From the NCBI RefSeq assembly GCF_004796535.1, contig NZ_SPHY01000003.1, positions 1 through 64,000 of the forward strand: 64,000 bases of DNA. Reading direction: 5' to 3'. The translations under genes and the position numbers were made by a program. Source of the stretch: Sphingomonas flavalba (GTDB taxonomy: Bacteria; Pseudomonadota; Alphaproteobacteria; Sphingomonadales; Sphingomonadaceae). Below, one piece after another: positions 1 to 64,000 of this stretch. Numbering within the stretch: the stretch's first letter is position 1; each line of letters begins with the position of its first letter. Below the pieces are notes generated by a model. That model searched no databases. It saw nothing but the letters and a program-made list of their open reading frames with translations, and was not told the origin of the DNA.

Positions 1-108
1 ACCGCTCAACACCCGCCGATCGTCAACCCGCGGCTTCCCGTGGCTCTTGGGGAAATAGGGCCGCAGACGATCCATCTGCTCGTCACTCAGCCAGTACAGG
101 TCGCTCAT
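1..108 (-). CDS. IS5-family transposase, N-terminal part (runs off the left edge)
   Basis: The minus strand encodes the first 36 residues of a transposase beginning MSDLYWLSDEQMDRLRPYFP and continuing PKSHGKPRVDDRRVLSG. This N-terminus is typical of IS5-family (IS427-like group) DDE transposases, which often split orfA/orfB by frameshift. Catalytic residues lie outside the window, so activity cannot be judged. An AAGGAGA-like ribosome binding site precedes the ATG (reverse complement of bases 115-121). The leader between this gene and base 172 looks like the terminal part of the IS. Confidence 0.8.
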   Translation of the reverse strand, partial: MSDLYWLSDEQMDRLRPYFPKSHGKPRVDDRRVLSG

Positions 109-172
109 GCTCAGTCTCCTTACGGAGCCTGAATCAGATCGAGCCTCTCACATCAATGGGTCCTGAGCCTAG
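1..172 (-). mobile_element. Terminal part of an IS5/IS427-like insertion sequence
   Basis: The transposase start is preceded by a short leader ending near GGTCCTGAGC, directly followed by CTAG at 169-172. IS427-group elements commonly target TA or CTAG sequences, so the element probably ends here. The other end and its matching inverted repeat lie off the window, so the boundary is inferred, not proven. Confidence 0.45.
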
Positions 173-190
173 GCGCCTTTCGCAAGACAG

Positions 191-220
191 GCAGATTCCA
201 GCGTACCCCGGAATGACGGG
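191..220. repeat. REP-like intergenic sequence
   Basis: The text GATTCCAGCGTACCCCGGAA followed by TGACGGG resembles the short GC-rich palindromic sequences scattered between genes of sphingomonads. Related sequences occur at about 17741-17760 and 39674-39694. The similarity is partial and no search was run. Confidence 0.25.
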
Positions 221-229
221 TCAGTTCCG

Positions 230-1489
230 CTACGGCGCCAGCAACAGCCCCGCAAAGGCCGCGCTCATCAGGTTGGCGAGCGACCCCGCCGCCAGCGCCT
301 TCAGGCCCAGCCGGGCGATCTCCGGCCGCTGGTTGGGGGCCAGGCTGCCGGTGACCGCCATCTGGATCGCGATCGAGCTGAAATTGGCGAAACCGCACAG
401 CGCAAAGGTGACGACGGCAACGGTGTGCGGCGCCAGCCCGGACTGGATCGCACCCAGATCGATATAGGCGACGAACTCGTTGAGGACGATCTTCTCGCCG
501 AACAGGCCGCCGGCTTTCAGCGCCTCGTCCCACGGCACGTTCAGCAAATACATCACCGGCGCGAACACATAGCCGAGCAGGCCCTGAAAGGTGATGTCGT
601 GCGGGGTGAACCAGTGGCCGATCCCGGTCAGGATGCCGTTGGCGAGCGCGACCAACGCGACGAAGGCCAGCACCATCGCCCCGACCGCTACCGCCAGCTT
701 CACCCCGGTCTGTGCGCCCTGCGCCGCCGCCATGATGATGTTGGCCGGCTTTTCCTCGTCATAATGCGCCTCGGACATGACCAGCGCCTCGGCCTCGGCG
801 TCCGCCCGGGCATCGCGCAACGGCGACGGCGGCACGTCCGGCATGATGATCTTGGCCATCAAAATGCCGCCCGGCGCCGACATGAACGACGCGGCGAGCA
901 GATAGTCGATGCGGATGCCCATCGACGCATAGGCGGCAAGGATGGTGCCGGCGACCCCGGCCATGCCCGACGTCATCACCGTGAAAAGCTGCGCCTGGGT
1001 CAGCCCGGCCAGATAGGGGCGGATGACCAGCGGCGACTCGCTCTGGCCGACGAAGATGTTGGCGGCCGCGCACAGCGACTCGACCTTCGACACGCCGATC
1101 ACTTTCTCGATCGCCCCGCCCAGCCAGCGGATGATGAACTGCATGACGCCGAGGTGGTAGAGGATGGCGACCAGCGAGGCGAAAAAGACGATGACCGGCA
1201 ACGCCGCGATGGCGAAGCTGGCCCCGCCGACGCCGGGCGCCGCCAGCGGCCCGAAGATGAAATCGGTCCCCGCCTTGGCATAGCCGAGCAGATTGGCGAC
1301 GCCGCCCGACAGGAATTCCAGCACCGCCCGCCCCCAGGGCACGTACAACACGAGGATGGCGACCCCGGCCTGCAATGCGAAGGCGGCGCAGACGACGCGC
1401 GGGCGAATCGCCCGGCGATTGGACGACAGCAGGCAGGCGATGCCGAGGATCGCCAAGATGCCGGCAATGCCGATCAGCCATTTGGTCAT
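230..1489 (-). CDS. Concentrative nucleoside transporter (CNT/NupC family)
   Basis: A 419-residue integral membrane protein with many hydrophobic segments and the CNT-type features SESPLVIRPYL (mid-protein) and GFANFSSIAIQ near the C-terminus. The CNT family imports nucleosides with H+ or Na+ across the inner membrane. The length matches bacterial NupC (about 400). The start ATG lies 15 bp after the thymidine phosphorylase stop on the same strand, so the two probably form a nucleoside uptake and cleavage operon. Substrate preference (pyrimidine or broad) cannot be read from the sequence. Confidence 0.9.
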   Translation of the reverse strand: MTKWLIGIAGILAILGIACLLSSNRRAIRPRVVCAAFALQAGVAILVLYVPWGRAVLEFLSGGVANLLGYAKAGTDFIFGPLAAPGVGGASFAIAALPVIVFFASLVAILYHLGVMQFIIRWLGGAIEKVIGVSKVESLCAAANIFVGQSESPLVIRPYLAGLTQAQLFTVMTSGMAGVAGTILAAYASMGIRIDYLLAASFMSAPGGILMAKIIMPDVPPSPLRDARADAEAEALVMSEAHYDEEKPANIIMAAAQGAQTGVKLAVAVGAMVLAFVALVALANGILTGIGHWFTPHDITFQGLLGYVFAPVMYLLNVPWDEALKAGGLFGEKIVLNEFVAYIDLGAIQSGLAPHTVAVVTFALCGFANFSSIAIQMAVTGSLAPNQRPEIARLGLKALAAGSLANLMSAAFAGLLLAP

Positions 1490-1504
1490 GCGCGCCGGCG
1501 TCCC

Positions 1505-2812
1505 CTAACGGCTGCGGATCAACGCCGCCGGACGGGGCGCTTCGTCGCCGACGATAACGGCGTTTTGGAATTCGGCAATCGCGCGCTCGACCGCCGCCGC
1601 GTCGGCGGCATGGACCAGCGCCAGCGGCCGCCCGCTGCCGACGGGCGCCCCCACCGGCGCGACTGCGCTGAACCCGACCGATACGTCGATCGCATCGGTG
1701 ATCCGCCGCCGGCCGCCGCCGAGGCCGATGATCGCCTCGCCGATCGCGCGCGCGTCTACCCGTTGGACGACGCCGTCCGGCGCCGGTACCGGCCGAACCA
1801 CAGGCGCCTGCGCCAGATGTCGCGCCGGTCGCTCGACCAGGTCGGCCGGGCCGCCATGCAGTGCGACCATGCGCTGGAACGCCTCCGCCGCCCGTCCGCT
1901 GGCCAGCGCCGCTTCGCAGCGCGCCGCGGCATCGGCCGGGTCGGCGGCAAGGCCGCCCATTACCAGCAATTCCGAGCACAGCGCGATCGTCACCGTGTGC
2001 AGCCGCGGGTCACGGGCGGTGCCGGTCAGATGGGCGATCGCTTCGCTGACCTCCAGCGCATTGCCGGCGTTCGTCCCCAGCACCGATCCCATGTCGGTGA
2101 CCAGCGCCGCCGCCGGCATGCCCATCGCCGCCGCCGCCGCGACGATCGCGTCGCCCAGCACCCAGGCCTCCACCGCATCGCGCACGAACGCGCCCGACCC
2201 GGTCTTGATGTCCATGACCAGATGCTGGACCCCGGCCGCCGCCTTCTTCGACAGGATCGAGGCGGTGATCAGCGGCGTCGACTCGATCGTCGCGGTCGCG
2301 TCACGGACGGCGTAGAGCAGCCCGTCCGCCGGCGCGATGTCCGGCGTCTGGCCGACGATCGCGCAGCCCGCCTCGCGCACCACGGCGCGAAAGCGGTCCG
2401 ACCCGCAAAAGGCGTCGTAGCCGGGAATCGCCGACAATTTGTCGATCGTCCCGCCGGTATGGCCAAGCCCGCGCCCGGCGACCATCGGCACATAGCCGCC
2501 GCACGCCGCGATGATCGGCGCGAGCAGGAAGCTGACCTTGTCGCCGACGCCGCCGGTCGAATGTTTGTCGAGCGCCGGGCCGGGCAGCCCCTCCGCCCGC
2601 CAGTCGATGACGGTGCCGGACCGCGCCATCGCCCCAGTCAGCGCCGCCGTCTCCCTGGCATCCATGCCGTTCAGGTAGATCGCCATCGCCAGCGCGGCAG
2701 CGTGCTCCAGCGCGATCGATCGGTCGGCAAGGGCGACGACCACCGCGTCGATCTGCTCGCGATCCAACGCCCGCCCGTCGCGCTTGGCGCGGATGATGTC
2801 CTGCATGTCCAC
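1505..2812 (-). CDS. deoA: Thymidine (pyrimidine-nucleoside) phosphorylase
   Basis: A 435-residue protein with the pyrimidine phosphorylase signature KHSTGGVGDK at about residues 83-92, MVAGRGLGHTGGT, and a C-terminal domain rich in glycine around GLGGGRRRITD. It cleaves thymidine and/or deoxyuridine with phosphate to the free base and deoxyribose-1-phosphate. It is the first gene of a two-gene operon with a CNT nucleoside permease. The GTG at 2812 has an AGGG ribosome binding site 7 nt upstream; an ATG two codons later (2806) is an alternative start. Family members act as dimers in the cytoplasm. Confidence 0.93.
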   Translation of the reverse strand: MDMQDIIRAKRDGRALDREQIDAVVVALADRSIALEHAAALAMAIYLNGMDARETAALTGAMARSGTVIDWRAEGLPGPALDKHSTGGVGDKVSFLLAPIIAACGGYVPMVAGRGLGHTGGTIDKLSAIPGYDAFCGSDRFRAVVREAGCAIVGQTPDIAPADGLLYAVRDATATIESTPLITASILSKKAAAGVQHLVMDIKTGSGAFVRDAVEAWVLGDAIVAAAAAMGMPAAALVTDMGSVLGTNAGNALEVSEAIAHLTGTARDPRLHTVTIALCSELLVMGGLAADPADAAARCEAALASGRAAEAFQRMVALHGGPADLVERPARHLAQAPVVRPVPAPDGVVQRVDARAIGEAIIGLGGGRRRITDAIDVSVGFSAVAPVGAPVGSGRPLALVHAADAAAVERAIAEFQNAVIVGDEAPRPAALIRSR

Positions 2813-2909
2813 GACGCCGCCCTAAAGCATTTTCGTTACAGGCGGAATCGCCTGCCAGGATGACTCGAACCCTCTTTTCGGCGCGCATCGCTCGTGCCAT
2901 CCTCCACCG

Positions 2910-3758
2910 ATGCTGCTCTCCCTCCTCGCCGCCGCGGCCGCCGCCAGCCTGTCCCCCGCCGAGATCGTCGCCCAGGCGCCGGAGGCGGCATGGCGGGACA
3001 TCGCGCCGCAGGACCTGCTGGTCATGACCCTGGCTGACGGCGGCACGGTGACGATCCAGCTCGCCCCCGGCTGGGCGCCGGTGCACATCGCCAACATCGC
3101 CGCTTTCGCCGACGCCCGCTTCTGGGACGGCGCCGGCATCAACCGGGTGCAGGACAATTACGTCGTCCAGTGGGGCGACGCGACCCGCGCCGCGCCCGCC
3201 GCCGTCCAGCCCAAGCCACCCGCCGAATATCAGCGGCCGCTCGCCGGCACCGGCTTTCGCGCGCTCGGCTTCCCCGATGCCTATGCGCGCCAGACCGGCC
3301 ATGCCGGCGGCTGGCCGGTCGCGACCGACGGCAAGGGCAATGGCTGGCTGGTCCATTGCTACGGCATGGTCGGCGTCGGTCGGGACATGAGCCCGGATAC
3401 CGGCACCGGGGCCGAGCTGTACGCGGTGATCGGTCATGCACCGCGCCACCTTGACCGCAACGTTGCGCTGGTCGGTCGCGTCGTCGACGGCATCGAGCGG
3501 CTGAGCGCCCTGCCGCGCGGCGACGGTGCGCTCGGCGTCTATGCCGATGCCGCACGGCACGTGCCGATCGCCCGCATCCGGCGCGGCGATCCGGACGCGG
3601 GCGCCCCGGCCTGGCAATATCTTTCGACCGACAGCCCGGCCTTCGCCACCTATGCGCGGGCGCGCGCCAACCGCCATGACGCCTTCTTCAACCTGCCTGC
3701 CGGTGGTGCCGACGTCTGCAACGTGCCCGTACCGCTGCGCCGCAAGCCCGCCGGCTGA
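2910..3758 (+). CDS. Secreted cyclophilin-type peptidyl-prolyl isomerase
   Basis: A 282-residue protein opening with a short hydrophobic, alanine-rich signal-like segment (residues 1-15), followed by a cyclophilin-like domain. TLADGGTVTIQLAPGWAP matches the first strands, and INRVQDNYVVQWGD replaces the usual FHRVxxGFxxQGGD motif but keeps the Arg and Gln of the active site. Cyclophilins catalyse cis-trans isomerisation of prolyl bonds; with a signal peptide the likely site is the periplasm. It is longer than minimal cyclophilins (about 165-190), with an extra C-terminal region ending in a Cys-containing tail. It lies divergent from deoA. Confidence 0.8.
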   Translation: MLLSLLAAAAAASLSPAEIVAQAPEAAWRDIAPQDLLVMTLADGGTVTIQLAPGWAPVHIANIAAFADARFWDGAGINRVQDNYVVQWGDATRAAPAAVQPKPPAEYQRPLAGTGFRALGFPDAYARQTGHAGGWPVATDGKGNGWLVHCYGMVGVGRDMSPDTGTGAELYAVIGHAPRHLDRNVALVGRVVDGIERLSALPRGDGALGVYADAARHVPIARIRRGDPDAGAPAWQYLSTDSPAFATYARARANRHDAFFNLPAGGADVCNVPVPLRRKPAG

Positions 3759-3809
3759 TTTGGCACGGGCGAGCTTGCCCGCGCCGGCGATGCCACTATT
3801 TGTTCGGGA

Positions 3810-5750
3810 ATGAGTAGCCGTACCGCACCGCCCGCCCCCGCCGCCCCGCTGATCGCCCGCGCCAGGCTGTTCGGCAATCCGAGCCGGGCAATGGGCCGGA
3901 TCAGCCCGGACGGCGTCTGGCTGAGCTGGCTGGCGCCGCGCGACGGGGTGATGAACGTGTGGATCGCGCCCACCGCCGACAGCGCCGCCGCCCGGCCGAT
4001 GACCGCCGAGACGGAGCGGCCGATCGGCGAATATTTTTGGGCACCGGACAGCAGCCGCATCCTGTTCGTGCAGGACAAGGGCGGCGACGAGAATTTCCTG
4101 CTCTACGGCGTCGACGTCGCGACCGGCGCGGAAACCTGCCTGACCCCGTTCGACAACACGCGCGCGATGGTGATCGGCACGTCCCACCGCATCCGCGACC
4201 GCATCCTCGTCGGCCTCAACAACCGCGACGCGCGCTGGCACGACGTACACAGCCTCGACCTGACCACCGGCGCGCTGACCGAGATGCTGCGCGGCGACGG
4301 CTATGCCGGTTTCCTCGCCGACGACAATCTGGACCTGCGGATGGCGTTGCGCCCGAACGCCGCCGGCGGGTTTGATTTCTTCCACATCGTCGACGGCGTC
4401 GTCGCCGAGGATCCGTTCGGCACGACGACGCTGGAGGACGCGCTGACCACCCAGCCGGCCGGCTTCACCGCCGACGGCGCGACCCTCTACTGGCTGGACA
4501 GCCGCGGTCGCGACACCGCCGCGCTGATCGCCCAGGACGTGGCGAGCGGCGCGACGCGGATCGTCGCCGAGGATCCGCGCGCCGACATCGGCGCGGTGAT
4601 GGCGCATCCGGTGACCGGCGTCGTCGACGCCTGGGCCGCCACCTATCTGCGTACCGAATGGACGGCGACGGCGCCGGCGGTCGGCGAATCGCTCGCCTTC
4701 CTGCGCGAGCGGCTGGACGGCGACATAACCGTCACCGCCCGCACCGACGCCGATGACAAGTGGACCGTCGCCGTCGACCCGGTGACCGGGCCGCCCGCCG
4801 TCTATCTCTACGATCGCGCCGCCGGCACGCTCAGCCTGTTCTACGTCAGCCGGCCGGAACTGGCCGACGCGCCGCTGGTCGCGATGCAGGCGCTGGAAAT
4901 CGCCGCCCGCGACGGGCTGACCCTGACCGCCTATCTCAGCCTGCCGCCGGGCAACGACACCGATGGCGACGGCATACCGGACACGCCGATGCCGATGGTG
5001 CTGCTGGTCCATGGCGGACCGTGGGCGCGCGACGGTTACGGCTACAACCCCTACCACCAGTGGCTGGCCAACCGCGGCTATGCGGTGCTGTCGGTTAATT
5101 TTCGCGGCTCGACCGGGTTCGGCAAGGCGTTCATCAGCGCCGGCGACCGGCAATGGGGCCTGAAGATGCACGACGACCTGATCGATGCGGTCGACTGGGC
5201 GGTCGCGCGGGGGATCGCCGCCAAGGACAAGGTGGCGATCATGGGCGGCTCCTATGGCGGCTATGCGACGCTTGCCGGACTGGCCTTCACCCCGACGGTG
5301 TTCGCCTGCGGCGTCGACATCGTCGGCCCGTCCAACCTGGAAACGCTGCTGAAGACGATCCCGCCCTACTGGGCGGCGGGGATCGAGCAGTTCCACCAGC
5401 GCATGGGCAACCCGAACACGCCGGAAGGGCTGGAGGCGCTGAAGCGCGCCTCCCCCCTCTACAGCGCCGAGCGAATCGTCCGCCCGCTGCTGATCGGCCA
5501 GGGCGCCAACGACCCGCGGGTCAACAAGGCGGAATCGGACCAGATCGTCGCGGCGATGCAGGCGAAGGCGATTCCCGTCACCTATGTGTTGTTCCCCGAC
5601 GAAGGGCACGGCTTCCACCGGCCGGAAAACAACATCGCCTTCAACGCGATCGCCGAGGCGTTTCTCGCGCGCTGCCTCGGCGGCCGTGCGGAACCGGAGG
5701 ACGGCGCCATCGCCGCGTCGACCGCGCAGTTCCTGTCCGGGGGCGAATGA
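3810..5750 (+). CDS. S9-family serine peptidase (acylaminoacyl/dipeptidyl peptidase-like)
   Basis: A 646-residue protein with an N-terminal beta-propeller-like region and a C-terminal alpha/beta-hydrolase domain. The nucleophile elbow is GGSYGG (Ser about 481), with the Asp of GANDPRV (about 568) and the His of DEGHGF (about 600) completing the triad. Family members cleave short peptides at their N-terminal side, with the propeller limiting substrate size. No clear signal peptide is visible, so a cytoplasmic location is likely, although some relatives are exported. It starts 51 bp after the cyclophilin gene on the same strand. Confidence 0.9.
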   Translation: MSSRTAPPAPAAPLIARARLFGNPSRAMGRISPDGVWLSWLAPRDGVMNVWIAPTADSAAARPMTAETERPIGEYFWAPDSSRILFVQDKGGDENFLLYGVDVATGAETCLTPFDNTRAMVIGTSHRIRDRILVGLNNRDARWHDVHSLDLTTGALTEMLRGDGYAGFLADDNLDLRMALRPNAAGGFDFFHIVDGVVAEDPFGTTTLEDALTTQPAGFTADGATLYWLDSRGRDTAALIAQDVASGATRIVAEDPRADIGAVMAHPVTGVVDAWAATYLRTEWTATAPAVGESLAFLRERLDGDITVTARTDADDKWTVAVDPVTGPPAVYLYDRAAGTLSLFYVSRPELADAPLVAMQALEIAARDGLTLTAYLSLPPGNDTDGDGIPDTPMPMVLLVHGGPWARDGYGYNPYHQWLANRGYAVLSVNFRGSTGFGKAFISAGDRQWGLKMHDDLIDAVDWAVARGIAAKDKVAIMGGSYGGYATLAGLAFTPTVFACGVDIVGPSNLETLLKTIPPYWAAGIEQFHQRMGNPNTPEGLEALKRASPLYSAERIVRPLLIGQGANDPRVNKAESDQIVAAMQAKAIPVTYVLFPDEGHGFHRPENNIAFNAIAEAFLARCLGGRAEPEDGAIAASTAQFLSGGE

Positions 5751-5867
5751 CCACCGCCGCGCCGATTCGCGGCCGTACGGGTCCGGAACGGCGGCAATAA
5801 CCTTGTTTGCGGGTGGCGCCGGGCTATCGGCATCGCTAACGAAGCCGCGCACAGCGATGAGGTTTCC

Positions 5868-7208
5868 ATGAAAATCACCATGATCGGTTCGGGCTATGTC
5901 GGACTGGTTTCCGGCACCTGCTTTTCCGACTTCGGCCACGAAGTGGTGTGCGTCGACAAGGACGCCGCGAAGATCGCCGCGCTGAAGGACGGCCGCATCC
6001 CGATCTACGAGCCGGGGCTGGACGCGCTGGTCGCCAGCAACGTCCGCGCCGGGCGGCTGAGCTTCACCACTGACATCAAGGCCGGGGTGGCGGGCGCCGA
6101 CGCCGTGTTCATCGCGGTCGGCACCCCGTCACGGCGCGGCGACGGCCATGCCGACCTGAGCTACGTCTTCGCCGCCGCGCGCGAGGTCGCGGAGGCGGTG
6201 ACCGGGCCGACGGTGCTGGTCAACAAGTCGACCGTGCCGGTCGGCACCGGCGACAAGGTCGAGGCGATCGTCGGAGAGGCGCGGCCCGATGTCGCGATTG
6301 CCGTCGTCTCCAACCCGGAATTCCTGCGCGAAGGCGCCGCGATCGAAGATTTCAAGCGCCCCGATCGGATCGTCGTCGGCACCGACGACATCGGCGCGCA
6401 GAATGTGATGCGCGAACTGTACCGGCCGCTCTACCTTAACCGTTCGCCGATCCTGTTCACCGGCCGGCGCACGGCGGAACTGATCAAATACGCCGCCAAC
6501 GCCTTCCTTGCGACCAAGATCACCTTCATCAACGAGTTGGCCGACCTGGCGGAAAAGGCGGGCGCCGACATCAAGGACGTGTCGCGCGGCATCGGTCTCG
6601 ACAACCGCATCGGCTCCAAATTCCTGCACGCCGGGCCGGGCTATGGCGGCTCCTGCTTCCCGAAGGACACGCTGGCGCTGCTGCGCACCGCCGAGGAGCA
6701 TGACGTGCCGCTGCGCATCGTCGACGCGACCGTTGCCGCCAACGACCTGCGCAAGGTGGCGATGGGCCACAAGATCATCGCGGCGCTGGGCGGCGACGTG
6801 AAGGGCAAGCGAATCGGCCTGCTCGGCCTGACCTTCAAGCCCAACACCGACGACATGCGCGACGCGCCGTCGCTGTCGATCGTGCCGGTGCTGCGCGACG
6901 CCGGGGCGGACATCGTCGCCTACGACCCGGAAGGGCATGAAACGGCGAAGGCGGTGCTCGACGGCATCGGCTTCAAGGACAATGCGCTCGCCGTCGCCGA
7001 CGGCGCCGATGCGCTGGTCATCATCACCGAATGGGACGCGTTCCGCGCCCTCGACCTGCGCCGGATCGCGACGACGATGCGCAACCCGCTGCTCGTCGAC
7101 CTGCGCAACATCTACGCGCCCGACGACGCAGAGCGCGCCGGCCTTTCTTACGTCGGCATCGGCCGCGGCGCGTCCGGCGACAGTTCGCTCGAACAGGCAA
7201 AGGGCTGA
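5868..7208 (+). CDS. ugd: UDP-glucose 6-dehydrogenase
   Basis: A 446-residue protein with an N-terminal NAD-binding GSGYVGLVSG (residues 7-16), the central dimer helix, and the catalytic cysteine in GYGGSCFPKD (Cys about 263). It oxidises UDP-glucose to UDP-glucuronate, a donor sugar for acidic exopolysaccharides. It opens the surface-sugar gene run: the next gene (rmlC) starts 3 bp after its stop. In sphingomonads UDP-glucuronate and dTDP-rhamnose are the precursors of gellan/sphingan-type polymers, which fits this neighbourhood. The start ATG has a GAGG-type ribosome binding site. Confidence 0.96.
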   Translation: MKITMIGSGYVGLVSGTCFSDFGHEVVCVDKDAAKIAALKDGRIPIYEPGLDALVASNVRAGRLSFTTDIKAGVAGADAVFIAVGTPSRRGDGHADLSYVFAAAREVAEAVTGPTVLVNKSTVPVGTGDKVEAIVGEARPDVAIAVVSNPEFLREGAAIEDFKRPDRIVVGTDDIGAQNVMRELYRPLYLNRSPILFTGRRTAELIKYAANAFLATKITFINELADLAEKAGADIKDVSRGIGLDNRIGSKFLHAGPGYGGSCFPKDTLALLRTAEEHDVPLRIVDATVAANDLRKVAMGHKIIAALGGDVKGKRIGLLGLTFKPNTDDMRDAPSLSIVPVLRDAGADIVAYDPEGHETAKAVLDGIGFKDNALAVADGADALVIITEWDAFRALDLRRIATTMRNPLLVDLRNIYAPDDAERAGLSYVGIGRGASGDSSLEQAKG

Positions 7209-7211
7209 GGC

Positions 7212-7778
7212 GTGGCCGTCCTCAAGATCGTCCCCCGGCGCTTCGAGGACCCACGCGGCTGGTTCAGCGAGACCTACAACCAGGCGCGCTACCAGGGTTT
7301 CGGCATCGCCGACGCCTTCGTGCAGGACAACCAGTCGCTGTCGCGGCCGGCGGCGACACTGCGCGGCCTGCATTTCCAGCGCCCGCCGCATGCGCAGGCC
7401 AAGTTGGTCCGCTGCCTGCGCGGCCGGATCTGGGACGTCGCCGCCGACATCCGCGCCGGTTCGCCGACATGCGGCCAGTGGGTGGCGACGACGCTGACCG
7501 CGCAAGGCGGCGAACAGCTCTATATCCCAACCGGCTTCGCCCATGGCTTCCTGACCCTGGAGCCGGACTGCGAGGTCGCCTATAAGACGTCGGCGTTCTA
7601 CGCGCCGGAAAGCGATGCCGGCATCGCCTGGGACGACCCGGCCGTCGCCATCGCCTGGCCGCTGGACGGGGCGGCGCCGCAGCTTTCGGACAAGGACCGG
7701 GCGCTGCCCCGGCTAAACGGGATCGAAACCGGTTTCGCCTATGACGGCGTGCCGCTGACCCTGACGGAGTTGTCATGA
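7212..7778 (+). CDS. rfbC: dTDP-4-dehydrorhamnose 3,5-epimerase
   Basis: A 188-residue cupin-fold enzyme with the RGLHFQRPP motif holding the catalytic His (about 54) and the FAHGFLTL segment typical of RmlC. It epimerises dTDP-4-keto-6-deoxyglucose at C3 and C5. It starts with GTG 3 bp after ugd and ends by overlapping the rmlB start (ATGA), so the genes are probably translationally coupled. The length equals the family norm of 180-190. Confidence 0.95.
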
Positions 7779-8842
7779 GTGCGTTGCGTATCCTGGTTAC
7801 CGGCGGGGCCGGCTTCATCGGCTCGGCGCTGGTCCGCCATCTGATCGCCGAGACAGAGCACAGCGTCCTGAACGTCGATGCGCTGACCTATGCGGGCAAC
7901 CTCGCCTCGCTGACGCCGGTCGCCGACAGCAACCGCTACCGCTTCGTCCGCGCCGACGTGTGCGATCGCGACAGGATCGCGGCGCTGATCGCCGAATTCC
8001 AGCCGCAGATCATCACCCACCTTGCCGCCGAGAGCCACGTCGACCGGTCGATCGATGGCCCGGCGCAGTTCATCCAGACCAATCTGGTTGGCACCTTCAC
8101 CATGCTGGCGGCGGCGCTCGACCACTGGCGCGGTCTGGACGACGCCGGCAAGGCGGCATTCCGCTTCCACCACATCTCAACCGACGAGGTGTTCGGCGCG
8201 CTCGGCGAGGACGGCTATTTCACCGAGGATACCGCCTACGATCCGCGCTCGCCCTATTCGGCGTCGAAGGCGGGGTCGGACCATCTGGTCAGCGCCTGGC
8301 ACCACACCTACGGCCTGCCGACGCTGATCACCAACTGCTCGAACAATTACGGGCCGTATCATTTCCCGGAAAAGCTTATCCCGCTGGTCATCCTGAAGTG
8401 CCTGGCCGGGGAGGAGCTGCCGGTCTACGGCACCGGCCAGAACGTCCGCGACTGGCTGTATGTCGACGACCATGTCCGCGCGCTGGCGACGGTGTTCGAA
8501 CGCGGCACGCCCGGCGAAAGCTATATGGTCGGCGGCCATTCGGAACGCACCAACCTGGCGGTGGTGGAAACGATCTGCGACACGCTCGACCGCATCCGCC
8601 CGCGCGCCGACGGCAAGAGCTACCGCGACCAGATCACCTTCGTCGCGGACCGGCCGGGCCATGATTTCCGCTATGCGATCGACGCGACCAAGCTGGAACG
8701 CGAGTTGGGCTGGCGCCCGCGCGAGAATTTCGAGACCGGCATCGACCGGACGATCCACTGGTATCTCGACAACGAGGCATGGTGGCGCCCGATCCAGTCC
8801 GGTGCCTATGCCGGTGAGCGGCTTGGCCTGAAGAGCGCCTGA
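7775..8842 (+). CDS. rfbB: dTDP-glucose 4,6-dehydratase
   Basis: A 355-residue extended short-chain dehydrogenase with the NAD-binding GGAGFIG (residues 10-16), STDEVF (about 135-140, carrying the Asp/Glu pair used in dehydration) and the catalytic YSASK (Tyr161, Lys165). It converts dTDP-glucose to dTDP-4-keto-6-deoxyglucose, the second step of dTDP-L-rhamnose synthesis. The start ATG overlaps the rmlC stop by 4 nt, and only 3 bp separate its stop from the next gene. Confidence 0.96.
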
Positions 8843-8845
8843 GCC

Positions 8846-9715
8846 GTGACGCGCCCGGCGATCCTGGTCACCGGCGGCAGCGGGCAGGTCGGCACCGGCC
8901 TGCGCCGGCTGGCCGACCGTTTCGGCGCGACCGTCGTCGCCCCCGGCCGCGATACGCTGGACTTGGCCGCGCCGGATTCGATCGCGGCGGCGGTTGCCGG
9001 CGGCGACTGGGCGGCAATCATCAATTGCGCCGCCTATACCGCCGTCGACCGGGCGGAAAGCGAGCCGGAAGCGGCACATGCGGTGAACGCCACCGCGCCC
9101 GGTTTGCTGGCAGAGGCGGCGGCGACGCGCGGCATCCGCCTGATCCATGTGTCGACCGACTATGTCTTCGACGGCAGCAAGCCGACCCCCTACGAAGAAG
9201 ACGATCCGATCGCGCCGCTCGGCGTTTACGGCGCATCGAAGGCGGCCGGCGAGCAGGCGGTCCGCGCCGCCGCCCCCGACCATGTCATCCTGCGCACCGC
9301 CTGGGTGGTCAGCCCGTGGGGCCGCAATTTCGTCAAGACCATGCTGCGCCTCGGCGCCGAGCGGCCGGAACTGGGCGTCGTCGCCGACCAGGTCGGCTGC
9401 CCGACTTCGGCCGAGGACATCGCCGAAGCGCTGCTGCGGATCGCCACCACGGGCGGCCCGGCGGGCACCTATCATTTCGTCAACGCCGGCGCGGCGAGCT
9501 GGTTCGATCTGGCGACGGCGGTGTTCGAACGCACCGCCTTCACCCCGGTCGTCCGCCCGATCGCCACCGCCGATTACCCGACGCCGGCGCGGCGGCCGGC
9601 CAATTCCCGCCTCGCCACCGCGAAGATCGGCCGCGACTATGCTATAGCGCCGCGGCCGTGGCGCGAGGCGATCGACGCCATCCTCGACGAACTGCTGGAA
9701 GCGGAAAGCGCATGA
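8846..9715 (+). CDS. rfbD: dTDP-4-dehydrorhamnose reductase
   Basis: A 289-residue reductase with a cofactor-binding GGSGQVG (residues 10-16), STDYVFDG (about 103-110) and YGASK (Tyr128, Lys132). It reduces dTDP-4-keto-rhamnose to dTDP-L-rhamnose using NAD(P)H. The start is GTG at 8846, directly after the rmlB stop. The stop overlaps the rmlA ATG. Confidence 0.95.
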   Translation: MTRPAILVTGGSGQVGTGLRRLADRFGATVVAPGRDTLDLAAPDSIAAAVAGGDWAAIINCAAYTAVDRAESEPEAAHAVNATAPGLLAEAAATRGIRLIHVSTDYVFDGSKPTPYEEDDPIAPLGVYGASKAAGEQAVRAAAPDHVILRTAWVVSPWGRNFVKTMLRLGAERPELGVVADQVGCPTSAEDIAEALLRIATTGGPAGTYHFVNAGAASWFDLATAVFERTAFTPVVRPIATADYPTPARRPANSRLATAKIGRDYAIAPRPWREAIDAILDELLEAESA

Positions 9716-10587
9716 AGGGCATCATCCTTGCCGGGGGCAGCGGCACCCGGCTCCACCCGGCGACGCTGGCGATCAACAAGCAGCTGCTGCCGATCTACGA
9801 CAAGCCGATGATCTATTACCCGATGTCGGTGCTGATGATGGCCGGCATCCGCGAGATACTGATCATCTCGTCGCCCGAATATCTCGACAACTACCAGCGA
9901 CTGTTCGGCGACGGCGGCCAGTTCGGCCTCAGCATAGCCTATGCGGTGCAGCCGCGGCCAGAGGGGCTGGCCCAGGCATTCCTGATCGGCCGCACCTTCC
10001 TGGCCGGCGGCCCCGGCGCCTTGGTGCTGGGCGACAACATCTTCTTCGGCGCGGGCTTGAGCGCGATCCTGAAACGCGCGCGCGAACGCACGCACGGCGC
10101 CACCATCTTCGCCTATCGGGTCGAGGACCCGCACGCCTATGGCGTCGTCGAGCTGGACGCAGGCGGCCGGGCACTGTCGATCGAGGAGAAGCCGACGGCA
10201 CCCAAATCCAACTATGCGGTGACCGGCCTCTATTTCTACGACGACCGGGTCTGCGACCTCGCGGCCCAAGTCCGCCCGTCTGCGCGCGGCGAGCTGGAGA
10301 TCACCGATCTCAACCGCCTCTACATGGACGCGGGCGAGTTGTATGTCGAGCAAATGAACCGCGGCTATGCCTGGCTGGACACCGGCACCCACGACAGCCT
10401 GATCGAGGCGAGCGAATTCGTCCGCACCCTCCAAAAGCGGCAAGGGGTCCAGATCGCCAGCCTTGAGGAAATCGCGTTCAAGAACGGCTTCATCGACCGC
10501 GACCAGCTCGTCGCGCGCGGCAGGCTGTTCGAAAAGACCGCCTATGGCCGCGCGTTGCTCGATCTGGCGGAGGACGCGCGCGGGTGA
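9712..10587 (+). CDS. rfbA: Glucose-1-phosphate thymidylyltransferase
   Basis: A 291-residue nucleotidyltransferase starting MKGIILAGGSGTRLHP, the signature of the nucleotide-binding loop. It joins dTTP and glucose-1-phosphate to give dTDP-glucose, the first step to dTDP-L-rhamnose, and is feedback-inhibited by dTDP-rhamnose in known family members. The frame stays open upstream inside rmlD, but the conserved N-terminus and the ATGA overlap with the rmlD stop fix the start at 9712. The stop overlaps the flippase GTG (GTGA). Confidence 0.96.
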   Translation: MKGIILAGGSGTRLHPATLAINKQLLPIYDKPMIYYPMSVLMMAGIREILIISSPEYLDNYQRLFGDGGQFGLSIAYAVQPRPEGLAQAFLIGRTFLAGGPGALVLGDNIFFGAGLSAILKRARERTHGATIFAYRVEDPHAYGVVELDAGGRALSIEEKPTAPKSNYAVTGLYFYDDRVCDLAAQVRPSARGELEITDLNRLYMDAGELYVEQMNRGYAWLDTGTHDSLIEASEFVRTLQKRQGVQIASLEEIAFKNGFIDRDQLVARGRLFEKTAYGRALLDLAEDARG

Positions 10588-12041
10588 GCATCGGCCGCAA
10601 TACCAACTACAATCTGGTTGGCGCCGCCATCCCGATTGCATTGGCGTTGATTACCGTACCGCTCTACCTGCGGCTGATCGGCGACGACCGCTACGGCGTG
10701 CTGTCGATCGCCTGGCTGTTCCTCGGCTATTTCGGCCTGTTCGATCTGGGACTGGGCCGGGCGACAACCTATCATATCTCCGCCCTGCGCGACGCGCCGT
10801 CGGCCGAGCGTGCCGACGTGTTCTGGTCGGCGATCATGGTCAACATCGTCATGGGGCTGGTCGGCGCGGCGATCCTGTGGCCGTCCGCTGGCTATTTCTT
10901 CGCCCATGTCTTCAAGGTCGACGAGGCGCTGCGGCCGGAGATCATGGCCAGCGTGCCGCTGCTCGCCGCATCGGTGCCGATCGCGACGATGACCGGGGTG
11001 CTGACCGGCACGCTGATGGGCCGCGACCGCTTTCTGGAAGTCAACATCCTGTCGGTCACCTCGACCGCGCTGTTCCAGATCTTCCCGCTCGCCGTCGCCT
11101 GGCTGATCGGGCCGGACATATGGGGCCTTCTGGCGGCGGCGCTGGCGGCGCGGGCGGTGGCGATCCTGTTCATGTGGGTTCGCTGCCATCAACTCGTCCT
11201 GCGCGGCGAGCGCATGCGTTTCGACGCCGGCCGCGCCCGTGAATTGCTCGCCTATGGCGGCTGGGTGACGCTGACCGCCATTTTCGGGCCGGCGCTGGTC
11301 ATCGTCGACCGCTTCGCGATCGGCGCGATCCTCGGCGCGACGGCGGTCACCGTCTACACCGTGCCGTTCCAGCTGGCCCAGCGCATCGCCATCCTGCCCA
11401 ATGCGCTGGTCAGCGCGATCTTCCCGCGCCTGCCGACCGCCGCGCCGGAAGAGCAGGCGCGCATCTCGTCGACCGCGCTGCTCGCGCTGCTCAGCGTGCT
11501 CGGCCCGCCGATCATGGTCGCGCTGTTCCTGCTCCACCCGTTCCTCGACCTGTGGATCGGGCCAAAGCTCGGTGCGCCGGCGGCGGCGGTCGGCGGCATC
11601 ATCATCCTCGGCTTCTGGATCAACGCCTTTGCCGTCATCCCCTATAGCCGCCTGCAGGGGACTGGCCGGCCCGACCTGGTAACCAAGCTGCTGCTCGTCC
11701 AGATTCCGTTCTATCTGGTCGCGCTGTACTTCGGCATGAAGCAATTCGGCCTGATCGGCTGCGCCATCGTTTTCTCGATCCGCTGCGCCGCCGATTTCAT
11801 CCTGATGTCGGTCGCCGCTGCCGGACGGCTGGAAAATCAGCGGCTGATCGCCGCCAACGCCGCGCTGCTCACCCTTGGCGTCGTCGCAACCGCCGTCCTT
11901 TCCTACCGCCAGCCGGCCTGGTGGGTGGCGGCGCTGGTGCTGACCGCGGCGATGAGCCTGCTCGCCTGGCGGACGATGCCGGCCGAACTCCATGCCCGCG
12001 TTACAGCGCTGCGGCGTTACGTGCCGAGGGGGGCCGCATGA
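10584..12041 (+). CDS. Polysaccharide flippase-like membrane protein (Wzx/MATE-like superfamily)
   Basis: A 485-residue, very hydrophobic protein with about 12-14 predicted membrane segments. It opens [20 protein letters not shown] and has the [20 protein letters not shown] pattern common to O-antigen/teichoic-acid flippases. Such proteins move lipid-linked oligosaccharides across the inner membrane. GTG start overlapping the rmlA stop and ATGA overlap with the next gene place it firmly in the sugar operon. The exact substrate is unknown; no glycosyltransferase lies in this part of the cluster, so its polymer genes must be elsewhere. Confidence 0.88.
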
Positions 12042-12652
12042 GACCATTGTCCGTCAGACGCCGGCTGACTGCGCTGCTCAACGGCCTGCTCGGCCGGGCG
12101 CCGCGGGTCTGGATGCTGGACGAAACCTATCCGCAATACCGGATCGGGCGCGGCAGCTACGGCGACCTGTCGATCGCCTCCTACCCCGGCGACGCCGATC
12201 TGGTGATGGGCGCCTATTGCTCGGTCGCCGCCAACGTCACCCTGCTGCTCGGCGGCGAGCACCGGACCGACTGGGTCTCCACCTACCCGTTTTCCGACAT
12301 CATCCCGGAATACGGCCACATCACCGGGCATCCGCGCACACGCGGCGACGTCGTCATCGGCAACGACGTGTGGATCGGCCGCGACGTGCTGATCCTGTCC
12401 GGGGTGACGATCGGCGACGGCGCGGTGATCGGCGCCCGCGCCGTCGTCACCCGCGACGTGCCCGCATACGGCATCGTGTCCGGCAATCCGGCGAAGCTGA
12501 TCCGCCTGCGCTTTTCCGAACAGGTGATCGCCCGGCTGGTCGAAATCGCCTGGTGGAACTGGCCGGAGGAACGGGTGCGCCGCGCCGTGCCCTACCTGCT
12601 CGACGACCGGATCGAGGCGTTCATCGCCGCCGTCGATTCCGGCGCCGTCTGA
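12038..12652 (+). CDS. CatB-like hexapeptide-repeat O-acetyltransferase
   Basis: A 204-residue left-handed beta-helix acyltransferase. Hexapeptide repeats are visible in [19 protein letters not shown] and [20 protein letters not shown], ending in the [10 protein letters not shown] segment typical of CatB/VatD-type acetyltransferases. It probably adds acetyl groups to the saccharide made by this operon. The frame is open further upstream, but the ATGA overlap with the flippase stop (ATG at 12038) is the natural start. Despite the CatB name, sugar modification is more likely here than chloramphenicol resistance. Confidence 0.85.
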
Positions 12653-12670
12653 GCCGGGGCGCGGGCGAGG

Positions 12671-13084
12671 TCAGGCGACGTCGGCGTCCTGCGCGACGCC
12701 GAGCACCGTCAGTTCGTGGTCGGTGCCATCGCGGCCGGTCCAGCGCATGCTCTGCCCTTCGCTGAGGCCGATCAGCGCGACGCCGACCGGCGTCAGGATC
12801 GACAGGCGGCCGAGGGCGATGTCCGCCTCCTTCGGGAAGACCAGCGTCACTGTGCGCTCGCGGCCGTTCTCGGTGCGGAAGGTGACGCGCGAACCCATGC
12901 GCGCGACGGTGTCGGGCAGCGCCGAACGCTTGACCACGCGGGCGCGCTGCATCTCCGCCGTCAGCACGTCGGCAAGGTCCGGCGCGTTGTCGGCCACGGC
13001 GTCGGCAAGGGCGCTCAGCCGGTCGTGATCTTCCTCGCACAGGACGATCCGGGGCTTCGATGGGCTGCGTGACGGAGTCTTCAT
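12671..13084 (-). CDS. rnk: Rnk-like nucleoside diphosphate kinase regulator (GreA/GreB C-terminal domain)
   Basis: A 137-residue protein. Residues 10-50 form a short helical N-terminus (IVLCEEDHDRLSALADAV), and the rest is the FKBP-like GreA/B C-terminal fold with FPKEADIALGRLSILTPVG and LIGLSEGQSM. Rnk binds RNA polymerase near the secondary channel but lacks the long coiled coil needed for transcript cleavage. It is convergent with the acetyltransferase gene, with an 18-bp gap. Confidence 0.88.
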   Translation of the reverse strand: MKTPSRSPSKPRIVLCEEDHDRLSALADAVADNAPDLADVLTAEMQRARVVKRSALPDTVARMGSRVTFRTENGRERTVTLVFPKEADIALGRLSILTPVGVALIGLSEGQSMRWTGRDGTDHELTVLGVAQDADVA

Positions 13085-13288
13085 TGCAATCTGCCTTCTG
13101 GCCCGACGGACGGGAAATAACGGATAATAGGATATAAACCGGAAAAGAGGCCCGTTGGGGCGGTGCGCCGGAACGGCGTGGCTCGGAACCGCGGAATCCG
13201 AGCCGGGACTAGAATCCGGCGATCAGATTCTTTCTGGCGAATATTCGCTGGATATGCCGCGGGCCGGTCATGGGCATAAGCATGGCAC

Positions 13289-13305
13289 AAGCCGACGGCT
13301 TGTCA
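13289..13305. terminator. Small perfect hairpin between rnk and the ABC-F gene
   Basis: ACAAGCC-GAC-GGCTTGT forms a 7-bp perfect stem downstream of the ABC-F stop codon. No clear U-run follows on either strand, so it is at best a weak terminator or an RNA 3'-end structure. A second stem, GGCTCGGA...TCCGAGCC, lies near 13178-13203. Confidence 0.3.
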
Positions 13306-13336
13306 AGAAAGCAGCGTGGCGCGCGACCCGGCGGGT

Positions 13337-15217
<1,881 letters not shown>

Positions 15218-15226
15218 CGCGCGCCG

Positions 15227-15994
15227 CTAGCACAGCGCCGGGCGTTGCTCCACCGGCGGCGAGCCACGATGCGCGGCGATCAGGAACTCGACATTGCCCT
15301 GCGGGCCGGTGATCGGACTTTCGACGATGCCGGCGACCTGCCAGCCCTGCGCGGCCACCCAGTTGGCGACCGCGCGGCAGGCGGCGTCGCGCACCGCCGG
15401 ATCGCGGACGACGCCGCCCTTGCCGACATCGGCGCGGCCGGCCTCGAACTGCGGCTTGATCAGCGCCATCAGCCGCGCGGCGGGGGCGGCGAAGGTCAGC
15501 GGCCGCTCCAGCACCTTGGCCAGGCCGATGAAGCTGGCATCGCAGACGATCAGGTCGACCGGCTCGGGGATATGCTCGGCGGTCAACACCCGGGCGCTGG
15601 TGCGTTCGTGGACGATGACGCGCGGGTCCTGGCGCAGCTTCCAGGCCAGCTGGTTGGTGCCCGAGTCGACGGCATAGACCCGCGCCGCGCCGCGGCTGAG
15701 CAGCACGTCGGTGAAGCCGCCGGTCGACGAGCCGACATCGATCGCTACCGCACCGGTGACGTCCCAGCCGAAATGGGCGAGGCCATGGTCGAGCTTGATG
15801 CCGCCGCGCGACACCCAGGGATGATCGCGGCCGCGCACCGACAGAGGGGCGTCGGGCGCGAGCGGCTGGCCGGCCTTTCCGACTGGCTTATCACCCGAAT
15901 ATACCAGCCCGGCGAGGATCAATGCCTGCGCGCGGGCCCGGCTTTCGGCGAGCGCGCGATCGACAAGCAATTGATCCGCGCGGATTTTTTTCAT
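15227..15994 (-). CDS. tlyA: TlyA-family rRNA (ribose-2'-O) methyltransferase
   Basis: A 255-residue protein with an N-terminal S4 RNA-binding domain (RADQLLVDRALAESRARAQA, about residues 4-60) and an FtsJ-like SAM-dependent domain with VAIDVGSSTGGFTDVLL at about 83-100. TlyA homologues methylate ribose in 16S and/or 23S rRNA, and loss in mycobacteria causes capreomycin resistance. Some proteins of this family are annotated as haemolysins without good support. It is transcribed just ahead of the ABC-F gene. Confidence 0.9.
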   Translation of the reverse strand: MKKIRADQLLVDRALAESRARAQALILAGLVYSGDKPVGKAGQPLAPDAPLSVRGRDHPWVSRGGIKLDHGLAHFGWDVTGAVAIDVGSSTGGFTDVLLSRGAARVYAVDSGTNQLAWKLRQDPRVIVHERTSARVLTAEHIPEPVDLIVCDASFIGLAKVLERPLTFAAPAARLMALIKPQFEAGRADVGKGGVVRDPAVRDAACRAVANWVAAQGWQVAGIVESPITGPQGNVEFLIAAHRGSPPVEQRPALC

Positions 15995-16037
15995 GACCCC
16001 CTGACAAGCTGGCCGGCAAGCGCGGCCCGATCCCGGA

Positions 16038-16571
16038 TCAGGCCGATTCGCCGCGCCGCTTGCGCTGGTTGTAGGTCACCCGCGCGCTGGCGCCGATGAT
16101 GCCGAAGCCGAGAATAAGCTGCGCCCAAGTCGCCGGTTCCGGCACGCCGGGCGTGACCGGCGGATTGACCGGGGGAACGACAGGCGGGTTGACCGGCGGC
16201 GGCACGAACGGGATGCCCGGCGGAACCCACGGCCCCGGCCCCCACGGGCCCGGACCACCGGGGCCACCCCCCGGGTCGCCGCCGCCCGGCCCGCCGGCAA
16301 AGCGTTCCGGCGGCAGGTCGGTCAGCGGCGCGATCGAATAGCCGGAGAGCAGGATCGGCGTATCGGCGGGGCATTCCACCTGCGGCGCGGCCGGCTGCGC
16401 GGCGGGGCGCACCTTCGGCTTGGCGCGCGCCTTCGGCGCCGGCGCCGTGGCCTTGTGAACCGCCTGGCGCACCTGCGGCACCGAAACGGTCAGCGCCGTG
16501 GTGCCGGCGACCGGACACACACAGGCAGCGATCAGCTTCGCCGTGCTGGACGTCAAAGCTTCCTTCAACAT
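16038..16571 (-). CDS. PEPxxWA-CTERM sorting-domain protein with Gly/Pro-rich linker
   Basis: A 177-residue exported protein of unknown function. The C-terminus is [20 protein letters not shown] followed by a short Arg-rich tail, the tripartite PEP-CTERM pattern used for sorting by an exosortase-type system. The middle (about residues 90-140) is a low-complexity run of Gly and Pro ([20 protein letters not shown] and repeats of [12 protein letters not shown]). PEP-CTERM genes often accompany exopolysaccharide producers, which fits the cluster at 5.9-12.7 kb. The exosortase itself is not in this window. Confidence 0.8.
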
Positions 16572-16866
16572 GGACTGCGACCCTCCTTACGCATCGACAC
16601 GACGGGTATCGACAAACGGCCATTTAGCAGACCGAAGTCGTTCTTGCCACGGCGTTTACGATGATTCTCCCCTGCCACCGATTCGCCTAACCGGCGATGA
16701 ACGGAGCCCGGGGCGCGCCGAAGCGTCGTCAATTGCCTGTCCCCCCCGCTTCCGCTATAGGCCGCTGCGTCCGCCTCGGCACGCGCGCACGGTTCGCCGC
16801 GCGTCCGGGGCGTCATTCGTTTCAAGCGCCGACGCATGCGCGCCGCGCCCGCAGGAGGTCCGCCAC

Positions 16867-17646
<780 letters not shown>

Positions 17647-17740
17647 CCCGGCGGCCCGGCGCAAACCCGCCACCTGTCTCCACATCATGCCGGCAAAAAA
17701 ACCGGCATCTCCGGCGCTACGCGGCCCCACCCGCAGGAAC

Positions 17741-17760
17741 CCGGCCTTCGCCGGGATGAC
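17741..17760. repeat. REP-like palindromic sequence
   Basis: CCGGCCTTCGCCGGGATGAC is a GC-rich imperfect palindrome of the kind spread through alphaproteobacterial intergenic DNA. Related text is at about 39674-39694 and 191-220. It sits between purC and the lipoprotein gene. Confidence 0.35.
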
Positions 17761-17916
17761 GGAGGGGGCTGGACGAGAAAGAGCCGGAATCCGGCGGTTT
17801 TCGGTTCGTCGCATTCGCGTGCGGCGGCGCGCGTCATTTAGCTCCTTTTAACCATCGTTCGTTACGAACCGGCCAGAGAGCGCGGGCGTTCGCCGTGCGG
17901 GCAATGGGGATCTAGC

Positions 17917-19140
17917 ATGCGTATTTGGGCAATCTTGGTCGCGACCACCGCGCTGGCCGCCTGTTCGGGCGGCGGCCCGCAGACCGCGAGCAGCACGCCG
18001 CCGCCCGCCACCCCCAATCAGGTCCACAGTTTCGTCACCCCGCTGGCCGCCAAGACCTATGTCGGCATCGGCGGCAGCCAAGTGTTCCAGTATTCCACCG
18101 ACGATCGCAACTGCTGCGGCCAGCAGGCGCAGACCTTTGCCGGCAACGCGACGAGCGTGCGCAATTCGAGCATATCGATCGCCTACGACCCGCGCGACGC
18201 GATCTTCACGCTGACCGTCACCGACCCGAAATCGGGCGCCGACACCCAGACCCGCTTTCAGGACCCGGCATCGCGGACCGACTTTTCCGGCACGCTCGAA
18301 CCGCAATGGGGCACGCCCAACCTGAACAACCCGAACATCCGCTATCTGCAGGCCGGCGACGGCGACCCGCTGTCGCCCTATCGCGGCAGCGGCACCGGCG
18401 CGGTGGACCCCGGCGACAACCATAACGCCGCGATCGGCACCGACGGATCGACCTATCAGGCGACCAGCTTCTTCTACGAGGTTCCGGGGTCGACGACCAA
18501 ATACGTCACCTATGCCGGCTATGTCCGCAATTCGATGAGCTGGCACAACATCCAGATCGGCGCGCAGGACGCTTTCCAGGCGACGTGGAAGCTGGAGCGC
18601 GGCGCCTTCGCCTATGGCGAGATGACCGCCGCCAGCGCGGTGCCGAAAACCGGCAGCGGCAGCTATACCGGCGCGATGCTGGCGACGATGGTCTACAACC
18701 CGACCTTCGACGGCGTCTATCAGGGCAATGCCGTCGCCGAACTGCCCACCTTCTTCCAGTGGATCAGCGGCACGTCGAAGCTGGACGTCGATTTCGGCGC
18801 GTCGACGCTGACCGCGACGCTGAACGGTACGGTTTTCGCGCCGCAGGTCGACTATTACACCGACTCGTCCGCCAGCATCCTGCCGGCCGGCACCACCTTC
18901 ACCGCCAGCGGCACCGGACGCATCGACCTGGTCAATGCCGGCGGCTTCATCGGCGTGTTCAACAGCGCCGGCTTCACCGCGCCGGGCGGCGGCGACCACC
19001 CGGTCACCATCGCCGGATCGAGCCTGGACGGCGCCTTCTACGGCCCGGCGGCCGAGGAAATCGGCGGCGGCTTCCGCATCGTCGGCGGCACGCCGGACCA
19101 GCGGATCGACATTCTGGGCGCCTTCACCGGCAAGAAATAG
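17917..19140 (+). CDS. Surface lipoprotein with TbpB-like beta-barrel domain (probable Slam substrate)
   Basis: A 407-residue lipoprotein. The signal peptide MRIWAILVATTALAAC ends in a lipobox with Cys16, followed by a flexible SGGG/Pro/Ser linker. The C-terminal half is a small antiparallel barrel ending GGGFRIVGGTPDQRIDILGA, in the style of transferrin-binding-protein-B-like domains (FYGPAAEEIGGGF is the typical segment). The next gene encodes a Slam homologue, the outer-membrane factor that moves such lipoproteins to the cell surface. Known relatives bind transferrin, lactoferrin, haemoglobin or haem carriers; the ligand here is unknown and a host-iron role is unlikely for a free-living sphingomonad. 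Confidence 0.82.
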   Translation: MRIWAILVATTALAACSGGGPQTASSTPPPATPNQVHSFVTPLAAKTYVGIGGSQVFQYSTDDRNCCGQQAQTFAGNATSVRNSSISIAYDPRDAIFTLTVTDPKSGADTQTRFQDPASRTDFSGTLEPQWGTPNLNNPNIRYLQAGDGDPLSPYRGSGTGAVDPGDNHNAAIGTDGSTYQATSFFYEVPGSTTKYVTYAGYVRNSMSWHNIQIGAQDAFQATWKLERGAFAYGEMTAASAVPKTGSGSYTGAMLATMVYNPTFDGVYQGNAVAELPTFFQWISGTSKLDVDFGASTLTATLNGTVFAPQVDYYTDSSASILPAGTTFTASGTGRIDLVNAGGFIGVFNSAGFTAPGGGDHPVTIAGSSLDGAFYGPAAEEIGGGFRIVGGTPDQRIDILGAFTGKK

Positions 19141-19142
19141 CC

Positions 19143-20498
19143 ATGCGCATGCTCCTGGCGACGGTTGCGGTGAGCCTGCTCCCCGCAACCCCGGCGCTCG
19201 CCGCCGAGACGCCGACCTGCACCGCCGACGGATGCAGCGCCCGGATGACCGCCGCCGAGGTGCTGCGCGTCGCCGAGCGGATGGTCCTCGACCGCAAGTT
19301 CGACGAGGCGAAGCCGCTGCTCGCCGCGCTGGAGCACGCGCCGCAGTACAAGATGGAGCGACAGTTCCTGCTCGGCTACGTCGCGGTCGAGACCGGCGAC
19401 CTGGACGGCGCCGTCGCCGCGTTCCGCGCGGTGCTGCGCGACCGGCCGGACATGACCCGCGCGCGGCTGGAACTGGCCCGCGCGCTGATGCTGCAGGGCA
19501 AGGACGCCGCCGCCGACCACCATTTCCGCCTGGCGGAGGAAGCATCCAGCCTGCCGCCGGAGATCGAGCGGACGATCCGCAGCTCGCGCGCGATCATCCG
19601 CAACCGGCGCAACTGGTATTTCAACTTCGATTTCGGCCTGGCTCCGGACAGCAACGTCAACAGCGCGACCAACGCCGAAACCCAGAACAGCACCCTGCAG
19701 ATCAACGGCCAGCCGATCGCCTTCGAACTGGGCCGCGACGCCCGGCGCCGGTCCGGCGTCGGCCAGACGTTCGGCGCCCAGGGCGGGATGCGGCTTGGCC
19801 TGAGCGAGAAGATCGCGCTGGCGATCGACGCCAGCGCCCAGGCGACCAACCAGCGCGGCACCAGCAACGACGACATATCGCTGCTGCTCGCCGCCGGGCC
19901 GGAGGCGACGCTGAGTTCCCGCACCCGCGCCAGCATCCAGGCACTCGGCCTGGTCCGCTGGTACGGCGGCACCGCGGTGCAGAAGGGCGGCGGCGCGCGG
20001 ATCAGCTACCAGCGCGACCTGTCCGCCGGCCAGCGGGTCAGCGGCCGGATCGAGATCCGCCGTTACGATTCGGACTATGGCAGCCAGTATGGCGGCTGGA
20101 GCTATGGCGGGTCGGCCAGCTACGAGCGGGTCGTCCGCCGTTCGATGATCGCGTCGCTGACCGGCTTCGTCCGGCGCGAGGATCTGCGCGGCGATGCCTA
20201 TGCGAACACCGAGCTGGGCGTCAGCGCCGGTATCGGCGGCGAGCTCCGCCACGGCATCAACGCCGGCCTGTCCGGCAGTGTGTCGCGCGCCTGGTACGAC
20301 GCGCCGATCCCGCTGCTCAGCTTCGACGCGCGCAAGGACTGGCGGCTCTACGGCCGCGCCTATGTCGGCCTGCGCTCGATCCGGGTGCTCGGCTTCTCGC
20401 CGTCCGTCACCTACACCTACAGCCGCAACGCGTCGCACATCGCGCTGTACGACACCGCCCGCCACCGGATGCAGTTCGAACTGGCCCGCTATTTCTGA
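19143..20498 (+). CDS. Surface lipoprotein assembly modifier (Slam)
   Basis: A 451-residue outer-membrane protein with a signal peptide ending ALAAE. It has an N-terminal TPR-like helical region (about 35-145, e.g. GYVAVETGDLDGAVAAFRAV) and a C-terminal beta-barrel of the DUF560 type, opening with NWYFNFDFGLAPDSNVNSAT and closing with a terminal Phe (ELARYF), the recognition residue for Bam insertion. Slam proteins translocate and display lipoproteins such as TbpB. It lies 2 bp after its presumed substrate gene, the usual layout. Confidence 0.85.
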   Translation: MRMLLATVAVSLLPATPALAAETPTCTADGCSARMTAAEVLRVAERMVLDRKFDEAKPLLAALEHAPQYKMERQFLLGYVAVETGDLDGAVAAFRAVLRDRPDMTRARLELARALMLQGKDAAADHHFRLAEEASSLPPEIERTIRSSRAIIRNRRNWYFNFDFGLAPDSNVNSATNAETQNSTLQINGQPIAFELGRDARRRSGVGQTFGAQGGMRLGLSEKIALAIDASAQATNQRGTSNDDISLLLAAGPEATLSSRTRASIQALGLVRWYGGTAVQKGGGARISYQRDLSAGQRVSGRIEIRRYDSDYGSQYGGWSYGGSASYERVVRRSMIASLTGFVRREDLRGDAYANTELGVSAGIGGELRHGINAGLSGSVSRAWYDAPIPLLSFDARKDWRLYGRAYVGLRSIRVLGFSPSVTYTYSRNASHIALYDTARHRMQFELARYF

Positions 20499-20570
20499 GC
20501 GCTGATCCTTGCCCCCACGCCCGACTGGCGGCATAGGGACGGCGACCAGCCCCCGGGACCAGCAGCATCC

Positions 20571-20800
20571 ATGAAAACCCGCATTTTCGTCACCCTGAAG
20601 AACGGCGTTCTCGACCCGCAGGGCAAGGCGATCCACCACGCGCTCCACGCCCTCGGCTTCACCGGAGTCAATGACGTGCGCGCCGGCAAGCTGATCGAGC
20701 TGGATCTGGCCGACGGAACCAGCCGCGAGGAGATCGAGGCGATGTGCAACCGCCTGCTCGCCAACACCGTGATCGAGAATTTCCGCATCGAGGACATGTG

Positions 20801-20801
<1 letters not shown>
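20571..20801 (+). CDS. purS: Phosphoribosylformylglycinamidine synthase subunit PurS
   Basis: A 76-residue protein [20 protein letters not shown] with the [15 protein letters not shown] segment diagnostic of PurS. It is the small structural subunit of the three-part FGAM synthase (PurS/PurQ/PurL), helping pass ammonia from PurQ to PurL. The stop overlaps the purQ start by one base (TGATG). Confidence 0.95.
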
Positions 20802-21466
<665 letters not shown>

Positions 21467-22189
21467 TTACACCCGCGTCCGGAACGGGGTGAACTCCGTG
21501 CCCTCGTCGAACACGTCGACGCCCTCGCGTTTTTTCAGCCAGCCGACGACGATGTAGGTGACCGGGGTCAGCGCCGCTTCCCAGCCGACCTTCAGCGCCC
21601 AGTTGGTGGCGAGGACGACGAATACCTGGTGGGTTTCCCACACGCCGAGGAAGGCGAGCGGGTAGAAGATCAGGCTGTCGACGCCCTGGCCGAAGATCGT
21701 CGAGCCGATGGTGCGCGCCCACAGCATCCGCCCGCCGGTCATGATCTTCATCCGCGCCAGCACGAAGCTGTTGACGAACTCGCCGGCCCAGAAGGCGGCG
21801 ATCGAGGCGAAGACGATGCGCGGCACCTGGCCGAACACCGCTTCATAGGCGCTCTGTCCGTCCCAGCCCTCCGCCGGCGGCAGGCTGACCACCACCCAGC
21901 TCATCAGCGCCATGAACAACATCGCGCCGAACCCGGCCCAGATGCACCGGCGCGCGCGGGCATAGCCGTAGACCTCGGTCATCACGTCGCCGATCACGTA
22001 GGACAGCGGAAAGAACAGGATGCCGGCGCCGAACAGGAAGCCGCCGACGCTGGCGACCTTGGCCGCGCCGATCACGTTCGACAGCAGCAGGATGGCGACG
22101 AATGCCGCCATCACGAAATCGAAATAGCGGAAATGCGTGCCCGCCAGCGCATTGGCGGTTGTCGCCGCCGGCCCCAAGTTGCTGTCCAT
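21467..22189 (-). CDS. yhhQ: Queuosine precursor transporter (YhhQ family)
   Basis: A 240-residue inner-membrane protein with about six hydrophobic helices, starting MDSNLGPAATTANALAGTHF, and with LFFPLSYVIGDVMTEVYGY, which is typical of YhhQ/QrtT. Family members import preQ0/preQ1 for queuosine modification of tRNA. An upstream in-frame start would extend it toward 22270, but that would run into the tRNA gene; ATG at 22189 fits the family N-terminus. It is convergent and abutting with purQ. Confidence 0.88.
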   Translation of the reverse strand: MDSNLGPAATTANALAGTHFRYFDFVMAAFVAILLLSNVIGAAKVASVGGFLFGAGILFFPLSYVIGDVMTEVYGYARARRCIWAGFGAMLFMALMSWVVVSLPPAEGWDGQSAYEAVFGQVPRIVFASIAAFWAGEFVNSFVLARMKIMTGGRMLWARTIGSTIFGQGVDSLIFYPLAFLGVWETHQVFVVLATNWALKVGWEAALTPVTYIVVGWLKKREGVDVFDEGTEFTPFRTRV

Positions 22190-22255
22190 CGGCCAAGTCT
22201 TAGACCGGTTTCGCCTCTGTGCAATCGCGTCGCGGCTTGCTAGCGAACGGCGCAC

Positions 22256-22332
22256 GGCCCCGTAGCTCAACTGGATAGAGCACCTGCCTTCTAAGCAGGA
22301 TGTTGCGTGTTCGAGTCACGCCGGGGTCGCCA
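22256..22332 (+). tRNA. tRNA-Arg (anticodon TCT)
   Basis: A 77-nt cloverleaf with encoded CCA. The acceptor arms GGCCCCG and CGGGGTC pair (one G-U), the D-arm is GCTC...GAGC, and the anticodon stem CCTGC/GCAGG closes the loop CTTCTAA with TCT at 22290-22292. The T-arm holds TTCGAGT. The 3' end (22318-22332) is repeated exactly at 23481-23495, so this gene has acted as an attachment site for an integrated element. Confidence 0.96.
22318..22332 (+). repeat. Attachment-site direct repeat, tRNA side (att core copy 1)
   Basis: ACGCCGGGGTCGCCA, the last 15 bases of the tRNA-Arg gene, recurs perfectly at 23481-23495 in the same orientation. Flanking bases differ on both sides. tRNA 3' ends are the classic target of tyrosine recombinases, and an integrase remnant lies just inside. 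Confidence 0.8.
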
Positions 22333-22392
22333 TATCCTTCACTAATTGATTGTATTTCCTGCATTTTCTTCTAGGTTAGGCAAATTCAGGCC

Positions 22393-22674
22393 TCATCCAC
22401 CTGTTTCCTGATCCGAAAGCCGTTCGACCGCGCGGCGCAGGTCCCCCGCGGCCGGCAGCCACAGATCCGCGCCATTCTTGCTCGCCTGAAAATTGATCTT
22501 GCCGCGCACGACATGCCTTAGGCCGAACAGTCGTGCGTCGCCGCGCCGCTGGCCGGTCCAGCAGGTGATTGCCGGCGCCAACCGCGCTTTTGCGCCGAGC
22601 GGATGGCGCTTTTTATACTGCGCGATCTCCGCCTCGCTCCGGATGTGATGGCCGGATCCGCCGCAGGGCGGCAC
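22393..22674 (-). pseudogene. Tyrosine recombinase (integrase) remnant
   Basis: A 93-residue piece reading EIAQYKKRHPLGAKARLAPA then TGQRRGDARLFGLRHV. This matches the start of the catalytic domain of phage/island integrases, where the first catalytic Arg lies in a TGxRRxD motif. The N-terminal DNA-binding domain and the C-terminal HxxR and Tyr boxes are absent, so it cannot be an active recombinase. It sits 60 bp from the tRNA-Arg 3' end, the usual place for an island integrase. Family assignment is by motif only. Confidence 0.65.
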
Positions 22675-22715
22675 GCAACGGGATGGCGGTCAGCTGCTAG
22701 CAATACGCGGCAATC

Positions 22716-23000
22716 CTAACTCTCGTCATTTGCCCCGTTATTGTCATTTGCCCGCTGGAGCGCTGGTCCTTCCGCCCTGACAAAGGATCGCGCCGGCTCG
22801 GCGCTGCCGTCAGACGTGCGCACAAGCCGGACATCCAGAGAGGTCGATGCACCGGGGCCGTTGCGATATGCGAGGCGGCACATCCTTTCCGCATAATGAT
22901 CGGCAATGTCGAGTAAGGCGCAACGGTCCACATCGCTGTTGGAAGCGGCCGCGCGAGCCCGCGCCGACCGCTCACGTTCGAGCAGTTTATTGATGTCCAT
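22716..23000 (-). CDS. Small protein of unknown function, MDIN-type paralogue 1
   Basis: A 94-residue soluble, charged protein starting MDINKLLERERSARARAAAS. It is a paralogue of the next upstream gene: both open MDINxLLxREx and share a helical pattern with ALLDIADHYAERM versus HLGLAELYAGRV. GGAG lies 8 nt before the ATG at 23000; an earlier start at 23039 is possible. It resembles short sphingomonad proteins of unknown role carried on mobile DNA, but I cannot name a function. Confidence 0.6.
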   Translation of the reverse strand: MDINKLLERERSARARAAASNSDVDRCALLDIADHYAERMCRLAYRNGPGASTSLDVRLVRTSDGSAEPARSFVRAEGPALQRANDNNGANDES

Positions 23001-23062
23001 AAAACGCACTCCGGCGTGGGTCGCGAGATTTGCTCGCATGAACGGACGCGGGGCCGACCGAC

Positions 23063-23302
23063 CTAGGCGCGACCGTAACCATCCCGCGAGCCGGGGACGA
23101 ACAGTGCAATATGTTCACGTGTCAGGGGCGTGCATCCCGCCGCTACCTTATTTGCCGCTTTCAGGCGGCCTGCCAGTTTGCGGACGCGCCCGGCATATAG
23201 CTCGGCAAGCCCAAGATGGGCGTCGCGTGCGGCGCCGTGCCGGGCGTTGGCGGCGCACATTAGGGATACCTGCTCACGTGCGAGCAATTCGTTGATGTCC
23301 AT
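23063..23302 (-). CDS. Small protein of unknown function, MDIN-type paralogue 2
   Basis: A 79-residue protein starting MDINELLAREQVSLMCAANA, related to the gene downstream (same N-terminus and spacing of helices). GGGAGG lies 8 nt before the ATG at 23302; a GTG at 23332 would add ten residues. The two genes lie head-to-tail inside the tRNA-Arg element, probably a tandem duplication. No catalytic motif is visible; a predicted all-helical fold is the only structural clue. Confidence 0.6.
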   Translation of the reverse strand: MDINELLAREQVSLMCAANARHGAARDAHLGLAELYAGRVRKLAGRLKAANKVAAGCTPLTREHIALFVPGSRDGYGRA

Positions 23303-23480
23303 GGCGGGGGCCTCCCGAAGGAGCGAGGGCACAACGTCCCTCAGTCACAAGTTGCTCGGAATGAATCCGGTGATGGCAGCTTGTAGCACGAATCCCTGGA
23401 TTGTCGGCATGAATAACGGAGCCTAGCTTAGTTGGATGCGCGGCAATATACCTCGTTGATATTACATGCCTAATGCACAA

Positions 23481-23495
23481 ACGCCGGGGTCGCCA
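23481..23495 (+). repeat. Attachment-site direct repeat, distal copy (att core copy 2)
   Basis: ACGCCGGGGTCGCCA, identical to the tRNA-Arg 3' end at 22318-22332 and in the same orientation. It marks the far end of the inserted segment and lies 13 bp before the 3' end of the PEP-CTERM gene. Confidence 0.8.
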
Positions 23496-23508
23496 CCCCC
23501 ACGCGCCG

Positions 23509-24060
23509 CTATGCGCGGGCGGTGCGCGGCTGCCGACGGCTTCGCAAGGCGCCGCCGGCAAGGCCGAAGCCGGCGATCAGCATTGCCCACGCACCCGGTT
23601 CGGGCACGCCCGCATAGGCGTCGATGGTCAGCCGGTAATGGGTGTCGTCCCAGGCCGACAGCGTGATCGCGTGATTGGCGTTGCGGAAATAGGTCGTCTC
23701 CCCCGTATTCTGGTCAACGCGGGTGACCGACGCGTCGCCGAAGTGGAAGGTCTCGTAATATCGGGCTTCGCCGCTGTGCGCGCGATAGTCGTCGAAGAAC
23801 AGGTTATTCCCGCCGATCCACGCGCCGTCGCTGTCGTACATGTCGTACGTGATGTCGTAATAGCCTGAAAGATAGGAGACGAGCGGGCGCTCCAGTTCCA
23901 CCAGCACGACATAGGTCATCATCGGTTGGGCGGCGAACTGGACCAGGCCCGGCCCGGACACGGAAAAATCACCTTCGAGAACATGCCGGGTCACGGTCGC
24001 CGCGTTGACGCTGGTCGCGCATGCAAGCGCACTCGCCAGTCCGAGCCAAGAGAATCGCAT
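23509..24060 (-). CDS. PEPxxWA-CTERM sorting-domain protein
   Basis: A 183-residue exported protein. It has an N-terminal signal peptide (MRFSWLGLASALACATSVNA), a beta-rich middle without recognisable catalytic residues, and the C-terminal VPEPGAWAMLIAGFGLAGGA plus an Arg-rich tail. The tail is the PEP-CTERM sorting signal. The function of the mature domain is unknown; such proteins are anchored or released at the cell surface in exopolysaccharide-producing bacteria. It is the first backbone gene beyond the tRNA-Arg element. Confidence 0.8.
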   Translation of the reverse strand: MRFSWLGLASALACATSVNAATVTRHVLEGDFSVSGPGLVQFAAQPMMTYVVLVELERPLVSYLSGYYDITYDMYDSDGAWIGGNNLFFDDYRAHSGEARYYETFHFGDASVTRVDQNTGETTYFRNANHAITLSAWDDTHYRLTIDAYAGVPEPGAWAMLIAGFGLAGGALRSRRQPRTARA

Positions 24061-24730
24061 GGCAGTCTCCCCTTTTGCGGAAAGCTGCCGTGCGCCAGCG
24101 GTTTCTGTCCACAGAAACCCGTCCCGATCGTCCCATATTGAGACGACCGGATGGATCGGAGGGACGGGCCGTGAGCGGGTGATCGGCAGTATAGGTTGCC
24201 CGCAGCCAGACTATCGATCGGGGGTGCTGTCCTCAGCGACGCGAGAGGGCTGGCTGCGAGCGGTGGAAGCATGGCCGGGAATTGTGGGGAAAGTGTGAAC
24301 GCCCCGCCGCATTTCCACCCGAAATGCCCGGCCCGGTCAGGGCGATTGCGTCGGACATATCGCAGGCATTTGTCCGCAACGGGCCCTCGAATGGCGCCTG
24401 ACAGGCGCGCAAATGTCTGACCAACCACCCCGTGCGCCGGCACCGGCGTCGCACCGGACGACTATCGCAACGGCCCGTCGCATTTTGCTGCACCATTGCT
24501 GCGCGGAAGCGTTTGGTGGCTTGCGCTCCCGATAGCATTCGGGGCAAGATATATGCGTCCGGAAGAAACCGCTCCACCCGGTCGGTTGAGCTTTCGGGTT
24601 GCAACGAGCCGGCGTTTCCCCCACCCCTGGAAACGTCGGCTTTTTGCCGTTTCAGACCAGCGGCTTGCCCCCGCCGGGCGGCCCGCCCCGCCGCCGCCCG
24701 CCAATCGGCCCGAAACGATACCGAAACGAA
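24061..24730. other. Intergenic stretch without recognised genes
   Basis: About 670 bp between the divergently placed PEP-CTERM start and the pnp terminator. Open frames here are short, lack ribosome binding sites and have no family-like motifs. It presumably contains the promoter of the PEP-CTERM gene; nothing else could be supported. Confidence 0.5.
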
Positions 24731-24760
24731 AAAGGGAGGCCGAAGCCCCCCTTTCCCGCA
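24731..24760 (-). terminator. Rho-independent terminator of pnp
   Basis: On the minus strand, shortly after the pnp stop, AAAGGGGGGCTTCGGCCTCC forms a strong stem closed by a CTTCGG-type tetraloop and is followed by CTTTTTCG. The stem plus T-run on the pnp strand is a textbook intrinsic terminator. Confidence 0.8.
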
Positions 24761-24778
24761 TCCGGCGGATGCCTGCGA

Positions 24779-27103
24779 TCAGTCGTCGTCGCGGGTGAGA
24801 AAGGCCGGCGCGAATTCGGGTGCCGGGCCCTCGTCCCGATCGTTCGATTCACGCCGTGGGCCACGGTCACGTCCGCCGCCGCCACGACGCGGGCCACGAT
24901 CGCCGCCATCGCGGCGCGGGCCGCGATCACCACGGTCGCCGCCGTCACGGCGCGGGCCGCGATCGCCGCGCGGACCACGGTCTTCGCGCGGCGGGCGGGT
25001 GTCCGCCAGCTCGGCGCCGGTTTCCTGGTCGACGACGCGCATCGACAGGCGAACCTTGCCGCGCTGGTCGACTTCCAGCACCTTGACCTTCACCTCCTGC
25101 CCTTCGGACAGGGCGTCGGCGACCTTCTCGACCCGCTCGTTGCGGATCTCGGAGACGTGGACGAGGCCGTCCTTGCCGCCCATGAAGTTCACGAACGCAC
25201 CGAAATCGACGAGGTTGACCACCTTGCCGGTGTAGATCTTGCCGACTTCCGGTTCCTCGACGATGCCGAGGATCCAGTTCTTCGCCGCCTCGATCTGCGC
25301 CGGGTCGGACGAGCTGATCTTGATCAGCCCTTCGTCGTCGATGTCGACCTTGGCGCCGGTCTCGGCGACGATCTCGCGGATCACCTTGCCGCCGGTGCCG
25401 ATCACTTCGCGGATCTTGCTCTTGTCGATCTGCAGCGATTCGATGCGCGGCGCGTGCGCCGACAGCTCGGTACGGCTGTGGTCGAGCGCCTTGGCCATCT
25501 CACCCAGGATATGGGCACGGCCCTCATGCGCCTGGGCCAGCGCCTGCTTCATGATCTCCTCGGTGATACCGGCGATCTTGATGTCCATCTGCAGGCTGGT
25601 GATGCCTTCGCTGGTGCCGGCGACCTTGAAGTCCATGTCGCCCAGATGATCCTCGTCGCCGAGGATGTCGGACAGCACCGCGAACTTCTTGCCTTCCAGG
25701 ATCAGGCCCATCGCGATGCCCGAGACCGGCCGCTTCAGCGGCACGCCGGCGTCCATCAGCGACAGCGAACCGCCGCACACCGTCGCCATCGACGAGGAGC
25801 CGTTGGACTCGGTGATGTCGGAGGTGACGCGGATCGTGTAGGGGAACTCGTCCTTGGTCGGCAGCACCGGATGCAGCGCCCGCCAGGCCAGCTTGCCATG
25901 GCCGATCTCACGCCGGCCCGGCGCGCCGAAGCGGCCCACTTCGCCGACCGAATAGGGCGGGAAGTTATAGTGCAGCATGAAATGCTGGTAGTGCAGGCCG
26001 GTCAGCCCGTCGATCATCTGCTCCGAATCCTTGGTGCCAAGGGTGGTGGTGCAGATGCTCTGCGTCTCGCCGCGGGTGAACAGCGCCGAACCGTGGGTGC
26101 GCGGCAGGAAGCCGGCGACCGCCTCGATCGGGCGGATCTGGGTGGTCGAGCGGCCGTCGATCCGGCGCCCGTCCTTCAGGATCGCGCCGCGGACGATTTC
26201 CGCCTCCAGCTTCTTGACCAGCTTGCCGGCGACCATCTGGTCCTGCGGGCTGGCGTCGGCGAAGGCGTCCTTCGCCCTGGCCCGCGCCTCGTTCAGCGCG
26301 TTCGACCGCTCCGACTTGTCGGTCAGCTTGTAGGCGGCGGTGATGTCCTTGCCGACCAGCTTCTTCAGCTTGTCCTTCATCGCGGCGGTATCGGACTGCG
26401 CCGGCAGGTCCCACGGCTCCTTCGCCGCCTGCTCGGCCAGCTTGATGATCGCGTCGATCACCTTGCGGCTTTCGGCATGGGCGAACATGACCGCGCCCAG
26501 CATCACCTCTTCCGACAGCTCGTTGGCTTCGGACTCGACCATCATCACCGCGTCGTGGGTGGCGGCGGCGACCAGGTCCAGATCGCCGGCGGCGACCTGC
26601 TCGTCGGTCGGGTTCAGTACGTATTCGCCGTCGACATAGCCGACACGGGCGGCGCCGATCGGCCCCATGAACGGCACGCCCGACAGCGTCAGCGCCGCCG
26701 AGGCGGCGACCATCGCCAGGATATCCGGCTCGTTTTCGCCGTCATAGCTCATCACCTGGGCGATGACGTTGATCTCGTTGTAGAAGCCGTCCGGGAACAG
26801 CGGGCGGATCGGCCGGTCGATCAGGCGCGAGGTCAGCGTTTCCTTTTCGGTCGCGCCGCGCTCCCGCTTGAAGAAGCCGCCGGGGATGCGGCCGGCCGAC
26901 GCGTATTTTTCCTGATAGTGAACGGTGAGCGGGAAGAAATCCTGCCCTTCCTTCACCTTGCGCGCCGCGGTGACGGCGCAGAGAACCACGGTTTCGCCGA
27001 GCGTCGCGAGCACCGCGCCGTCGGCCTGGCGGGCAACGCGGCCCGTTTCGAGAGTGAGCGTCTGGCCGCCCCACTCGATTTCCACTTTCTTGGTATCGAA
27101 CAT
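24779..27103 (-). CDS. pnp: Polyribonucleotide nucleotidyltransferase (PNPase)
   Basis: A 774-residue 3'-5' exoribonuclease with two RNase PH-like domains (e.g. [20 protein letters not shown] and [20 protein letters not shown]). A KH domain follows ([15 protein letters not shown], about 565-580) and then an S1 domain ([20 protein letters not shown]). It degrades RNA using phosphate and is part of the degradosome. The C-terminal 60 residues are an Arg/Gly/Asp-rich repeat tail (units of [12 protein letters not shown]), likely an RNA- or RNase E-contacting extension. It lies downstream of rpsO, as in most proteobacteria. Confidence 0.97.
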
Positions 27104-27270
27104 CTGTTTTCCTTCATCCGGCGACCCTATGCCGCCGGGGCCTTGTCCGGCCTGCCGAAGCGAGGCCGATGCGGGCTAGCCGGCCCGCGCGGTTCGGAAC
27201 GCATCTGGTCCCGGCGGGCGCACGACCGGATTGCCGCTTGCCCCTGATCCGCCACGCGGCGCGCGGCGGC

Positions 27271-27330
27271 TGCGCCCCCGCACCATGCGGGGGCATTTAC
27301 GAGAACGGCCCCGTAAGCGGGGCCGTTCGG
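27271..27330 (-). terminator. Two tandem hairpins between rpsO and pnp
   Basis: Two GC-rich inverted repeats follow the rpsO stop on the minus strand: AACGGCCCCG with CGGGGCCGTT (about 27302-27326), and GCCCCCGCA with TGCGGGGGC (about 27271-27294). Neither has a T-run, so partial termination or RNase processing is more likely than full termination. In E. coli the rpsO-pnp spacer carries an RNase III hairpin that PNPase uses to control its own mRNA; the same logic may apply here. Confidence 0.5.
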
Positions 27331-27331
27331 A

Positions 27332-27601
27332 TTACTTGCGAAGACCCAGCTTCGCGATCAGTGCGGTGTAGCGTTCGCCGTCCTTCTTGCGGAGATAGTC
27401 CAGAAGGCTGCGCCGCTTGTTGACCAGCATCAGCAGACCGCGACGCGAATGATTGTCCTTGGCGTGGGTCTTGAAATGCTCGGTCAGGTTGACGATCCGT
27501 TCGGTGAGGATCGCGACCTGCACTTCGGGCGAACCGGTGTCGCCATCGGCGCGGGCATTGTCCTTGATCAGCGCTTCCTTGCGCTCGGCGGTAATCGACA
27601 T
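27332..27601 (-). CDS. rpsO: 30S ribosomal protein S15
   Basis: An 89-residue protein [20 protein letters not shown] with the S15 motif [20 protein letters not shown]. It binds the central domain of 16S rRNA and forms bridge B4 to the large subunit. An ATG two codons upstream (27607) is possible, but the family starts MSIT. It lies between truB and pnp, the conserved order. Confidence 0.97.
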
Positions 27602-27615
27602 CGTCATCCTTTCAA

Positions 27616-28494
27616 TCAGAGGTTGAAACCGCGCACCACCCGGACCTCGCGGTCCGAAACCTCAACGAGGGCGACGGGGGTTTCCCCCAGCATCGCGAAG
27701 TTGAGGCCCTGGTTTGCGGCGATCCCGACCAAGACCCGCCCCTGACGGAGCAGCCCTGCCTGATCGGGGGTGAGGGATAGAGCCGGGATGTCGTCCAGCC
27801 CCGCCCTCAGCGGCAGGCAAACGTCTTCAAGGCGGCGCGCTTGCCCCAGTTCGGCCAGTTTGTCCAGCGAAATCGCGGTGTCGAGGGTGAACGGCCCGGC
27901 CTTCACCCGGCGCAGCATCGCGACATGGCCGACGGTGCCGAGCGCATGGGCGATGTCGCGCGCCAGGCTGCGGATATAGGTGCCTTTCGAGACATGGGCG
28001 ACGAGGGTCAGGAACGGTTGGCTCTCGTCAACGCTGAGCGCGTGGATGGTGACGGCACGCGGTTTCAGCGCCACCTCCGCCCCGGCGCGGGCGAGGGCGT
28101 AAGCGCGCGCGCCGTCGACCTTTAGCGCCGAGAAGGCCGGCGGCACCTGCTCGATCGTGCCGGTGAAGCGGGGCAGCACCGCCTGAACCTGAGCCGGCGT
28201 CGGCACAACGGCGGAGGTGGCGACGACCTGCCCTTCCACGTCGAGCGTGTCGGTCTGGGTGCCGAAGGCGATGGTGAAGGCGTAGACCTTGTCGCTATCG
28301 AGCATCCGCCCGGCCAGCTTGGTCGCCTCGCCCAGCGCGACCGGCAGCACGCCCGACGCCAGCGGGTCGAGCGTGCCGCCATGGCCGACCTTCGCCTTCG
28401 CATAGCCGCCGGCGCGCAGCGCGTGCTTGACCGCGGAGACGACCTGGGTGGAGCCGGGGCCCACCGGCTTGTCGATGATCAGCCAGCCATGCAT
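27616..28494 (-). CDS. truB: tRNA pseudouridine(55) synthase
   Basis: A 292-residue enzyme beginning [19 protein letters not shown]. It has [20 protein letters not shown] (the catalytic Asp is in GTLDPLASG) and a C-terminal extension with a PUA-like end ([17 protein letters not shown]). It makes the T-loop pseudouridine in all elongator tRNAs. It lies 14 bp before rpsO on the same strand. Confidence 0.95.
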
Positions 28495-28525
28495 CGCCGG
28501 CCCATGCCCGGATCGCGCGACGCTG

Positions 28526-28909
28526 TCAGCCTTTCTTCTTCGCCTTGGCCGGCGGCGGCGCGGAAGTGACCAGGCTGGTCAGCGGGCAGCGCTGCCCGCG
28601 CACGACGATGGCGGAGAAGCGGTCGAGGGTGTTGAGCGCCCGCCCGGCATCGAAGCCGACGGCGGTGGCGAAGGGCAGCTCGGTGCACGGCCCGATCAGC
28701 GTCGCGCGATACCATTGCCGGCGCAGGTCCTGGATATAGAGGGCATCGCTGCCGTCCGCCTGCCAGTTGTTGATGCTCGACGAAGCGAAGGGGATGCTCG
28801 CCTCGACGCCCAGCGCGCGCGGCTTCGCATCCTTCGCCACGGTCGGCGCGGCAAGCAGCCCGGCCCCGGCCAGCGCGGCAAGCGCCAGGCCCAAGCGACT
28901 GTTTTTCAT
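28526..28909 (-). CDS. Exported protein of unknown function (DUF6491-like)
   Basis: A 127-residue protein with signal peptide MKNSRLGLALAALAGAGLLA, followed by EASIPFASSSINNWQADGSD and an LYIQDLRRQWYRATL segment. It carries two cysteines (GPCTEL, RGQRCPL) that may form a disulfide. The pattern resembles the sphingomonad family DUF6491, named from memory without a search. It ends in a Lys-rich tail. ATG at 28909 is preferred because it gives a proper signal peptide; a start at 28942 would add 11 residues. Confidence 0.6.
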   Translation of the reverse strand: MKNSRLGLALAALAGAGLLAAPTVAKDAKPRALGVEASIPFASSSINNWQADGSDALYIQDLRRQWYRATLIGPCTELPFATAVGFDAGRALNTLDRFSAIVVRGQRCPLTSLVTSAPPPAKAKKKG

Positions 28910-29001
28910 GTTACGCACTCCATCACGGTGACGGCACATCAAAGCATGAAGCGGCTGGCGGGTTGCTGAATGACGCCGAATTCATCCGTTCAGGCGGACG
29001 T

Positions 29002-29541
29002 TCAGGCCAGGCGCCATTCGTCCTTCAGGATCGCGAACAGCGCGGTGTCGCGGACATGGCCGGTCCAGGTCACCCGATCCTGCCGCATCACCCCTTCGCG
29101 CAGGGCGCCGAGCTTGGCGACCGCTGCCTGGCTGCGGGCGTTGCGGACGTCTATGCGGAATTCGATGCGCCGATAGCCGCAGGCGAAGGCGTGGCCGATC
29201 ATCAGCCGTTTCAGCCGGCCGTTGAAGCCGGTGCCGCGCAGCGACGGGACTATGTAGCTCATCCCGATCTCGACAACGCCGCGCGCCCGGTCCGGCGCCA
29301 GATAGGCGGTCATGCCGACCAGCCGGTCGTCGGAGAGGATGGCGAACGCCACGTAGCGCGGATTGGCGAGCAGCGCGGTGAAGCTCGCGTCGAAATGCGC
29401 CGGATCATAGGACAGGCTGTAGATCGCCCAGATATCCGCGTCCTCGGCGCAGGCGGCGGCGAGCGCAGCGCGATGCGCCTCGGCCAGCGGTTCCAGCCGC
29501 AATGTGCCGTCGGCCGGCGGGTGGCGCAGCGCCTCCGTCAC
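29002..29541 (-). CDS. GNAT-family N-acetyltransferase (RimJ/RimL-like)
   Basis: A 179-residue acetyltransferase with the acetyl-CoA-binding PSLRGTGFNGRLKRLMIGHA and the later ALFAILKDEW end motif typical of RimJ/RimL-type enzymes. These acetylate protein N-termini or small amines; the substrate here is unknown. The GTG at 29541 overlaps the tdk stop (GTGA), fixing the start even though the frame stays open upstream. Confidence 0.8.
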   Translation of the reverse strand: MTEALRHPPADGTLRLEPLAEAHRAALAAACAEDADIWAIYSLSYDPAHFDASFTALLANPRYVAFAILSDDRLVGMTAYLAPDRARGVVEIGMSYIVPSLRGTGFNGRLKRLMIGHAFACGYRRIEFRIDVRNARSQAAVAKLGALREGVMRQDRVTWTGHVRDTALFAILKDEWRLA

Positions 29542-30116
29542 TGGCGGCGGGCCTCCATGAAATGGCGGCGGCACAGCGCGACATAGCGGTCGTTGCCGCC
29601 GATTTCGGTCTGCGCGCCTTCGTTGACCGGCCGCCCAGCGGCGTCGACGCGCAGGTTCATCGTCGCCTTGCGCCCGCAGGCGCACACCGCCTTCAGTTCG
29701 ATCAGCGCATCGGCGAGCGCCAGCAAATGGGCGCTACCCTCGAACAGATTGCCCTGGAAATCGGTGCGCAGCCCGTAGGCGAGCACCGGTATGCCGAGCG
29801 TGTCGCAAATATCGGCCAGTTGCAGCACCTGCGCGCGCGACAGGAACTGCGCCTCGTCGACCAGCACGCAGGACAGCGGGCGGCGGCGATGCTCGGCCGC
29901 GACCGCCGCGCCGATATCGAGCGCGGCGTCGAACGGCACCGCCGGCGCCGCCAGCCCGATCCGCGAGGCGATGGTGCCGGGCGCGGCGCGGTTGTCGACG
30001 GCGGCGGTGAGCAGCATGGTTTCCATGCCGCGTTCGCGATAGTTGAAGGCGGCCTGCAGCAGCGTCGTCGATTTTCCCGCGTTCATCGACGCATAGTAGA
30101 AATAGAGCTTGGCCAA
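29538..30116 (-). CDS. tdk: Thymidine kinase
   Basis: A 192-residue type-II thymidine kinase with the P-loop ASMNAGKST (about residues 9-17), the VLVDEAQF Walker-B-like segment, and zinc ligands in VCACGRKA and CRRHF. It phosphorylates thymidine with ATP in the salvage pathway. It starts 2 bp after the rbfA stop and overlaps the GNAT gene. Together with the CNT permease and thymidine phosphorylase at 0.2-2.8 kb it indicates active thymidine salvage. Confidence 0.95.
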   Translation of the reverse strand: MAKLYFYYASMNAGKSTTLLQAAFNYRERGMETMLLTAAVDNRAAPGTIASRIGLAAPAVPFDAALDIGAAVAAEHRRRPLSCVLVDEAQFLSRAQVLQLADICDTLGIPVLAYGLRTDFQGNLFEGSAHLLALADALIELKAVCACGRKATMNLRVDAAGRPVNEGAQTEIGGNDRYVALCRRHFMEARRQ

Positions 30117-30118
30117 GC

Positions 30119-30517
30119 TCAGCCGTCCCCTTCGCCCAGGTCCTGCGCGACATGCGGGCGGCGCAGCACGGCGTCGATATGGCTGCCCTCGTCGAAGCTG
30201 CCGTCAGCCAGGAATTTCAGCTTCGCGGCATATTTGGCGTTCACCCGCCGCGCCACCTCACCCTGCAGATAGGCGGTGTTGGTGCGCAGCGCCTTCAGCA
30301 CCTTATCCTCGTCGGCGCCGAGCAGCGGCTTCACGAAGGCGGTGGCGTGGCGCAGGTCCGGCGACATGCGGACCTCCGTCACCGTCACCATCGCACCGGC
30401 CAGCGTTTCGTCATGCACGTCGCCGCGCATCAATATGTCGCTCAGCGCATGGCGCACCTGCTCGCCGACGCGCAGCAGACGGACGGAGCGGGTTTCGGGC
30501 GTGCGGTGGGCTGGCAT
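30119..30517 (-). CDS. rbfA: Ribosome-binding factor A
   Basis: A 132-residue protein with the KH-like RbfA core: [17 protein letters not shown] near the N-terminus and [20 protein letters not shown] near the C-terminus. It binds the 16S rRNA 5' domain during small-subunit maturation and cold adaptation. It lies downstream of infB in the usual nusA-infB-rbfA order. Confidence 0.95.
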
Positions 30518-30568
30518 CGGCGGTTCCGTGCCCCGCCCCCGCCGCTGTGGCGGGGGCAGGAATGGCGG

Positions 30569-33136
30569 TTAGAGGGTGCGCTCGCGCATCTCGACCTCGA
30601 AAGTTTCGAGGAAGTCGCCGGGCTTGATGTCGGTCGTGTTCTCGAAGGTCACGCCGCATTCCAGGCCGGCGCGCACTTCCGGCACGTCGTCCTTGAACCG
30701 GCGCAGCGAGGCGATCGCACCGTTGTAGATGATGACGTCGTCGCGGGTGATCCGCGCCTTCAGCGCCTTGCGGATCAGCCCCTCGGTGACGAGCAGGCCC
30801 GCCGCCTTGCCGTGCTTGCCGGCGGAGAACACTTCCCGCACCTCGGCCCGGCCGACGACATGCTCGACCGCCTCCGGCCCAAGCTCCCCGGCCATGCCGG
30901 CGCGGATCTCGTCGGTCAGATGGTAGATCACGTCGTAATATTTGAGCGCGACCTGATCCCGCGTGGCGATTTCCCGCGCCTTGGCGTTGGCGCGGACGTT
31001 GAAGCCGATGATCGGCGACCGGCTGGCGGAGGCCAGCGTCACGTCGCTCTCCGTGATCCCGCCGACGCCGGCGTGGAGGATTCGCACGCGGATGTCGTCG
31101 GTCGAGATCTTGTTGAGCGCGTTGACGATCGCCTCGACCGAACCCTGGGTGTCGCCCTTGACGACCAGCGGATATTCGATCGCCTGCTTCTGGCGCAGGG
31201 CGGAGAACATGCTCTCAAGGTCGGCCGGCGCCTGCGTCGTCCGCTTGCGGGTGATGACGCTCTGGCGGTAAGCGGCGACCTCGCGGGCGCGGGCCTCGCT
31301 TTCGACCACCGACAGCGGGTCCGCCGCCTGCGGCACGCCGGACAGGCCGAGCACCGCGACCGGCGTCGACGGCCCCGCTTCCTTCAGGTTGCGGCCCTTG
31401 TCGTCGATCAGCGCGCGGACCTTGCCGCTTTCCGCGCCGACGACGAACACATCGCCGACCTTCAGCGTGCCGCGCCGGACGAGCACGGTCGCGACCGGCC
31501 CGCGGCCCTTGTCGAGCTGCGCCTCGATCACCGTGCCTTCGGCGTGGCGGTCGGGGTTGGCCTTCAGCTCCAGCAGCTCCGCCTGCAGCAGGATCTTCTC
31601 GACCAGCTCGTCGAGCCCGGTCTTCTTCAGCGCGGAAACCTCGACGTCCTGCGTGTCGCCGCCCATCGCCTCGACCTGCACGTCGTACTGGAGCAGCGCC
31701 TCGCGTACCCGCTGCGGGTTCGCCTCGTGCTTGTCGACCTTGTTGATCGCGACGATCATCGGCACGCCGGCCGCCTTGGTATGGTTGATCGCCTCGACCG
31801 TCTGCGGCTTCAGCCCGTCGTCGGCGGCAACCACCAGCACCACGATGTCGGTGACGTTGGCGCCGCGCTGGCGCATCTCGGTGAACGCCTCGTGACCCGG
31901 CGTGTCGAGGAAGGTGACCTTGTCGCCCGACTTCACCGTCACCTGATAGGCGCCGATATGCTGGGTGATGCCGCCGGCCTCGCCGGTCGCGACATCGGTG
32001 CCGCGCAGCGCGTCGAGCAGCGAGGTCTTGCCGTGGTCGACATGGCCCATGATCGTCACCACTGGCGGACGCGGGCGCAGCGCTTCCACCGCGTCGACAT
32101 CGTCGTCGACGGCCAGGTCGACGTCGGAATCGGATACGCGGTTGATGTTGTGGCCAAATTCGGTGACCAGCAGTTCAGCCGTGTCCTGATCGATCGTCTG
32201 ATTCACGGTGACGGGCATGCCCATCTTGAACAGCGCCTTGACCAGATCGGCGCCCTTTTCCGCCATGCGGTTGGCGAGTTCCTGGACGGTGATCGCTTCC
32301 GGCACGTTGACGTCGCGAACCTGGCGGACCTGCACCTGCGAACCGCCGCCGCCCTGGGCGCGCCGCTCCTTCTCGCGGGCGCGCTTCAGCGCGGCGAGCG
32401 AACGCGCGCGGGCGCCGCCGTCACCGTCGTTCAGCGCGCGGGTCACGGTCAGCTTGCCCTGGCGGCGATCGTCACCGCGCGGCGCGCCACGCGACGGGCG
32501 CGGCGCATCCGGCCGCTTCGGCGGCGGGGCGACCGGGGTGAAGCGGCGCGGTGCCGGCCGTGCGTCGGCAGCAGGCGTGGGCGCTGGCGCTGGCGGCGCC
32601 GTGTCGGCGGGCGCCGCGGGTGCAGGCGCGGCAGCGGCAACCGGGGCTTCCGCCGCCGGCGGCGGGTTCTGGGCGGCGTCCTCGGCGGCGCGACGCGCTT
32701 CCTCCTCCGCCCGGCGATTGTCCTCGGCGCGCTGGCGCTCTTCCTCGGACACGCGCTGGCGTTCGCGCTCCTCGCGATGGCGCGCTTCCTCCAGCGCGTT
32801 CATCCGCGCCTCTTCCGCCTCGCGCAGCAGCTTCGCCTGCAATTCCTGGCGCGACATCAGCGAATCGGCGGCCGGCCGCACGGGGGCGGGCGGCGGTGGG
32901 GGCGGCGCGGCCGGCGTGCGCACGGGCGCAGGCGCAGGCGCGCTGTCCTCCACCACCGGAGCGTCCGCTTCGCCCGGCTTGCCGAGGATCCGGCGCCGCT
33001 TGACTTCGACGACGACGGTGTTCGAGCGGCCATGGCTGAAGCTCTGCTTCACCTTGCCGGTCTCCACCGTGCGTTTCAGGCCCAGGGGGACCCGCGCGCC
33101 GAGCTTCGGCTTTTCCTTGTTGTCGCTATCACTCAT
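30569..33136 (-). CDS. infB: Translation initiation factor IF-2
   Basis: An 855-residue GTPase. The N-terminal third is an Ala/Pro/Arg/Glu-rich, low-complexity region. The G domain carries [19 protein letters not shown] and NKVD. Domains II to IV follow, with [13 protein letters not shown] and the initiator-tRNA-binding C-terminus. It places fMet-tRNA on the 30S subunit. The ATG at 33136 overlaps the ylxR stop by 4 nt (ATGA). Confidence 0.97.
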
Positions 33137-33885
33137 GAACTTGCCCGAGACCCTTCGTTCGTCGTCCGTTCCGCCGTCGTGCCGTCCGCCACGGGGGCGG
33201 ATGGACCTTGCGAGGCGGTTTCGCAAGGCCGGTCGCCCGCTTCAAATCCGATGAATGCGTGCCAGCGGGCGACAGCATCGCCCACCCTTGCCGCCGCGTC
33301 ACGGCCCGTTACCGCGACATGTACCACATTTTCACGCCCGAGCGCCAAGGACAATGTGGGGCGCCCGGCGGCGATTACCAACCCGCGCGCGCCCGACCCT
33401 TCCGTGCCGCTGCCGACCCGCAGTGCCTGGTCGAGCCGGCGGCAGCCGTCGGTGCCGGCGTCGGCGGCGTGGAGCAGCAGCGCCACCTTGCCCGCCCGCG
33501 CCGCCGCCTCGATCCGTTCGGCGCCGGTCACCAGCGTGCCGCCGCGCGCCTCCAGACCCAGCCGGTCGAGCGCGGCGCGTTCGAGCGCGTCGGCGATGCG
33601 CTGGCCAAGGTCGGCCGGCGCGGCGGCGGCACCGCTCTTGAACGCGCGGGCGAGCGCGGCCTTCAGCCGCCCCTTCGCCTGCGCCGCGTCCAGCGTCGCA
33701 CGGTCGACGGCGATCCACGCGCCGCGCCCCGGCGCCTTGCCGCGGACGTCGGGCAGCACCTGGCCGTCCGGCGCGAGCGCAAGCCGCACCAGCCGGACAG
33801 GATCGGCGCGCGCACCCGACAGGATGCAGCGCCGGCTGTTGCCGTGGATGTCGGCGTCTAGCGGATCATTGGGGAGTTCCCGCAA
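33133..33885 (-). CDS. YlxR (DUF448) RNA-binding protein fused to an L7Ae-like domain
   Basis: About 250 residues. The N-terminal YlxR domain shows RRCILSGARADPVRLVRLAL and GRGAWI. The C-terminal part (about 115-210), with GGTLVTGAERIEAAARAGKV, resembles a YlxQ/L7Ae RNA-binding domain. The fusion is common in alphaproteobacteria. YlxR homologues bind RNase P RNA or act near transcription-translation coupling. A TTG start at 33885 with a GGAGGA ribosome binding site gives an N-terminus RELPNDPL like relatives; an ATG at 33921 is possible. It overlaps nusA at its start and infB at its end. Confidence 0.82.
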   Translation of the reverse strand: MRELPNDPLDADIHGNSRRCILSGARADPVRLVRLALAPDGQVLPDVRGKAPGRGAWIAVDRATLDAAQAKGRLKAALARAFKSGAAAAPADLGQRIADALERAALDRLGLEARGGTLVTGAERIEAAARAGKVALLLHAADAGTDGCRRLDQALRVGSGTEGSGARGLVIAAGRPTLSLALGRENVVHVAVTGRDAAARVGDAVARWHAFIGFEAGDRPCETASQGPSAPVADGTTAERTTNEGSRASS

Positions 33886-35512
33886 CTGCGTCCTCCCCGG
33901 TTTCGTCCTGCCCGGCCTCATCCTGCCCGTCGGCCGCCACGTCCTCGTCGGTGAACCAGTGGGCGCGGGCGGCCATGATGATCTCGTTGCCCTGCTCTTC
34001 GCTCAGGCCGTATTCGGCGAGGACACCGCCCTTGTCCTCCGGCCGGCCGGCGCTCTCGGCGCGGCGGCGCGGCTCGACCCGGCGCTTCTGCACCAGTTCG
34101 TCGGTGGCAAGATCGGCCAGGTCGTCGAGGGTCAGGATGCCCGCCTTGCCCAGCGTTACCAGCATCGCCTCGGTCAGATAGGGCATGCCAGCCAGATCGT
34201 CCGATACGCCGAGCGCACGGCGTTCCTCGCGATTGGCTTCCTCGCGCCGTTCCAGCGCCTCCTGCGCGCGGCTCTGCAGCTCGCCGGCCAGTTCCTCGTC
34301 GAAGCCCTCGATCGTCGCGATCTCGTCGGCCTCGACATAGGCGACCTCCTCAAGGCTGCCGAAGCCTTCGGCGACCAGCAGCTGGGCCAGCGTCTCGTCA
34401 ACGTCCAGTTCGCGCTGGAACAGTTCGGAGCGTTCGGTGAACTCGCGCTGGCGCTTCTCGCTGGCGTCGGCCTCGGTCAGGATGTCGATCGCCTTGCCGG
34501 TCAGCTGGCTGGCGAGGCGGACGTTCTGGCCGCGCCGGCCGATGGCGAGCGACAGCTGATCGTCGGGGACGACGACCTCGATCCGGTCCTCTTCCTCGTC
34601 GATGACGACGCGGCTGACATTGGCCGGCTGGAGCGCGTTGACGACGAAGGTCGCCGTGTCCTCGGACCACGGAATGATGTCGATCTTCTCGCCCTGCATT
34701 TCCTGGACGACCGCCTGGACGCGGCTGCCCTTCATGCCGACGCAGGCGCCGACCGGGTCGATGCTCGAATCGCGGCTGATCACGCCGATCTTGGCGCGGC
34801 TGCCCGGATCGCGGGCGGCGGCCTTGATCTCGATGATGCCGTCGTAGATTTCCGGCACCTCCTGCGCGAACAGCTTCTTCATGAATTCCGGGTGGGCGCG
34901 CGACAGGAAGATCTGCGGCCCGCGATTTTCGCGCACCACGCGCAGGATCAGCGAGCGGATGCGGTCGCCGACGCGCACCACTTCGCGCGGGATCTGCGCG
35001 TCGCGGCGGATGACGCCTTCCGCCCGGCCGAGGTCGACGACGACATGGCCGAACTCGACGCGCTTGACGACGCCGGTGATGATCTCGTTGGCGCGGTCCT
35101 TGAACTCTTCATACTGGCGCTCGCGCTCGGCATCGCGGACCTTCTGGAAGATCACCTGCTTGGCGGCCTGGGCGGCGATGCGGCCGAACTCGATCGCCGG
35201 CAGCGGATCGACGATGAAATCGCCGATCGCGGCGCCGGGCTGGAGCTTTTCCGCGTCCTTGGGGCTGACCTGCTTGAAATAATCGTCGACCGCCTCGACC
35301 ACCTCGACGACGCGCCACAGGCGCAGGTCGCCGGTCTGCGGGTCGAGCTTGGCGCGGATGTCGTTCTCGGCGCCGTAACGGGCGCGGGCGGCGCGCTGGA
35401 TCGCATCCTCCATCGCCTCGATGACGATGGCGCGGTCGATCAGCTTCTCCTTGGCGACCGCATCGGCGATGGCGATCAGCTCTGCCTTGTTGGCGGAAAT
35501 CGCGGTAACCAT
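33866..35512 (-). CDS. nusA: Transcription termination/antitermination protein NusA
   Basis: A 548-residue protein with the NusA N-terminal domain, an S1 domain (ITGVVKRVEFGHVVVDL), two KH domains (CVGMKGSRVQAVVQEMQGEK; LAIGRRGQNVRLASQL), and two C-terminal acidic helix-hairpin-helix repeats. It binds RNA polymerase and modulates pausing, termination and antitermination. It lies between rimP and ylxR, 6 bp after the rimP stop, in the standard operon. Confidence 0.97.
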   Translation of the reverse strand: MVTAISANKAELIAIADAVAKEKLIDRAIVIEAMEDAIQRAARARYGAENDIRAKLDPQTGDLRLWRVVEVVEAVDDYFKQVSPKDAEKLQPGAAIGDFIVDPLPAIEFGRIAAQAAKQVIFQKVRDAERERQYEEFKDRANEIITGVVKRVEFGHVVVDLGRAEGVIRRDAQIPREVVRVGDRIRSLILRVVRENRGPQIFLSRAHPEFMKKLFAQEVPEIYDGIIEIKAAARDPGSRAKIGVISRDSSIDPVGACVGMKGSRVQAVVQEMQGEKIDIIPWSEDTATFVVNALQPANVSRVVIDEEEDRIEVVVPDDQLSLAIGRRGQNVRLASQLTGKAIDILTEADASEKRQREFTERSELFQRELDVDETLAQLLVAEGFGSLEEVAYVEADEIATIEGFDEELAGELQSRAQEALERREEANREERRALGVSDDLAGMPYLTEAMLVTLGKAGILTLDDLADLATDELVQKRRVEPRRRAESAGRPEDKGGVLAEYGLSEEQGNEIIMAARAHWFTDEDVAADGQDEAGQDETGEDAVAGTPQ

Positions 35513-35518
35513 CCTGTC

Positions 35519-36043
35519 TTACCCTTCCAGCTGAATCCTGTCGGCGCCTTCCGCCGAAAGCGGCGCCGTGGCCGCGACCAATGCCTCGGTGAACAGCAGC
35601 TTCGCGCTCCTCACATTGGCGAAATCCACTTCCGCTCGCCCGTGCCGACCCATGTCGACGGCGATCGTCGTGCCGTCGATGCCCTGCAATATGCCGGTCA
35701 ACTGCTTGCGGCCGTCGACCGGCTCGACCAGGCCGATCCGCGCCTCGTGCCCCGCCCAGTCGGCAAAGTCGGCGGGCCGGGTCAGCGGCCGGTCGATCCC
35801 CGGAGAACTGACCTCCAGCCGGTAGGCGTCCTCGATCGGGTCGGCCGCGTCCAGCACGTCGGACAGGCGGCGCGACAGCACGGCGCAGTCGTCGATGGTC
35901 AACTGGCGGGTTTCCGGCCGTTCGGCCATGACCTGCAACGTCGGGTCCGACGTACCGCCGATCATCTTGACGCGCACGAGAGCGAAGCCGAGGGCCTTGG
36001 CCTCCGGTTCGATCAGGCGGGTCAGCGCGGCGATGTCGGCCAT
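35519..36043 (-). CDS. rimP: Ribosome maturation factor RimP
   Basis: A 174-residue protein starting MADIAALTRLIEPEAKALGF, with EVSSPGIDRPLTRPADFADW, the RimP signature. It assists 30S subunit assembly. Upstream in-frame codons exist to 36151, but the family N-terminus fixes ATG at 36043. It is the first gene of the rimP-nusA-ylxR-infB-rbfA operon. Confidence 0.95.
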   Translation of the reverse strand: MADIAALTRLIEPEAKALGFALVRVKMIGGTSDPTLQVMAERPETRQLTIDDCAVLSRRLSDVLDAADPIEDAYRLEVSSPGIDRPLTRPADFADWAGHEARIGLVEPVDGRKQLTGILQGIDGTTIAVDMGRHGRAEVDFANVRSAKLLFTEALVAATAPLSAEGADRIQLEG

Positions 36044-36182
36044 CGAATCTCCATAAGCGGCTTCGGCGCCGGACCCGGTGGGCCCGACCTCAACATAGAT
36101 ACCGATGTCGAGAAGCAGGTCGCATATAAGCCTGTTGCCCCGCGACGGCAAGCGCGAACTCGCACGCGGCGCAACGGCCCGG

Positions 36183-37328
36183 TCAGCGGCGGTTCTGCTG
36201 CGCGAACCACGGCGCCATCCGCGCCAGCGCGTCCTCCACCTGTGCCGTCGACACCGCGAAGCTGAACCGCATGAAGCGGTGGCCGTCGACCGGGTCGAAA
36301 TCGATGCCCGGCGCCGTCGCCACCCCGGTCGCCTCCAGCAGCCGGGTACAGAAGGCGAGGCTGTCGTCGGTCAGATGGCCGATGTCGGCATAGATGTAGA
36401 ATGCGCCGTCGGGCGGCGCGATCCGGGTCAGGCCGAGCGCCGGCAGCCGGTCGAGCAGCAGGTCGCGGTTGCGGCGGTAGCTGGCGATATGCCCCTCCAA
36501 CTCGTCGCGGCAATCGAACGCCGCCAGCCCGGCATGCTGGCTGAGCGACGGCGGGGTCAGGAACAGATTGCCCATCCGCGCCCGTGCCGCCGCGACCAGC
36601 GCCGGCGGCACCACCAGCCAGCCGAGCCGCCAGCCGGCCATGCTGAAATATTTGGAGAAGCTGCTGATGACCAGCGCGTCCGGCATCTCCTCCAGCAGCG
36701 AGCGCGCCGGGCCGACATAGCTGAGGCCGTGGTAGATCTCGTCCGACAGCACGCGGATGCCCCGGTCGCGGCAGACGGCGGCGATCGCGCGCAGTTCGTC
36801 CTCGGGGATGATCGTGCCGGTCGGGTTGGCCGGGCTGGCGACGATCACCCCATCCGGCGCCGGGTCGAGCGCGGCCAGCGCCGCCGCCGAAAGCTGGAAC
36901 CGCTCCGCCGCGCCGCACGCAATTTCCACCGGCGTGATGTGCAGCGCCTTCAGCGTGTTGCGATAGGCGACATAGCCCGGCCGGGCGAGCGCCACCCGCG
37001 CGCCGGGCGCGAACATGCAACTAAGCGCCAGCACCAGCGCCGGCGACGCGCCGCAGGTGAGGATGATCTGCTCCGGGTCGACGGCGACGCCGTGGCGTTC
37101 GCGGTACAGGCCGGCGATCCGCGCCTTCAGCTCCGGGCTTTCCCAATAGCCCATGCCGTCGCTGTCGAGGATGCGGTGGGCGACCGCGATCGCCCCAGCC
37201 GGCGCGCCGGTCGACGGCTGGCCGAACTCCATGTGGATCACTGGCGCGCCCTGTGCCGCCATGCGATGCGCCAGCCGGCTGATCGCAATTGCATGGAACG
37301 GGTCGATCTCGACCGGCATCACGCTCAT
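36183..37328 (-). CDS. PLP-dependent class I/II aminotransferase
   Basis: About 381 residues, fold-type I. SSFSKYFSMAGWRLGW carries the Schiff-base lysine, SPANPTGTIIP is the Asn-Pro-Thr-Gly loop, and the substrate-carboxylate Arg lies in HRFMRFSF. Aminotransferases of this family move amino groups between amino acids and 2-oxo acids; the donor cannot be told from sequence alone. An upstream start to 37373 is open; MSVMPVEIDPF at 37328 is the likeliest N-terminus. Confidence 0.88.
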   Translation of the reverse strand: MSVMPVEIDPFHAIAISRLAHRMAAQGAPVIHMEFGQPSTGAPAGAIAVAHRILDSDGMGYWESPELKARIAGLYRERHGVAVDPEQIILTCGASPALVLALSCMFAPGARVALARPGYVAYRNTLKALHITPVEIACGAAERFQLSAAALAALDPAPDGVIVASPANPTGTIIPEDELRAIAAVCRDRGIRVLSDEIYHGLSYVGPARSLLEEMPDALVISSFSKYFSMAGWRLGWLVVPPALVAAARARMGNLFLTPPSLSQHAGLAAFDCRDELEGHIASYRRNRDLLLDRLPALGLTRIAPPDGAFYIYADIGHLTDDSLAFCTRLLEATGVATAPGIDFDPVDGHRFMRFSFAVSTAQVEDALARMAPWFAQQNRR

Positions 37329-37386
37329 CACCGCACTCCCACGCATCCCCCAACCCGGTCCGCCGTCGGACAAGCGGCGGCGCCGA

Positions 37387-38760
37387 TCAGAAACTGTAGC
37401 TGTCGTAGACCTTGCTCAGGTCGCCGGCCCATTCGCCATTATACAGGTCAAGCAGGCGCTGGGCGGGGACCTTGCCGCTGGCGACGTTGCGGCGCAGCGG
37501 CTCCAGGAAGCCCGCCTCGCTGTCGCCGCCGCCGTCGAGCCGTGCACGGGCGTTGAGGCCGGCGCTGGCGATGTCGAGCACCGTGCCGGCGATGTCGCCG
37601 AGCGTGCCGCCACCGGGGGCCGGCGCGTCCAGCGCCAGTTTCGGCACGGCGTCGCGCAGCGCCTGCCGTTCGTCCAGCGTCCAGTGGCGGACCAGGTCCC
37701 AGGCTGCATCCAGCGCGGTGCCGTCGTACAGCAGGCCGACCCACAGCGCCGGCAGCGCGCAGATCTTGTTCCACGGCCCGCCGTCGGCGCCGCGCATCTC
37801 CAGGAAGGTCTTCAGCCGCACTTCCGGGAAGGCGGTCGACAAATGGTCGGCCCAGTCGGACAGGCGCGGCAGCTCTCCGGGCAGCGCCGGCAGTCGGCCG
37901 TCGAGGAAATCGCGGAAGCTCTGGCCGGCGACGTCGATATACTTGCCGTCGCGGAACACGAAATACATCGGCACGTCGAGCGCATAGTCGGCGTAGCGTT
38001 CGTAGCCGAAGCCGTCCTCGAACACGAAAGGCAGCATGCCGGTGCGCGCCGGATCGGTATCCGACCAGATATGGCTGCGGTAGCTGAGCAGGCCGTTCGG
38101 CTTGCCTTCGGTGAACGGCGAATTGGCGAACAGCGCCGTCGCCAGCGGCTGCAACGCCAGGCCGACGCGGAACTTCTTCACCATGTCCGCTTCGGACTGG
38201 TAGTCGAGATTGACCTGGATCGTGCAGGTCCGCAGCATCATGTCGAGGCCCATCGAGCCGACGCGCGGCATGTGGTTCAGCATGATCGCGTAGCGACCCT
38301 TGGGCATGATCGGCAATTCGTCGCGCCGCTTGTCCGGCCACATGCCGAGGCCGAGGAAGCCGAGGCCAAGCTCGTCGCCGACCGCCTTGACCTGTTGCAG
38401 ATGGCGGCCGGTCTCGGCGCAGGTCTGGTGCAGATTGTCGAGCGGCGCGCCGGACAGTTCAAGCTGGCCGGCCGGTTCCAGGCTGACCGTGCCGTCCGGG
38501 CCGGCGAGGGCGATGACGACGCCGTTCTCCTCGATCGGCCGCCAGCCGAAACGGGTCAGGCCCATCAACAGGTCGCGGATGCCGCCCGGCTCCGCATAGG
38601 ACGGGGCGCGATGGTCCGCCTTGCGGTAGACGAACTTCTCGTGCTCGGTGCCGATCCGCCAGCGATCCGGCGCCTTCTCGCCGCCGGCGAAATAGGCGAC
38701 GAGCTGGTCCCGGCCGGTGATGACCGGATCGTTGCCGCTCGATTCTTCCCGCGTGCTCAT
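37387..38760 (-). CDS. gshA: Glutamate-cysteine ligase (class 2-like, alphaproteobacterial/plant type)
   Basis: A 457-residue ligase with RIGTEHEKFVYR near residue 40 and TCTIQVNLDYQSEADMVKKF, both typical of the plant/alphaproteobacterial gamma-glutamylcysteine synthetases. It makes gamma-glutamylcysteine, the first step of glutathione synthesis, in the cytoplasm. It lies 36 bp after the rsmE stop on the same strand. Glutathione and glutaredoxin supply would also support the glutaredoxin-type arsenate reductase found at 44.7 kb. Confidence 0.93.
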   Translation of the reverse strand: MSTREESSGNDPVITGRDQLVAYFAGGEKAPDRWRIGTEHEKFVYRKADHRAPSYAEPGGIRDLLMGLTRFGWRPIEENGVVIALAGPDGTVSLEPAGQLELSGAPLDNLHQTCAETGRHLQQVKAVGDELGLGFLGLGMWPDKRRDELPIMPKGRYAIMLNHMPRVGSMGLDMMLRTCTIQVNLDYQSEADMVKKFRVGLALQPLATALFANSPFTEGKPNGLLSYRSHIWSDTDPARTGMLPFVFEDGFGYERYADYALDVPMYFVFRDGKYIDVAGQSFRDFLDGRLPALPGELPRLSDWADHLSTAFPEVRLKTFLEMRGADGGPWNKICALPALWVGLLYDGTALDAAWDLVRHWTLDERQALRDAVPKLALDAPAPGGGTLGDIAGTVLDIASAGLNARARLDGGGDSEAGFLEPLRRNVASGKVPAQRLLDLYNGEWAGDLSKVYDSYSF

Positions 38761-38795
38761 AGCGCGGCTCTAGGCGGTCGCGCGCGGCGTGAAAA

Positions 38796-39539
38796 TCATT
38801 TTATCCAGTCCCCCGCCGCCGCCATCCACAGCGCGACGGCGGCGACGGCGGCGGTATCCGCGCGCAGGATGCGCGGACCAAGCGACACCGCAACGGCCGC
38901 CGGCACGGCGCGGATCGCCGCCCGTTCCTCCGCGGTGAAGCCGCCTTCCGGCCCGATCAGGATCGCCGCCGCGCCGGGCCGGGCGACCTCGGCCAGCGGG
39001 GCGCCGCCTTCCTCGTCGGCGAAATAGAGCGCGCGGCCGGCCGGCCAGGCGGCGAGCAGCGCTGGAAGCGGAGTCAGCGGCGCCAGGTCCGGCAGGGCGG
39101 TGCGCTCGCACTGCTCGGCCGCCTCGACCATATGGGCGCGCAGCCTCTCGGCGTTCAGCCGGTCGACGACGGTGCGGCGGGTGGCGACCGGGACCAGCCG
39201 GGCGACGCCCAGCTCGGTCGCCTTTTCCGCCACCCAGTCGATCCGCCCGCGCTTGATCGGCGCGGCGCACAGCCACAGGTCGGGCACCGCCTCGCGCGGG
39301 GCAAGTTGCGCGCCGATCGTCAGGGTCAGCGCCCGCCGGCTCGCCTCGGCAACCGTCGCCAGCCATTCGCCGCTCTGGTCGTCGAACAGCCGGACCGGCG
39401 CGCCCGGCTTCGCCCGCATCACCGCCAGCAGGTAATGCGCCTGCGCCCCGTCCACGGTCAGCGTCGCACCGGCGGCGAGCGCGGTGTCGACGAACAGGCG
39501 CGGCGTGCTGTCCGGCGGCCAGGCGGGGGTGGCGGGCAT
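38796..39539 (-). CDS. rsmE: 16S rRNA (uracil(1498)-N(3))-methyltransferase
   Basis: A 247-residue SPOUT-class methyltransferase with an N-terminal PUA-like domain and the knot region LIGPEGGFTAEERAAIRA followed by SLGPRILRADTAAVAAVAL. It methylates U1498 of 16S rRNA. It is co-directional with gshA. Confidence 0.93.
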   Translation of the reverse strand: MPATPAWPPDSTPRLFVDTALAAGATLTVDGAQAHYLLAVMRAKPGAPVRLFDDQSGEWLATVAEASRRALTLTIGAQLAPREAVPDLWLCAAPIKRGRIDWVAEKATELGVARLVPVATRRTVVDRLNAERLRAHMVEAAEQCERTALPDLAPLTPLPALLAAWPAGRALYFADEEGGAPLAEVARPGAAAILIGPEGGFTAEERAAIRAVPAAVAVSLGPRILRADTAAVAAVALWMAAAGDWIK

Positions 39540-39855
39540 GACCGCCCCTTAATAGCTTTTCCGGCCATGGGGAATCACCCGGCGCGCGGTTCGGAGAAAG
39601 TTGGGAAAGGGGGAGGTCCGAGCCTGGGCCGGGAGGACGGATAGCGGGCGCGGCCATGCGACCCGACCCGGCACCCCGGCGCAGGCCGGGATCCGCCGCC
39701 TGTGGAGCGGCCAACCGCCGAATACCGCCAGCGGATGCAAACTCTGCACTTAGTAGGTTGCAATAAGCAATCGATCTCCCATTGTAACCGATCGGTACGC
39801 CCCCTAGATCGCTGTCACCCGGTTCGGGGAAAAGACGTAAAAATAAGGATTTGAT
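39540..39855. promoter_or_regulatory. Intergenic region upstream of the outer-membrane barrel gene
   Basis: A 316-bp divergent spacer between rsmE and the barrel gene. It holds a REP-like GC-rich palindrome (about 39674-39694, CCCCGGCGCAGGCCGGGATC) and, nearer the barrel gene, an AT-richer stretch (39740-39855) that probably contains its promoter. An AAGGA ribosome binding site is visible before the ATG (within AAATAAGGATTTGATATG). Confidence 0.45.
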
Positions 39856-40425
39856 ATGTTTCGCAACGCAATTCTCGCGGCGTCCGCGCTCGCCCTCGCC
39901 ACATCGGCCGCCACGGCGGCCCAGGCCGCGACGGAAACCGGCCCCTATGTCGGCGTCGCCGCGACCGTCGACGCGACCAATGCCGATCTCGGCGTGGTCG
40001 ACAGCCTTGGCGCGACCGGCGTCGGCGCATCCGCCTTCGCCGGCTACAACATCGCGCTCGGCAACGGACTGTTCGTCGCGCCGGAGGCCAATATCGACCT
40101 GAACAGCGTCGAGGCGAAGGTGGCTGACGGCACCGACGTGCTGCGCGCCAAGGCCCGCTGGGGCTGGGGCGTCGGCGCCCGTGTCGGCTACGACCTGTCC
40201 GACAGCACCGCCGGCTATCTGCGCGCCGGCTATGCCCGCAACCAGATCAAGGTTGTCACCAACGGCATCGCCGACAAGGCGTGGGGTGACGGCGTCCGCG
40301 TCGGCGGCGGCGTCGAGACCCGCCTCGCCCCGCAGCTGCGGCTGCGCGCCGAGTACAACTACGTGAACTACGAAAAGGGCGTCAGCAACAACCAGGGCCT
40401 TGTCGGCCTGGTCTACGGCTTCTGA
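39856..40425 (+). CDS. Outer-membrane beta-barrel protein (OmpA/Opa-like, porin family)
   Basis: A 189-residue protein with a cleavable signal peptide (MFRNAILAASALALATSAATAAQA) and an eight-strand barrel pattern of alternating hydrophobic residues. It ends GLVGLVYGF, with the terminal Phe used for Bam insertion. Such small barrels are abundant outer-membrane proteins in sphingomonads; a transport role is not certain. A strong intrinsic terminator follows. Confidence 0.85.
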   Translation: MFRNAILAASALALATSAATAAQAATETGPYVGVAATVDATNADLGVVDSLGATGVGASAFAGYNIALGNGLFVAPEANIDLNSVEAKVADGTDVLRAKARWGWGVGARVGYDLSDSTAGYLRAGYARNQIKVVTNGIADKAWGDGVRVGGGVETRLAPQLRLRAEYNYVNYEKGVSNNQGLVGLVYGF

Positions 40426-40444
40426 CCCGATCGTAACGCGACGG

Positions 40445-40474
40445 AAGGGCCGGGCGGCAGCGCCCGGCCCTTTT
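40445..40474 (+). terminator. Rho-independent terminator of the beta-barrel gene
   Basis: GGGCCGGGCG, a four-base GCAG loop, then CGCCCGGCCC and TTTT: a perfect 10-bp stem followed by a T-run, 20 bp after the barrel stop codon. Confidence 0.92.
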
Positions 40475-40532
40475 CGTGCGGGCGGCCGGCGGCCCGCTTC
40501 CCACCGGAAGCAGACACACTCTAAGAGGGGGC

Positions 40533-41429
40533 ATGGCCGACTCCCTTCCCGATACCGAGCATCATGCGCTGGCACGCGGCAGCGCGCTGCGCCCCTATAT
40601 CCTGCTCGCCCGGCTCGATCGGCCGATCGGCTGGTGGCTGCTCTACTGGCCCTGCACCTGGGGGGTGGCGCTGGCCGGCGGCGCCTTCGCGCGGTTCGAC
40701 CTGATCCTGTGGATGCTGCTCGGCGCGGTCGCGATGCGCGGCGCCGGCTGCGTCTATAACGACATCGTCGACCGCGACCTCGACGCGCGGGTGGCGCGGA
40801 CGCGTGGCCGCCCGCTGGCGAGCGGCGCAGTCAGCCTGAAGGCCGCGTGGGCCTGGCTGGCGCTGCTCTGCCTGATCGGGCTGGTCGTGCTGCTGCAACT
40901 GCCGCCCTTCGCCGCCGCCGTCGCGGTGGCAAGCCTGGCGCTGGTCGCCGCTTATCCGTTCATGAAGCGGATCACCTGGTGGCCGCAGGCCTGGCTGGGG
41001 CTGGTATTTTCCTGGGGTGCGCTGGTCGGCTGGGCGGCGGTGGCCGGCACGCTCACCGCGCCGGCGCTGCTGCTCTATGCCGGCGCGATCGCCTGGGTGA
41101 TCGGCTATGACACCATCTATGCGCTGCAGGATCGCGAGGACGACGCGCTGATCGGCGTGCGCTCCTCCGCGCTCCGGCTCGGCCGCCATGTCCGCGCCGG
41201 GGTCGGCGGCTTCTACGCGCTGGCGCTGCTGCTGTGGAGCGGCGCGATCTGGCTGGTCCGGCCCGATCCGCTGGCGGTGGTCGCGCTCGCCCCGGCGGCG
41301 GCGCATCTTGGCTGGCAGGTGGTCGCGCTCCGCGTCGACGACGGCGCCGACGCGCTCGCCAAATTCCGGTCCAACCGCTTCGCCGGGGTGCTGGTGTTTC
41401 TCGCCTGCGTCGTCGTCGGCACCGCTTGA
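40533..41429 (+). CDS. ubiA: 4-hydroxybenzoate polyprenyltransferase
   Basis: A 298-residue inner-membrane prenyltransferase with the two Asp-rich motifs NDIVDRDLDARV and YDTIYALQDREDD and about eight membrane helices. It attaches a polyprenyl chain to 4-hydroxybenzoate in ubiquinone synthesis. AGAGGGGGC precedes the ATG at 40533; the frame stays open upstream but the family starts here. Confidence 0.93.
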   Translation: MADSLPDTEHHALARGSALRPYILLARLDRPIGWWLLYWPCTWGVALAGGAFARFDLILWMLLGAVAMRGAGCVYNDIVDRDLDARVARTRGRPLASGAVSLKAAWAWLALLCLIGLVVLLQLPPFAAAVAVASLALVAAYPFMKRITWWPQAWLGLVFSWGALVGWAAVAGTLTAPALLLYAGAIAWVIGYDTIYALQDREDDALIGVRSSALRLGRHVRAGVGGFYALALLLWSGAIWLVRPDPLAVVALAPAAAHLGWQVVALRVDDGADALAKFRSNRFAGVLVFLACVVVGTA

Positions 41430-41469
41430 GGCGATTGCCCCGGCGGCGTCCTCCGCCTAAGTCCCGCTG

Positions 41470-42816
41470 ATGTTGACCCCCGAAGACGCCCGCGCCCGCG
41501 CCGCCGATCTGGTCGCCGCCGCCCGCCGCGCCGGCGCCGATGCCGCCGACGCCCTCTATGCCGGCGAAGCCTCCACCCAGGTGCAGGTCCGGCTCGGCGC
41601 GCTGGAGGATGTCCAGCGTTCCGAAAGCGAGGAGATCGGCCTGCGTCTGTTCGTCGGCCGCCGTTCGGCCAGCGTGTCGTCGTCCGACCTGTCGGCACCG
41701 GCGCTGGCGGCGCTGGTTGAGCGGGCGGTGGCGATGGCGCGCGAGGCGCCGGAGGATGCCTATGCCGGGCTGGCGCCGGAGGACCGGCTGCTGCGCGAGG
41801 CGCCGCCGGCGCTCGACCTCGACGACGGCATCCTGCCCGATCCGGCGGCGCTGAAGGCGCGCGCGCTTGCGGCGGAGGACGCGGCCCGCGCCGTCGCCGG
41901 CGTCAGCAACAGCGAGGGCGGCGGCGCCAGCGCCGGGCGGACGACCATGGCGCTGGCGACCAGCGGCGGCTTCACCGGCGCCTATGCGCTGAGCGGCCAC
42001 GGCGTATCGGCCAGCGTCATCGCCGGCGAAGGGGCCGGCATGGAACGCGACGGCGCCTGGCATTCGACCCGCCATCTCGCCGATCTGGAAGCGGCGGAGG
42101 CGATCGGCCGCCGCGCCGGCGAACGGGCGGTGGCGCGGCTCAGCCCGGCCAAGTTCGCCGGCGGCGCGATGCCGGTGCTGTTCGACCCGCGTGTCGGCGG
42201 CAGCCTGGTCGGCCATCTGCTCGGCGCGATCAGCGGCAGCGCGGTGGCGCGGCGGACCAGCTTCCTGCTCGACAAGCTGGGCGAACCGGTCTGCGCGCCC
42301 GCCATCACCATCGTCGAGGATCCGCACCGGCCGCGCGGCCTGCGTTCCCGCCCGTTCGACGGCGAAGGCCTGCCGACCCGGCCCGGCCGGATCGTCGACG
42401 CCGGAGTGCTGACCGGCTGGCTGATGGACAGCGCCGCTGCCCGCCAGCTCGGCCTGGCGCCAACCGGCCATGCCAGCCGCGGCATCGGCGGGCCGCCCGG
42501 CGTCAGCGCCGCCAACCTGCACATCGTGCCGGGCGGCGTGTCGCGCGCCGGGATGATCGCCGGGATCAAGGACGGGCTGCTCGTCACCCACCTGATCGGC
42601 CAGGGGGTCAACGGCGTGACCGGCGACTACAGCCGCGGCGCCTCCGGCTTCCTGATCCGCGACGGCGCGATCGGCCCGGCGGTGACCGAAGTGACGATCG
42701 CCGGCAACCTGAAGGCGATGCTGCTGGCGATGACACCGGCCGACGACCTGGAGCGCCGCTACGGCATCGACGTGCCGACCCTGCGCGTCGACGGGATGAC
42801 CGTCGCCTATGGCTGA
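41470..42816 (+). CDS. pmbA: Metalloprotease TldD/PmbA family (TldE/PmbA)
   Basis: A 448-residue protein of the TldD/E family with the C-terminal GVNGVTGDYSRGASGFLIRD block. TldE lacks the zinc-binding HExxxH of TldD and acts with TldD as a peptide-processing complex; no HExxxH is seen here. It matures modified peptides and clears toxins such as CcdA in known systems. The cysQ gene overlaps its end. Confidence 0.92.
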   Translation: MLTPEDARARAADLVAAARRAGADAADALYAGEASTQVQVRLGALEDVQRSESEEIGLRLFVGRRSASVSSSDLSAPALAALVERAVAMAREAPEDAYAGLAPEDRLLREAPPALDLDDGILPDPAALKARALAAEDAARAVAGVSNSEGGGASAGRTTMALATSGGFTGAYALSGHGVSASVIAGEGAGMERDGAWHSTRHLADLEAAEAIGRRAGERAVARLSPAKFAGGAMPVLFDPRVGGSLVGHLLGAISGSAVARRTSFLLDKLGEPVCAPAITIVEDPHRPRGLRSRPFDGEGLPTRPGRIVDAGVLTGWLMDSAAARQLGLAPTGHASRGIGGPPGVSAANLHIVPGGVSRAGMIAGIKDGLLVTHLIGQGVNGVTGDYSRGASGFLIRDGAIGPAVTEVTIAGNLKAMLLAMTPADDLERRYGIDVPTLRVDGMTVAYG

Positions 42817-43588
42817 GGCGCTGGCTGACCGGGTCGCGGCGGTCGCGGCAGAGGCAGGGGCGATGGCGCTCGCCCGCCAGCAGGAAGGGTTCGAGCGGTG
42901 GGAAAAGGCGGCGGGCGAGCCGGTCTGCCAGGTCGACCTCGACGCCGACCGGCTGATCCGCGACCGGCTGAGCGCGATCGACCCGGAGGCCGGCTGGCTG
43001 TCGGAAGAGACCCGCGACAGCCCCGAACGGCTGACCCGCGCCCGGCTGTGGGTGGTCGACCCGATCGACGGCACCCGCGACTATCTGCGCGGCCGCACCG
43101 GCTGGGCGGTGTCGATCGCGCTGGTCGCGGACGGACAGCCGGTGATCGGCGTGCTCGCCGCGCCCGGCCGAGGCGAACATTGGCGAGCTGAGGCCGGCAA
43201 GGGCGCGTGGCGCAACGGCGTGCCGATCCGCGCGGCGGCGCGCGCCGAACTGGCCGGCGCCCGCGTGCCGGCCGACAGCCTGCCCCGGGTCGACCGCGAT
43301 CTCGTCGCGGTGGCCAAGCCCAACTCGATCGCGCTGCGCGTCGCGATGGTCGCCGCCGGCGAGGCCGATCTGGTCGCGTCGGTACGCTGGGGCCATGAAT
43401 GGGACGTCGCCGCCGCCGCGCTGATCGCCGCCGAAGCAGGCGCGGCGGTCAGCGACGCGCTCGGCCGCCCGCTGCGTTTCAACTCGACCAGCGGCGAGAT
43501 GTTCGGCGTGCTCGCCAGCGCGCCCGGCATCCACGCCGCCGCGCTCGACCGCCTGCGCGCGCGGGCAGAAGCGGCCCACCCACGCTAG
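42809..43588 (+). CDS. cysQ: 3'(2'),5'-bisphosphate nucleotidase CysQ (inositol monophosphatase family)
   Basis: A 259-residue metal-dependent phosphatase with the family motif VVDPIDGTRDYLRGRTGWAV (metal-binding DPIDGT) and WDVAAAALIAAEAGA near the C-terminus. CysQ-type enzymes hydrolyse 3'-phosphoadenosine-5'-phosphate during sulfate assimilation; an inositol monophosphatase role is the alternative. It overlaps the pmbA stop by 8 bp. The accessory region starts soon after its stop. Confidence 0.88.
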   Translation: MAEALADRVAAVAAEAGAMALARQQEGFERWEKAAGEPVCQVDLDADRLIRDRLSAIDPEAGWLSEETRDSPERLTRARLWVVDPIDGTRDYLRGRTGWAVSIALVADGQPVIGVLAAPGRGEHWRAEAGKGAWRNGVPIRAAARAELAGARVPADSLPRVDRDLVAVAKPNSIALRVAMVAAGEADLVASVRWGHEWDVAAAALIAAEAGAAVSDALGRPLRFNSTSGEMFGVLASAPGIHAAALDRLRARAEAAHPR

Positions 43589-43644
43589 ATTTGGAACCGG
43601 CCCGCGCCGCCACCGTCGACCGATTCGATATCGCGATGGAAGGA

Positions 43645-43713
43645 AATTGGTGCGCTGCACCGGGTGAAGATGACAACTTCGTCTACGCTATTCCCCTCCA
43701 TAGCCCTCCTTAA
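43645..43713 (+). repeat. Short coding-tail remnant, left of the arsenic operon
   Basis: This stretch reads AAPGEDDNFVYAIPLHSPP and then stops. A related tail, AVPGRAE then NYVYAISL stop, lies at 46962-47027 on the other side of the arsenic operon with one frameshift between the two blocks. Shared words include AATTGG, CCGGGT and CGTCTACGC. The parent gene is not recognised. Confidence 0.35.
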
Positions 43714-43799
43714 GGCTGGCAAGGCCGCTGACGCAGCCTCGCTCTGTTAGGCCGTCGAGAATTTCCGCTGGCGTACGGCACAGCTTTGGAGTAGTTATC

Positions 43800-43827
43800 A
43801 TCTCAATGATTCTTGAATTGTTGAGAT
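43800..43827 (+). promoter_or_regulatory. Probable ArsR operator
   Basis: The inverted repeat ATCTCAA...TTGAGAT lies directly before the arsR start codon, with AT-rich DNA around TTCTTGAATTG in its centre. ArsR/SmtB proteins bind such imperfect repeats overlapping their own promoter and leave on binding arsenite. There is almost no leader before the ATG at 43832, so arsR may be translated from a very short or leaderless mRNA. Confidence 0.55.
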
Positions 43828-43831
43828 TACA

Positions 43832-44194
43832 ATGAACGAGAAGCAAGCCCTTAATGCCTTTGCAGCACTCTCACAGGAAACGAGGTTGCGCATCGTTCGA
43901 CTGCTGGTGACTGCCGGCCCGGAAGGCATGCCAGCCGGAGCCATCGGCGATGCGATGGATGGCGCATCTTCGTCCCGTATGTCGTTTCATCTGAGCCATC
44001 TCGAACAGGCGGGGCTTGTCGAGTCCCGCCGCGAGGGGCGGTCGATCATCTACAGCGCCGCGCTGACCACGTTGTCCGGCTTGGTCGAATTCCTCATGCG
44101 CGATTGCTGTCAGGGCCACCCGGAGGTCTGCAATCCGGCAATGGCGGCATTGTCTTCCTGCTGCGAACCCACGAAAGAAACCTCCCATGTCTGA
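43832..44194 (+). CDS. arsR: ArsR-family arsenite-responsive repressor
   Basis: A 120-residue winged-helix regulator with the recognition region SSSRMSFHLSHLEQAGLVES. The ELCVCDL site of E. coli ArsR is absent; instead Cys92, Cys93 and Cys100 lie at the C-terminus (DCCQGHPEVC), like the C-terminal As(III) site of AfArsR-type repressors, with a further CC pair at 110-111. It leads the arsenic operon and its stop overlaps the next gene by 8 bp. Confidence 0.92.
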   Translation: MNEKQALNAFAALSQETRLRIVRLLVTAGPEGMPAGAIGDAMDGASSSRMSFHLSHLEQAGLVESRREGRSIIYSAALTTLSGLVEFLMRDCCQGHPEVCNPAMAALSSCCEPTKETSHV

Positions 44195-44726
44195 TGGACA
44201 AGAGTATCGCGTCTTCAACGTTCTATTCCTCTGCACCGGTAATTCCGCGCGCTCGATTCTCGCGGAAAGCGTCCTGAACAAGGATGGCGAGGGTCGCTTC
44301 CGCGCCTTCTCCGCCGGGTCGCAGCCAAAAGGCGAGGTCAATCCCTTTGCGCTGAAGGTGCTGAAGAGCTTCGACTACCCCGCCGAGGGCTTTCGCTCGA
44401 AAAACTGGGAAGAGTTCGCCGGCCCAAACGCGCCTGTCATGGATTTCGTGTTCACCGTCTGCGACAACGCCGCCGGCGAAGCCTGCCCGGTCTGGCCCGG
44501 ACAGCCCATGACCGCGCATTGGGGTATCGAAGACCCGGCGGCCGTCGAGGGGTCGGACATTCAGAAGGAAGCCGCCTTCGTTGCGGCTTTCCGCTACATG
44601 AAGAACCGCATCTCGGCCTTCACGTCCCTGCCGGTCGCCAGTCTCGATAAGGCGTCGCTGCGCACAAAGCTGACCGAGATCGGCCAATCCGACGGCGCGT
44701 CGTCTCCACGCAACAGTGCAGCGTGA
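44187..44726 (+). CDS. arsC: Arsenate reductase, low-molecular-weight phosphatase type
   Basis: A 179-residue enzyme with the P-loop LFLCTGNSARS (CX5R, Cys16 to Arg22) and GAFGPAN-like tail features. VCDNAAGEACPVWPG carries two more cysteines that could complete the thiol relay. It reduces arsenate to arsenite. It overlaps arsR and is followed within 8 bp by a second, unrelated arsenate reductase. Confidence 0.9.
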   Translation: MSDGQEYRVFNVLFLCTGNSARSILAESVLNKDGEGRFRAFSAGSQPKGEVNPFALKVLKSFDYPAEGFRSKNWEEFAGPNAPVMDFVFTVCDNAAGEACPVWPGQPMTAHWGIEDPAAVEGSDIQKEAAFVAAFRYMKNRISAFTSLPVASLDKASLRTKLTEIGQSDGASSPRNSAA

Positions 44727-44734
44727 GGCAGGCC

Positions 44735-45160
44735 ATGGATGTCATCATCTATCATAACCCCGATTGCGGCACCTCCCGCAACACGCTGGCGATGATCCGC
44801 AATGCGGGCGTCGAGCCGCATGTCATCGAATATCTGAAGACGCCGCCGTCGCGCGAGATGCTGACCCGACTTATTGCGCGCATGGGCATATCGGTGCGGG
44901 AACTGCTGCGCGAGAAGGGCACGCCCTATGCGGAACTGGGCCTTGGCGACCCGGCTTTGAGTGACGAGCAGTTGCTCGACGCCATGATGGCGCGCCCCAT
45001 CCTGATCAACCGACCCATCGTCGTCAGTCCAAAGGGCGTCAAGCTCTGCCGGCCGTCCGAGGACGTGCTCGACCTGTTGCCGCCGCAGCGCGGCGCGTTC
45101 ATCAAGGAAGATGGCGAGCGGGTGATCGATGAACACGGCCGGCGCGTGGCCACGGCCTGA
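44735..45160 (+). CDS. arsC: Arsenate reductase, glutaredoxin-coupled type
   Basis: A 141-residue protein of the ArsC/Spx thioredoxin-fold family. The active-site Cys is in HNPDCGTSRNTL (about residue 11), with RPILINRPIVV and KLCRPSEDVL completing the arsenate-binding arginine set. It uses glutathione and glutaredoxin as reductant. ATG at 44735 fits the family; a GTG at 44723 would overlap the previous stop. Two ArsC types side by side imply redundancy for different reductant supplies. Confidence 0.92.
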   Translation: MDVIIYHNPDCGTSRNTLAMIRNAGVEPHVIEYLKTPPSREMLTRLIARMGISVRELLREKGTPYAELGLGDPALSDEQLLDAMMARPILINRPIVVSPKGVKLCRPSEDVLDLLPPQRGAFIKEDGERVIDEHGRRVATA

Positions 45161-45169
45161 GGAAATTCC

Positions 45170-46225
45170 ATGTCCACCTTCGAACGCTACCTCACCCTCT
45201 GGGTCGCATTGTGCATCGTCGTTGGCATCGGGCTCGGCCACTTGCTGCCGGGCGCATTTCAGGCCATCGGCTCGATGGAAATTGCCAAGGTCAACCTGCC
45301 GGTGGCGGTGCTGATCTGGTTGATGGTTATCCCGATGCTGCTCAAGATCGACTTCGCCGCCCTCGGAGAAGTCGGCCGCCACTGGCGCGGCATCGGCGTG
45401 ACGCTGTTCATCAACTGGGCGGTAAAGCCGTTTTCGATGGCGCTGCTGGGATGGCTGTTCATCGGCTGGTTGTTCCGGCCATATCTGCCGGCGGATCAGA
45501 TCGACAGCTATATTGCCGGCCTCATCATTCTTGCCGCAGCACCTTGCACGGCCATGGTGTTCGTCTGGTCGAACCTCACAAAGGGTGAGCCGCATTTCAC
45601 ATTGAGCCAGGTCGCCCTCAACGACGCCATCATGGTTGTCGCCTTCGCACCCATCGTCGGCCTGCTGCTGGGGCTGTCCGCCATCACCGTGCCATGGGGC
45701 ACGCTGGCCCTGTCTGTCGTGCTCTATATCGTCATTCCCGTCATCATTGCGCAGATCATCCGCCGCCGGATGCTGGCGAGCGGCGGGCAGGCAGCGCTCG
45801 ACCGCCTGCTTGCAAAGCTCGGCCCGGCCTCCCTCGTTGCCCTGCTGGCGACGCTGGTTCTGCTGTTCGGCTTTCAGGGCGAGCAGATCATCGCCCAGCC
45901 TGCGATTATCGGCCTGCTGGCCGTGCCGATCCTGATTCAGGTCTATTTCAACTCCGGCCTTGCCTATCTGCTCAACCGGATGGCCGGCGAGCAGCATTGC
46001 GTCGCGGGTCCTTCTGCGCTGATCGGGGCGTCGAATTTCTTCGAACTGGCGGTTGCTGCCGCCATCAGCCTGTTCGGCTTTCATTCGGGCGCGGCGCTCG
46101 CCACTGTCGTCGGCGTGCTGATCGAAGTGCCGGTGATGCTCTCGGTCGTCTGGATCGTGAACCGCTCCAAAGGCTGGTATGAGCGCGGCGGAAAAGCATC
46201 CGAACTCGCGAAAGAGCAGCGTTGA
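45170..46225 (+). CDS. arsB: ACR3-family arsenite efflux transporter
   Basis: A 351-residue inner-membrane protein with ten hydrophobic segments and the ACR3 hallmark [19 protein letters not shown], containing the essential Cys. It exports As(III) as the final detoxification step. It is of the ACR3 (Bcr1) rather than the ArsB superfamily, although the gene is often labelled arsB. The stop overlaps the arsH start. Confidence 0.93.
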
Positions 46226-46944
46226 TGCCGGACGATCTTCCCAATCTCGACGCCGGTTGCGTTGATATTCCGGGCATTGGCAGGCTGCGCGATGCGACAC
46301 CCTCTACCCACCCGCCGCGTATCCTGCTGCTTTACGGCTCCCTGCGTGAACGATCCTACAGCCGTTTCCTGACATTCGAGGCCGAGCGTCTGCTGAAACA
46401 TTTTGGGGCGGAAACACGCATCTTCGATCCACACGGACTGCCGTTGCCGGACGGGGCTGACATCAATCATCCCAAGGTGCAGGAACTGCGCGAACTCTCG
46501 CTCTGGTCGGAAGGTCAAGTCTGGACCAGCCCGGAGCGTCACGGTGCGATGAGCGCGGTGATGAAGGCGCAGATCGACTGGATTCCCCTTTCGGTCGGCG
46601 CGGTAAGGCCGACGCAAGGCCGGACACTCGCCGTCATGCAGGTCTCCGGCGGCTCGCAGAGCTTTAACGCCGTCAACCAGATGCGGGTGCTCGGCCGCTG
46701 GATGCGAATGGTGACGATCCCCAACCAGTCGTCCGTCGCCAAAGCATATCAGGAATTCGATGAAGCCGGCCGGATGAAACCGTCGCCCTACTATGATCGG
46801 GTGGTCGATGTGATGGAGGAACTGGTGAAGTTCACGCTGCTGACGCGCGACGTGTCGTCCTACCTGACGGATCGCTATTCCGAGCGAAAGGAGAGTGATG
46901 AAGCCTTGGCGCGGCGGATGAACCTGACGGCGGCTTTGATGTAA
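46225..46944 (+). CDS. arsH: Arsenical resistance protein ArsH (NADPH-dependent FMN reductase)
   Basis: A 239-residue flavodoxin-like reductase with [20 protein letters not shown], the FMN-phosphate loop, and [20 protein letters not shown]. ArsH oxidises trivalent organoarsenicals and reduces quinones in known cases. It overlaps the ACR3 gene by 1 bp (TGATG) and ends the operon. Confidence 0.92.
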
Positions 46945-46961
46945 TCGTCTGCCGATAGGGT

Positions 46962-47027
46962 AATTGGCAGAGCTTGCCGCGCGGTGCCGGGTCGAGCTGA
47001 AACTACGTCTACGCCATATCCCTCTAA
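46962..47027 (+). repeat. Short coding-tail remnant, right of the arsenic operon
   Basis: Reads in two frames AVPGRAE and then NYVYAISL followed by TAA, matching the APGEDDNFVYAIPL tail at 43645-43713. The copies differ at many positions and by small indels, so they are old or came with different donors. Confidence 0.35.
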
Positions 47028-47125
47028 GGCCCGCTTTTGTTGAACGGCTGAGGCATATGTCCTAGCAGTTACCCTACTGATCTTGGCAACTCGCCTCCCA
47101 AGTCAAAATAGGTGAAAACCTCTAA

Positions 47126-47149
47126 GTTCGAATCCCTCCCGTTCCGCCA
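47126..47149 (+). other. tRNA 3'-end fragment (probable attachment-site remnant)
   Basis: GTTCGAATCCCTCCCGTTCC then GCCA has exact tRNA 3'-half anatomy: T-loop TTCGAAT, T-stem strand CCCTC, acceptor strand CCGTTCC, discriminator G and CCA. The 5' half is missing and the preceding bases do not pair. The GAGGG/CCCTC-type T-stem is common in tRNA-Ser. Such fragments are left at the distal border of islands that integrated into a tRNA gene; the intact tRNA is not in this window. Confidence 0.65.
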
Positions 47150-47153
47150 AACA

Positions 47154-47229
47154 CCGCCGATTACCCTCTATGGTGCGATATTGCCGCCGATTACCGCATC
47201 TCACCGGGTGAGATAGTAAACCGCCGATT
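47154..47229 (+). repeat. Three direct copies of CCGCCGATT
   Basis: CCGCCGATTAC starts at 47154 and 47184, and CCGCCGATT at 47221, spaced 30 and 37 bp. They lie between the tRNA fragment and the IS1380 transposase. They could be recombinase arm-type sites, transposase binding sites or chance. Confidence 0.4.
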
Positions 47230-47486
47230 CTACACTATAGCCCGATATATCTTGCCAACGGAGATGGCGCTTGCGACCCCATCTCGGACATTCGATGGCC
47301 GTTTGCGGATTCCCGAAAGCTGCCCTTCGTACAGCGACTGAGGACGACAAGATTGGGGGCGATCTAGACAGTCTTGATCGTGCTGAAATGTGCCCACATT
47401 TCCCAAGTAAGGCGCTGATTTCGCTGTCCTGACCATTATATTTCCTATATAAAACATGGTGTTGAAGGCTGCGAGGGGCGCGTTTC

Positions 47487-48842
47487 ATGGATCACCCAGA
47501 GGGTGCGGGCTTGCAACGGGCAGATCGGGTGGATTTCGACCCTCGCGTGCGGCTGGAATTTCGCGGCACGCAGCTCAGTTCCGACGGCGGCCTTCTGGTG
47601 ATGCGCGAGCTTGATGACGCGCTCGGGTTGTCCGATTTGGCGTCAGCGGCGCTGCGCGATACTCGCTCTGGCAAGAACACGGTCCATCGGCTCGACGGCC
47701 TGTTCCGGCAATCAGTCTTTGGGCGGCTGGCCGGATACGAGGATGTCAACGACGCCAACCGTCTCGCCTGCGATCCGGTCATGCGCCAAGTTGTCGGCGG
47801 CAGAGCGGTCGATGCACAAGCGGCCTCGGCATCGCAGATGGGACGGTTCGAGACCGAGACGCTGGCTCTGGCCGGGAACCGTGCCGCGCTGGCCGACCTG
47901 AACGGGCAATGGATCGACCGGTTCCATGACCGTAACGGGCTGAAGTACATCGTTCTGGACATGGACAGCTCGGTCAGCCCGACCCATGGCGACCAGGAAG
48001 GGTCCGCCTGGAATGGCCATTTCGACTGTAGCTGCTATCACCCCAACTTTCTGTTCAACCAGTTCGGGATGCTGGAACGCTGCGCCCTGCGCCATGGCAA
48101 CGTCCACAGCGCCGATGGCTGGCGTGATGTTCTCGACCCCGTCATTGCGCGCTACGCGGAGCGCGACCTTGGTGGCAGGTTCTTCCGGGCCGATGCTGCC
48201 TACGCGATCCCGGCGATCTATGAGCGATTGGAAGAAGCGCGGTTCTTCTACGCCATCCGGCTGCCCGCAAACGCGGTCCTCAAGGACAAGATCGCGCATC
48301 GGCTAACGCGCCCTGTCGGGCGGCCGTCACTGACCAAGGTCAAGCGGTTCTTCGAGGAATTCGAGTATCAGGCGGCGTCCTGGGACAAGGAACGCCGGGT
48401 GATCGCCAAGATCGAATGGCATCCGGGCGAACTGTTCCCGCGTGTCGGCTTCATCGTCACCAACCTGCCGATGGAGCCGGACTGGGTGGTGCGGTTCTAC
48501 AACCAGCGCGGCACCGCCGAGCAGCACATCAAAGAGGGCAAATACGCCTTTCGCTGGACGCGGCTGTCGTGCCGGAAGTTCCGCGACAATGAGGTGCGGC
48601 TGCAACTGCACGCCCTGGCGTACAACCTGGCCACCTTCTTGCACTGCATCGAGCTGCCCGAGGCCATGGCCGACTGGTCGTTGACCAGCCTGCAACTGAA
48701 GCTGATCAAGATCGGGGCACGTGTGGTCCGTCACGCCCGCACCATCACCTTCCAGCTGGCCGAGGTCGCTGTCACCGGCACGATGGTACGCGCCATCCTC
48801 GCCGCTATCCGCCGATTGCGAGCGCCACCGCTATGCGCATGA
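47487..48842 (+). CDS. IS1380-family transposase
   Basis: A 451-residue DDE transposase with GTQLSSDGGLLVMRELDDAL near the N-terminus, VLDMDSSVSPTHGDQEGSAW (first catalytic Asp region), FRADAAYAIPAIYERLEE (second Asp region) and the YNQRGTAEQHIKEGK segment with the Glu. These are the hallmarks of IS1380-family enzymes. It appears complete. The inverted repeats were not resolved; the element must extend somewhat on both sides. It lies upstream of, and in the same direction as, sul2. Confidence 0.9.
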   Translation: MDHPEGAGLQRADRVDFDPRVRLEFRGTQLSSDGGLLVMRELDDALGLSDLASAALRDTRSGKNTVHRLDGLFRQSVFGRLAGYEDVNDANRLACDPVMRQVVGGRAVDAQAASASQMGRFETETLALAGNRAALADLNGQWIDRFHDRNGLKYIVLDMDSSVSPTHGDQEGSAWNGHFDCSCYHPNFLFNQFGMLERCALRHGNVHSADGWRDVLDPVIARYAERDLGGRFFRADAAYAIPAIYERLEEARFFYAIRLPANAVLKDKIAHRLTRPVGRPSLTKVKRFFEEFEYQAASWDKERRVIAKIEWHPGELFPRVGFIVTNLPMEPDWVVRFYNQRGTAEQHIKEGKYAFRWTRLSCRKFRDNEVRLQLHALAYNLATFLHCIELPEAMADWSLTSLQLKLIKIGARVVRHARTITFQLAEVAVTGTMVRAILAAIRRLRAPPLCA

Positions 48843-49103
48843 TCGCGATCCACGCTCAAACTGAACGAAAGCGGCTGGACAGATCTGTCCGCTGCGCTGA
48901 AAAACGCCGCCCCTGGGCAAGGAAACAGCGGCTTCGCGGTCTGATCCGTCCAGATCCAGCAGTCTGCGCGACCGCAGGTGCCGCTTGCGGCAGAAAATCC
49001 TTGTCTAGCGCTCGGATACAGGCGATCTTCACCTCAAACGACACGCCACTTGGGGAATGCAGGATGAGACTCATGCTCGATTATTATTATTATAGAAGCC
49101 CCC
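48843..49103. other. Spacer between IS1380 transposase and sul2
   Basis: The right end of the IS1380 copy must fall here, but no unambiguous terminal repeat was found. GGACAGATCTGTCC (48876-48889) is a perfect palindrome. The last about 60 bp, with an ATTATTATTATTATAG stretch just before the ATG, form the leader that accompanies sul2 on mobile elements. Confidence 0.45.
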
Positions 49104-49919
49104 ATGAATAAATCGCTCATCATTTTCGGCATCGTCAACATAACCTCGGACAGTTTCTCCGATGGAGGCCGGTATCTGGCGCCAGACGCAGCCATTGCGC
49201 AGGCGCGTAAGCTGATGGCCGAGGGGGCAGATGTGATCGACCTCGGTCCGGCATCCAGCAATCCCGACGCCGCGCCTGTTTCGTCCGACACAGAAATCGC
49301 GCGTATCGCGCCGGTGCTGGACGCGCTCAAGGCAGATGGCATTCCCGTCTCGCTCGACAGTTATCAACCCGCGACGCAAGCCTATGCCTTGTCGCGTGGT
49401 GTGGCCTATCTCAATGATATTCGCGGTTTTCCAGACGCTGCGTTCTATCCGCAATTGGCGAAATCATCTGCCAAACTCGTCGTTATGCATTCGGTGCAAG
49501 ACGGGCAGGCAGATCGGCGCGAGGCACCCGCTGGCGACATCATGGATCACATTGCGGCGTTCTTTGACGCGCGCATCGCGGCGCTGACGGGTGCCGGTAT
49601 CAAACGCAACCGCCTTGTCCTTGATCCCGGCATGGGGTTTTTTCTGGGGGCTGCTCCCGAAACCTCGCTCTCGGTGCTGGCGCGGTTCGATGAATTGCGG
49701 CTGCGCTTCGATTTGCCGGTGCTTCTGTCTGTTTCGCGCAAATCCTTTCTGCGCGCGCTCACAGGCCGTGGTCCGGGGGATGTCGGGGCCGCGACACTCG
49801 CTGCAGAGCTTGCCGCCGCCGCAGGTGGAGCTGACTTCATCCGCACACACGAGCCGCGCCCCTTGCGCGACGGGCTGGCGGTATTGGCGGCGCTGAAAGA
49901 AACCGCAAGAATTCGTTAA
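49104..49919 (+). CDS. sul2: Sulfonamide-resistant dihydropteroate synthase Sul2
   Basis: A 271-residue dihydropteroate synthase starting MNKSLIIFGIVNITSDSFSD and ending AVLAALKETARIR, which I recognise as Sul2. It makes dihydropteroate from pABA and a pterin, and tolerates sulfonamides that block the chromosomal FolP. Motifs GIVNITSDSFSDGG and LDPGMGFFLG are the pterin- and pABA-site blocks. The leader, the truncated glmM and the ISCR2 end downstream are its standard mobile context. The protein looks complete, so a resistance phenotype is expected if it is expressed. Confidence 0.96.
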   Translation: MNKSLIIFGIVNITSDSFSDGGRYLAPDAAIAQARKLMAEGADVIDLGPASSNPDAAPVSSDTEIARIAPVLDALKADGIPVSLDSYQPATQAYALSRGVAYLNDIRGFPDAAFYPQLAKSSAKLVVMHSVQDGQADRREAPAGDIMDHIAAFFDARIAALTGAGIKRNRLVLDPGMGFFLGAAPETSLSVLARFDELRLRFDLPVLLSVSRKSFLRALTGRGPGDVGAATLAAELAAAAGGADFIRTHEPRPLRDGLAVLAALKETARIR

Positions 49920-50005
49920 CTGCACATTCGGGATATTTCTCTATATTCGCGGTTCAGCAGGCATGTCCCCTTTGAGGGCGACCCGACGACAGGATAATCG
50001 ACCTT

Positions 50006-50250
50006 ATGGTGCGCAAATATTTCGGCACAGACGGTATTCGTGGCAAAGCCAACGAAGGCGCGATGACGGCGGAAACCGCCTTGCGCGTCGGCATGGCGGC
50101 TGGCCGTGTCTTTCGTCGCGGTGACCACCGCCATCGTGTCGTGATCGGCAAGGATACGCGCCTGTCGGGCTATATGCTTGAACCCGCGCTCACAGCCGGT
50201 TTCACCTCGATGGGCATGGACGTATTCCTTTTTGGCCCGCTGCCGACAAC
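50006..50250 (+). pseudogene. glmM: Truncated phosphoglucosamine mutase (glmM remnant)
   Basis: The first about 82 residues of GlmM are intact: [20 protein letters not shown] through [11 protein letters not shown]. Homology then stops near base 50248-50250, where a family protein would continue toward the phospho-serine loop (ISASHN). The catalytic Ser, metal-binding and sugar-binding domains are lost. The open frame continues about 20 residues into foreign DNA before stopping at 50308. This is the truncated glmM normally linked to sul2. Confidence 0.9.
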
Positions 50251-50483
50251 GTATAGGAAGAATAAACGCCCTTTTCACCCAAGTCCAACAGCTTTGGACC
50301 GCAGTTGACTCTTTCGACACCCCTGCGATGCAACCCAATCCGGCTGACGGGGAGCCAGCAACGCTGAAAATTTACCCTCCTCTTTCCCACTAGCGGCTCC
50401 TTTTCCGACAACCAGCACGGCGGATCCCTGCCGCGGCGCTGTGAACGCAGCATTTTGATTGGTATCGTTGGCCTTCAGGCTCG
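50251..50483. other. ISCR2-type origin end adjoining glmM
   Basis: Between the glmM break and the transposase stop codon lies about 230 bp downstream of the transposase gene. In ISCR elements the replication-origin end (oriIS) is located there, and the abrupt loss of glmM homology at its edge fits an ISCR2 junction. The exact oriIS sequence was not compared with a reference. Confidence 0.5.
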
Positions 50484-50837
50484 TCAGTCAAACAGACCCA
50501 GGAGCAGCTCAGCCGGTGGCGCCCGGCTTTCGGGTAACGCCCTGGTCCCGCTGGTTTCGGCTTTGTGCTTCAGGTGATCAAGGATCTGCTTGATCACTAT
50601 AGGGTCTTCAATGCAGGCGATGACTTTCATGGCGCCGCCGCAGCCGCTGCAGGTCTCGATGTCGATATTGAAAACACGCTTGAGCCGTTGCGCCCATGTC
50701 ATCGACGCTCGCCGTTGTGCTGGTGTTGCCGGTTCATCAGCCACCCTGACCTTGTTGCCCCTGCCCCGTTTTGCCGGCGTGACCAACGCCCGGTGCCGAC
50801 TGTTGGGTGCGAACACCCCGTGGAAGCGGGATAGCGA
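50484..50837 (-). pseudogene. ISCR2/IS91-family transposase, C-terminal fragment
   Basis: The last about 118 residues read RFHGVFAPNSRHRALVTPAK, RASMTWAQRLKRVFNIDIET, CSGCGGAMKVIACIEDP and ESRAPPAELLLGLFD, the C-terminus of an IS91-type rolling-circle transposase as in ISCR2. Everything upstream of RFHG, including the HUH motif and both catalytic tyrosines, is missing. The open frame continues to 50951 through unrelated AT-rich DNA. The fragment cannot transpose on its own. Confidence 0.88.
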
Positions 50838-51047
50838 CTTGAGAGATAGTTTTAAAAATGTCCATAATTTCAAGCATCGGATCGCCATTTTCTCTTTATA
50901 TCTTAGATGATTGCGCGTCATTATAATATCAAACATATGTGGCAATTGCACTGCTTCGAGGCATTATTTATTACGCTCACCGTTTTTCCGGGCATGGCAA
51001 ATCCTGAATGTGATCATTTATGATATGGGTTGGTAGGAGGGGGCATT
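50838..51047 (+). promoter_or_regulatory. AT-rich leader upstream of the Gabija pair
   Basis: About 210 bp of markedly lower GC than the surroundings, directly after the broken ISCR2 transposase and before gajA. It contains several TATAAT-like words (e.g. CATTATAATATC near 50918-50929) and ends with a strong GGAGGGGG ribosome binding site 5 nt before the ATG at 51048. It is presumably the promoter of the defence pair. Confidence 0.5.
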
Positions 51048-52871
51048 ATGTATCTGTCGCGAATCAGGATTGAGAATTTCCGCAACTTCCGCGACCTTGA
51101 TGTCGCGCTTGGCGGTAACATTGTCATTGTCGGCGAAAACCGCGTCGGAAAGAGCAATCTGCTCTTTGGGCTGCGCCTGATCTTCGACCCCTCACTGCCC
51201 GATAGCAGCCGGCAGCTCGGTCTCGCCGACTTCTGGGATGGGCTGGAGGAGATCACCGCCGAGACGACCATCACCATCTCGGTGGAGATCAAGGATTTCG
51301 AGGAAGACCTCGATGTCCTGGCGGTGCTGACCGACTACCGCCTCGATGACGACCCGGAGACAGTCCGCCTTACCTATCAATTGCGTGCTCAGCCTGGCCT
51401 CGATCACGCCCCCGCTAGTGACGACGATTTCTCGTTCGTCTGCTTCGGCGGTGAGGATGAAGCTAAGCGCTTTGGCCATGATCTTCGGCGCCGCATCACG
51501 ATGGACCTTTTGCCGGCGCTTCGGGACGCCGAGGGGGACCTTGCCGCTTGGCGCCGGTCGCCACTTCGTCCTCTCGTAGAGGATGCGTTCATCGGCATCG
51601 ACAAGGAAGCGCTCAAAGAAATCGGAGACAAGATCGCGGAGGCAAGCGCTACGGCGATTGACTTCGACGAGGTGAAGGCGCTCGAAGCCAGCATCGCAGA
51701 GCTGTTTTTGGCAATGGCGGGATCGAAGCAGGATGTGCATCCATCACTTGGATTCAGCGCGACCGACGCCACGCGCATCAATCGTCAGATCCGGCTGCTG
51801 ATAGATGAGGGGCGGCGCGGCGTCGCCGACGCCAGCCTGGGTTCGGCAAATCTCATCTTTCTCACGCTCAAACTGCTCGATCTTCAGCGCTTGATCGCTG
51901 CCAACAAGCGCGACCAGTCATTGCTCGCGATCGAGGAGCCGGAGGCGCACCTCCATCCACACCTCCAGCGCTTGGTCTATAAGCATCTGTTTGAGACGAT
52001 CGTCGATGGCGAACACGGTGTCGATGACAACGATGACGGGGAGGCTGCCGGGCCGCTTTCGGTCATTTTGACCACCCACTCGCCGCATATCGCAAGCGTC
52101 GCACCGCTAGGGTCTCTCCTGCTTCTTCGGTCGCACTTGAACGAGGGAACGAGGGGATACTCGACCGCCGAAGCCGACTTCACCAAAGCCGACACCGAAG
52201 ATCTCGAACGATATCTCGATGTCACCCGCGCGGAGATGGTCTTCGCGCGCGGCGTCATCCTCGTCGAAGGTGACGCGGAGCGGTTTCTGATCCCGGCATT
52301 TGCCGAGGATATGGACATCTCCCTCGACGAGCATGGCGTGTCGGTCTGCTCGGTTGCCGGGACCAACTTCCAGCCCTATGTGAAGCTACTCTGCGCCTTG
52401 GGCATCCCATTCTCTATCATCACCGATTATGACGAAGTGGACGAGAAACCCCGCGCTTACAATCGGGCGCTCAAGCTCGTTCGTATCATCGACGAGGCCG
52501 CTGGCGGTGAGGATACCGATGCAGTGGTCAAAGCCATCAAGGACAAAAAGACTTGGGGCGAGACATTTGCCGAAATCCAGAAGTTTGGCATCTTCGTGAA
52601 CTGGAGCACACTCGAGACCGAGCTGTTCGAGGGAGACTATGCTCAGGAAATGATCGACACCCTCCGCGAGCATAACTTTAGCGCCGAGCGCAAGGCGATC
52701 CTCGACGGATGGGAAGCGAAGCCGAAGGCTTTCGACGCTGATGAACTGCTCAAGATGATCGAACAGATGGGCAAGGGCCGGTTCGCGCAAAGATTAGCGA
52801 CGCGCGCGCCTGGCAAGCTCGTGCCCGACTATATTGCGGATGCGATCAATCATGTCGTCGGTCTCGTTTAA
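51048..52871 (+). CDS. gajA: GajA-like OLD-family ATPase/TOPRIM endonuclease (Gabija)
   Basis: A 607-residue protein. The N-terminal ABC-type ATPase has Walker A GENRVGKSNLL (29-39), LGSANLIFLTLKLLD (264-278), Walker B LLAIEEPEAHLHPH (293-306) and the H-loop LTTHSPH. The C-terminal TOPRIM nuclease has ILVEGDAERFLIPAFAED (Glu about 407) and ITDYDEVD (Asp about 460). GajA is a sequence-specific nickase that is held off by normal nucleotide levels and is activated during phage infection. The ATG at 51048 is set by GGAGGGGG. It overlaps gajB by 20 bp, as expected for a coupled pair. Confidence 0.88.
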   Translation: MYLSRIRIENFRNFRDLDVALGGNIVIVGENRVGKSNLLFGLRLIFDPSLPDSSRQLGLADFWDGLEEITAETTITISVEIKDFEEDLDVLAVLTDYRLDDDPETVRLTYQLRAQPGLDHAPASDDDFSFVCFGGEDEAKRFGHDLRRRITMDLLPALRDAEGDLAAWRRSPLRPLVEDAFIGIDKEALKEIGDKIAEASATAIDFDEVKALEASIAELFLAMAGSKQDVHPSLGFSATDATRINRQIRLLIDEGRRGVADASLGSANLIFLTLKLLDLQRLIAANKRDQSLLAIEEPEAHLHPHLQRLVYKHLFETIVDGEHGVDDNDDGEAAGPLSVILTTHSPHIASVAPLGSLLLLRSHLNEGTRGYSTAEADFTKADTEDLERYLDVTRAEMVFARGVILVEGDAERFLIPAFAEDMDISLDEHGVSVCSVAGTNFQPYVKLLCALGIPFSIITDYDEVDEKPRAYNRALKLVRIIDEAAGGEDTDAVVKAIKDKKTWGETFAEIQKFGIFVNWSTLETELFEGDYAQEMIDTLREHNFSAERKAILDGWEAKPKAFDADELLKMIEQMGKGRFAQRLATRAPGKLVPDYIADAINHVVGLV

Positions 52872-54648
52872 CCGGGCTCTCTATCTCAAGGGGGCAGAAG
52901 ATCTGCGTCCCAACGAGAAGCAGTGGCAGGCCTATGAATCGACCGGGCATTGCGTACTGCTGGCTGGGCCAGGCAGCGGCAAGACCAAGACGCTGACGGT
53001 CAAACTCGCCAGAATGCTCAGCGAGGATGTGGACGAGCCACGCGGTATTGCCTGTATCACCTACAATAACGAATGTGCACGCGAGCTCGAAAGCCGCTTG
53101 GAAGCGCTCGGCATCGCACCGGGCGGACGCGTCTTTATCGGAACTGTTCACTCATTCTCACTCACACAAATTCTGCTGCCCTACGCCAGGGTGGCCGGGC
53201 TGGGCCTGCCTGACGAATTCACGGTGGCGACCCGGCAGCAGACTCGAGCTGCATTGGCTGCCGCTCATGCGAAAGTCATAGGTGGGCCGGAGAACCCGCA
53301 GAACTGGGACATTCGGGTCGGCCGTCATCGGCGCCGGTTCCTCAATCGCGAGCGGCCGGAGTGGAGAACGCTCGACCCGCAGCTCACCGAACTCGTCGAG
53401 GCGTATGAGGCCGAACTTCGCGCTCTCCGGCTGATAGATTTTGACGACATGCCGCTCCTCGCGGTGCGTGCCCTTGCTGCCAACAAGTGGCTTCGAACGG
53501 CGATGGTGGCGAAATATCCAATCCTAGCCGTAGACGAGTATCAGGACTTGGGCCGTGCGCTCCACGGTATGGTGATGGGCCTCTGCTTCAGCGCGGGCAT
53601 GCGGTTGTTAGCGGTCGGCGATGTCGACCAGTCGATCTATGGCTTTACCGGCGCAACGCCAGAGCTGCTGCGACGACTGTCCGAGCGCGATGACGTCGAG
53701 ACGGTGCGGCTAGGTCTCAACTATCGCTGCGGCTCGCGAATCGTCAGTGCGTCCGAATATGCGCTCGGAGAGAACCGAGGCTACAAGGCGCCAGACGGTG
53801 CCCATGAAGGAACGATCTATTTTCACCCCTGTACAGGGGGCTATGCCGGGCACGCACGATATCTCGTCGAGGAGCTGATCCCGGAGATCTGCGAGCGTCG
53901 GTCTGACATCAATCTCGGAGAGATCGCGGTGCTGTATCCTGCGGCATTCCTTGGCGATGAGGTTACCAATGCGGCTGCAGAACATGGCTATTCCGTGATA
54001 CGGACCGACGGCAACGCACTGTATCCGCGCGGCAGCAGGTTGATGCGATGGCTAGAGCAATGCGCAATGTGGTGCTGTGGGGGTTGGCGATCAGGGACGC
54101 CTCGGTTGTCTCGTGTGGTAAGCGAAGGCATCAGGCTGTTCCGCGAAACCATAACCGATGAGGATGAGCGGCTCACCTTCCAGCGCGACCTCACCGCAGC
54201 GTTATGGGATCGGCGGGACGAGACGCTCAGCCTCTCCGATTGGCTGGCAGCTCTGCGCGACGACATCATTCGACCCCGGGTCGATCTCACCCGATCACTC
54301 ACTGATGAATACGGGACACTAAACGACTTTCTCGCGCGTATCGGTCCAGCCGGCGATGTCGATGATTTTCCGTTAGGTGAGTTCGCGGGAATCGGGAGCG
54401 GCCTCGATCGTCTCAATCTGTCGACGCTGCACAGCGCCAAGGGGCGCGAATTCGATGTGGTGATCCTGTTCGGCGCGGAGGAAGGCCGATTGCCGCGTAG
54501 CAATGCCACGGAGAACGACGTCCGTGAGGCTCGACGCCTCTTCTATGTCGGCTTCACACGCGCGAGGCATGAGATCCATCTCGTGCATGGGCAGCACAAT
54601 CCGTCGCGCTTCGTGACAGAAGTCCAGGAGCGCCTCGAAGGTGAATGA
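52852..54648 (+). CDS. gajB: GajB-like UvrD/PcrA-family helicase (Gabija)
   Basis: A 598-residue SF1A helicase. Q-motif/Walker A are NEKQWQAYES and LLAGPGSGKTKTLT (about 36-49), motif Ia is CITYNNECARELESR, motif II is ILAVDEYQDLG, motif III is AVGDVDQSIYGFTGATP, motif IV is LGLNYRCGSRIV, motif V is LSTLHSAKGREFDVVIL and motif VI is VGFTRARHEIHLVHG. In Gabija, GajB senses DNA ends and hydrolyses nucleotides, unleashing GajA. It is longer than the founder GajB (about 494). Start ATG 52852 lies inside gajA; 52834 is an alternative. Confidence 0.87.
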   Translation: MSSVSFNRALYLKGAEDLRPNEKQWQAYESTGHCVLLAGPGSGKTKTLTVKLARMLSEDVDEPRGIACITYNNECARELESRLEALGIAPGGRVFIGTVHSFSLTQILLPYARVAGLGLPDEFTVATRQQTRAALAAAHAKVIGGPENPQNWDIRVGRHRRRFLNRERPEWRTLDPQLTELVEAYEAELRALRLIDFDDMPLLAVRALAANKWLRTAMVAKYPILAVDEYQDLGRALHGMVMGLCFSAGMRLLAVGDVDQSIYGFTGATPELLRRLSERDDVETVRLGLNYRCGSRIVSASEYALGENRGYKAPDGAHEGTIYFHPCTGGYAGHARYLVEELIPEICERRSDINLGEIAVLYPAAFLGDEVTNAAAEHGYSVIRTDGNALYPRGSRLMRWLEQCAMWCCGGWRSGTPRLSRVVSEGIRLFRETITDEDERLTFQRDLTAALWDRRDETLSLSDWLAALRDDIIRPRVDLTRSLTDEYGTLNDFLARIGPAGDVDDFPLGEFAGIGSGLDRLNLSTLHSAKGREFDVVILFGAEEGRLPRSNATENDVREARRLFYVGFTRARHEIHLVHGQHNPSRFVTEVQERLEGE

Positions 54649-54995
54649 GCTTGTCAGGCTGCTCAAGTACAGAAATGCTAGCCGACAAACTCCGAAGGAC
54701 CGGATTGATTGTAGGCGCGTTGCTGCCGAAGCCCGTTCAGCAAGTAGAGTGCAGCTTTCCCGGCGTAGTCGCCGAAACTTTCCAGTCCGTTTCCTACCCC
54801 ATTTCGGTCTTTTGCTCGTGCCTCAATTTAGAGAAATACACCCAAGCTATACCCCTCTTAAATATATGAGCGTCCCAGAGCTTTCGTCCGAAAGCTTGCT
54901 CACTGCTTCCCTTCAGTACCATCTGCAGCCCCCCTACTTCGGCTTATAATGTGGATTGATGTAGCGAGACTCCGGTGGTGGGCATGCTATGTTCC
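54649..54995. other. Convergent spacer between the Gabija pair and the HEPN gene
   Basis: About 350 bp of lower GC without a supported gene. Short open frames on the plus strand have no ribosome binding site or family motif. No clear intrinsic terminator was found. Confidence 0.4.
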
Positions 54996-55664
54996 TCATC
55001 GTGCGATCGTTGCAGTCGCGCCTTGAAGCCAACCGACCCACTGACCGAGAAATGTACGATAATCTTTCATCTTGACTTGAAGGAAGTGAAGGCCCTGGAC
55101 AGCCTGACTTTTCTGCTTTGTGCTGACAAAGCAGAACCTCGTCACTGGCGATCCTTCCGTTGTCTGGCCGTGGCTATCAAGGTACAGAACGCCCCCGTGA
55201 GCCAACCCGTTTCGCAGAATGCTACAGAATGTTTCCGTCGCTAGAGCGTCGGCGGCAGTCAGCGCGCTATCCGCAGAAAGGGCTTCTTGAATGTCCGCTG
55301 GTAGTCCTTGTTTGGAAAGGTCGGGTAACGCTGCACCCTTTGGTAAATAGTGATATCGCCACGCGCCTGCTGTGTAAAAAGTTGCCTTTGTGACGGAGGC
55401 TTGGCCAATATCCGCTTTCACAGTTTTTGCTAGCGAGGCATCAAGGATGGCGTCATTAAGATGACCGACGGCTCTGCCTTTCTGAGGCTTCCAGATCCTC
55501 TCGATGGGCAAGTTCACCATTGGCGTGGAGATCGCTAGCAGGAATGAAGCGTTCAGCGGGAGTGCCCGGCCATCAACCTTGTTGGAGACTGAAGGCCACA
55601 GTTGTTCGAGAAGCATATGGCATCTCCGTGGAACGTCGACGCTGAAATTTTGAGGATTGCCCAT
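54996..55664 (-). CDS. HEPN-motif protein of unknown function (possible RNase effector)
   Basis: A 222-residue soluble protein, MGNPQNFSVDVPRRCHMLLE onward. Near residue 151 it has SILRNGLAHGGVLYLD: R151-N-G-L-A-H156 is a good Rx4H HEPN motif with Asn next to Arg, the pattern of many metal-independent defence RNases. The LRNxLAHGxxxxD shape resembles the pEK499_p136-type HEPN family, judged by eye. It lies 102 bp after the helicase-nuclease gene on the same strand, at the end of the hsdM-hsdS-Abi-helicase run, and convergent with Gabija. The other 150 residues match nothing I recognise. Confidence 0.6.
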   Translation of the reverse strand: MGNPQNFSVDVPRRCHMLLEQLWPSVSNKVDGRALPLNASFLLAISTPMVNLPIERIWKPQKGRAVGHLNDAILDASLAKTVKADIGQASVTKATFYTAGAWRYHYLPKGAALPDLSKQGLPADIQEALSADSALTAADALATETFCSILRNGLAHGGVLYLDSHGQTTEGSPVTRFCFVSTKQKSQAVQGLHFLQVKMKDYRTFLGQWVGWLQGATATIAR

Positions 55665-55766
55665 ATCTACCCCTCCACACCCACAACCGTTCGCTACGAA
55701 TCCTACATTCCAATATAATCAAGGCATGGAACTGCCGGTACATTGGGATGGCATCACCCAAGGGAT

Positions 55767-58700
55767 TTATGGTCGCGCAATTCCCTTAATCAGGCGATTT
55801 GCCTCCGAACTAAGTTGGCTGCTTTCGGATGTTTCAATCAGACGACCTGGAAAATTCGACTCGTACCAACATTTCTTTTGATCACGATGTGCGGAATATC
55901 CTTCTTCGGACAGCATCCCCCAATGCTCCCAAAAATATTTCTCCCCAGCCACCCGAAGCGTGAAATCTGGCAGAAAGAAGCTACCATCTTCAGCATAGAG
56001 TGGCTCTTCATATGTGAATGGTATCCCTGCTTGATGGAGCAGATTTGCAATTATCACCTCCGATTTCGAGCGCACCATATCGCCGCTGAGCGCTTCATGA
56101 ATCTTGCCGCTTTCATACCAGCCGTTTCTAGCCAGCAGGCGCTCGTCAACTGTCCTGAAACGACCGAACAGCGATGACGACACGAGTACGCTCTGAGCAT
56201 TCTCTTTTCGCCGCGCGTCCAATAATGGTGAGAGATTGCCTTGGACGTACAGCCTGCAGTGGCCTTGAGCGCGTGTTAACGCGGTATAAAGAAGTTCCGC
56301 ACTGAGCGGTCGGCGAGACGCAGGCAGGACAACGAATGTCTGCTCGAATTCGCTTCCCTGAGACTTGTGGATTGAAATTGCGTAGGCGAGTTCAAGATTA
56401 TTCTCGACGCTCTCGGACGTTAATTTACCTTTCGTCGCTGTTGGGATTTCACGACCATAATTTACGCAAATCTTTTCTTTTCGCGCGAACTTCACCTGAA
56501 ATCGCTTCAGGCGCTTTTTGCTGTAGCCCGCGAACACCCTCTTAAGGTCCCCTCGGTCAAAGTTGTGAGGCTCGACATACCCAATTTCTCCATTGAAAAG
56601 CTCAACTTGTCGCGCTTTTCCGAGGGCAAAATCAAAGGCCCACAGTCCCCGCCGAGATGTCCTATTTTGAATCTGGATGACCTTGTCGTTCAGAGTGATG
56701 CCATCGACTGCGCCCACCCTATCGATTAGGTCATTTGTCAAAATAGACTGGAGTTCAGTATTCAGTGCCTCAACACCATGAAGTTCCCCACGGTGCGGAG
56801 TCAGGACTTGCAAGCGTTCCGGGCTGTTCTGAATAATTTCATTCCGCCATAATTTATAGATCGGCGCGTCCGCTTCATCCCGAGGCAGGACTGAAACCAG
56901 GTCTGACACCACGCTAGTCACTAGGTCATCGGCCGAGTTCCAATAGACAACATCCAAATCTTCGTCGATCTTTCCACCTTGGTGCACCTTCTGAAGGAGG
57001 TGCTCTGCCTCAGGCGTAGTTTGCTCGCTTTGTACGGCGGAATCGACCAGAAATAGCTCTGCCAGATCGAGGATGCCTTGACCTTTCCCGTCGAGCCTAT
57101 TTTCCATCTGACGCATATTGGTCTCAAGAACCGCGAGATTGTGCTTTTCGGACTCGCGCAACCATTCGATGATATCCGAGAAGACGCGCCCCCTGCCGAT
57201 CGGAGGAAGTTGATTGTGATCGCCAACGAGGATGAGACGCTTCACGTTTTGCCATTCGATTGACCGGAAGAATGTAGCGGCGAGCGCAAGATCAAGCATC
57301 GATGTTTCGTCGATGACAATCGTGCCTTCCAGGTCAGAGCGTTTCCCACCCCATCTCTTGAAAGTCAGGTTGTCATTGAGCCAGCCATTTGAAGCCAAGA
57401 AGGAGTGGATCGTCGACACGTCAACACCGGCTATCTTGTGACGTTCGAATACGGCGCGTACCCGGTCGGTTGCCTTGCCGGTCGGCGTCATCACATGGAT
57501 CGGCGCGCCAACTCCCTCGACCTGCCGGATGCCTTTGACTATCGCGCGGATGATCGTTGTCTTTCCGGTGCCCGCACGACCGGACACAACTGAAAGAGGC
57601 AACCTAAATATTTGAGCACATTGCTCTGCTTGTGCGGCCACCGCTTTCTGGTATTCCTCCCCGCCCTTCTTCGAAAGTCTCGATTCATCATCGGAGACAG
57701 CTCGCAGCCAAAACCCATCCGGGAGTGGACGGGACAGAGCGATAGCGGGCCGGTCGAAAAGTTCTGTGAGCGTCTTTTCGACCCTACGCTCATCCTGAAA
57801 TACTTGCTTCAGATAGAGGTAGAGGCGCTCATCTTGCTTTTTAAGCACCAAGGCTTTTTCGAGCGGATCTCGGTCAACTTCAAAGTATCGCAGGCTGAAA
57901 TTATGCCGTTTCCATTCCGGCATCCGGTCCATGCGGGCATTGATTTCCTTCAGAATGATATCTGCTGGGCGGAAGGTCTGGTTAGGCTCGCGCTGCAATT
58001 GCTCCACGGACAGCGACCGAAGCCTGCGAGGATCATCAAGGAGCATGTCGCATAGTACATCACCGCCGAGCTCAGGTGACGGGAAGACCCCGCGATCAAT
58101 CGTGCTCCACGGGATGATGTCTTCCGGCGCATCTCCGACAAAGCGTTCGCTTAGCATATACGGATCTTCGACGAGTTCCTTCAGGTCTTCCGGAAGTCCA
58201 TGGGCGGTACGCTTTTGGCCTACAATGCTTTCAAGCTGGTCGAGATAGAAGTCGACGCGCACGGCGACTGTTTTGAGAAACAAACGCGCGTCGTCTTCCA
58301 GCAATCGCCAAGAACGCGAGAGACGTTTTGCCACGAACCCTGTAAGTTCCAGTTCAGGGCAATCCTTGCCGCTGTCGAGAGCACCAAAGAAAAGCTCGTA
58401 GGCTTTCTTCTCCTCCCTTCTGTCGCAATACCATTTGGCATTGTTGATGCTGACCTCAGCATCGAGAAATTCCATCACCGTAAGCAGGCCAGGGTATAAG
58501 CCGCGCCGCTGCCAAAGCTTGCCAATTTGCGCCTGCACCCATTTTTCGCGAATGTCCCAATCTTCCTGGGCATCCCCGATCTCTTTGAGCCGGCCTATGG
58601 CATCGAGCAGCTGCTCCAGCATCCCGATCGCTGTATCGTCGGTGAGATGACGCGCACCGTACTTGCACGTGGCGGGATTTTCAGGTGCAACAAGAATCTT

Positions 58701-59387
58701 CTCGAGGATTTCGAGTTTGTCCCGATAGGCGTGATAGGGAATGCGGAAGCCCTCATCAGGGTAGTAGGACGTAACATTGCGCGCCCAAACCATGCCCTGA
58801 GCGAAGCGCTTTTTGATGTCGTCCGTGGCGTTCGGATAGAAGAGCGGCTTGCCAACCTGCTTTACTCGCGAGACACCGACGATCACATACTTTGGGTCGT
58901 TCTCGTCTGTGAATGGGTTGGAGTGGTTGGCATAGTAGAAAATCAGGCTTTCGCCATCGTCCAATTCGGCGAAAAATTCGTCTGCGCCGCTGCGGCGCTT
59001 ATCGTTGTCGAGCCGGCCGTCGGTATAAACCTCATCGCCATACATGGCTTCATATGGCCAGACGCAGACGGTCGATGGAGGGATGTCCCATTCTTCGCGA
59101 TCAGCGCCACCGTGGAAGAAGTCTGGTGGCTTAGAATAGCCGCGGATAGCGTCGGGTCCAAAGGCATTGATGCTGTATATGCAAGGCGGTACGTCGTCGC
59201 CCTTGAGCTTGCAGACAGCCTGGCCGGCGCAAGCCGTTTCCCTCTCCAAGTCTCGCTCTCGGTGAATCACGTCGCCTGGATAGGACTTCAGGCCAACGCA
59301 GTAGGTGTTGAGTTCTGGCTTCGCGCAGATGCGCCCGTTCCATCCGTCGTCATGCCAGGCGATGCGGGCAGTGAGATGCGTGGTCAT
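55767..59387 (-). CDS. RecD-like SF1 helicase with C-terminal PD-(D/E)XK-like nuclease domain
   Basis: A 1206-residue protein. Residues 1-100 form a Cys/Gly/Trp-rich domain (WHDDGWNGRICAKPELNTYC), followed by an alpha-helical region to about 560. The SF1B helicase core has Walker A SGRAGTGKTT (602-611), Walker B VIDETSM (691-697), VGDHNQLPPI (721-730), the RecD motif AYAISIHKSQGSEFEQ (about 1001-1016) and YTALTRA (1034-1040). The C-terminal domain has RSKSEVIIANLL (Glu1110), LPDFTL (Asp1141) and FWEHWG (Glu1154), a PD-(D/E)XK nuclease pattern. Its ATG overlaps the Abi-type gene by 4 nt. It may replace HsdR as motor and nuclease of a Type-I-like complex; that is inference. Confidence 0.82.
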   Translation of the reverse strand: MTTHLTARIAWHDDGWNGRICAKPELNTYCVGLKSYPGDVIHRERDLERETACAGQAVCKLKGDDVPPCIYSINAFGPDAIRGYSKPPDFFHGGADREEWDIPPSTVCVWPYEAMYGDEVYTDGRLDNDKRRSGADEFFAELDDGESLIFYYANHSNPFTDENDPKYVIVGVSRVKQVGKPLFYPNATDDIKKRFAQGMVWARNVTSYYPDEGFRIPYHAYRDKLEILEKILVAPENPATCKYGARHLTDDTAIGMLEQLLDAIGRLKEIGDAQEDWDIREKWVQAQIGKLWQRRGLYPGLLTVMEFLDAEVSINNAKWYCDRREEKKAYELFFGALDSGKDCPELELTGFVAKRLSRSWRLLEDDARLFLKTVAVRVDFYLDQLESIVGQKRTAHGLPEDLKELVEDPYMLSERFVGDAPEDIIPWSTIDRGVFPSPELGGDVLCDMLLDDPRRLRSLSVEQLQREPNQTFRPADIILKEINARMDRMPEWKRHNFSLRYFEVDRDPLEKALVLKKQDERLYLYLKQVFQDERRVEKTLTELFDRPAIALSRPLPDGFWLRAVSDDESRLSKKGGEEYQKAVAAQAEQCAQIFRLPLSVVSGRAGTGKTTIIRAIVKGIRQVEGVGAPIHVMTPTGKATDRVRAVFERHKIAGVDVSTIHSFLASNGWLNDNLTFKRWGGKRSDLEGTIVIDETSMLDLALAATFFRSIEWQNVKRLILVGDHNQLPPIGRGRVFSDIIEWLRESEKHNLAVLETNMRQMENRLDGKGQGILDLAELFLVDSAVQSEQTTPEAEHLLQKVHQGGKIDEDLDVVYWNSADDLVTSVVSDLVSVLPRDEADAPIYKLWRNEIIQNSPERLQVLTPHRGELHGVEALNTELQSILTNDLIDRVGAVDGITLNDKVIQIQNRTSRRGLWAFDFALGKARQVELFNGEIGYVEPHNFDRGDLKRVFAGYSKKRLKRFQVKFARKEKICVNYGREIPTATKGKLTSESVENNLELAYAISIHKSQGSEFEQTFVVLPASRRPLSAELLYTALTRAQGHCRLYVQGNLSPLLDARRKENAQSVLVSSSLFGRFRTVDERLLARNGWYESGKIHEALSGDMVRSKSEVIIANLLHQAGIPFTYEEPLYAEDGSFFLPDFTLRVAGEKYFWEHWGMLSEEGYSAHRDQKKCWYESNFPGRLIETSESSQLSSEANRLIKGIARP

Positions 59388-60073
59388 GTGGCCGATGCCT
59401 CCTCATCTGGTTCAGCAACGACCTCGGAAATATGGAACTTTTTGAGCTCTTCGGAGTACGAGTTCCGGTCAAAAATGAACAGCAGCTCTGAGGGCCGTAC
59501 TTCTTTGCCGTTAATATAGATGCGCCCCTCTTCCTGATCGTAGGTGATCGAGGTTGATACATCCAAAACTTCGTTGAAGGGCGTGAGTTCGAGACGTTGC
59601 TCTATGAGGTCGAAACGGAGCTTCGTCAGGGTCAGGTCGATGTTGAACTTGCTGAAGGCATGCCACAGCAGGCTGATAACACTTTCGAAAATCGACACAA
59701 ATATCCGGATATCCGTTGGCGACGGCATATCCTGACTGTCGTGCTGTCCATGTCCAGCAATTCCAGTGCGGTTTCGAATTTCCGCAAGCGCACCGACGAT
59801 CCCCGAAAGGTTGCCAGCGATCCCCTCATTGTCGAAGCCGCAAGACGACAATGCTTGCTTGACCAGCTTCGGCAGCTTCAGGTCATCATAAGGAATTCCG
59901 CGTTCAGAGAGGATGTGTTTGCAGATAATCTCGATGACGCATTTGCAATAGTCGATCGTCTCCGGTTCGAGAGTCCCCAGCGCCGCTTCCGCCTTGTCGA
60001 TCGTGGTCGCCAGCCGCGTCAGCTCAAAGACTTTCTGAAAATCGTGCGCATGTTCCAGAGGCGAAATGATCAC
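59384..60073 (-). CDS. Abortive-infection-like protein with Abi_C/HEPN-type domain
   Basis: A 229-residue protein. The N-terminal part (about 20-80) is helical (CVIEIICKHILSERGIPYDD). GIVGALAEIRNRTGIAGHGQ (about 91-110) carries the RNRxGxxGHG pattern of the Abi_C domain, a HEPN-related fold found in abortive-infection proteins. GTG start at 60073 and stop at 59384 overlap hsdS and the helicase gene by 4 nt on each side (GTGA, ATGA), so it is made together with them. The domain name is given from motif memory; the mode of action in this context is unknown. Confidence 0.7.
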   Translation of the reverse strand: MIISPLEHAHDFQKVFELTRLATTIDKAEAALGTLEPETIDYCKCVIEIICKHILSERGIPYDDLKLPKLVKQALSSCGFDNEGIAGNLSGIVGALAEIRNRTGIAGHGQHDSQDMPSPTDIRIFVSIFESVISLLWHAFSKFNIDLTLTKLRFDLIEQRLELTPFNEVLDVSTSITYDQEEGRIYINGKEVRPSELLFIFDRNSYSEELKKFHISEVVAEPDEEASAT

Positions 60074-62550
60074 ACCGAGTCATCCCTGCCTTCCGGGCTG
60101 AAAAGTGCTTGCACCTCAAGCATGGCGGTGGCGACCGACATTTCGGTCAACCGCAGCTTTTCAATTTTGGGGCACCATTCCGGGTCGCTGGCGATGTATT
60201 GGAGGATTTGCGCGGCGTCGGGCTCGATGCTGAGCGTTTGTAGGTGCTCGACGGCATAATCGATCGTCGCCAGCGTTTCCCATTCCTCGTTCTTCTTGTA
60301 GCGGAAATGCTCGGCCACCCAGCGTGCCGGCTTGTCATAGCCGTAAGTGTCGATCCATTCGCCCGCGTCGCCAACATCCGTCCCCGGCACATGGCCGAAG
60401 CCGAAGCGACCGCGTGCCTCGCGAACCCAGTTCTTCTGCTTGGCAATGGCGATGCCGCCGGAGTATTTCATGGAAGGGTTGTAGGGGCCCGCCGCCTTCT
60501 TGAGATAGGCCATCTCGCCCACATGCTCGCCCATTCTCCGGCGAGCGAAATAAACCGCCTTCTGCAGGCGAAAATTGCCGATAGGCTCGCCACCAGCCTG
60601 TAAGAACGTGTTGACGATGGTAGCGACCAGCACGGCCTCTTTGAACTTGGTGTCAACGCTCGGTGCGCGATCTGGAGTACGGCTCGTTCCCGGATTCGGT
60701 TTGAAAGCAGCGCGGGCGCTTTTTTTGATCGCTGGCGTTTGAGGAGCATTCATGTGGATCTGCTGCGGCGGGACGCTGGTGGGTGCATTCACAGGGGCTG
60801 CCGCGCCACCGCCATTCGGGTCCGTCTCCGTTAGGACGTGAACCAGCGAGGCCATCAGCTCGGCGCTCAGCCGCTCGCCCTCGCGCACTTGTTCTTCAAG
60901 CCGGTCGCACAACGCCATAAGCTCATCGACCTTAACGACAATACGCTTTTGCTCAGCTAGGGGTGGGACAGGAACCAAGAGCGTTTCAATGCCGCCAACT
61001 CTAAAGTGTTGAACCGTCGATCCAACTGGTTTGTCTTGCACGCGGTTCATTAATTCGGGGTCTCGCAGCGAATACAGCAAGAACTTCGGCTCAAATGTCC
61101 CGGGAATCATGCTTGCTAGCATCAATCGCTGGCCTAGGCAGTATGTATATCGATTGTCCAAAAGGCAGACTTCGCCCATTGGCGCTTCGCGCGTGATGAC
61201 TAAATCATTTGCCGCAGGCCGGTACCTTTCTGTCCATTTGGCATAGGTTTCGTCATCGACAAATTTGACATCGGTCAGGCGCAGTTTCCCGTCGCGAATG
61301 TTGTTTGTACGGAGGAGAGTTGCGCCTGCTGTAGAATATTTTGCAGTCTTGTTTCTGCAATCGACAACCCAGCGGCAGCACTGCATGAGTGTCGCCCACT
61401 GCCAATTTGCAGGAAGCTTAGGGAGAGCGTCTGGAATGCACTGGTTCTCCAGCTTTCTAGCTTGCGTCGCGGCTTCGTTTTTCGATGGAAGGTTTTTGAC
61501 CAGCATTTTTGAGCGCTGGGCATCTATTTTATCCAGCAGCTCACTCGCTAATCCGTCCGTCGAGAGCTGTTCAGTGAGCCGGCCGAACGCTGCGGCATGG
61601 AGAATTGTCCCCCGCAACGCCTTAATCGTTTTCAGATCGTCGAACAGCTCACTGAAACCGGAGACGAGCAGGGACCAACGGCCTGTGGTTTCTTCTGGCG
61701 TTTTGGCTTCGATCAAATGATGCAAGGCAGAAGCGGCGGTCGCGCGCTTCAACTCGGTTTCCTTAGCCTGCTGTGCTTCCAACTCGTCACACAGCGCCAT
61801 CAGCTCGTCGACCTTGGCGACAATGCGCTTTTGCTCCGCAAAGGGCGGCAGCGGGAAAGGCGACAACGCAAAATAATCCGCCGGAATACGTTTTTGTCCA
61901 GCGGTACCTGTCATCCGAGGAGCTCCCGCCTGGATGAAACTCTCGGATTTCAAGAATGCCAGTACGTAGTCTTGGTCAACTACTTGGGCCAATTGCCGAA
62001 ACACATGCAATTCGGTTGTTCCCGCGCCAAGCTGATTTGGCAGGCCGGCTATTGCTGCAGACTTCCCGTTCTCAAAACAGGGAGTAATTTTTGCAAGAAC
62101 AACGTCACCGTCTGCGATATGCGTGTAGCCGCTTTTGATATCGACCCATTTTCGTTCTTCAAATCCGTGCGGAAGTCCGAACTTAGCTTCGATTTCGGCC
62201 ATAGGCACAAAACCCACAGAAGCTTCATCTGGCGCCTCATTTCGAGGAGAGATCAGCCCTAGATCGCCAAGACATGCCGTAACCCAATTTGCAGGTATCG
62301 GGTTTGCTAGGGTACGGTCCTCCGCCTTCCCAAAATACCTTGGCTTCCGAATTTCTCCTGACTTAACCGCAGATCGGATCGCTATGGCCGCAGCTTCGAC
62401 GAGCGCTTGCGCGTGTCCGTCCTCTGGCCGCCGATCCGATAGTCTTCCGGAGATCGCTAAATTCAGGACCAACTCTCGTAGCTTCCGTATGCCATCCGCT
62501 CCGGCCGCGAGTCGCCCAAATTCTTCTAGAAACGTTTCTGCAAGCATCAC
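60070..62550 (-). CDS. hsdS: Type I restriction specificity subunit HsdS with C-terminal extra domain
   Basis: An 826-residue protein. Two target-recognition repeats each end in the coiled-coil/conserved block FAEQKRIVAKVDELMALCDE (first) and LAEQKRIVVKVDELMALCDR (second), giving a normal bipartite HsdS of about 580 residues. A linker and a further about 195-residue domain follow (from VDTKFKEAVLVATIV). It contains NFRLQKAVYFARRR and KAAGPYNPSMKYSGG and looks like a DUF4065/Panacea- or SocA-type module; this is an eye-match only. Start GTG at 62550 overlaps the hsdM stop by 4 nt, with an ATG one codon on. HsdS directs HsdM to a split DNA target. Confidence 0.85.
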   Translation of the reverse strand: MMLAETFLEEFGRLAAGADGIRKLRELVLNLAISGRLSDRRPEDGHAQALVEAAAIAIRSAVKSGEIRKPRYFGKAEDRTLANPIPANWVTACLGDLGLISPRNEAPDEASVGFVPMAEIEAKFGLPHGFEERKWVDIKSGYTHIADGDVVLAKITPCFENGKSAAIAGLPNQLGAGTTELHVFRQLAQVVDQDYVLAFLKSESFIQAGAPRMTGTAGQKRIPADYFALSPFPLPPFAEQKRIVAKVDELMALCDELEAQQAKETELKRATAASALHHLIEAKTPEETTGRWSLLVSGFSELFDDLKTIKALRGTILHAAAFGRLTEQLSTDGLASELLDKIDAQRSKMLVKNLPSKNEAATQARKLENQCIPDALPKLPANWQWATLMQCCRWVVDCRNKTAKYSTAGATLLRTNNIRDGKLRLTDVKFVDDETYAKWTERYRPAANDLVITREAPMGEVCLLDNRYTYCLGQRLMLASMIPGTFEPKFLLYSLRDPELMNRVQDKPVGSTVQHFRVGGIETLLVPVPPLAEQKRIVVKVDELMALCDRLEEQVREGERLSAELMASLVHVLTETDPNGGGAAAPVNAPTSVPPQQIHMNAPQTPAIKKSARAAFKPNPGTSRTPDRAPSVDTKFKEAVLVATIVNTFLQAGGEPIGNFRLQKAVYFARRRMGEHVGEMAYLKKAAGPYNPSMKYSGGIAIAKQKNWVREARGRFGFGHVPGTDVGDAGEWIDTYGYDKPARWVAEHFRYKKNEEWETLATIDYAVEHLQTLSIEPDAAQILQYIASDPEWCPKIEKLRLTEMSVATAMLEVQALFSPEGRDDSV

Positions 62551-64000
62551 GCGGCCGTCGATTTGGTAAGCGCTTCGGCCAGCGCCATCTTCAACTGTTC
62601 CTGTGTGGTGGCGAGTTGCTTACGGTTCTCCTGCCATGCTGCGAGCAACTCCGCCGGGTCCTTATGACCATCTTCCTTTCGGTGGGGATTGGAGATGTCG
62701 AGATTGTAGCCATTGGCCTTGATCTCTTCGGCGCTCACCTTCCAAGCGCGATCATTCTCCTTGCGTTCAGCACGCGTCTTGACGTCGCCCCACCAGGCCT
62801 GTTCGCTGTCGTCACCCCTGAATTCCTCGATGCGCAGGGGCTTCGTTTTTGAGTAGTTTTTGTAACCCTCCGGATAGGGGTGCTCGTAGAACCAAACCTC
62901 CGAGGTCGGATTCAACACGTTGCCTTTTCCATCCTTGTGGCATTTTTCGAAGAACAAGAGGTTCGTCTTGATGCCGGTATATGGATTGAAGACACCGTTC
63001 GGCAGGCGAATGATGGTGTGCAGGTTGCACTCCGTCATCAGCTTCTCCTTGATGCGCGTCTTGATGCCCTCGCCAAAGAGGGTGCCATCCGGCAGGACGA
63101 CGGCGGCTCGGCCGCCATCTTTCAGAAGCTCCATAATCAGCACCAGGAAAAGGTCCGCTGTCTCACGCGTCTGGAACGCCTGTGGTACGTTCTTTTCGAT
63201 GCCGTCTTCCTCCATGCCGCCGAACGGTGGATTGGTGACGATGACATCGATTTTGCCCCGCCATTTATGATCCTTCAGGGGCGTGGCTAGCGTATTGTCG
63301 TGAAGGATGTTGGTTGGCGCTTCGATGCCGTGCAGCATCATGTTGGTAACGCACAGCAAATGCGGCAGCGCCTTCTTCTCAACGCCTAACAGATTGTTCT
63401 GGACCGTGGCCCGGTCCTCGACCGTTTCAACATATCTCTCGATGCGGTGATCCATCACGTGGGCCAAAAATCCGCCTGTTCCGCACGCGGGGTCCAGCAC
63501 CAATTCATCCAGTTGCGGATCGAGCATGTCGACCATGAATTGGGTGACGGCACGCGGAGTGTAGAACTCGCCGGCATTGCCAGCGCTTTGGAGGTCCTTC
63601 AGAACTTGCTCGTAGACATCACCAAAGGCGTGCTTGTCACCAGTGTTGTTGAAATCTATCTCATTGATCTTGTTGACGACCTGCCGGATCAGCGTGCCAT
63701 TCTTCATGTAGTTGTAGGCATCTTCAAACGCGGCGCGCACGACGCGCGCGCGATCACGTTCCGGTCCTTCAAGCGACAGATTCTTCAGCTTGGGGAAGAG
63801 CTGATTGTTTATGAAGTCGAGAAGCGCATCGCCGGTGATGCCTTCGGCGTCCGTGGCCCAGGCAGACCAGCGCAGATGAGTTGGGATCGGGGACTTGTAG
63901 TCATCGCTGAGGAGCATCAACGACTCTTCCTGGTCATCCAAAATCTTCAGGAAGAACATCCAGACCAACTGCCCGATGCGCTGAGCATCGCCATCGACGC
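62547..64000 (-). CDS. hsdM: Type I restriction-modification DNA methyltransferase HsdM (runs off the right edge)
   Basis: About 484 residues are visible, in frame to the window end as VDGDAQRIGQLVWMFFLKIL, so the true start is just outside. The N6-adenine methyltransferase motifs are present: DPACGTGGFLAHVMDH (SAM site) and VIVTNPPFGGMEEDG (the NPPF catalytic motif), followed by the typical GVFNPYTGIKTNLLFFEK. An N-terminal helical bundle contacts HsdS. It heads the minus-strand operon hsdM, hsdS, Abi-type gene, helicase-nuclease. hsdR could lie beyond the edge. Confidence 0.93.
   Translation of the reverse strand, partial: VDGDAQRIGQLVWMFFLKILDDQEESLMLLSDDYKSPIPTHLRWSAWATDAEGITGDALLDFINNQLFPKLKNLSLEGPERDRARVVRAAFEDAYNYMKNGTLIRQVVNKINEIDFNNTGDKHAFGDVYEQVLKDLQSAGNAGEFYTPRAVTQFMVDMLDPQLDELVLDPACGTGGFLAHVMDHRIERYVETVEDRATVQNNLLGVEKKALPHLLCVTNMMLHGIEAPTNILHDNTLATPLKDHKWRGKIDVIVTNPPFGGMEEDGIEKNVPQAFQTRETADLFLVLIMELLKDGGRAAVVLPDGTLFGEGIKTRIKEKLMTECNLHTIIRLPNGVFNPYTGIKTNLLFFEKCHKDGKGNVLNPTSEVWFYEHPYPEGYKNYSKTKPLRIEEFRGDDSEQAWWGDVKTRAERKENDRAWKVSAEEIKANGYNLDISNPHRKEDGHKDPAELLAAWQENRKQLATTQEQLKMALAEALTKSTAA

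What the first reader, a model, noticed from the sequence alone, without database searches (positions are those of the whole stretch)
22256..23495. 1.16-kb decayed element in tRNA-Arg with perfect 15-bp att repeats and two paralogous small genes
ACGCCGGGGTCGCCA at the tRNA 3' end is repeated exactly at 23481-23495. Inside are an integrase remnant lacking the catalytic C-terminus and two intact-looking MDIN-type paralogues (94 and 79 aa). Both small genes have good ribosome binding sites, which suggests selection for them after the rest was lost. Function unknown.
Basis: seen in the sequence. Interest (0 to 1): 0.65.

Follow-up and report, generated by a model that had tools for sequence, protein, structure and literature searches.

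The report
Element remnant with leader-RNA-controlled small genes
A worn-out piece of integrated DNA next to a tRNA gene still carries two small protein genes, and the first of them is preceded by a folded control RNA that is absent from Rfam and turns out to sit in front of many small and regulatory genes across the sphingomonad bacteria.

Summary
The tRNA-Arg(TCT), the exact 15-bp direct repeat, the two related MDIN frames and a tyrosine-integrase fragment are all present. The repeat is beyond chance (0 of 1000 shuffles reached 15 bp). The integrase fragment is 50% identical to a 374-aa integrase that abuts a tRNA-Glu 3' end; it lacks its N-terminus and HxxR..Y box. A decayed tRNA-integrated element is well supported, but no empty site could be seen: the genus has one held genome.

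The unexpected part is just upstream of the first small gene (23303-23374, minus strand): a diverged copy (39.7 bits, E about 1e-6) of a structured leader RNA. The class has a covarying hairpin (94% of cells paired in 58 sequences), a loop-to-3' pseudoknot (swap test 0 of 500), conserved CUGAGAGAC and GCUCCC, a -10-like box just before it and a Shine-Dalgarno site directly after. Rfam 15 has no match. It occurs in 91 of 199 genomes of the family, up to 8 copies each, before MDLN/MDIN proteins, Crp/Fnr-type regulators, DUF6894, an alternative oxidase and genes on phage contigs. I infer a translational switch, pseudoknot versus SD sequestration; the trigger is unknown.

The parts
22256..22332 (+). 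tRNA-Arg(TCT), integration target
   Evidence: ARAGORN; Rfam tRNA 67.1 bits
22318..22332 (+). left copy of the 15-bp direct repeat (attL-like), last 15 nt of the tRNA
23481..23495 (+). right copy of the 15-bp direct repeat (attR-like)
22393..22674 (-). tyrosine-integrase remnant: Arg-box region (TGQRRGD) kept, N-terminus and HxxR..Y box lost; reads towards the tRNA 3' end
   Evidence: 50% identity over 80 aa to a 374-aa integrase next to tRNA-Glu; not detected by PF00589 in the own genome; PHROG 7244 only E 0.31
22716..23000 (-). 94-aa MDIN paralogue, degenerate family motif; second gene of the pair (62-nt gap), SD-like GGAG at 23011-23008
   Evidence: (family profile E 1.2e-16)
23063..23302 (-). 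79-aa MDIN protein of the MDLN/MDIN family, predicted helical hairpin (residues 3-55) with a low-confidence tail
   Evidence: profile E 4.5e-22; pLDDT 94-98 for residues 1-40
23303..23374 (-). structured leader RNA of the class modelled as R1
   Evidence: 39.7 bits; E 2.3e-6 for the whole own genome, next best hit 20 bits
23345..23373 (-). hairpin P1 of the leader: arms 23373-23366 and 23352-23345 (6 of 8 pairs formed here)
   Evidence: alignment; sequence
23321..23357 (-). pseudoknot of the leader: loop GAGC (23357-23354) with GCTC (23324-23321)
   Evidence: class-wide swap test; sequence
23325..23342 (-). inner helix GAGGG (23342-23338) with CCCTC (23329-23325)
   Evidence: sequence; class-wide GAG/CTC 98% paired but nearly invariant
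23312..23323 (-). SD-sequestering hairpin CTCC-TTCG-GGAG; uses the same CTC as the pseudoknot, so the two exclude each other
   Evidence: sequence; class-wide SD pairing probability 0.82 vs 0.68 in shuffled leaders
23382..23387 (-). -10-like box GCTACA at the class-wide conserved position (-13 to -8 from the leader's first A)

Best explanation
The 1.16-kb segment is the remnant of a tyrosine-recombinase element that integrated at the 3' end of tRNA-Arg(TCT) and lost most of its genes, the integrase included. What is left intact is a small operon on the minus strand: promoter-like box, 72-nt structured leader RNA, the 79-aa MDIN gene, then the degenerate 94-aa paralogue. Shown by sequence: the repeat, the integrase remnant, family membership of the 79-aa protein, and a leader that belongs to a covarying RNA class found widely in front of sphingomonad genes. 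Inferred: transcription starts at or next to the leader's first base; the leader folds either into a hairpin whose loop pairs with GCUC (pseudoknot), leaving the Shine-Dalgarno free, or into a hairpin in which the same CUCC hides the GGAG; a cellular signal (metabolite, ion, protein, small RNA or temperature) chooses between them and so sets translation of the small proteins. The proteins are probably small helical-hairpin adaptors; their partner is unknown.
For: Repeat beyond chance. The integrase relative reads into a tRNA 3' end, as here. Leader hit at 39.7 bits, next best in the genome 20 bits. P1 covariation: 91% of cells paired over 26 sequences and 94% over 58, with 6-7 of 8 pairs showing two-sided changes and slid controls at about 35-48%. 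Pseudoknot: each loop pairs with its own 3' segment better than with those of other leaders, 12.6 vs 10.0, 0 of 500 swaps, with types GTAAGC/GCTTAC, GCAAGC/GCTTGC, CAGGC/GCCTG, CGAGC/GCTCG. -10-like box at fixed distance in 112 leaders. SD pairing probability 0.82 vs 0.68 in shuffled leaders. Leader plus small genes also occur on phage-like contigs and near integrases.
Against: No empty site seen; the genus holds one genome. The window's copy of the leader is diverged: two P1 mismatches, and its single-strand fold is not more stable than shuffles (z 0.74; pseudoknots are not modelled there). The MDLN family is mostly not near integrases, so the operon could in principle have been resident. No expression data. 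The 94-aa gene has lost key family residues.
Confidence: 0.72

Rival explanations
1. No mobile cargo: the MDIN operon was a resident chromosomal locus next to the tRNA, and an unrelated element inserted and decayed between them; the right-hand repeat is coincidental or a trace of another event.
For: MDLN/MDIN genes are usually chromosomal, often beside csp, infA or rpsL genes and not beside integrases. tRNA genes lie within 3 kb of 8 of 72 such loci.
Against: The operon lies inside the repeats, and a 15-nt exact copy of the tRNA end is beyond chance. None of 13 relatives with tRNA-Arg(TCT) beside the same Vut_1 gene has an MDIN gene or the remnant in the stretch fetched there, up to 8 kb. GC3 of both genes is low for this genome.
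Confidence: 0.2
2. The leader works as a binding site for a protein or a small RNA, or as a thermosensor, rather than as a ligand-sensing riboswitch. The element history is as in the best explanation.
For: Conserved unpaired CUGAGAGAC and a C-rich CUCCC that complements the SD. The downstream genes share no metabolic pathway. A related, mostly leaderless branch of the protein family sits beside cold-shock and translation genes.
Against: A compact pseudoknot with conserved unpaired bases is also what riboswitches look like; nothing here separates the options.
Confidence: 0.6
3. The conserved upstream block acts as DNA (operator or mobile repeat), not as RNA.
For: It is adjacent to a promoter-like box and often present in several copies per genome.
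Against: Hairpin and pseudoknot covary while the sequence is free to change. In nearly all copies read it lies in the sense orientation just before an SD and start codon, and downstream of the inferred transcription start.
Confidence: 0.05
4. The operon is itself decaying and has no function now.
For: Diverged leader, degenerate 94-aa gene, no close relatives to show conservation.
Against: The 79-aa frame keeps the family residues (D2, N4, Q11, LM), and promoter box, leader, SD and start codon are all in register.
Confidence: 0.2

Closest known systems
tRNA-targeting integrative elements / satellite prophages with tyrosine integrases
   Same: Integrase fragment facing the tRNA 3' end; short direct repeat equal to the tRNA end
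   Different: Only 1.16 kb left, integrase broken at both ends, no other mobility gene
Translational riboswitches with pseudoknotted aptamers (SAM-II, preQ1-II and similar; from general knowledge)
   Same: Small hairpin with a loop-to-3' pseudoknot close to an SD that can be hidden
   Different: No Rfam 15 match at gathering score (7 loci) or meaningful match at E up to 10 (window and two leader regions); conserved sequence differs; ligand unknown; downstream genes share no pathway
odc1 motif of alphaproteobacteria (PMC8632094)
   Same: Alphaproteobacterial 5' leader with hairpin and pseudoknot, studied with a Sphingomonas copy
   Different: Its pseudoknot joins the 5' end to the loop, it carries an upstream ORF and precedes ornithine decarboxylase; ours joins the loop to 3' sequence and precedes other genes
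DUF1127 gene with attenuator in Sinorhizobium meliloti (PMC12218461, title and abstract only)
   Same: Short protein gene under leader control in an alphaproteobacterium
   Different: MDLN/MDIN proteins match no Pfam family, DUF1127 included; control here is inferred as translational

Membership tests
tRNA-integrated element (tyrosine recombinase) | Direct repeat of the tRNA 3' end bounding the insert | tested here: met
   15/15 nt, 0 of 1000 resamplings
tRNA-integrated element (tyrosine recombinase) | Integrase gene adjacent to the tRNA | tested here: met
   Remnant only, 60 nt from the tRNA; homologues beside tRNAs
tRNA-integrated element (tyrosine recombinase) | Complete integrase able to excise | tested here: not met
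   N-terminus and HxxR..Y box missing; hence 'remnant', not 'element'
tRNA-integrated element (tyrosine recombinase) | Empty site in a close relative | not testable with these tools
   One genome in the genus
MDLN/MDIN small-protein family (defined here) | N-terminal MD[IL]Nx[LY]xxxxQxxLM, helical hairpin | tested here: met
   79-aa protein: profile E 4.5e-22; AF2 helices 3-19 and 23-55
MDLN/MDIN small-protein family (defined here) | Same motif in the 94-aa paralogue | tested here: inconclusive
   Profile E 1.2e-16, but Q11 and LM lost
Leader RNA class R1 (defined here) | P1 hairpin, CUGAGNGAC, C-run, SD directly downstream | tested here: met
   39.7 bits, 6 of 8 P1 pairs, full-length match 1-75; the window copy is one of the 26 sequences the model was built from
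Leader RNA class R1 (defined here) | Loop-to-3' pseudoknot | tested here: met
   GAGC/GCTC, 4 bp here; class-wide test
Any Rfam 15 family (known riboswitches and leaders) | Covariance-model match | tested here: not met
Riboswitch (ligand-binding) | Direct ligand binding that changes expression | not testable with these tools
   Needs in-line probing and reporters
Known protein families (Pfam, NCBIfam, PHROGs) | Profile match of the MDIN proteins | tested here: not met

The most novel reading that the evidence does not exclude
A previously uncatalogued class of pseudoknotted cis-regulatory RNA, possibly a riboswitch, controls many small-protein and regulator genes across the Sphingomonadales, and is also carried by phages and integrated elements as the control region of small cargo genes. 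The window holds a diverged copy.
Probability: 0.7. Interest if true: 0.85.

Novelty: new variant of a known kind. Interest (0 to 1): 0.68.

Why it matters
A structured leader present in nearly half of the sphingomonad-family genomes sampled, up to eight copies each, and absent from Rfam, points to a shared signal that sets translation of many uncharacterised small proteins, Crp/Fnr-type regulators and an alternative oxidase. It gives a direct handle (one RNA, reporter assays, ligand screens) on a large set of genes of unknown function, and suggests that phages and decayed elements use the same host-type switch for their small cargo genes.

Tried and rejected
MDIN proteins in Pfam, PHROGs and NCBIfam: no match. 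79-aa protein by tblastn in phages and plasmids and in viral contigs: none. Idea that MDLN genes are integrase-linked cargo in general: rejected, no integrase within 4 kb in 72 loci by motif, none by phmmer. Idea that the family is simply part of a cold-shock cluster: 16 of 72 loci have a csp gene within 500 nt, but only 3 of those have the leader, so this is largely a separate branch. Fold search of the AF2 model: no match below E 0.26, generic helical hairpins. Minimum free energy of the window leader: not different from shuffles. Literature: no description of the leader found in eight searches of the open-access library; most subscription papers are not held, so a printed description may exist; the closest found, odc1, differs. 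The covariance model holds no pseudoknot, so pseudoknot support rests on the swap test, whose sequences include relatives.

Full report
Observation. The tRNA-Arg(TCT) lies at 22256-22332. Its last 15 nt, ACGCCGGGGTCGCCA, recur exactly at 23481-23495 and nowhere else in the window. In 1000 order-2 Markov resamplings of the 5 kb downstream, the best copy of the tRNA end was 13 nt. Two minus-strand frames, 23063-23302 (79 aa) and 22716-23000 (94 aa), share their first 46 residues (43% identity, E 6e-7) and match no Pfam, PHROG or NCBIfam family.

The integrase remnant. The frame 22393-22674 matches at 50% over 80 aa a 374-aa integrase in another genome of the family. That integrase ends 12 nt from a tRNA-Glu 3' end, and the other three relatives checked also lie beside a tRNA: Asn, Cys and Arg. 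The remnant keeps the first catalytic box (TGQRRGD), lacks about 180 N-terminal residues and lacks the HGLR..Y region. Its last residues (ERLSDQETGG) resemble the relative's tail (DRLSDADLANR), so the C-terminal loss may be an internal deletion; this is read by eye and was not aligned so by the program. PF00589 finds five other integrases in the genome and not this one. Together these support a decayed tRNA-integrated element. An empty site could not be looked for, because the genus has one held genome.

The protein family. The 79-aa protein found weak relatives in 12 other genomes of 149, always through its first ~40 residues. A profile of that region finds members in 110 of 298 genomes and 50 of 96 genera, one to four per genome. 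The signature is MD[IL]Nx[LY]xxxxQxxLMxA. AlphaFold2 gives two helices (3-19, 23-55) at pLDDT 94-98 over the first 40 residues and a low-confidence tail; the PDB holds no significant match. In 72 loci no integrase lies within 4 kb. One branch lies beside cold-shock protein genes (16 loci within 500 nt, none at 500-1000 nt), infA (15 loci within 1 kb) or rpsL (5 loci within 500 nt), mostly without the leader described next.

The leader RNA. Upstream of many of these genes, and of the window's 79-aa gene, is a conserved block. Aligned over 26 sequences, it has an 8-bp hairpin with 91% of cells paired and 6 of 8 pairs changed on both sides; sliding the partner by 1-3 columns drops the whole structure to 35-44%. 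A covariance model found further copies; in 58 distinct sequences the hairpin is 94% paired with 7 of 8 pairs changed on both sides (this alignment was fitted to the model). The 3' part of the hairpin loop pairs with the segment after GCUCCC: each loop fits its own segment better than those of other leaders (12.6 vs 10.0, 0 of 500 swaps; 0 of 500 also for the 77 non-consensus segments). The inner GAG/CTC helix is nearly invariant and so says little. Upstream, 112 leaders share a [CT]TA-type box around -13 to -8 and TT at -35/-34, which places the likely transcription start at the leader's first base. Predicted SD pairing is 0.82 against 0.68 in shuffled leaders.

Distribution. The leader is in 91 of 199 genomes of the family, up to 8 copies each. 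In an order-wide sample all 34 positive genomes of 147 are of the same family. In a class-wide sample 7 of 190 are positive, five of them outside the family. An exact core pattern in 84,980 species genomes gave 45 stretches, 43 in records named as Sphingomonadales, one Methylobacterium and one unclassified. Rfam 15 has no match at gathering score for seven loci and none meaningful at E up to 10. Genes behind the leader include MDLN/MDIN proteins, cNMP-binding (Crp/Fnr-type) regulators, DUF6894, an alternative oxidase, a response regulator, an Xre/MbcA/ParS antitoxin domain and several unnamed small families. It also lies on contigs with phage tail and lysis genes (L257, L261) and near integrases (L258, L260), as read by eye from the frames.

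The window copy. It scores 39.7 bits, E 2.3e-6 over the whole genome, where the next hit is 20 bits; it was one of the 26 sequences in the model, so the score is somewhat favoured. It has 6 of 8 P1 pairs, GAGGG/CCCTC, a 4-bp pseudoknot GAGC/GCTC, a -10-like GCTACA and an SD GGGAGG 8 nt before the ATG. Its CTCC can pair either with the loop or with the SD across a UUCG loop, which is the proposed switch. Its single-strand fold is no more stable than shuffles. Its nearest protein and leader relative is L037 (58% over 41 aa; leader 48.3 bits), so protein and leader subtype seem to travel together.

Reading. Best supported: an element remnant that keeps a leader-controlled small operon. Shown: repeat, remnant, family, RNA class. 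Inferred: transcription start, switch, retention by selection. Unknown: the signal and the proteins' partner. The RNA class is the more interesting result; that it is a ligand-sensing riboswitch is possible but untested.

Noticed in passing
L051 (G017:C1:1152000-1171000), tRNA at 5058-5134: An identical tRNA-Arg(TCT) in another genus is flanked by a 5' half-copy about 90 nt upstream and a 45-nt 3' copy 10.8 kb downstream, around an element with a different integrase: an element that seems to carry a whole replacement tRNA.
   Followed up: partly
window 22256-22332; L055-L067: The tRNA-Arg(TCT) beside Vut_1 in 13 other genera differs from the window's (GCGCCC.. versus GGCCCC.. acceptor stem), so the tRNA at this place may have been exchanged.
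   Followed up: no
L044, L109, L117, L129, L135, L141, L152, L156 and others: A mostly leaderless branch of the MDLN family lies within 500 nt of cold-shock protein genes, and others by infA or rpsL, hinting at a link to cold shock or translation.
   Followed up: partly
L189, L190, L206: Divergent pairs of the leader precede a Crp/Fnr-type regulator one way and a DUF6894-type gene the other.
   Followed up: no
L256, L257, L259, L261 (IMG/VR contigs): Leader plus small genes on contigs with phage-like genes, i.e. probably carried as cargo by phages.
   Followed up: partly
L227, L265, L266, L267, L269, L270: Rare good copies of the leader outside the Sphingomonadales (Methylobacterium and unnamed alphaproteobacteria), one before a Crp/Fnr-like gene.
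   Followed up: partly
window 23509-24060 (-): A PEPxxWA-CTERM protein gene ends right after the right-hand repeat; no homologue in the syntenic loci fetched.
   Followed up: no
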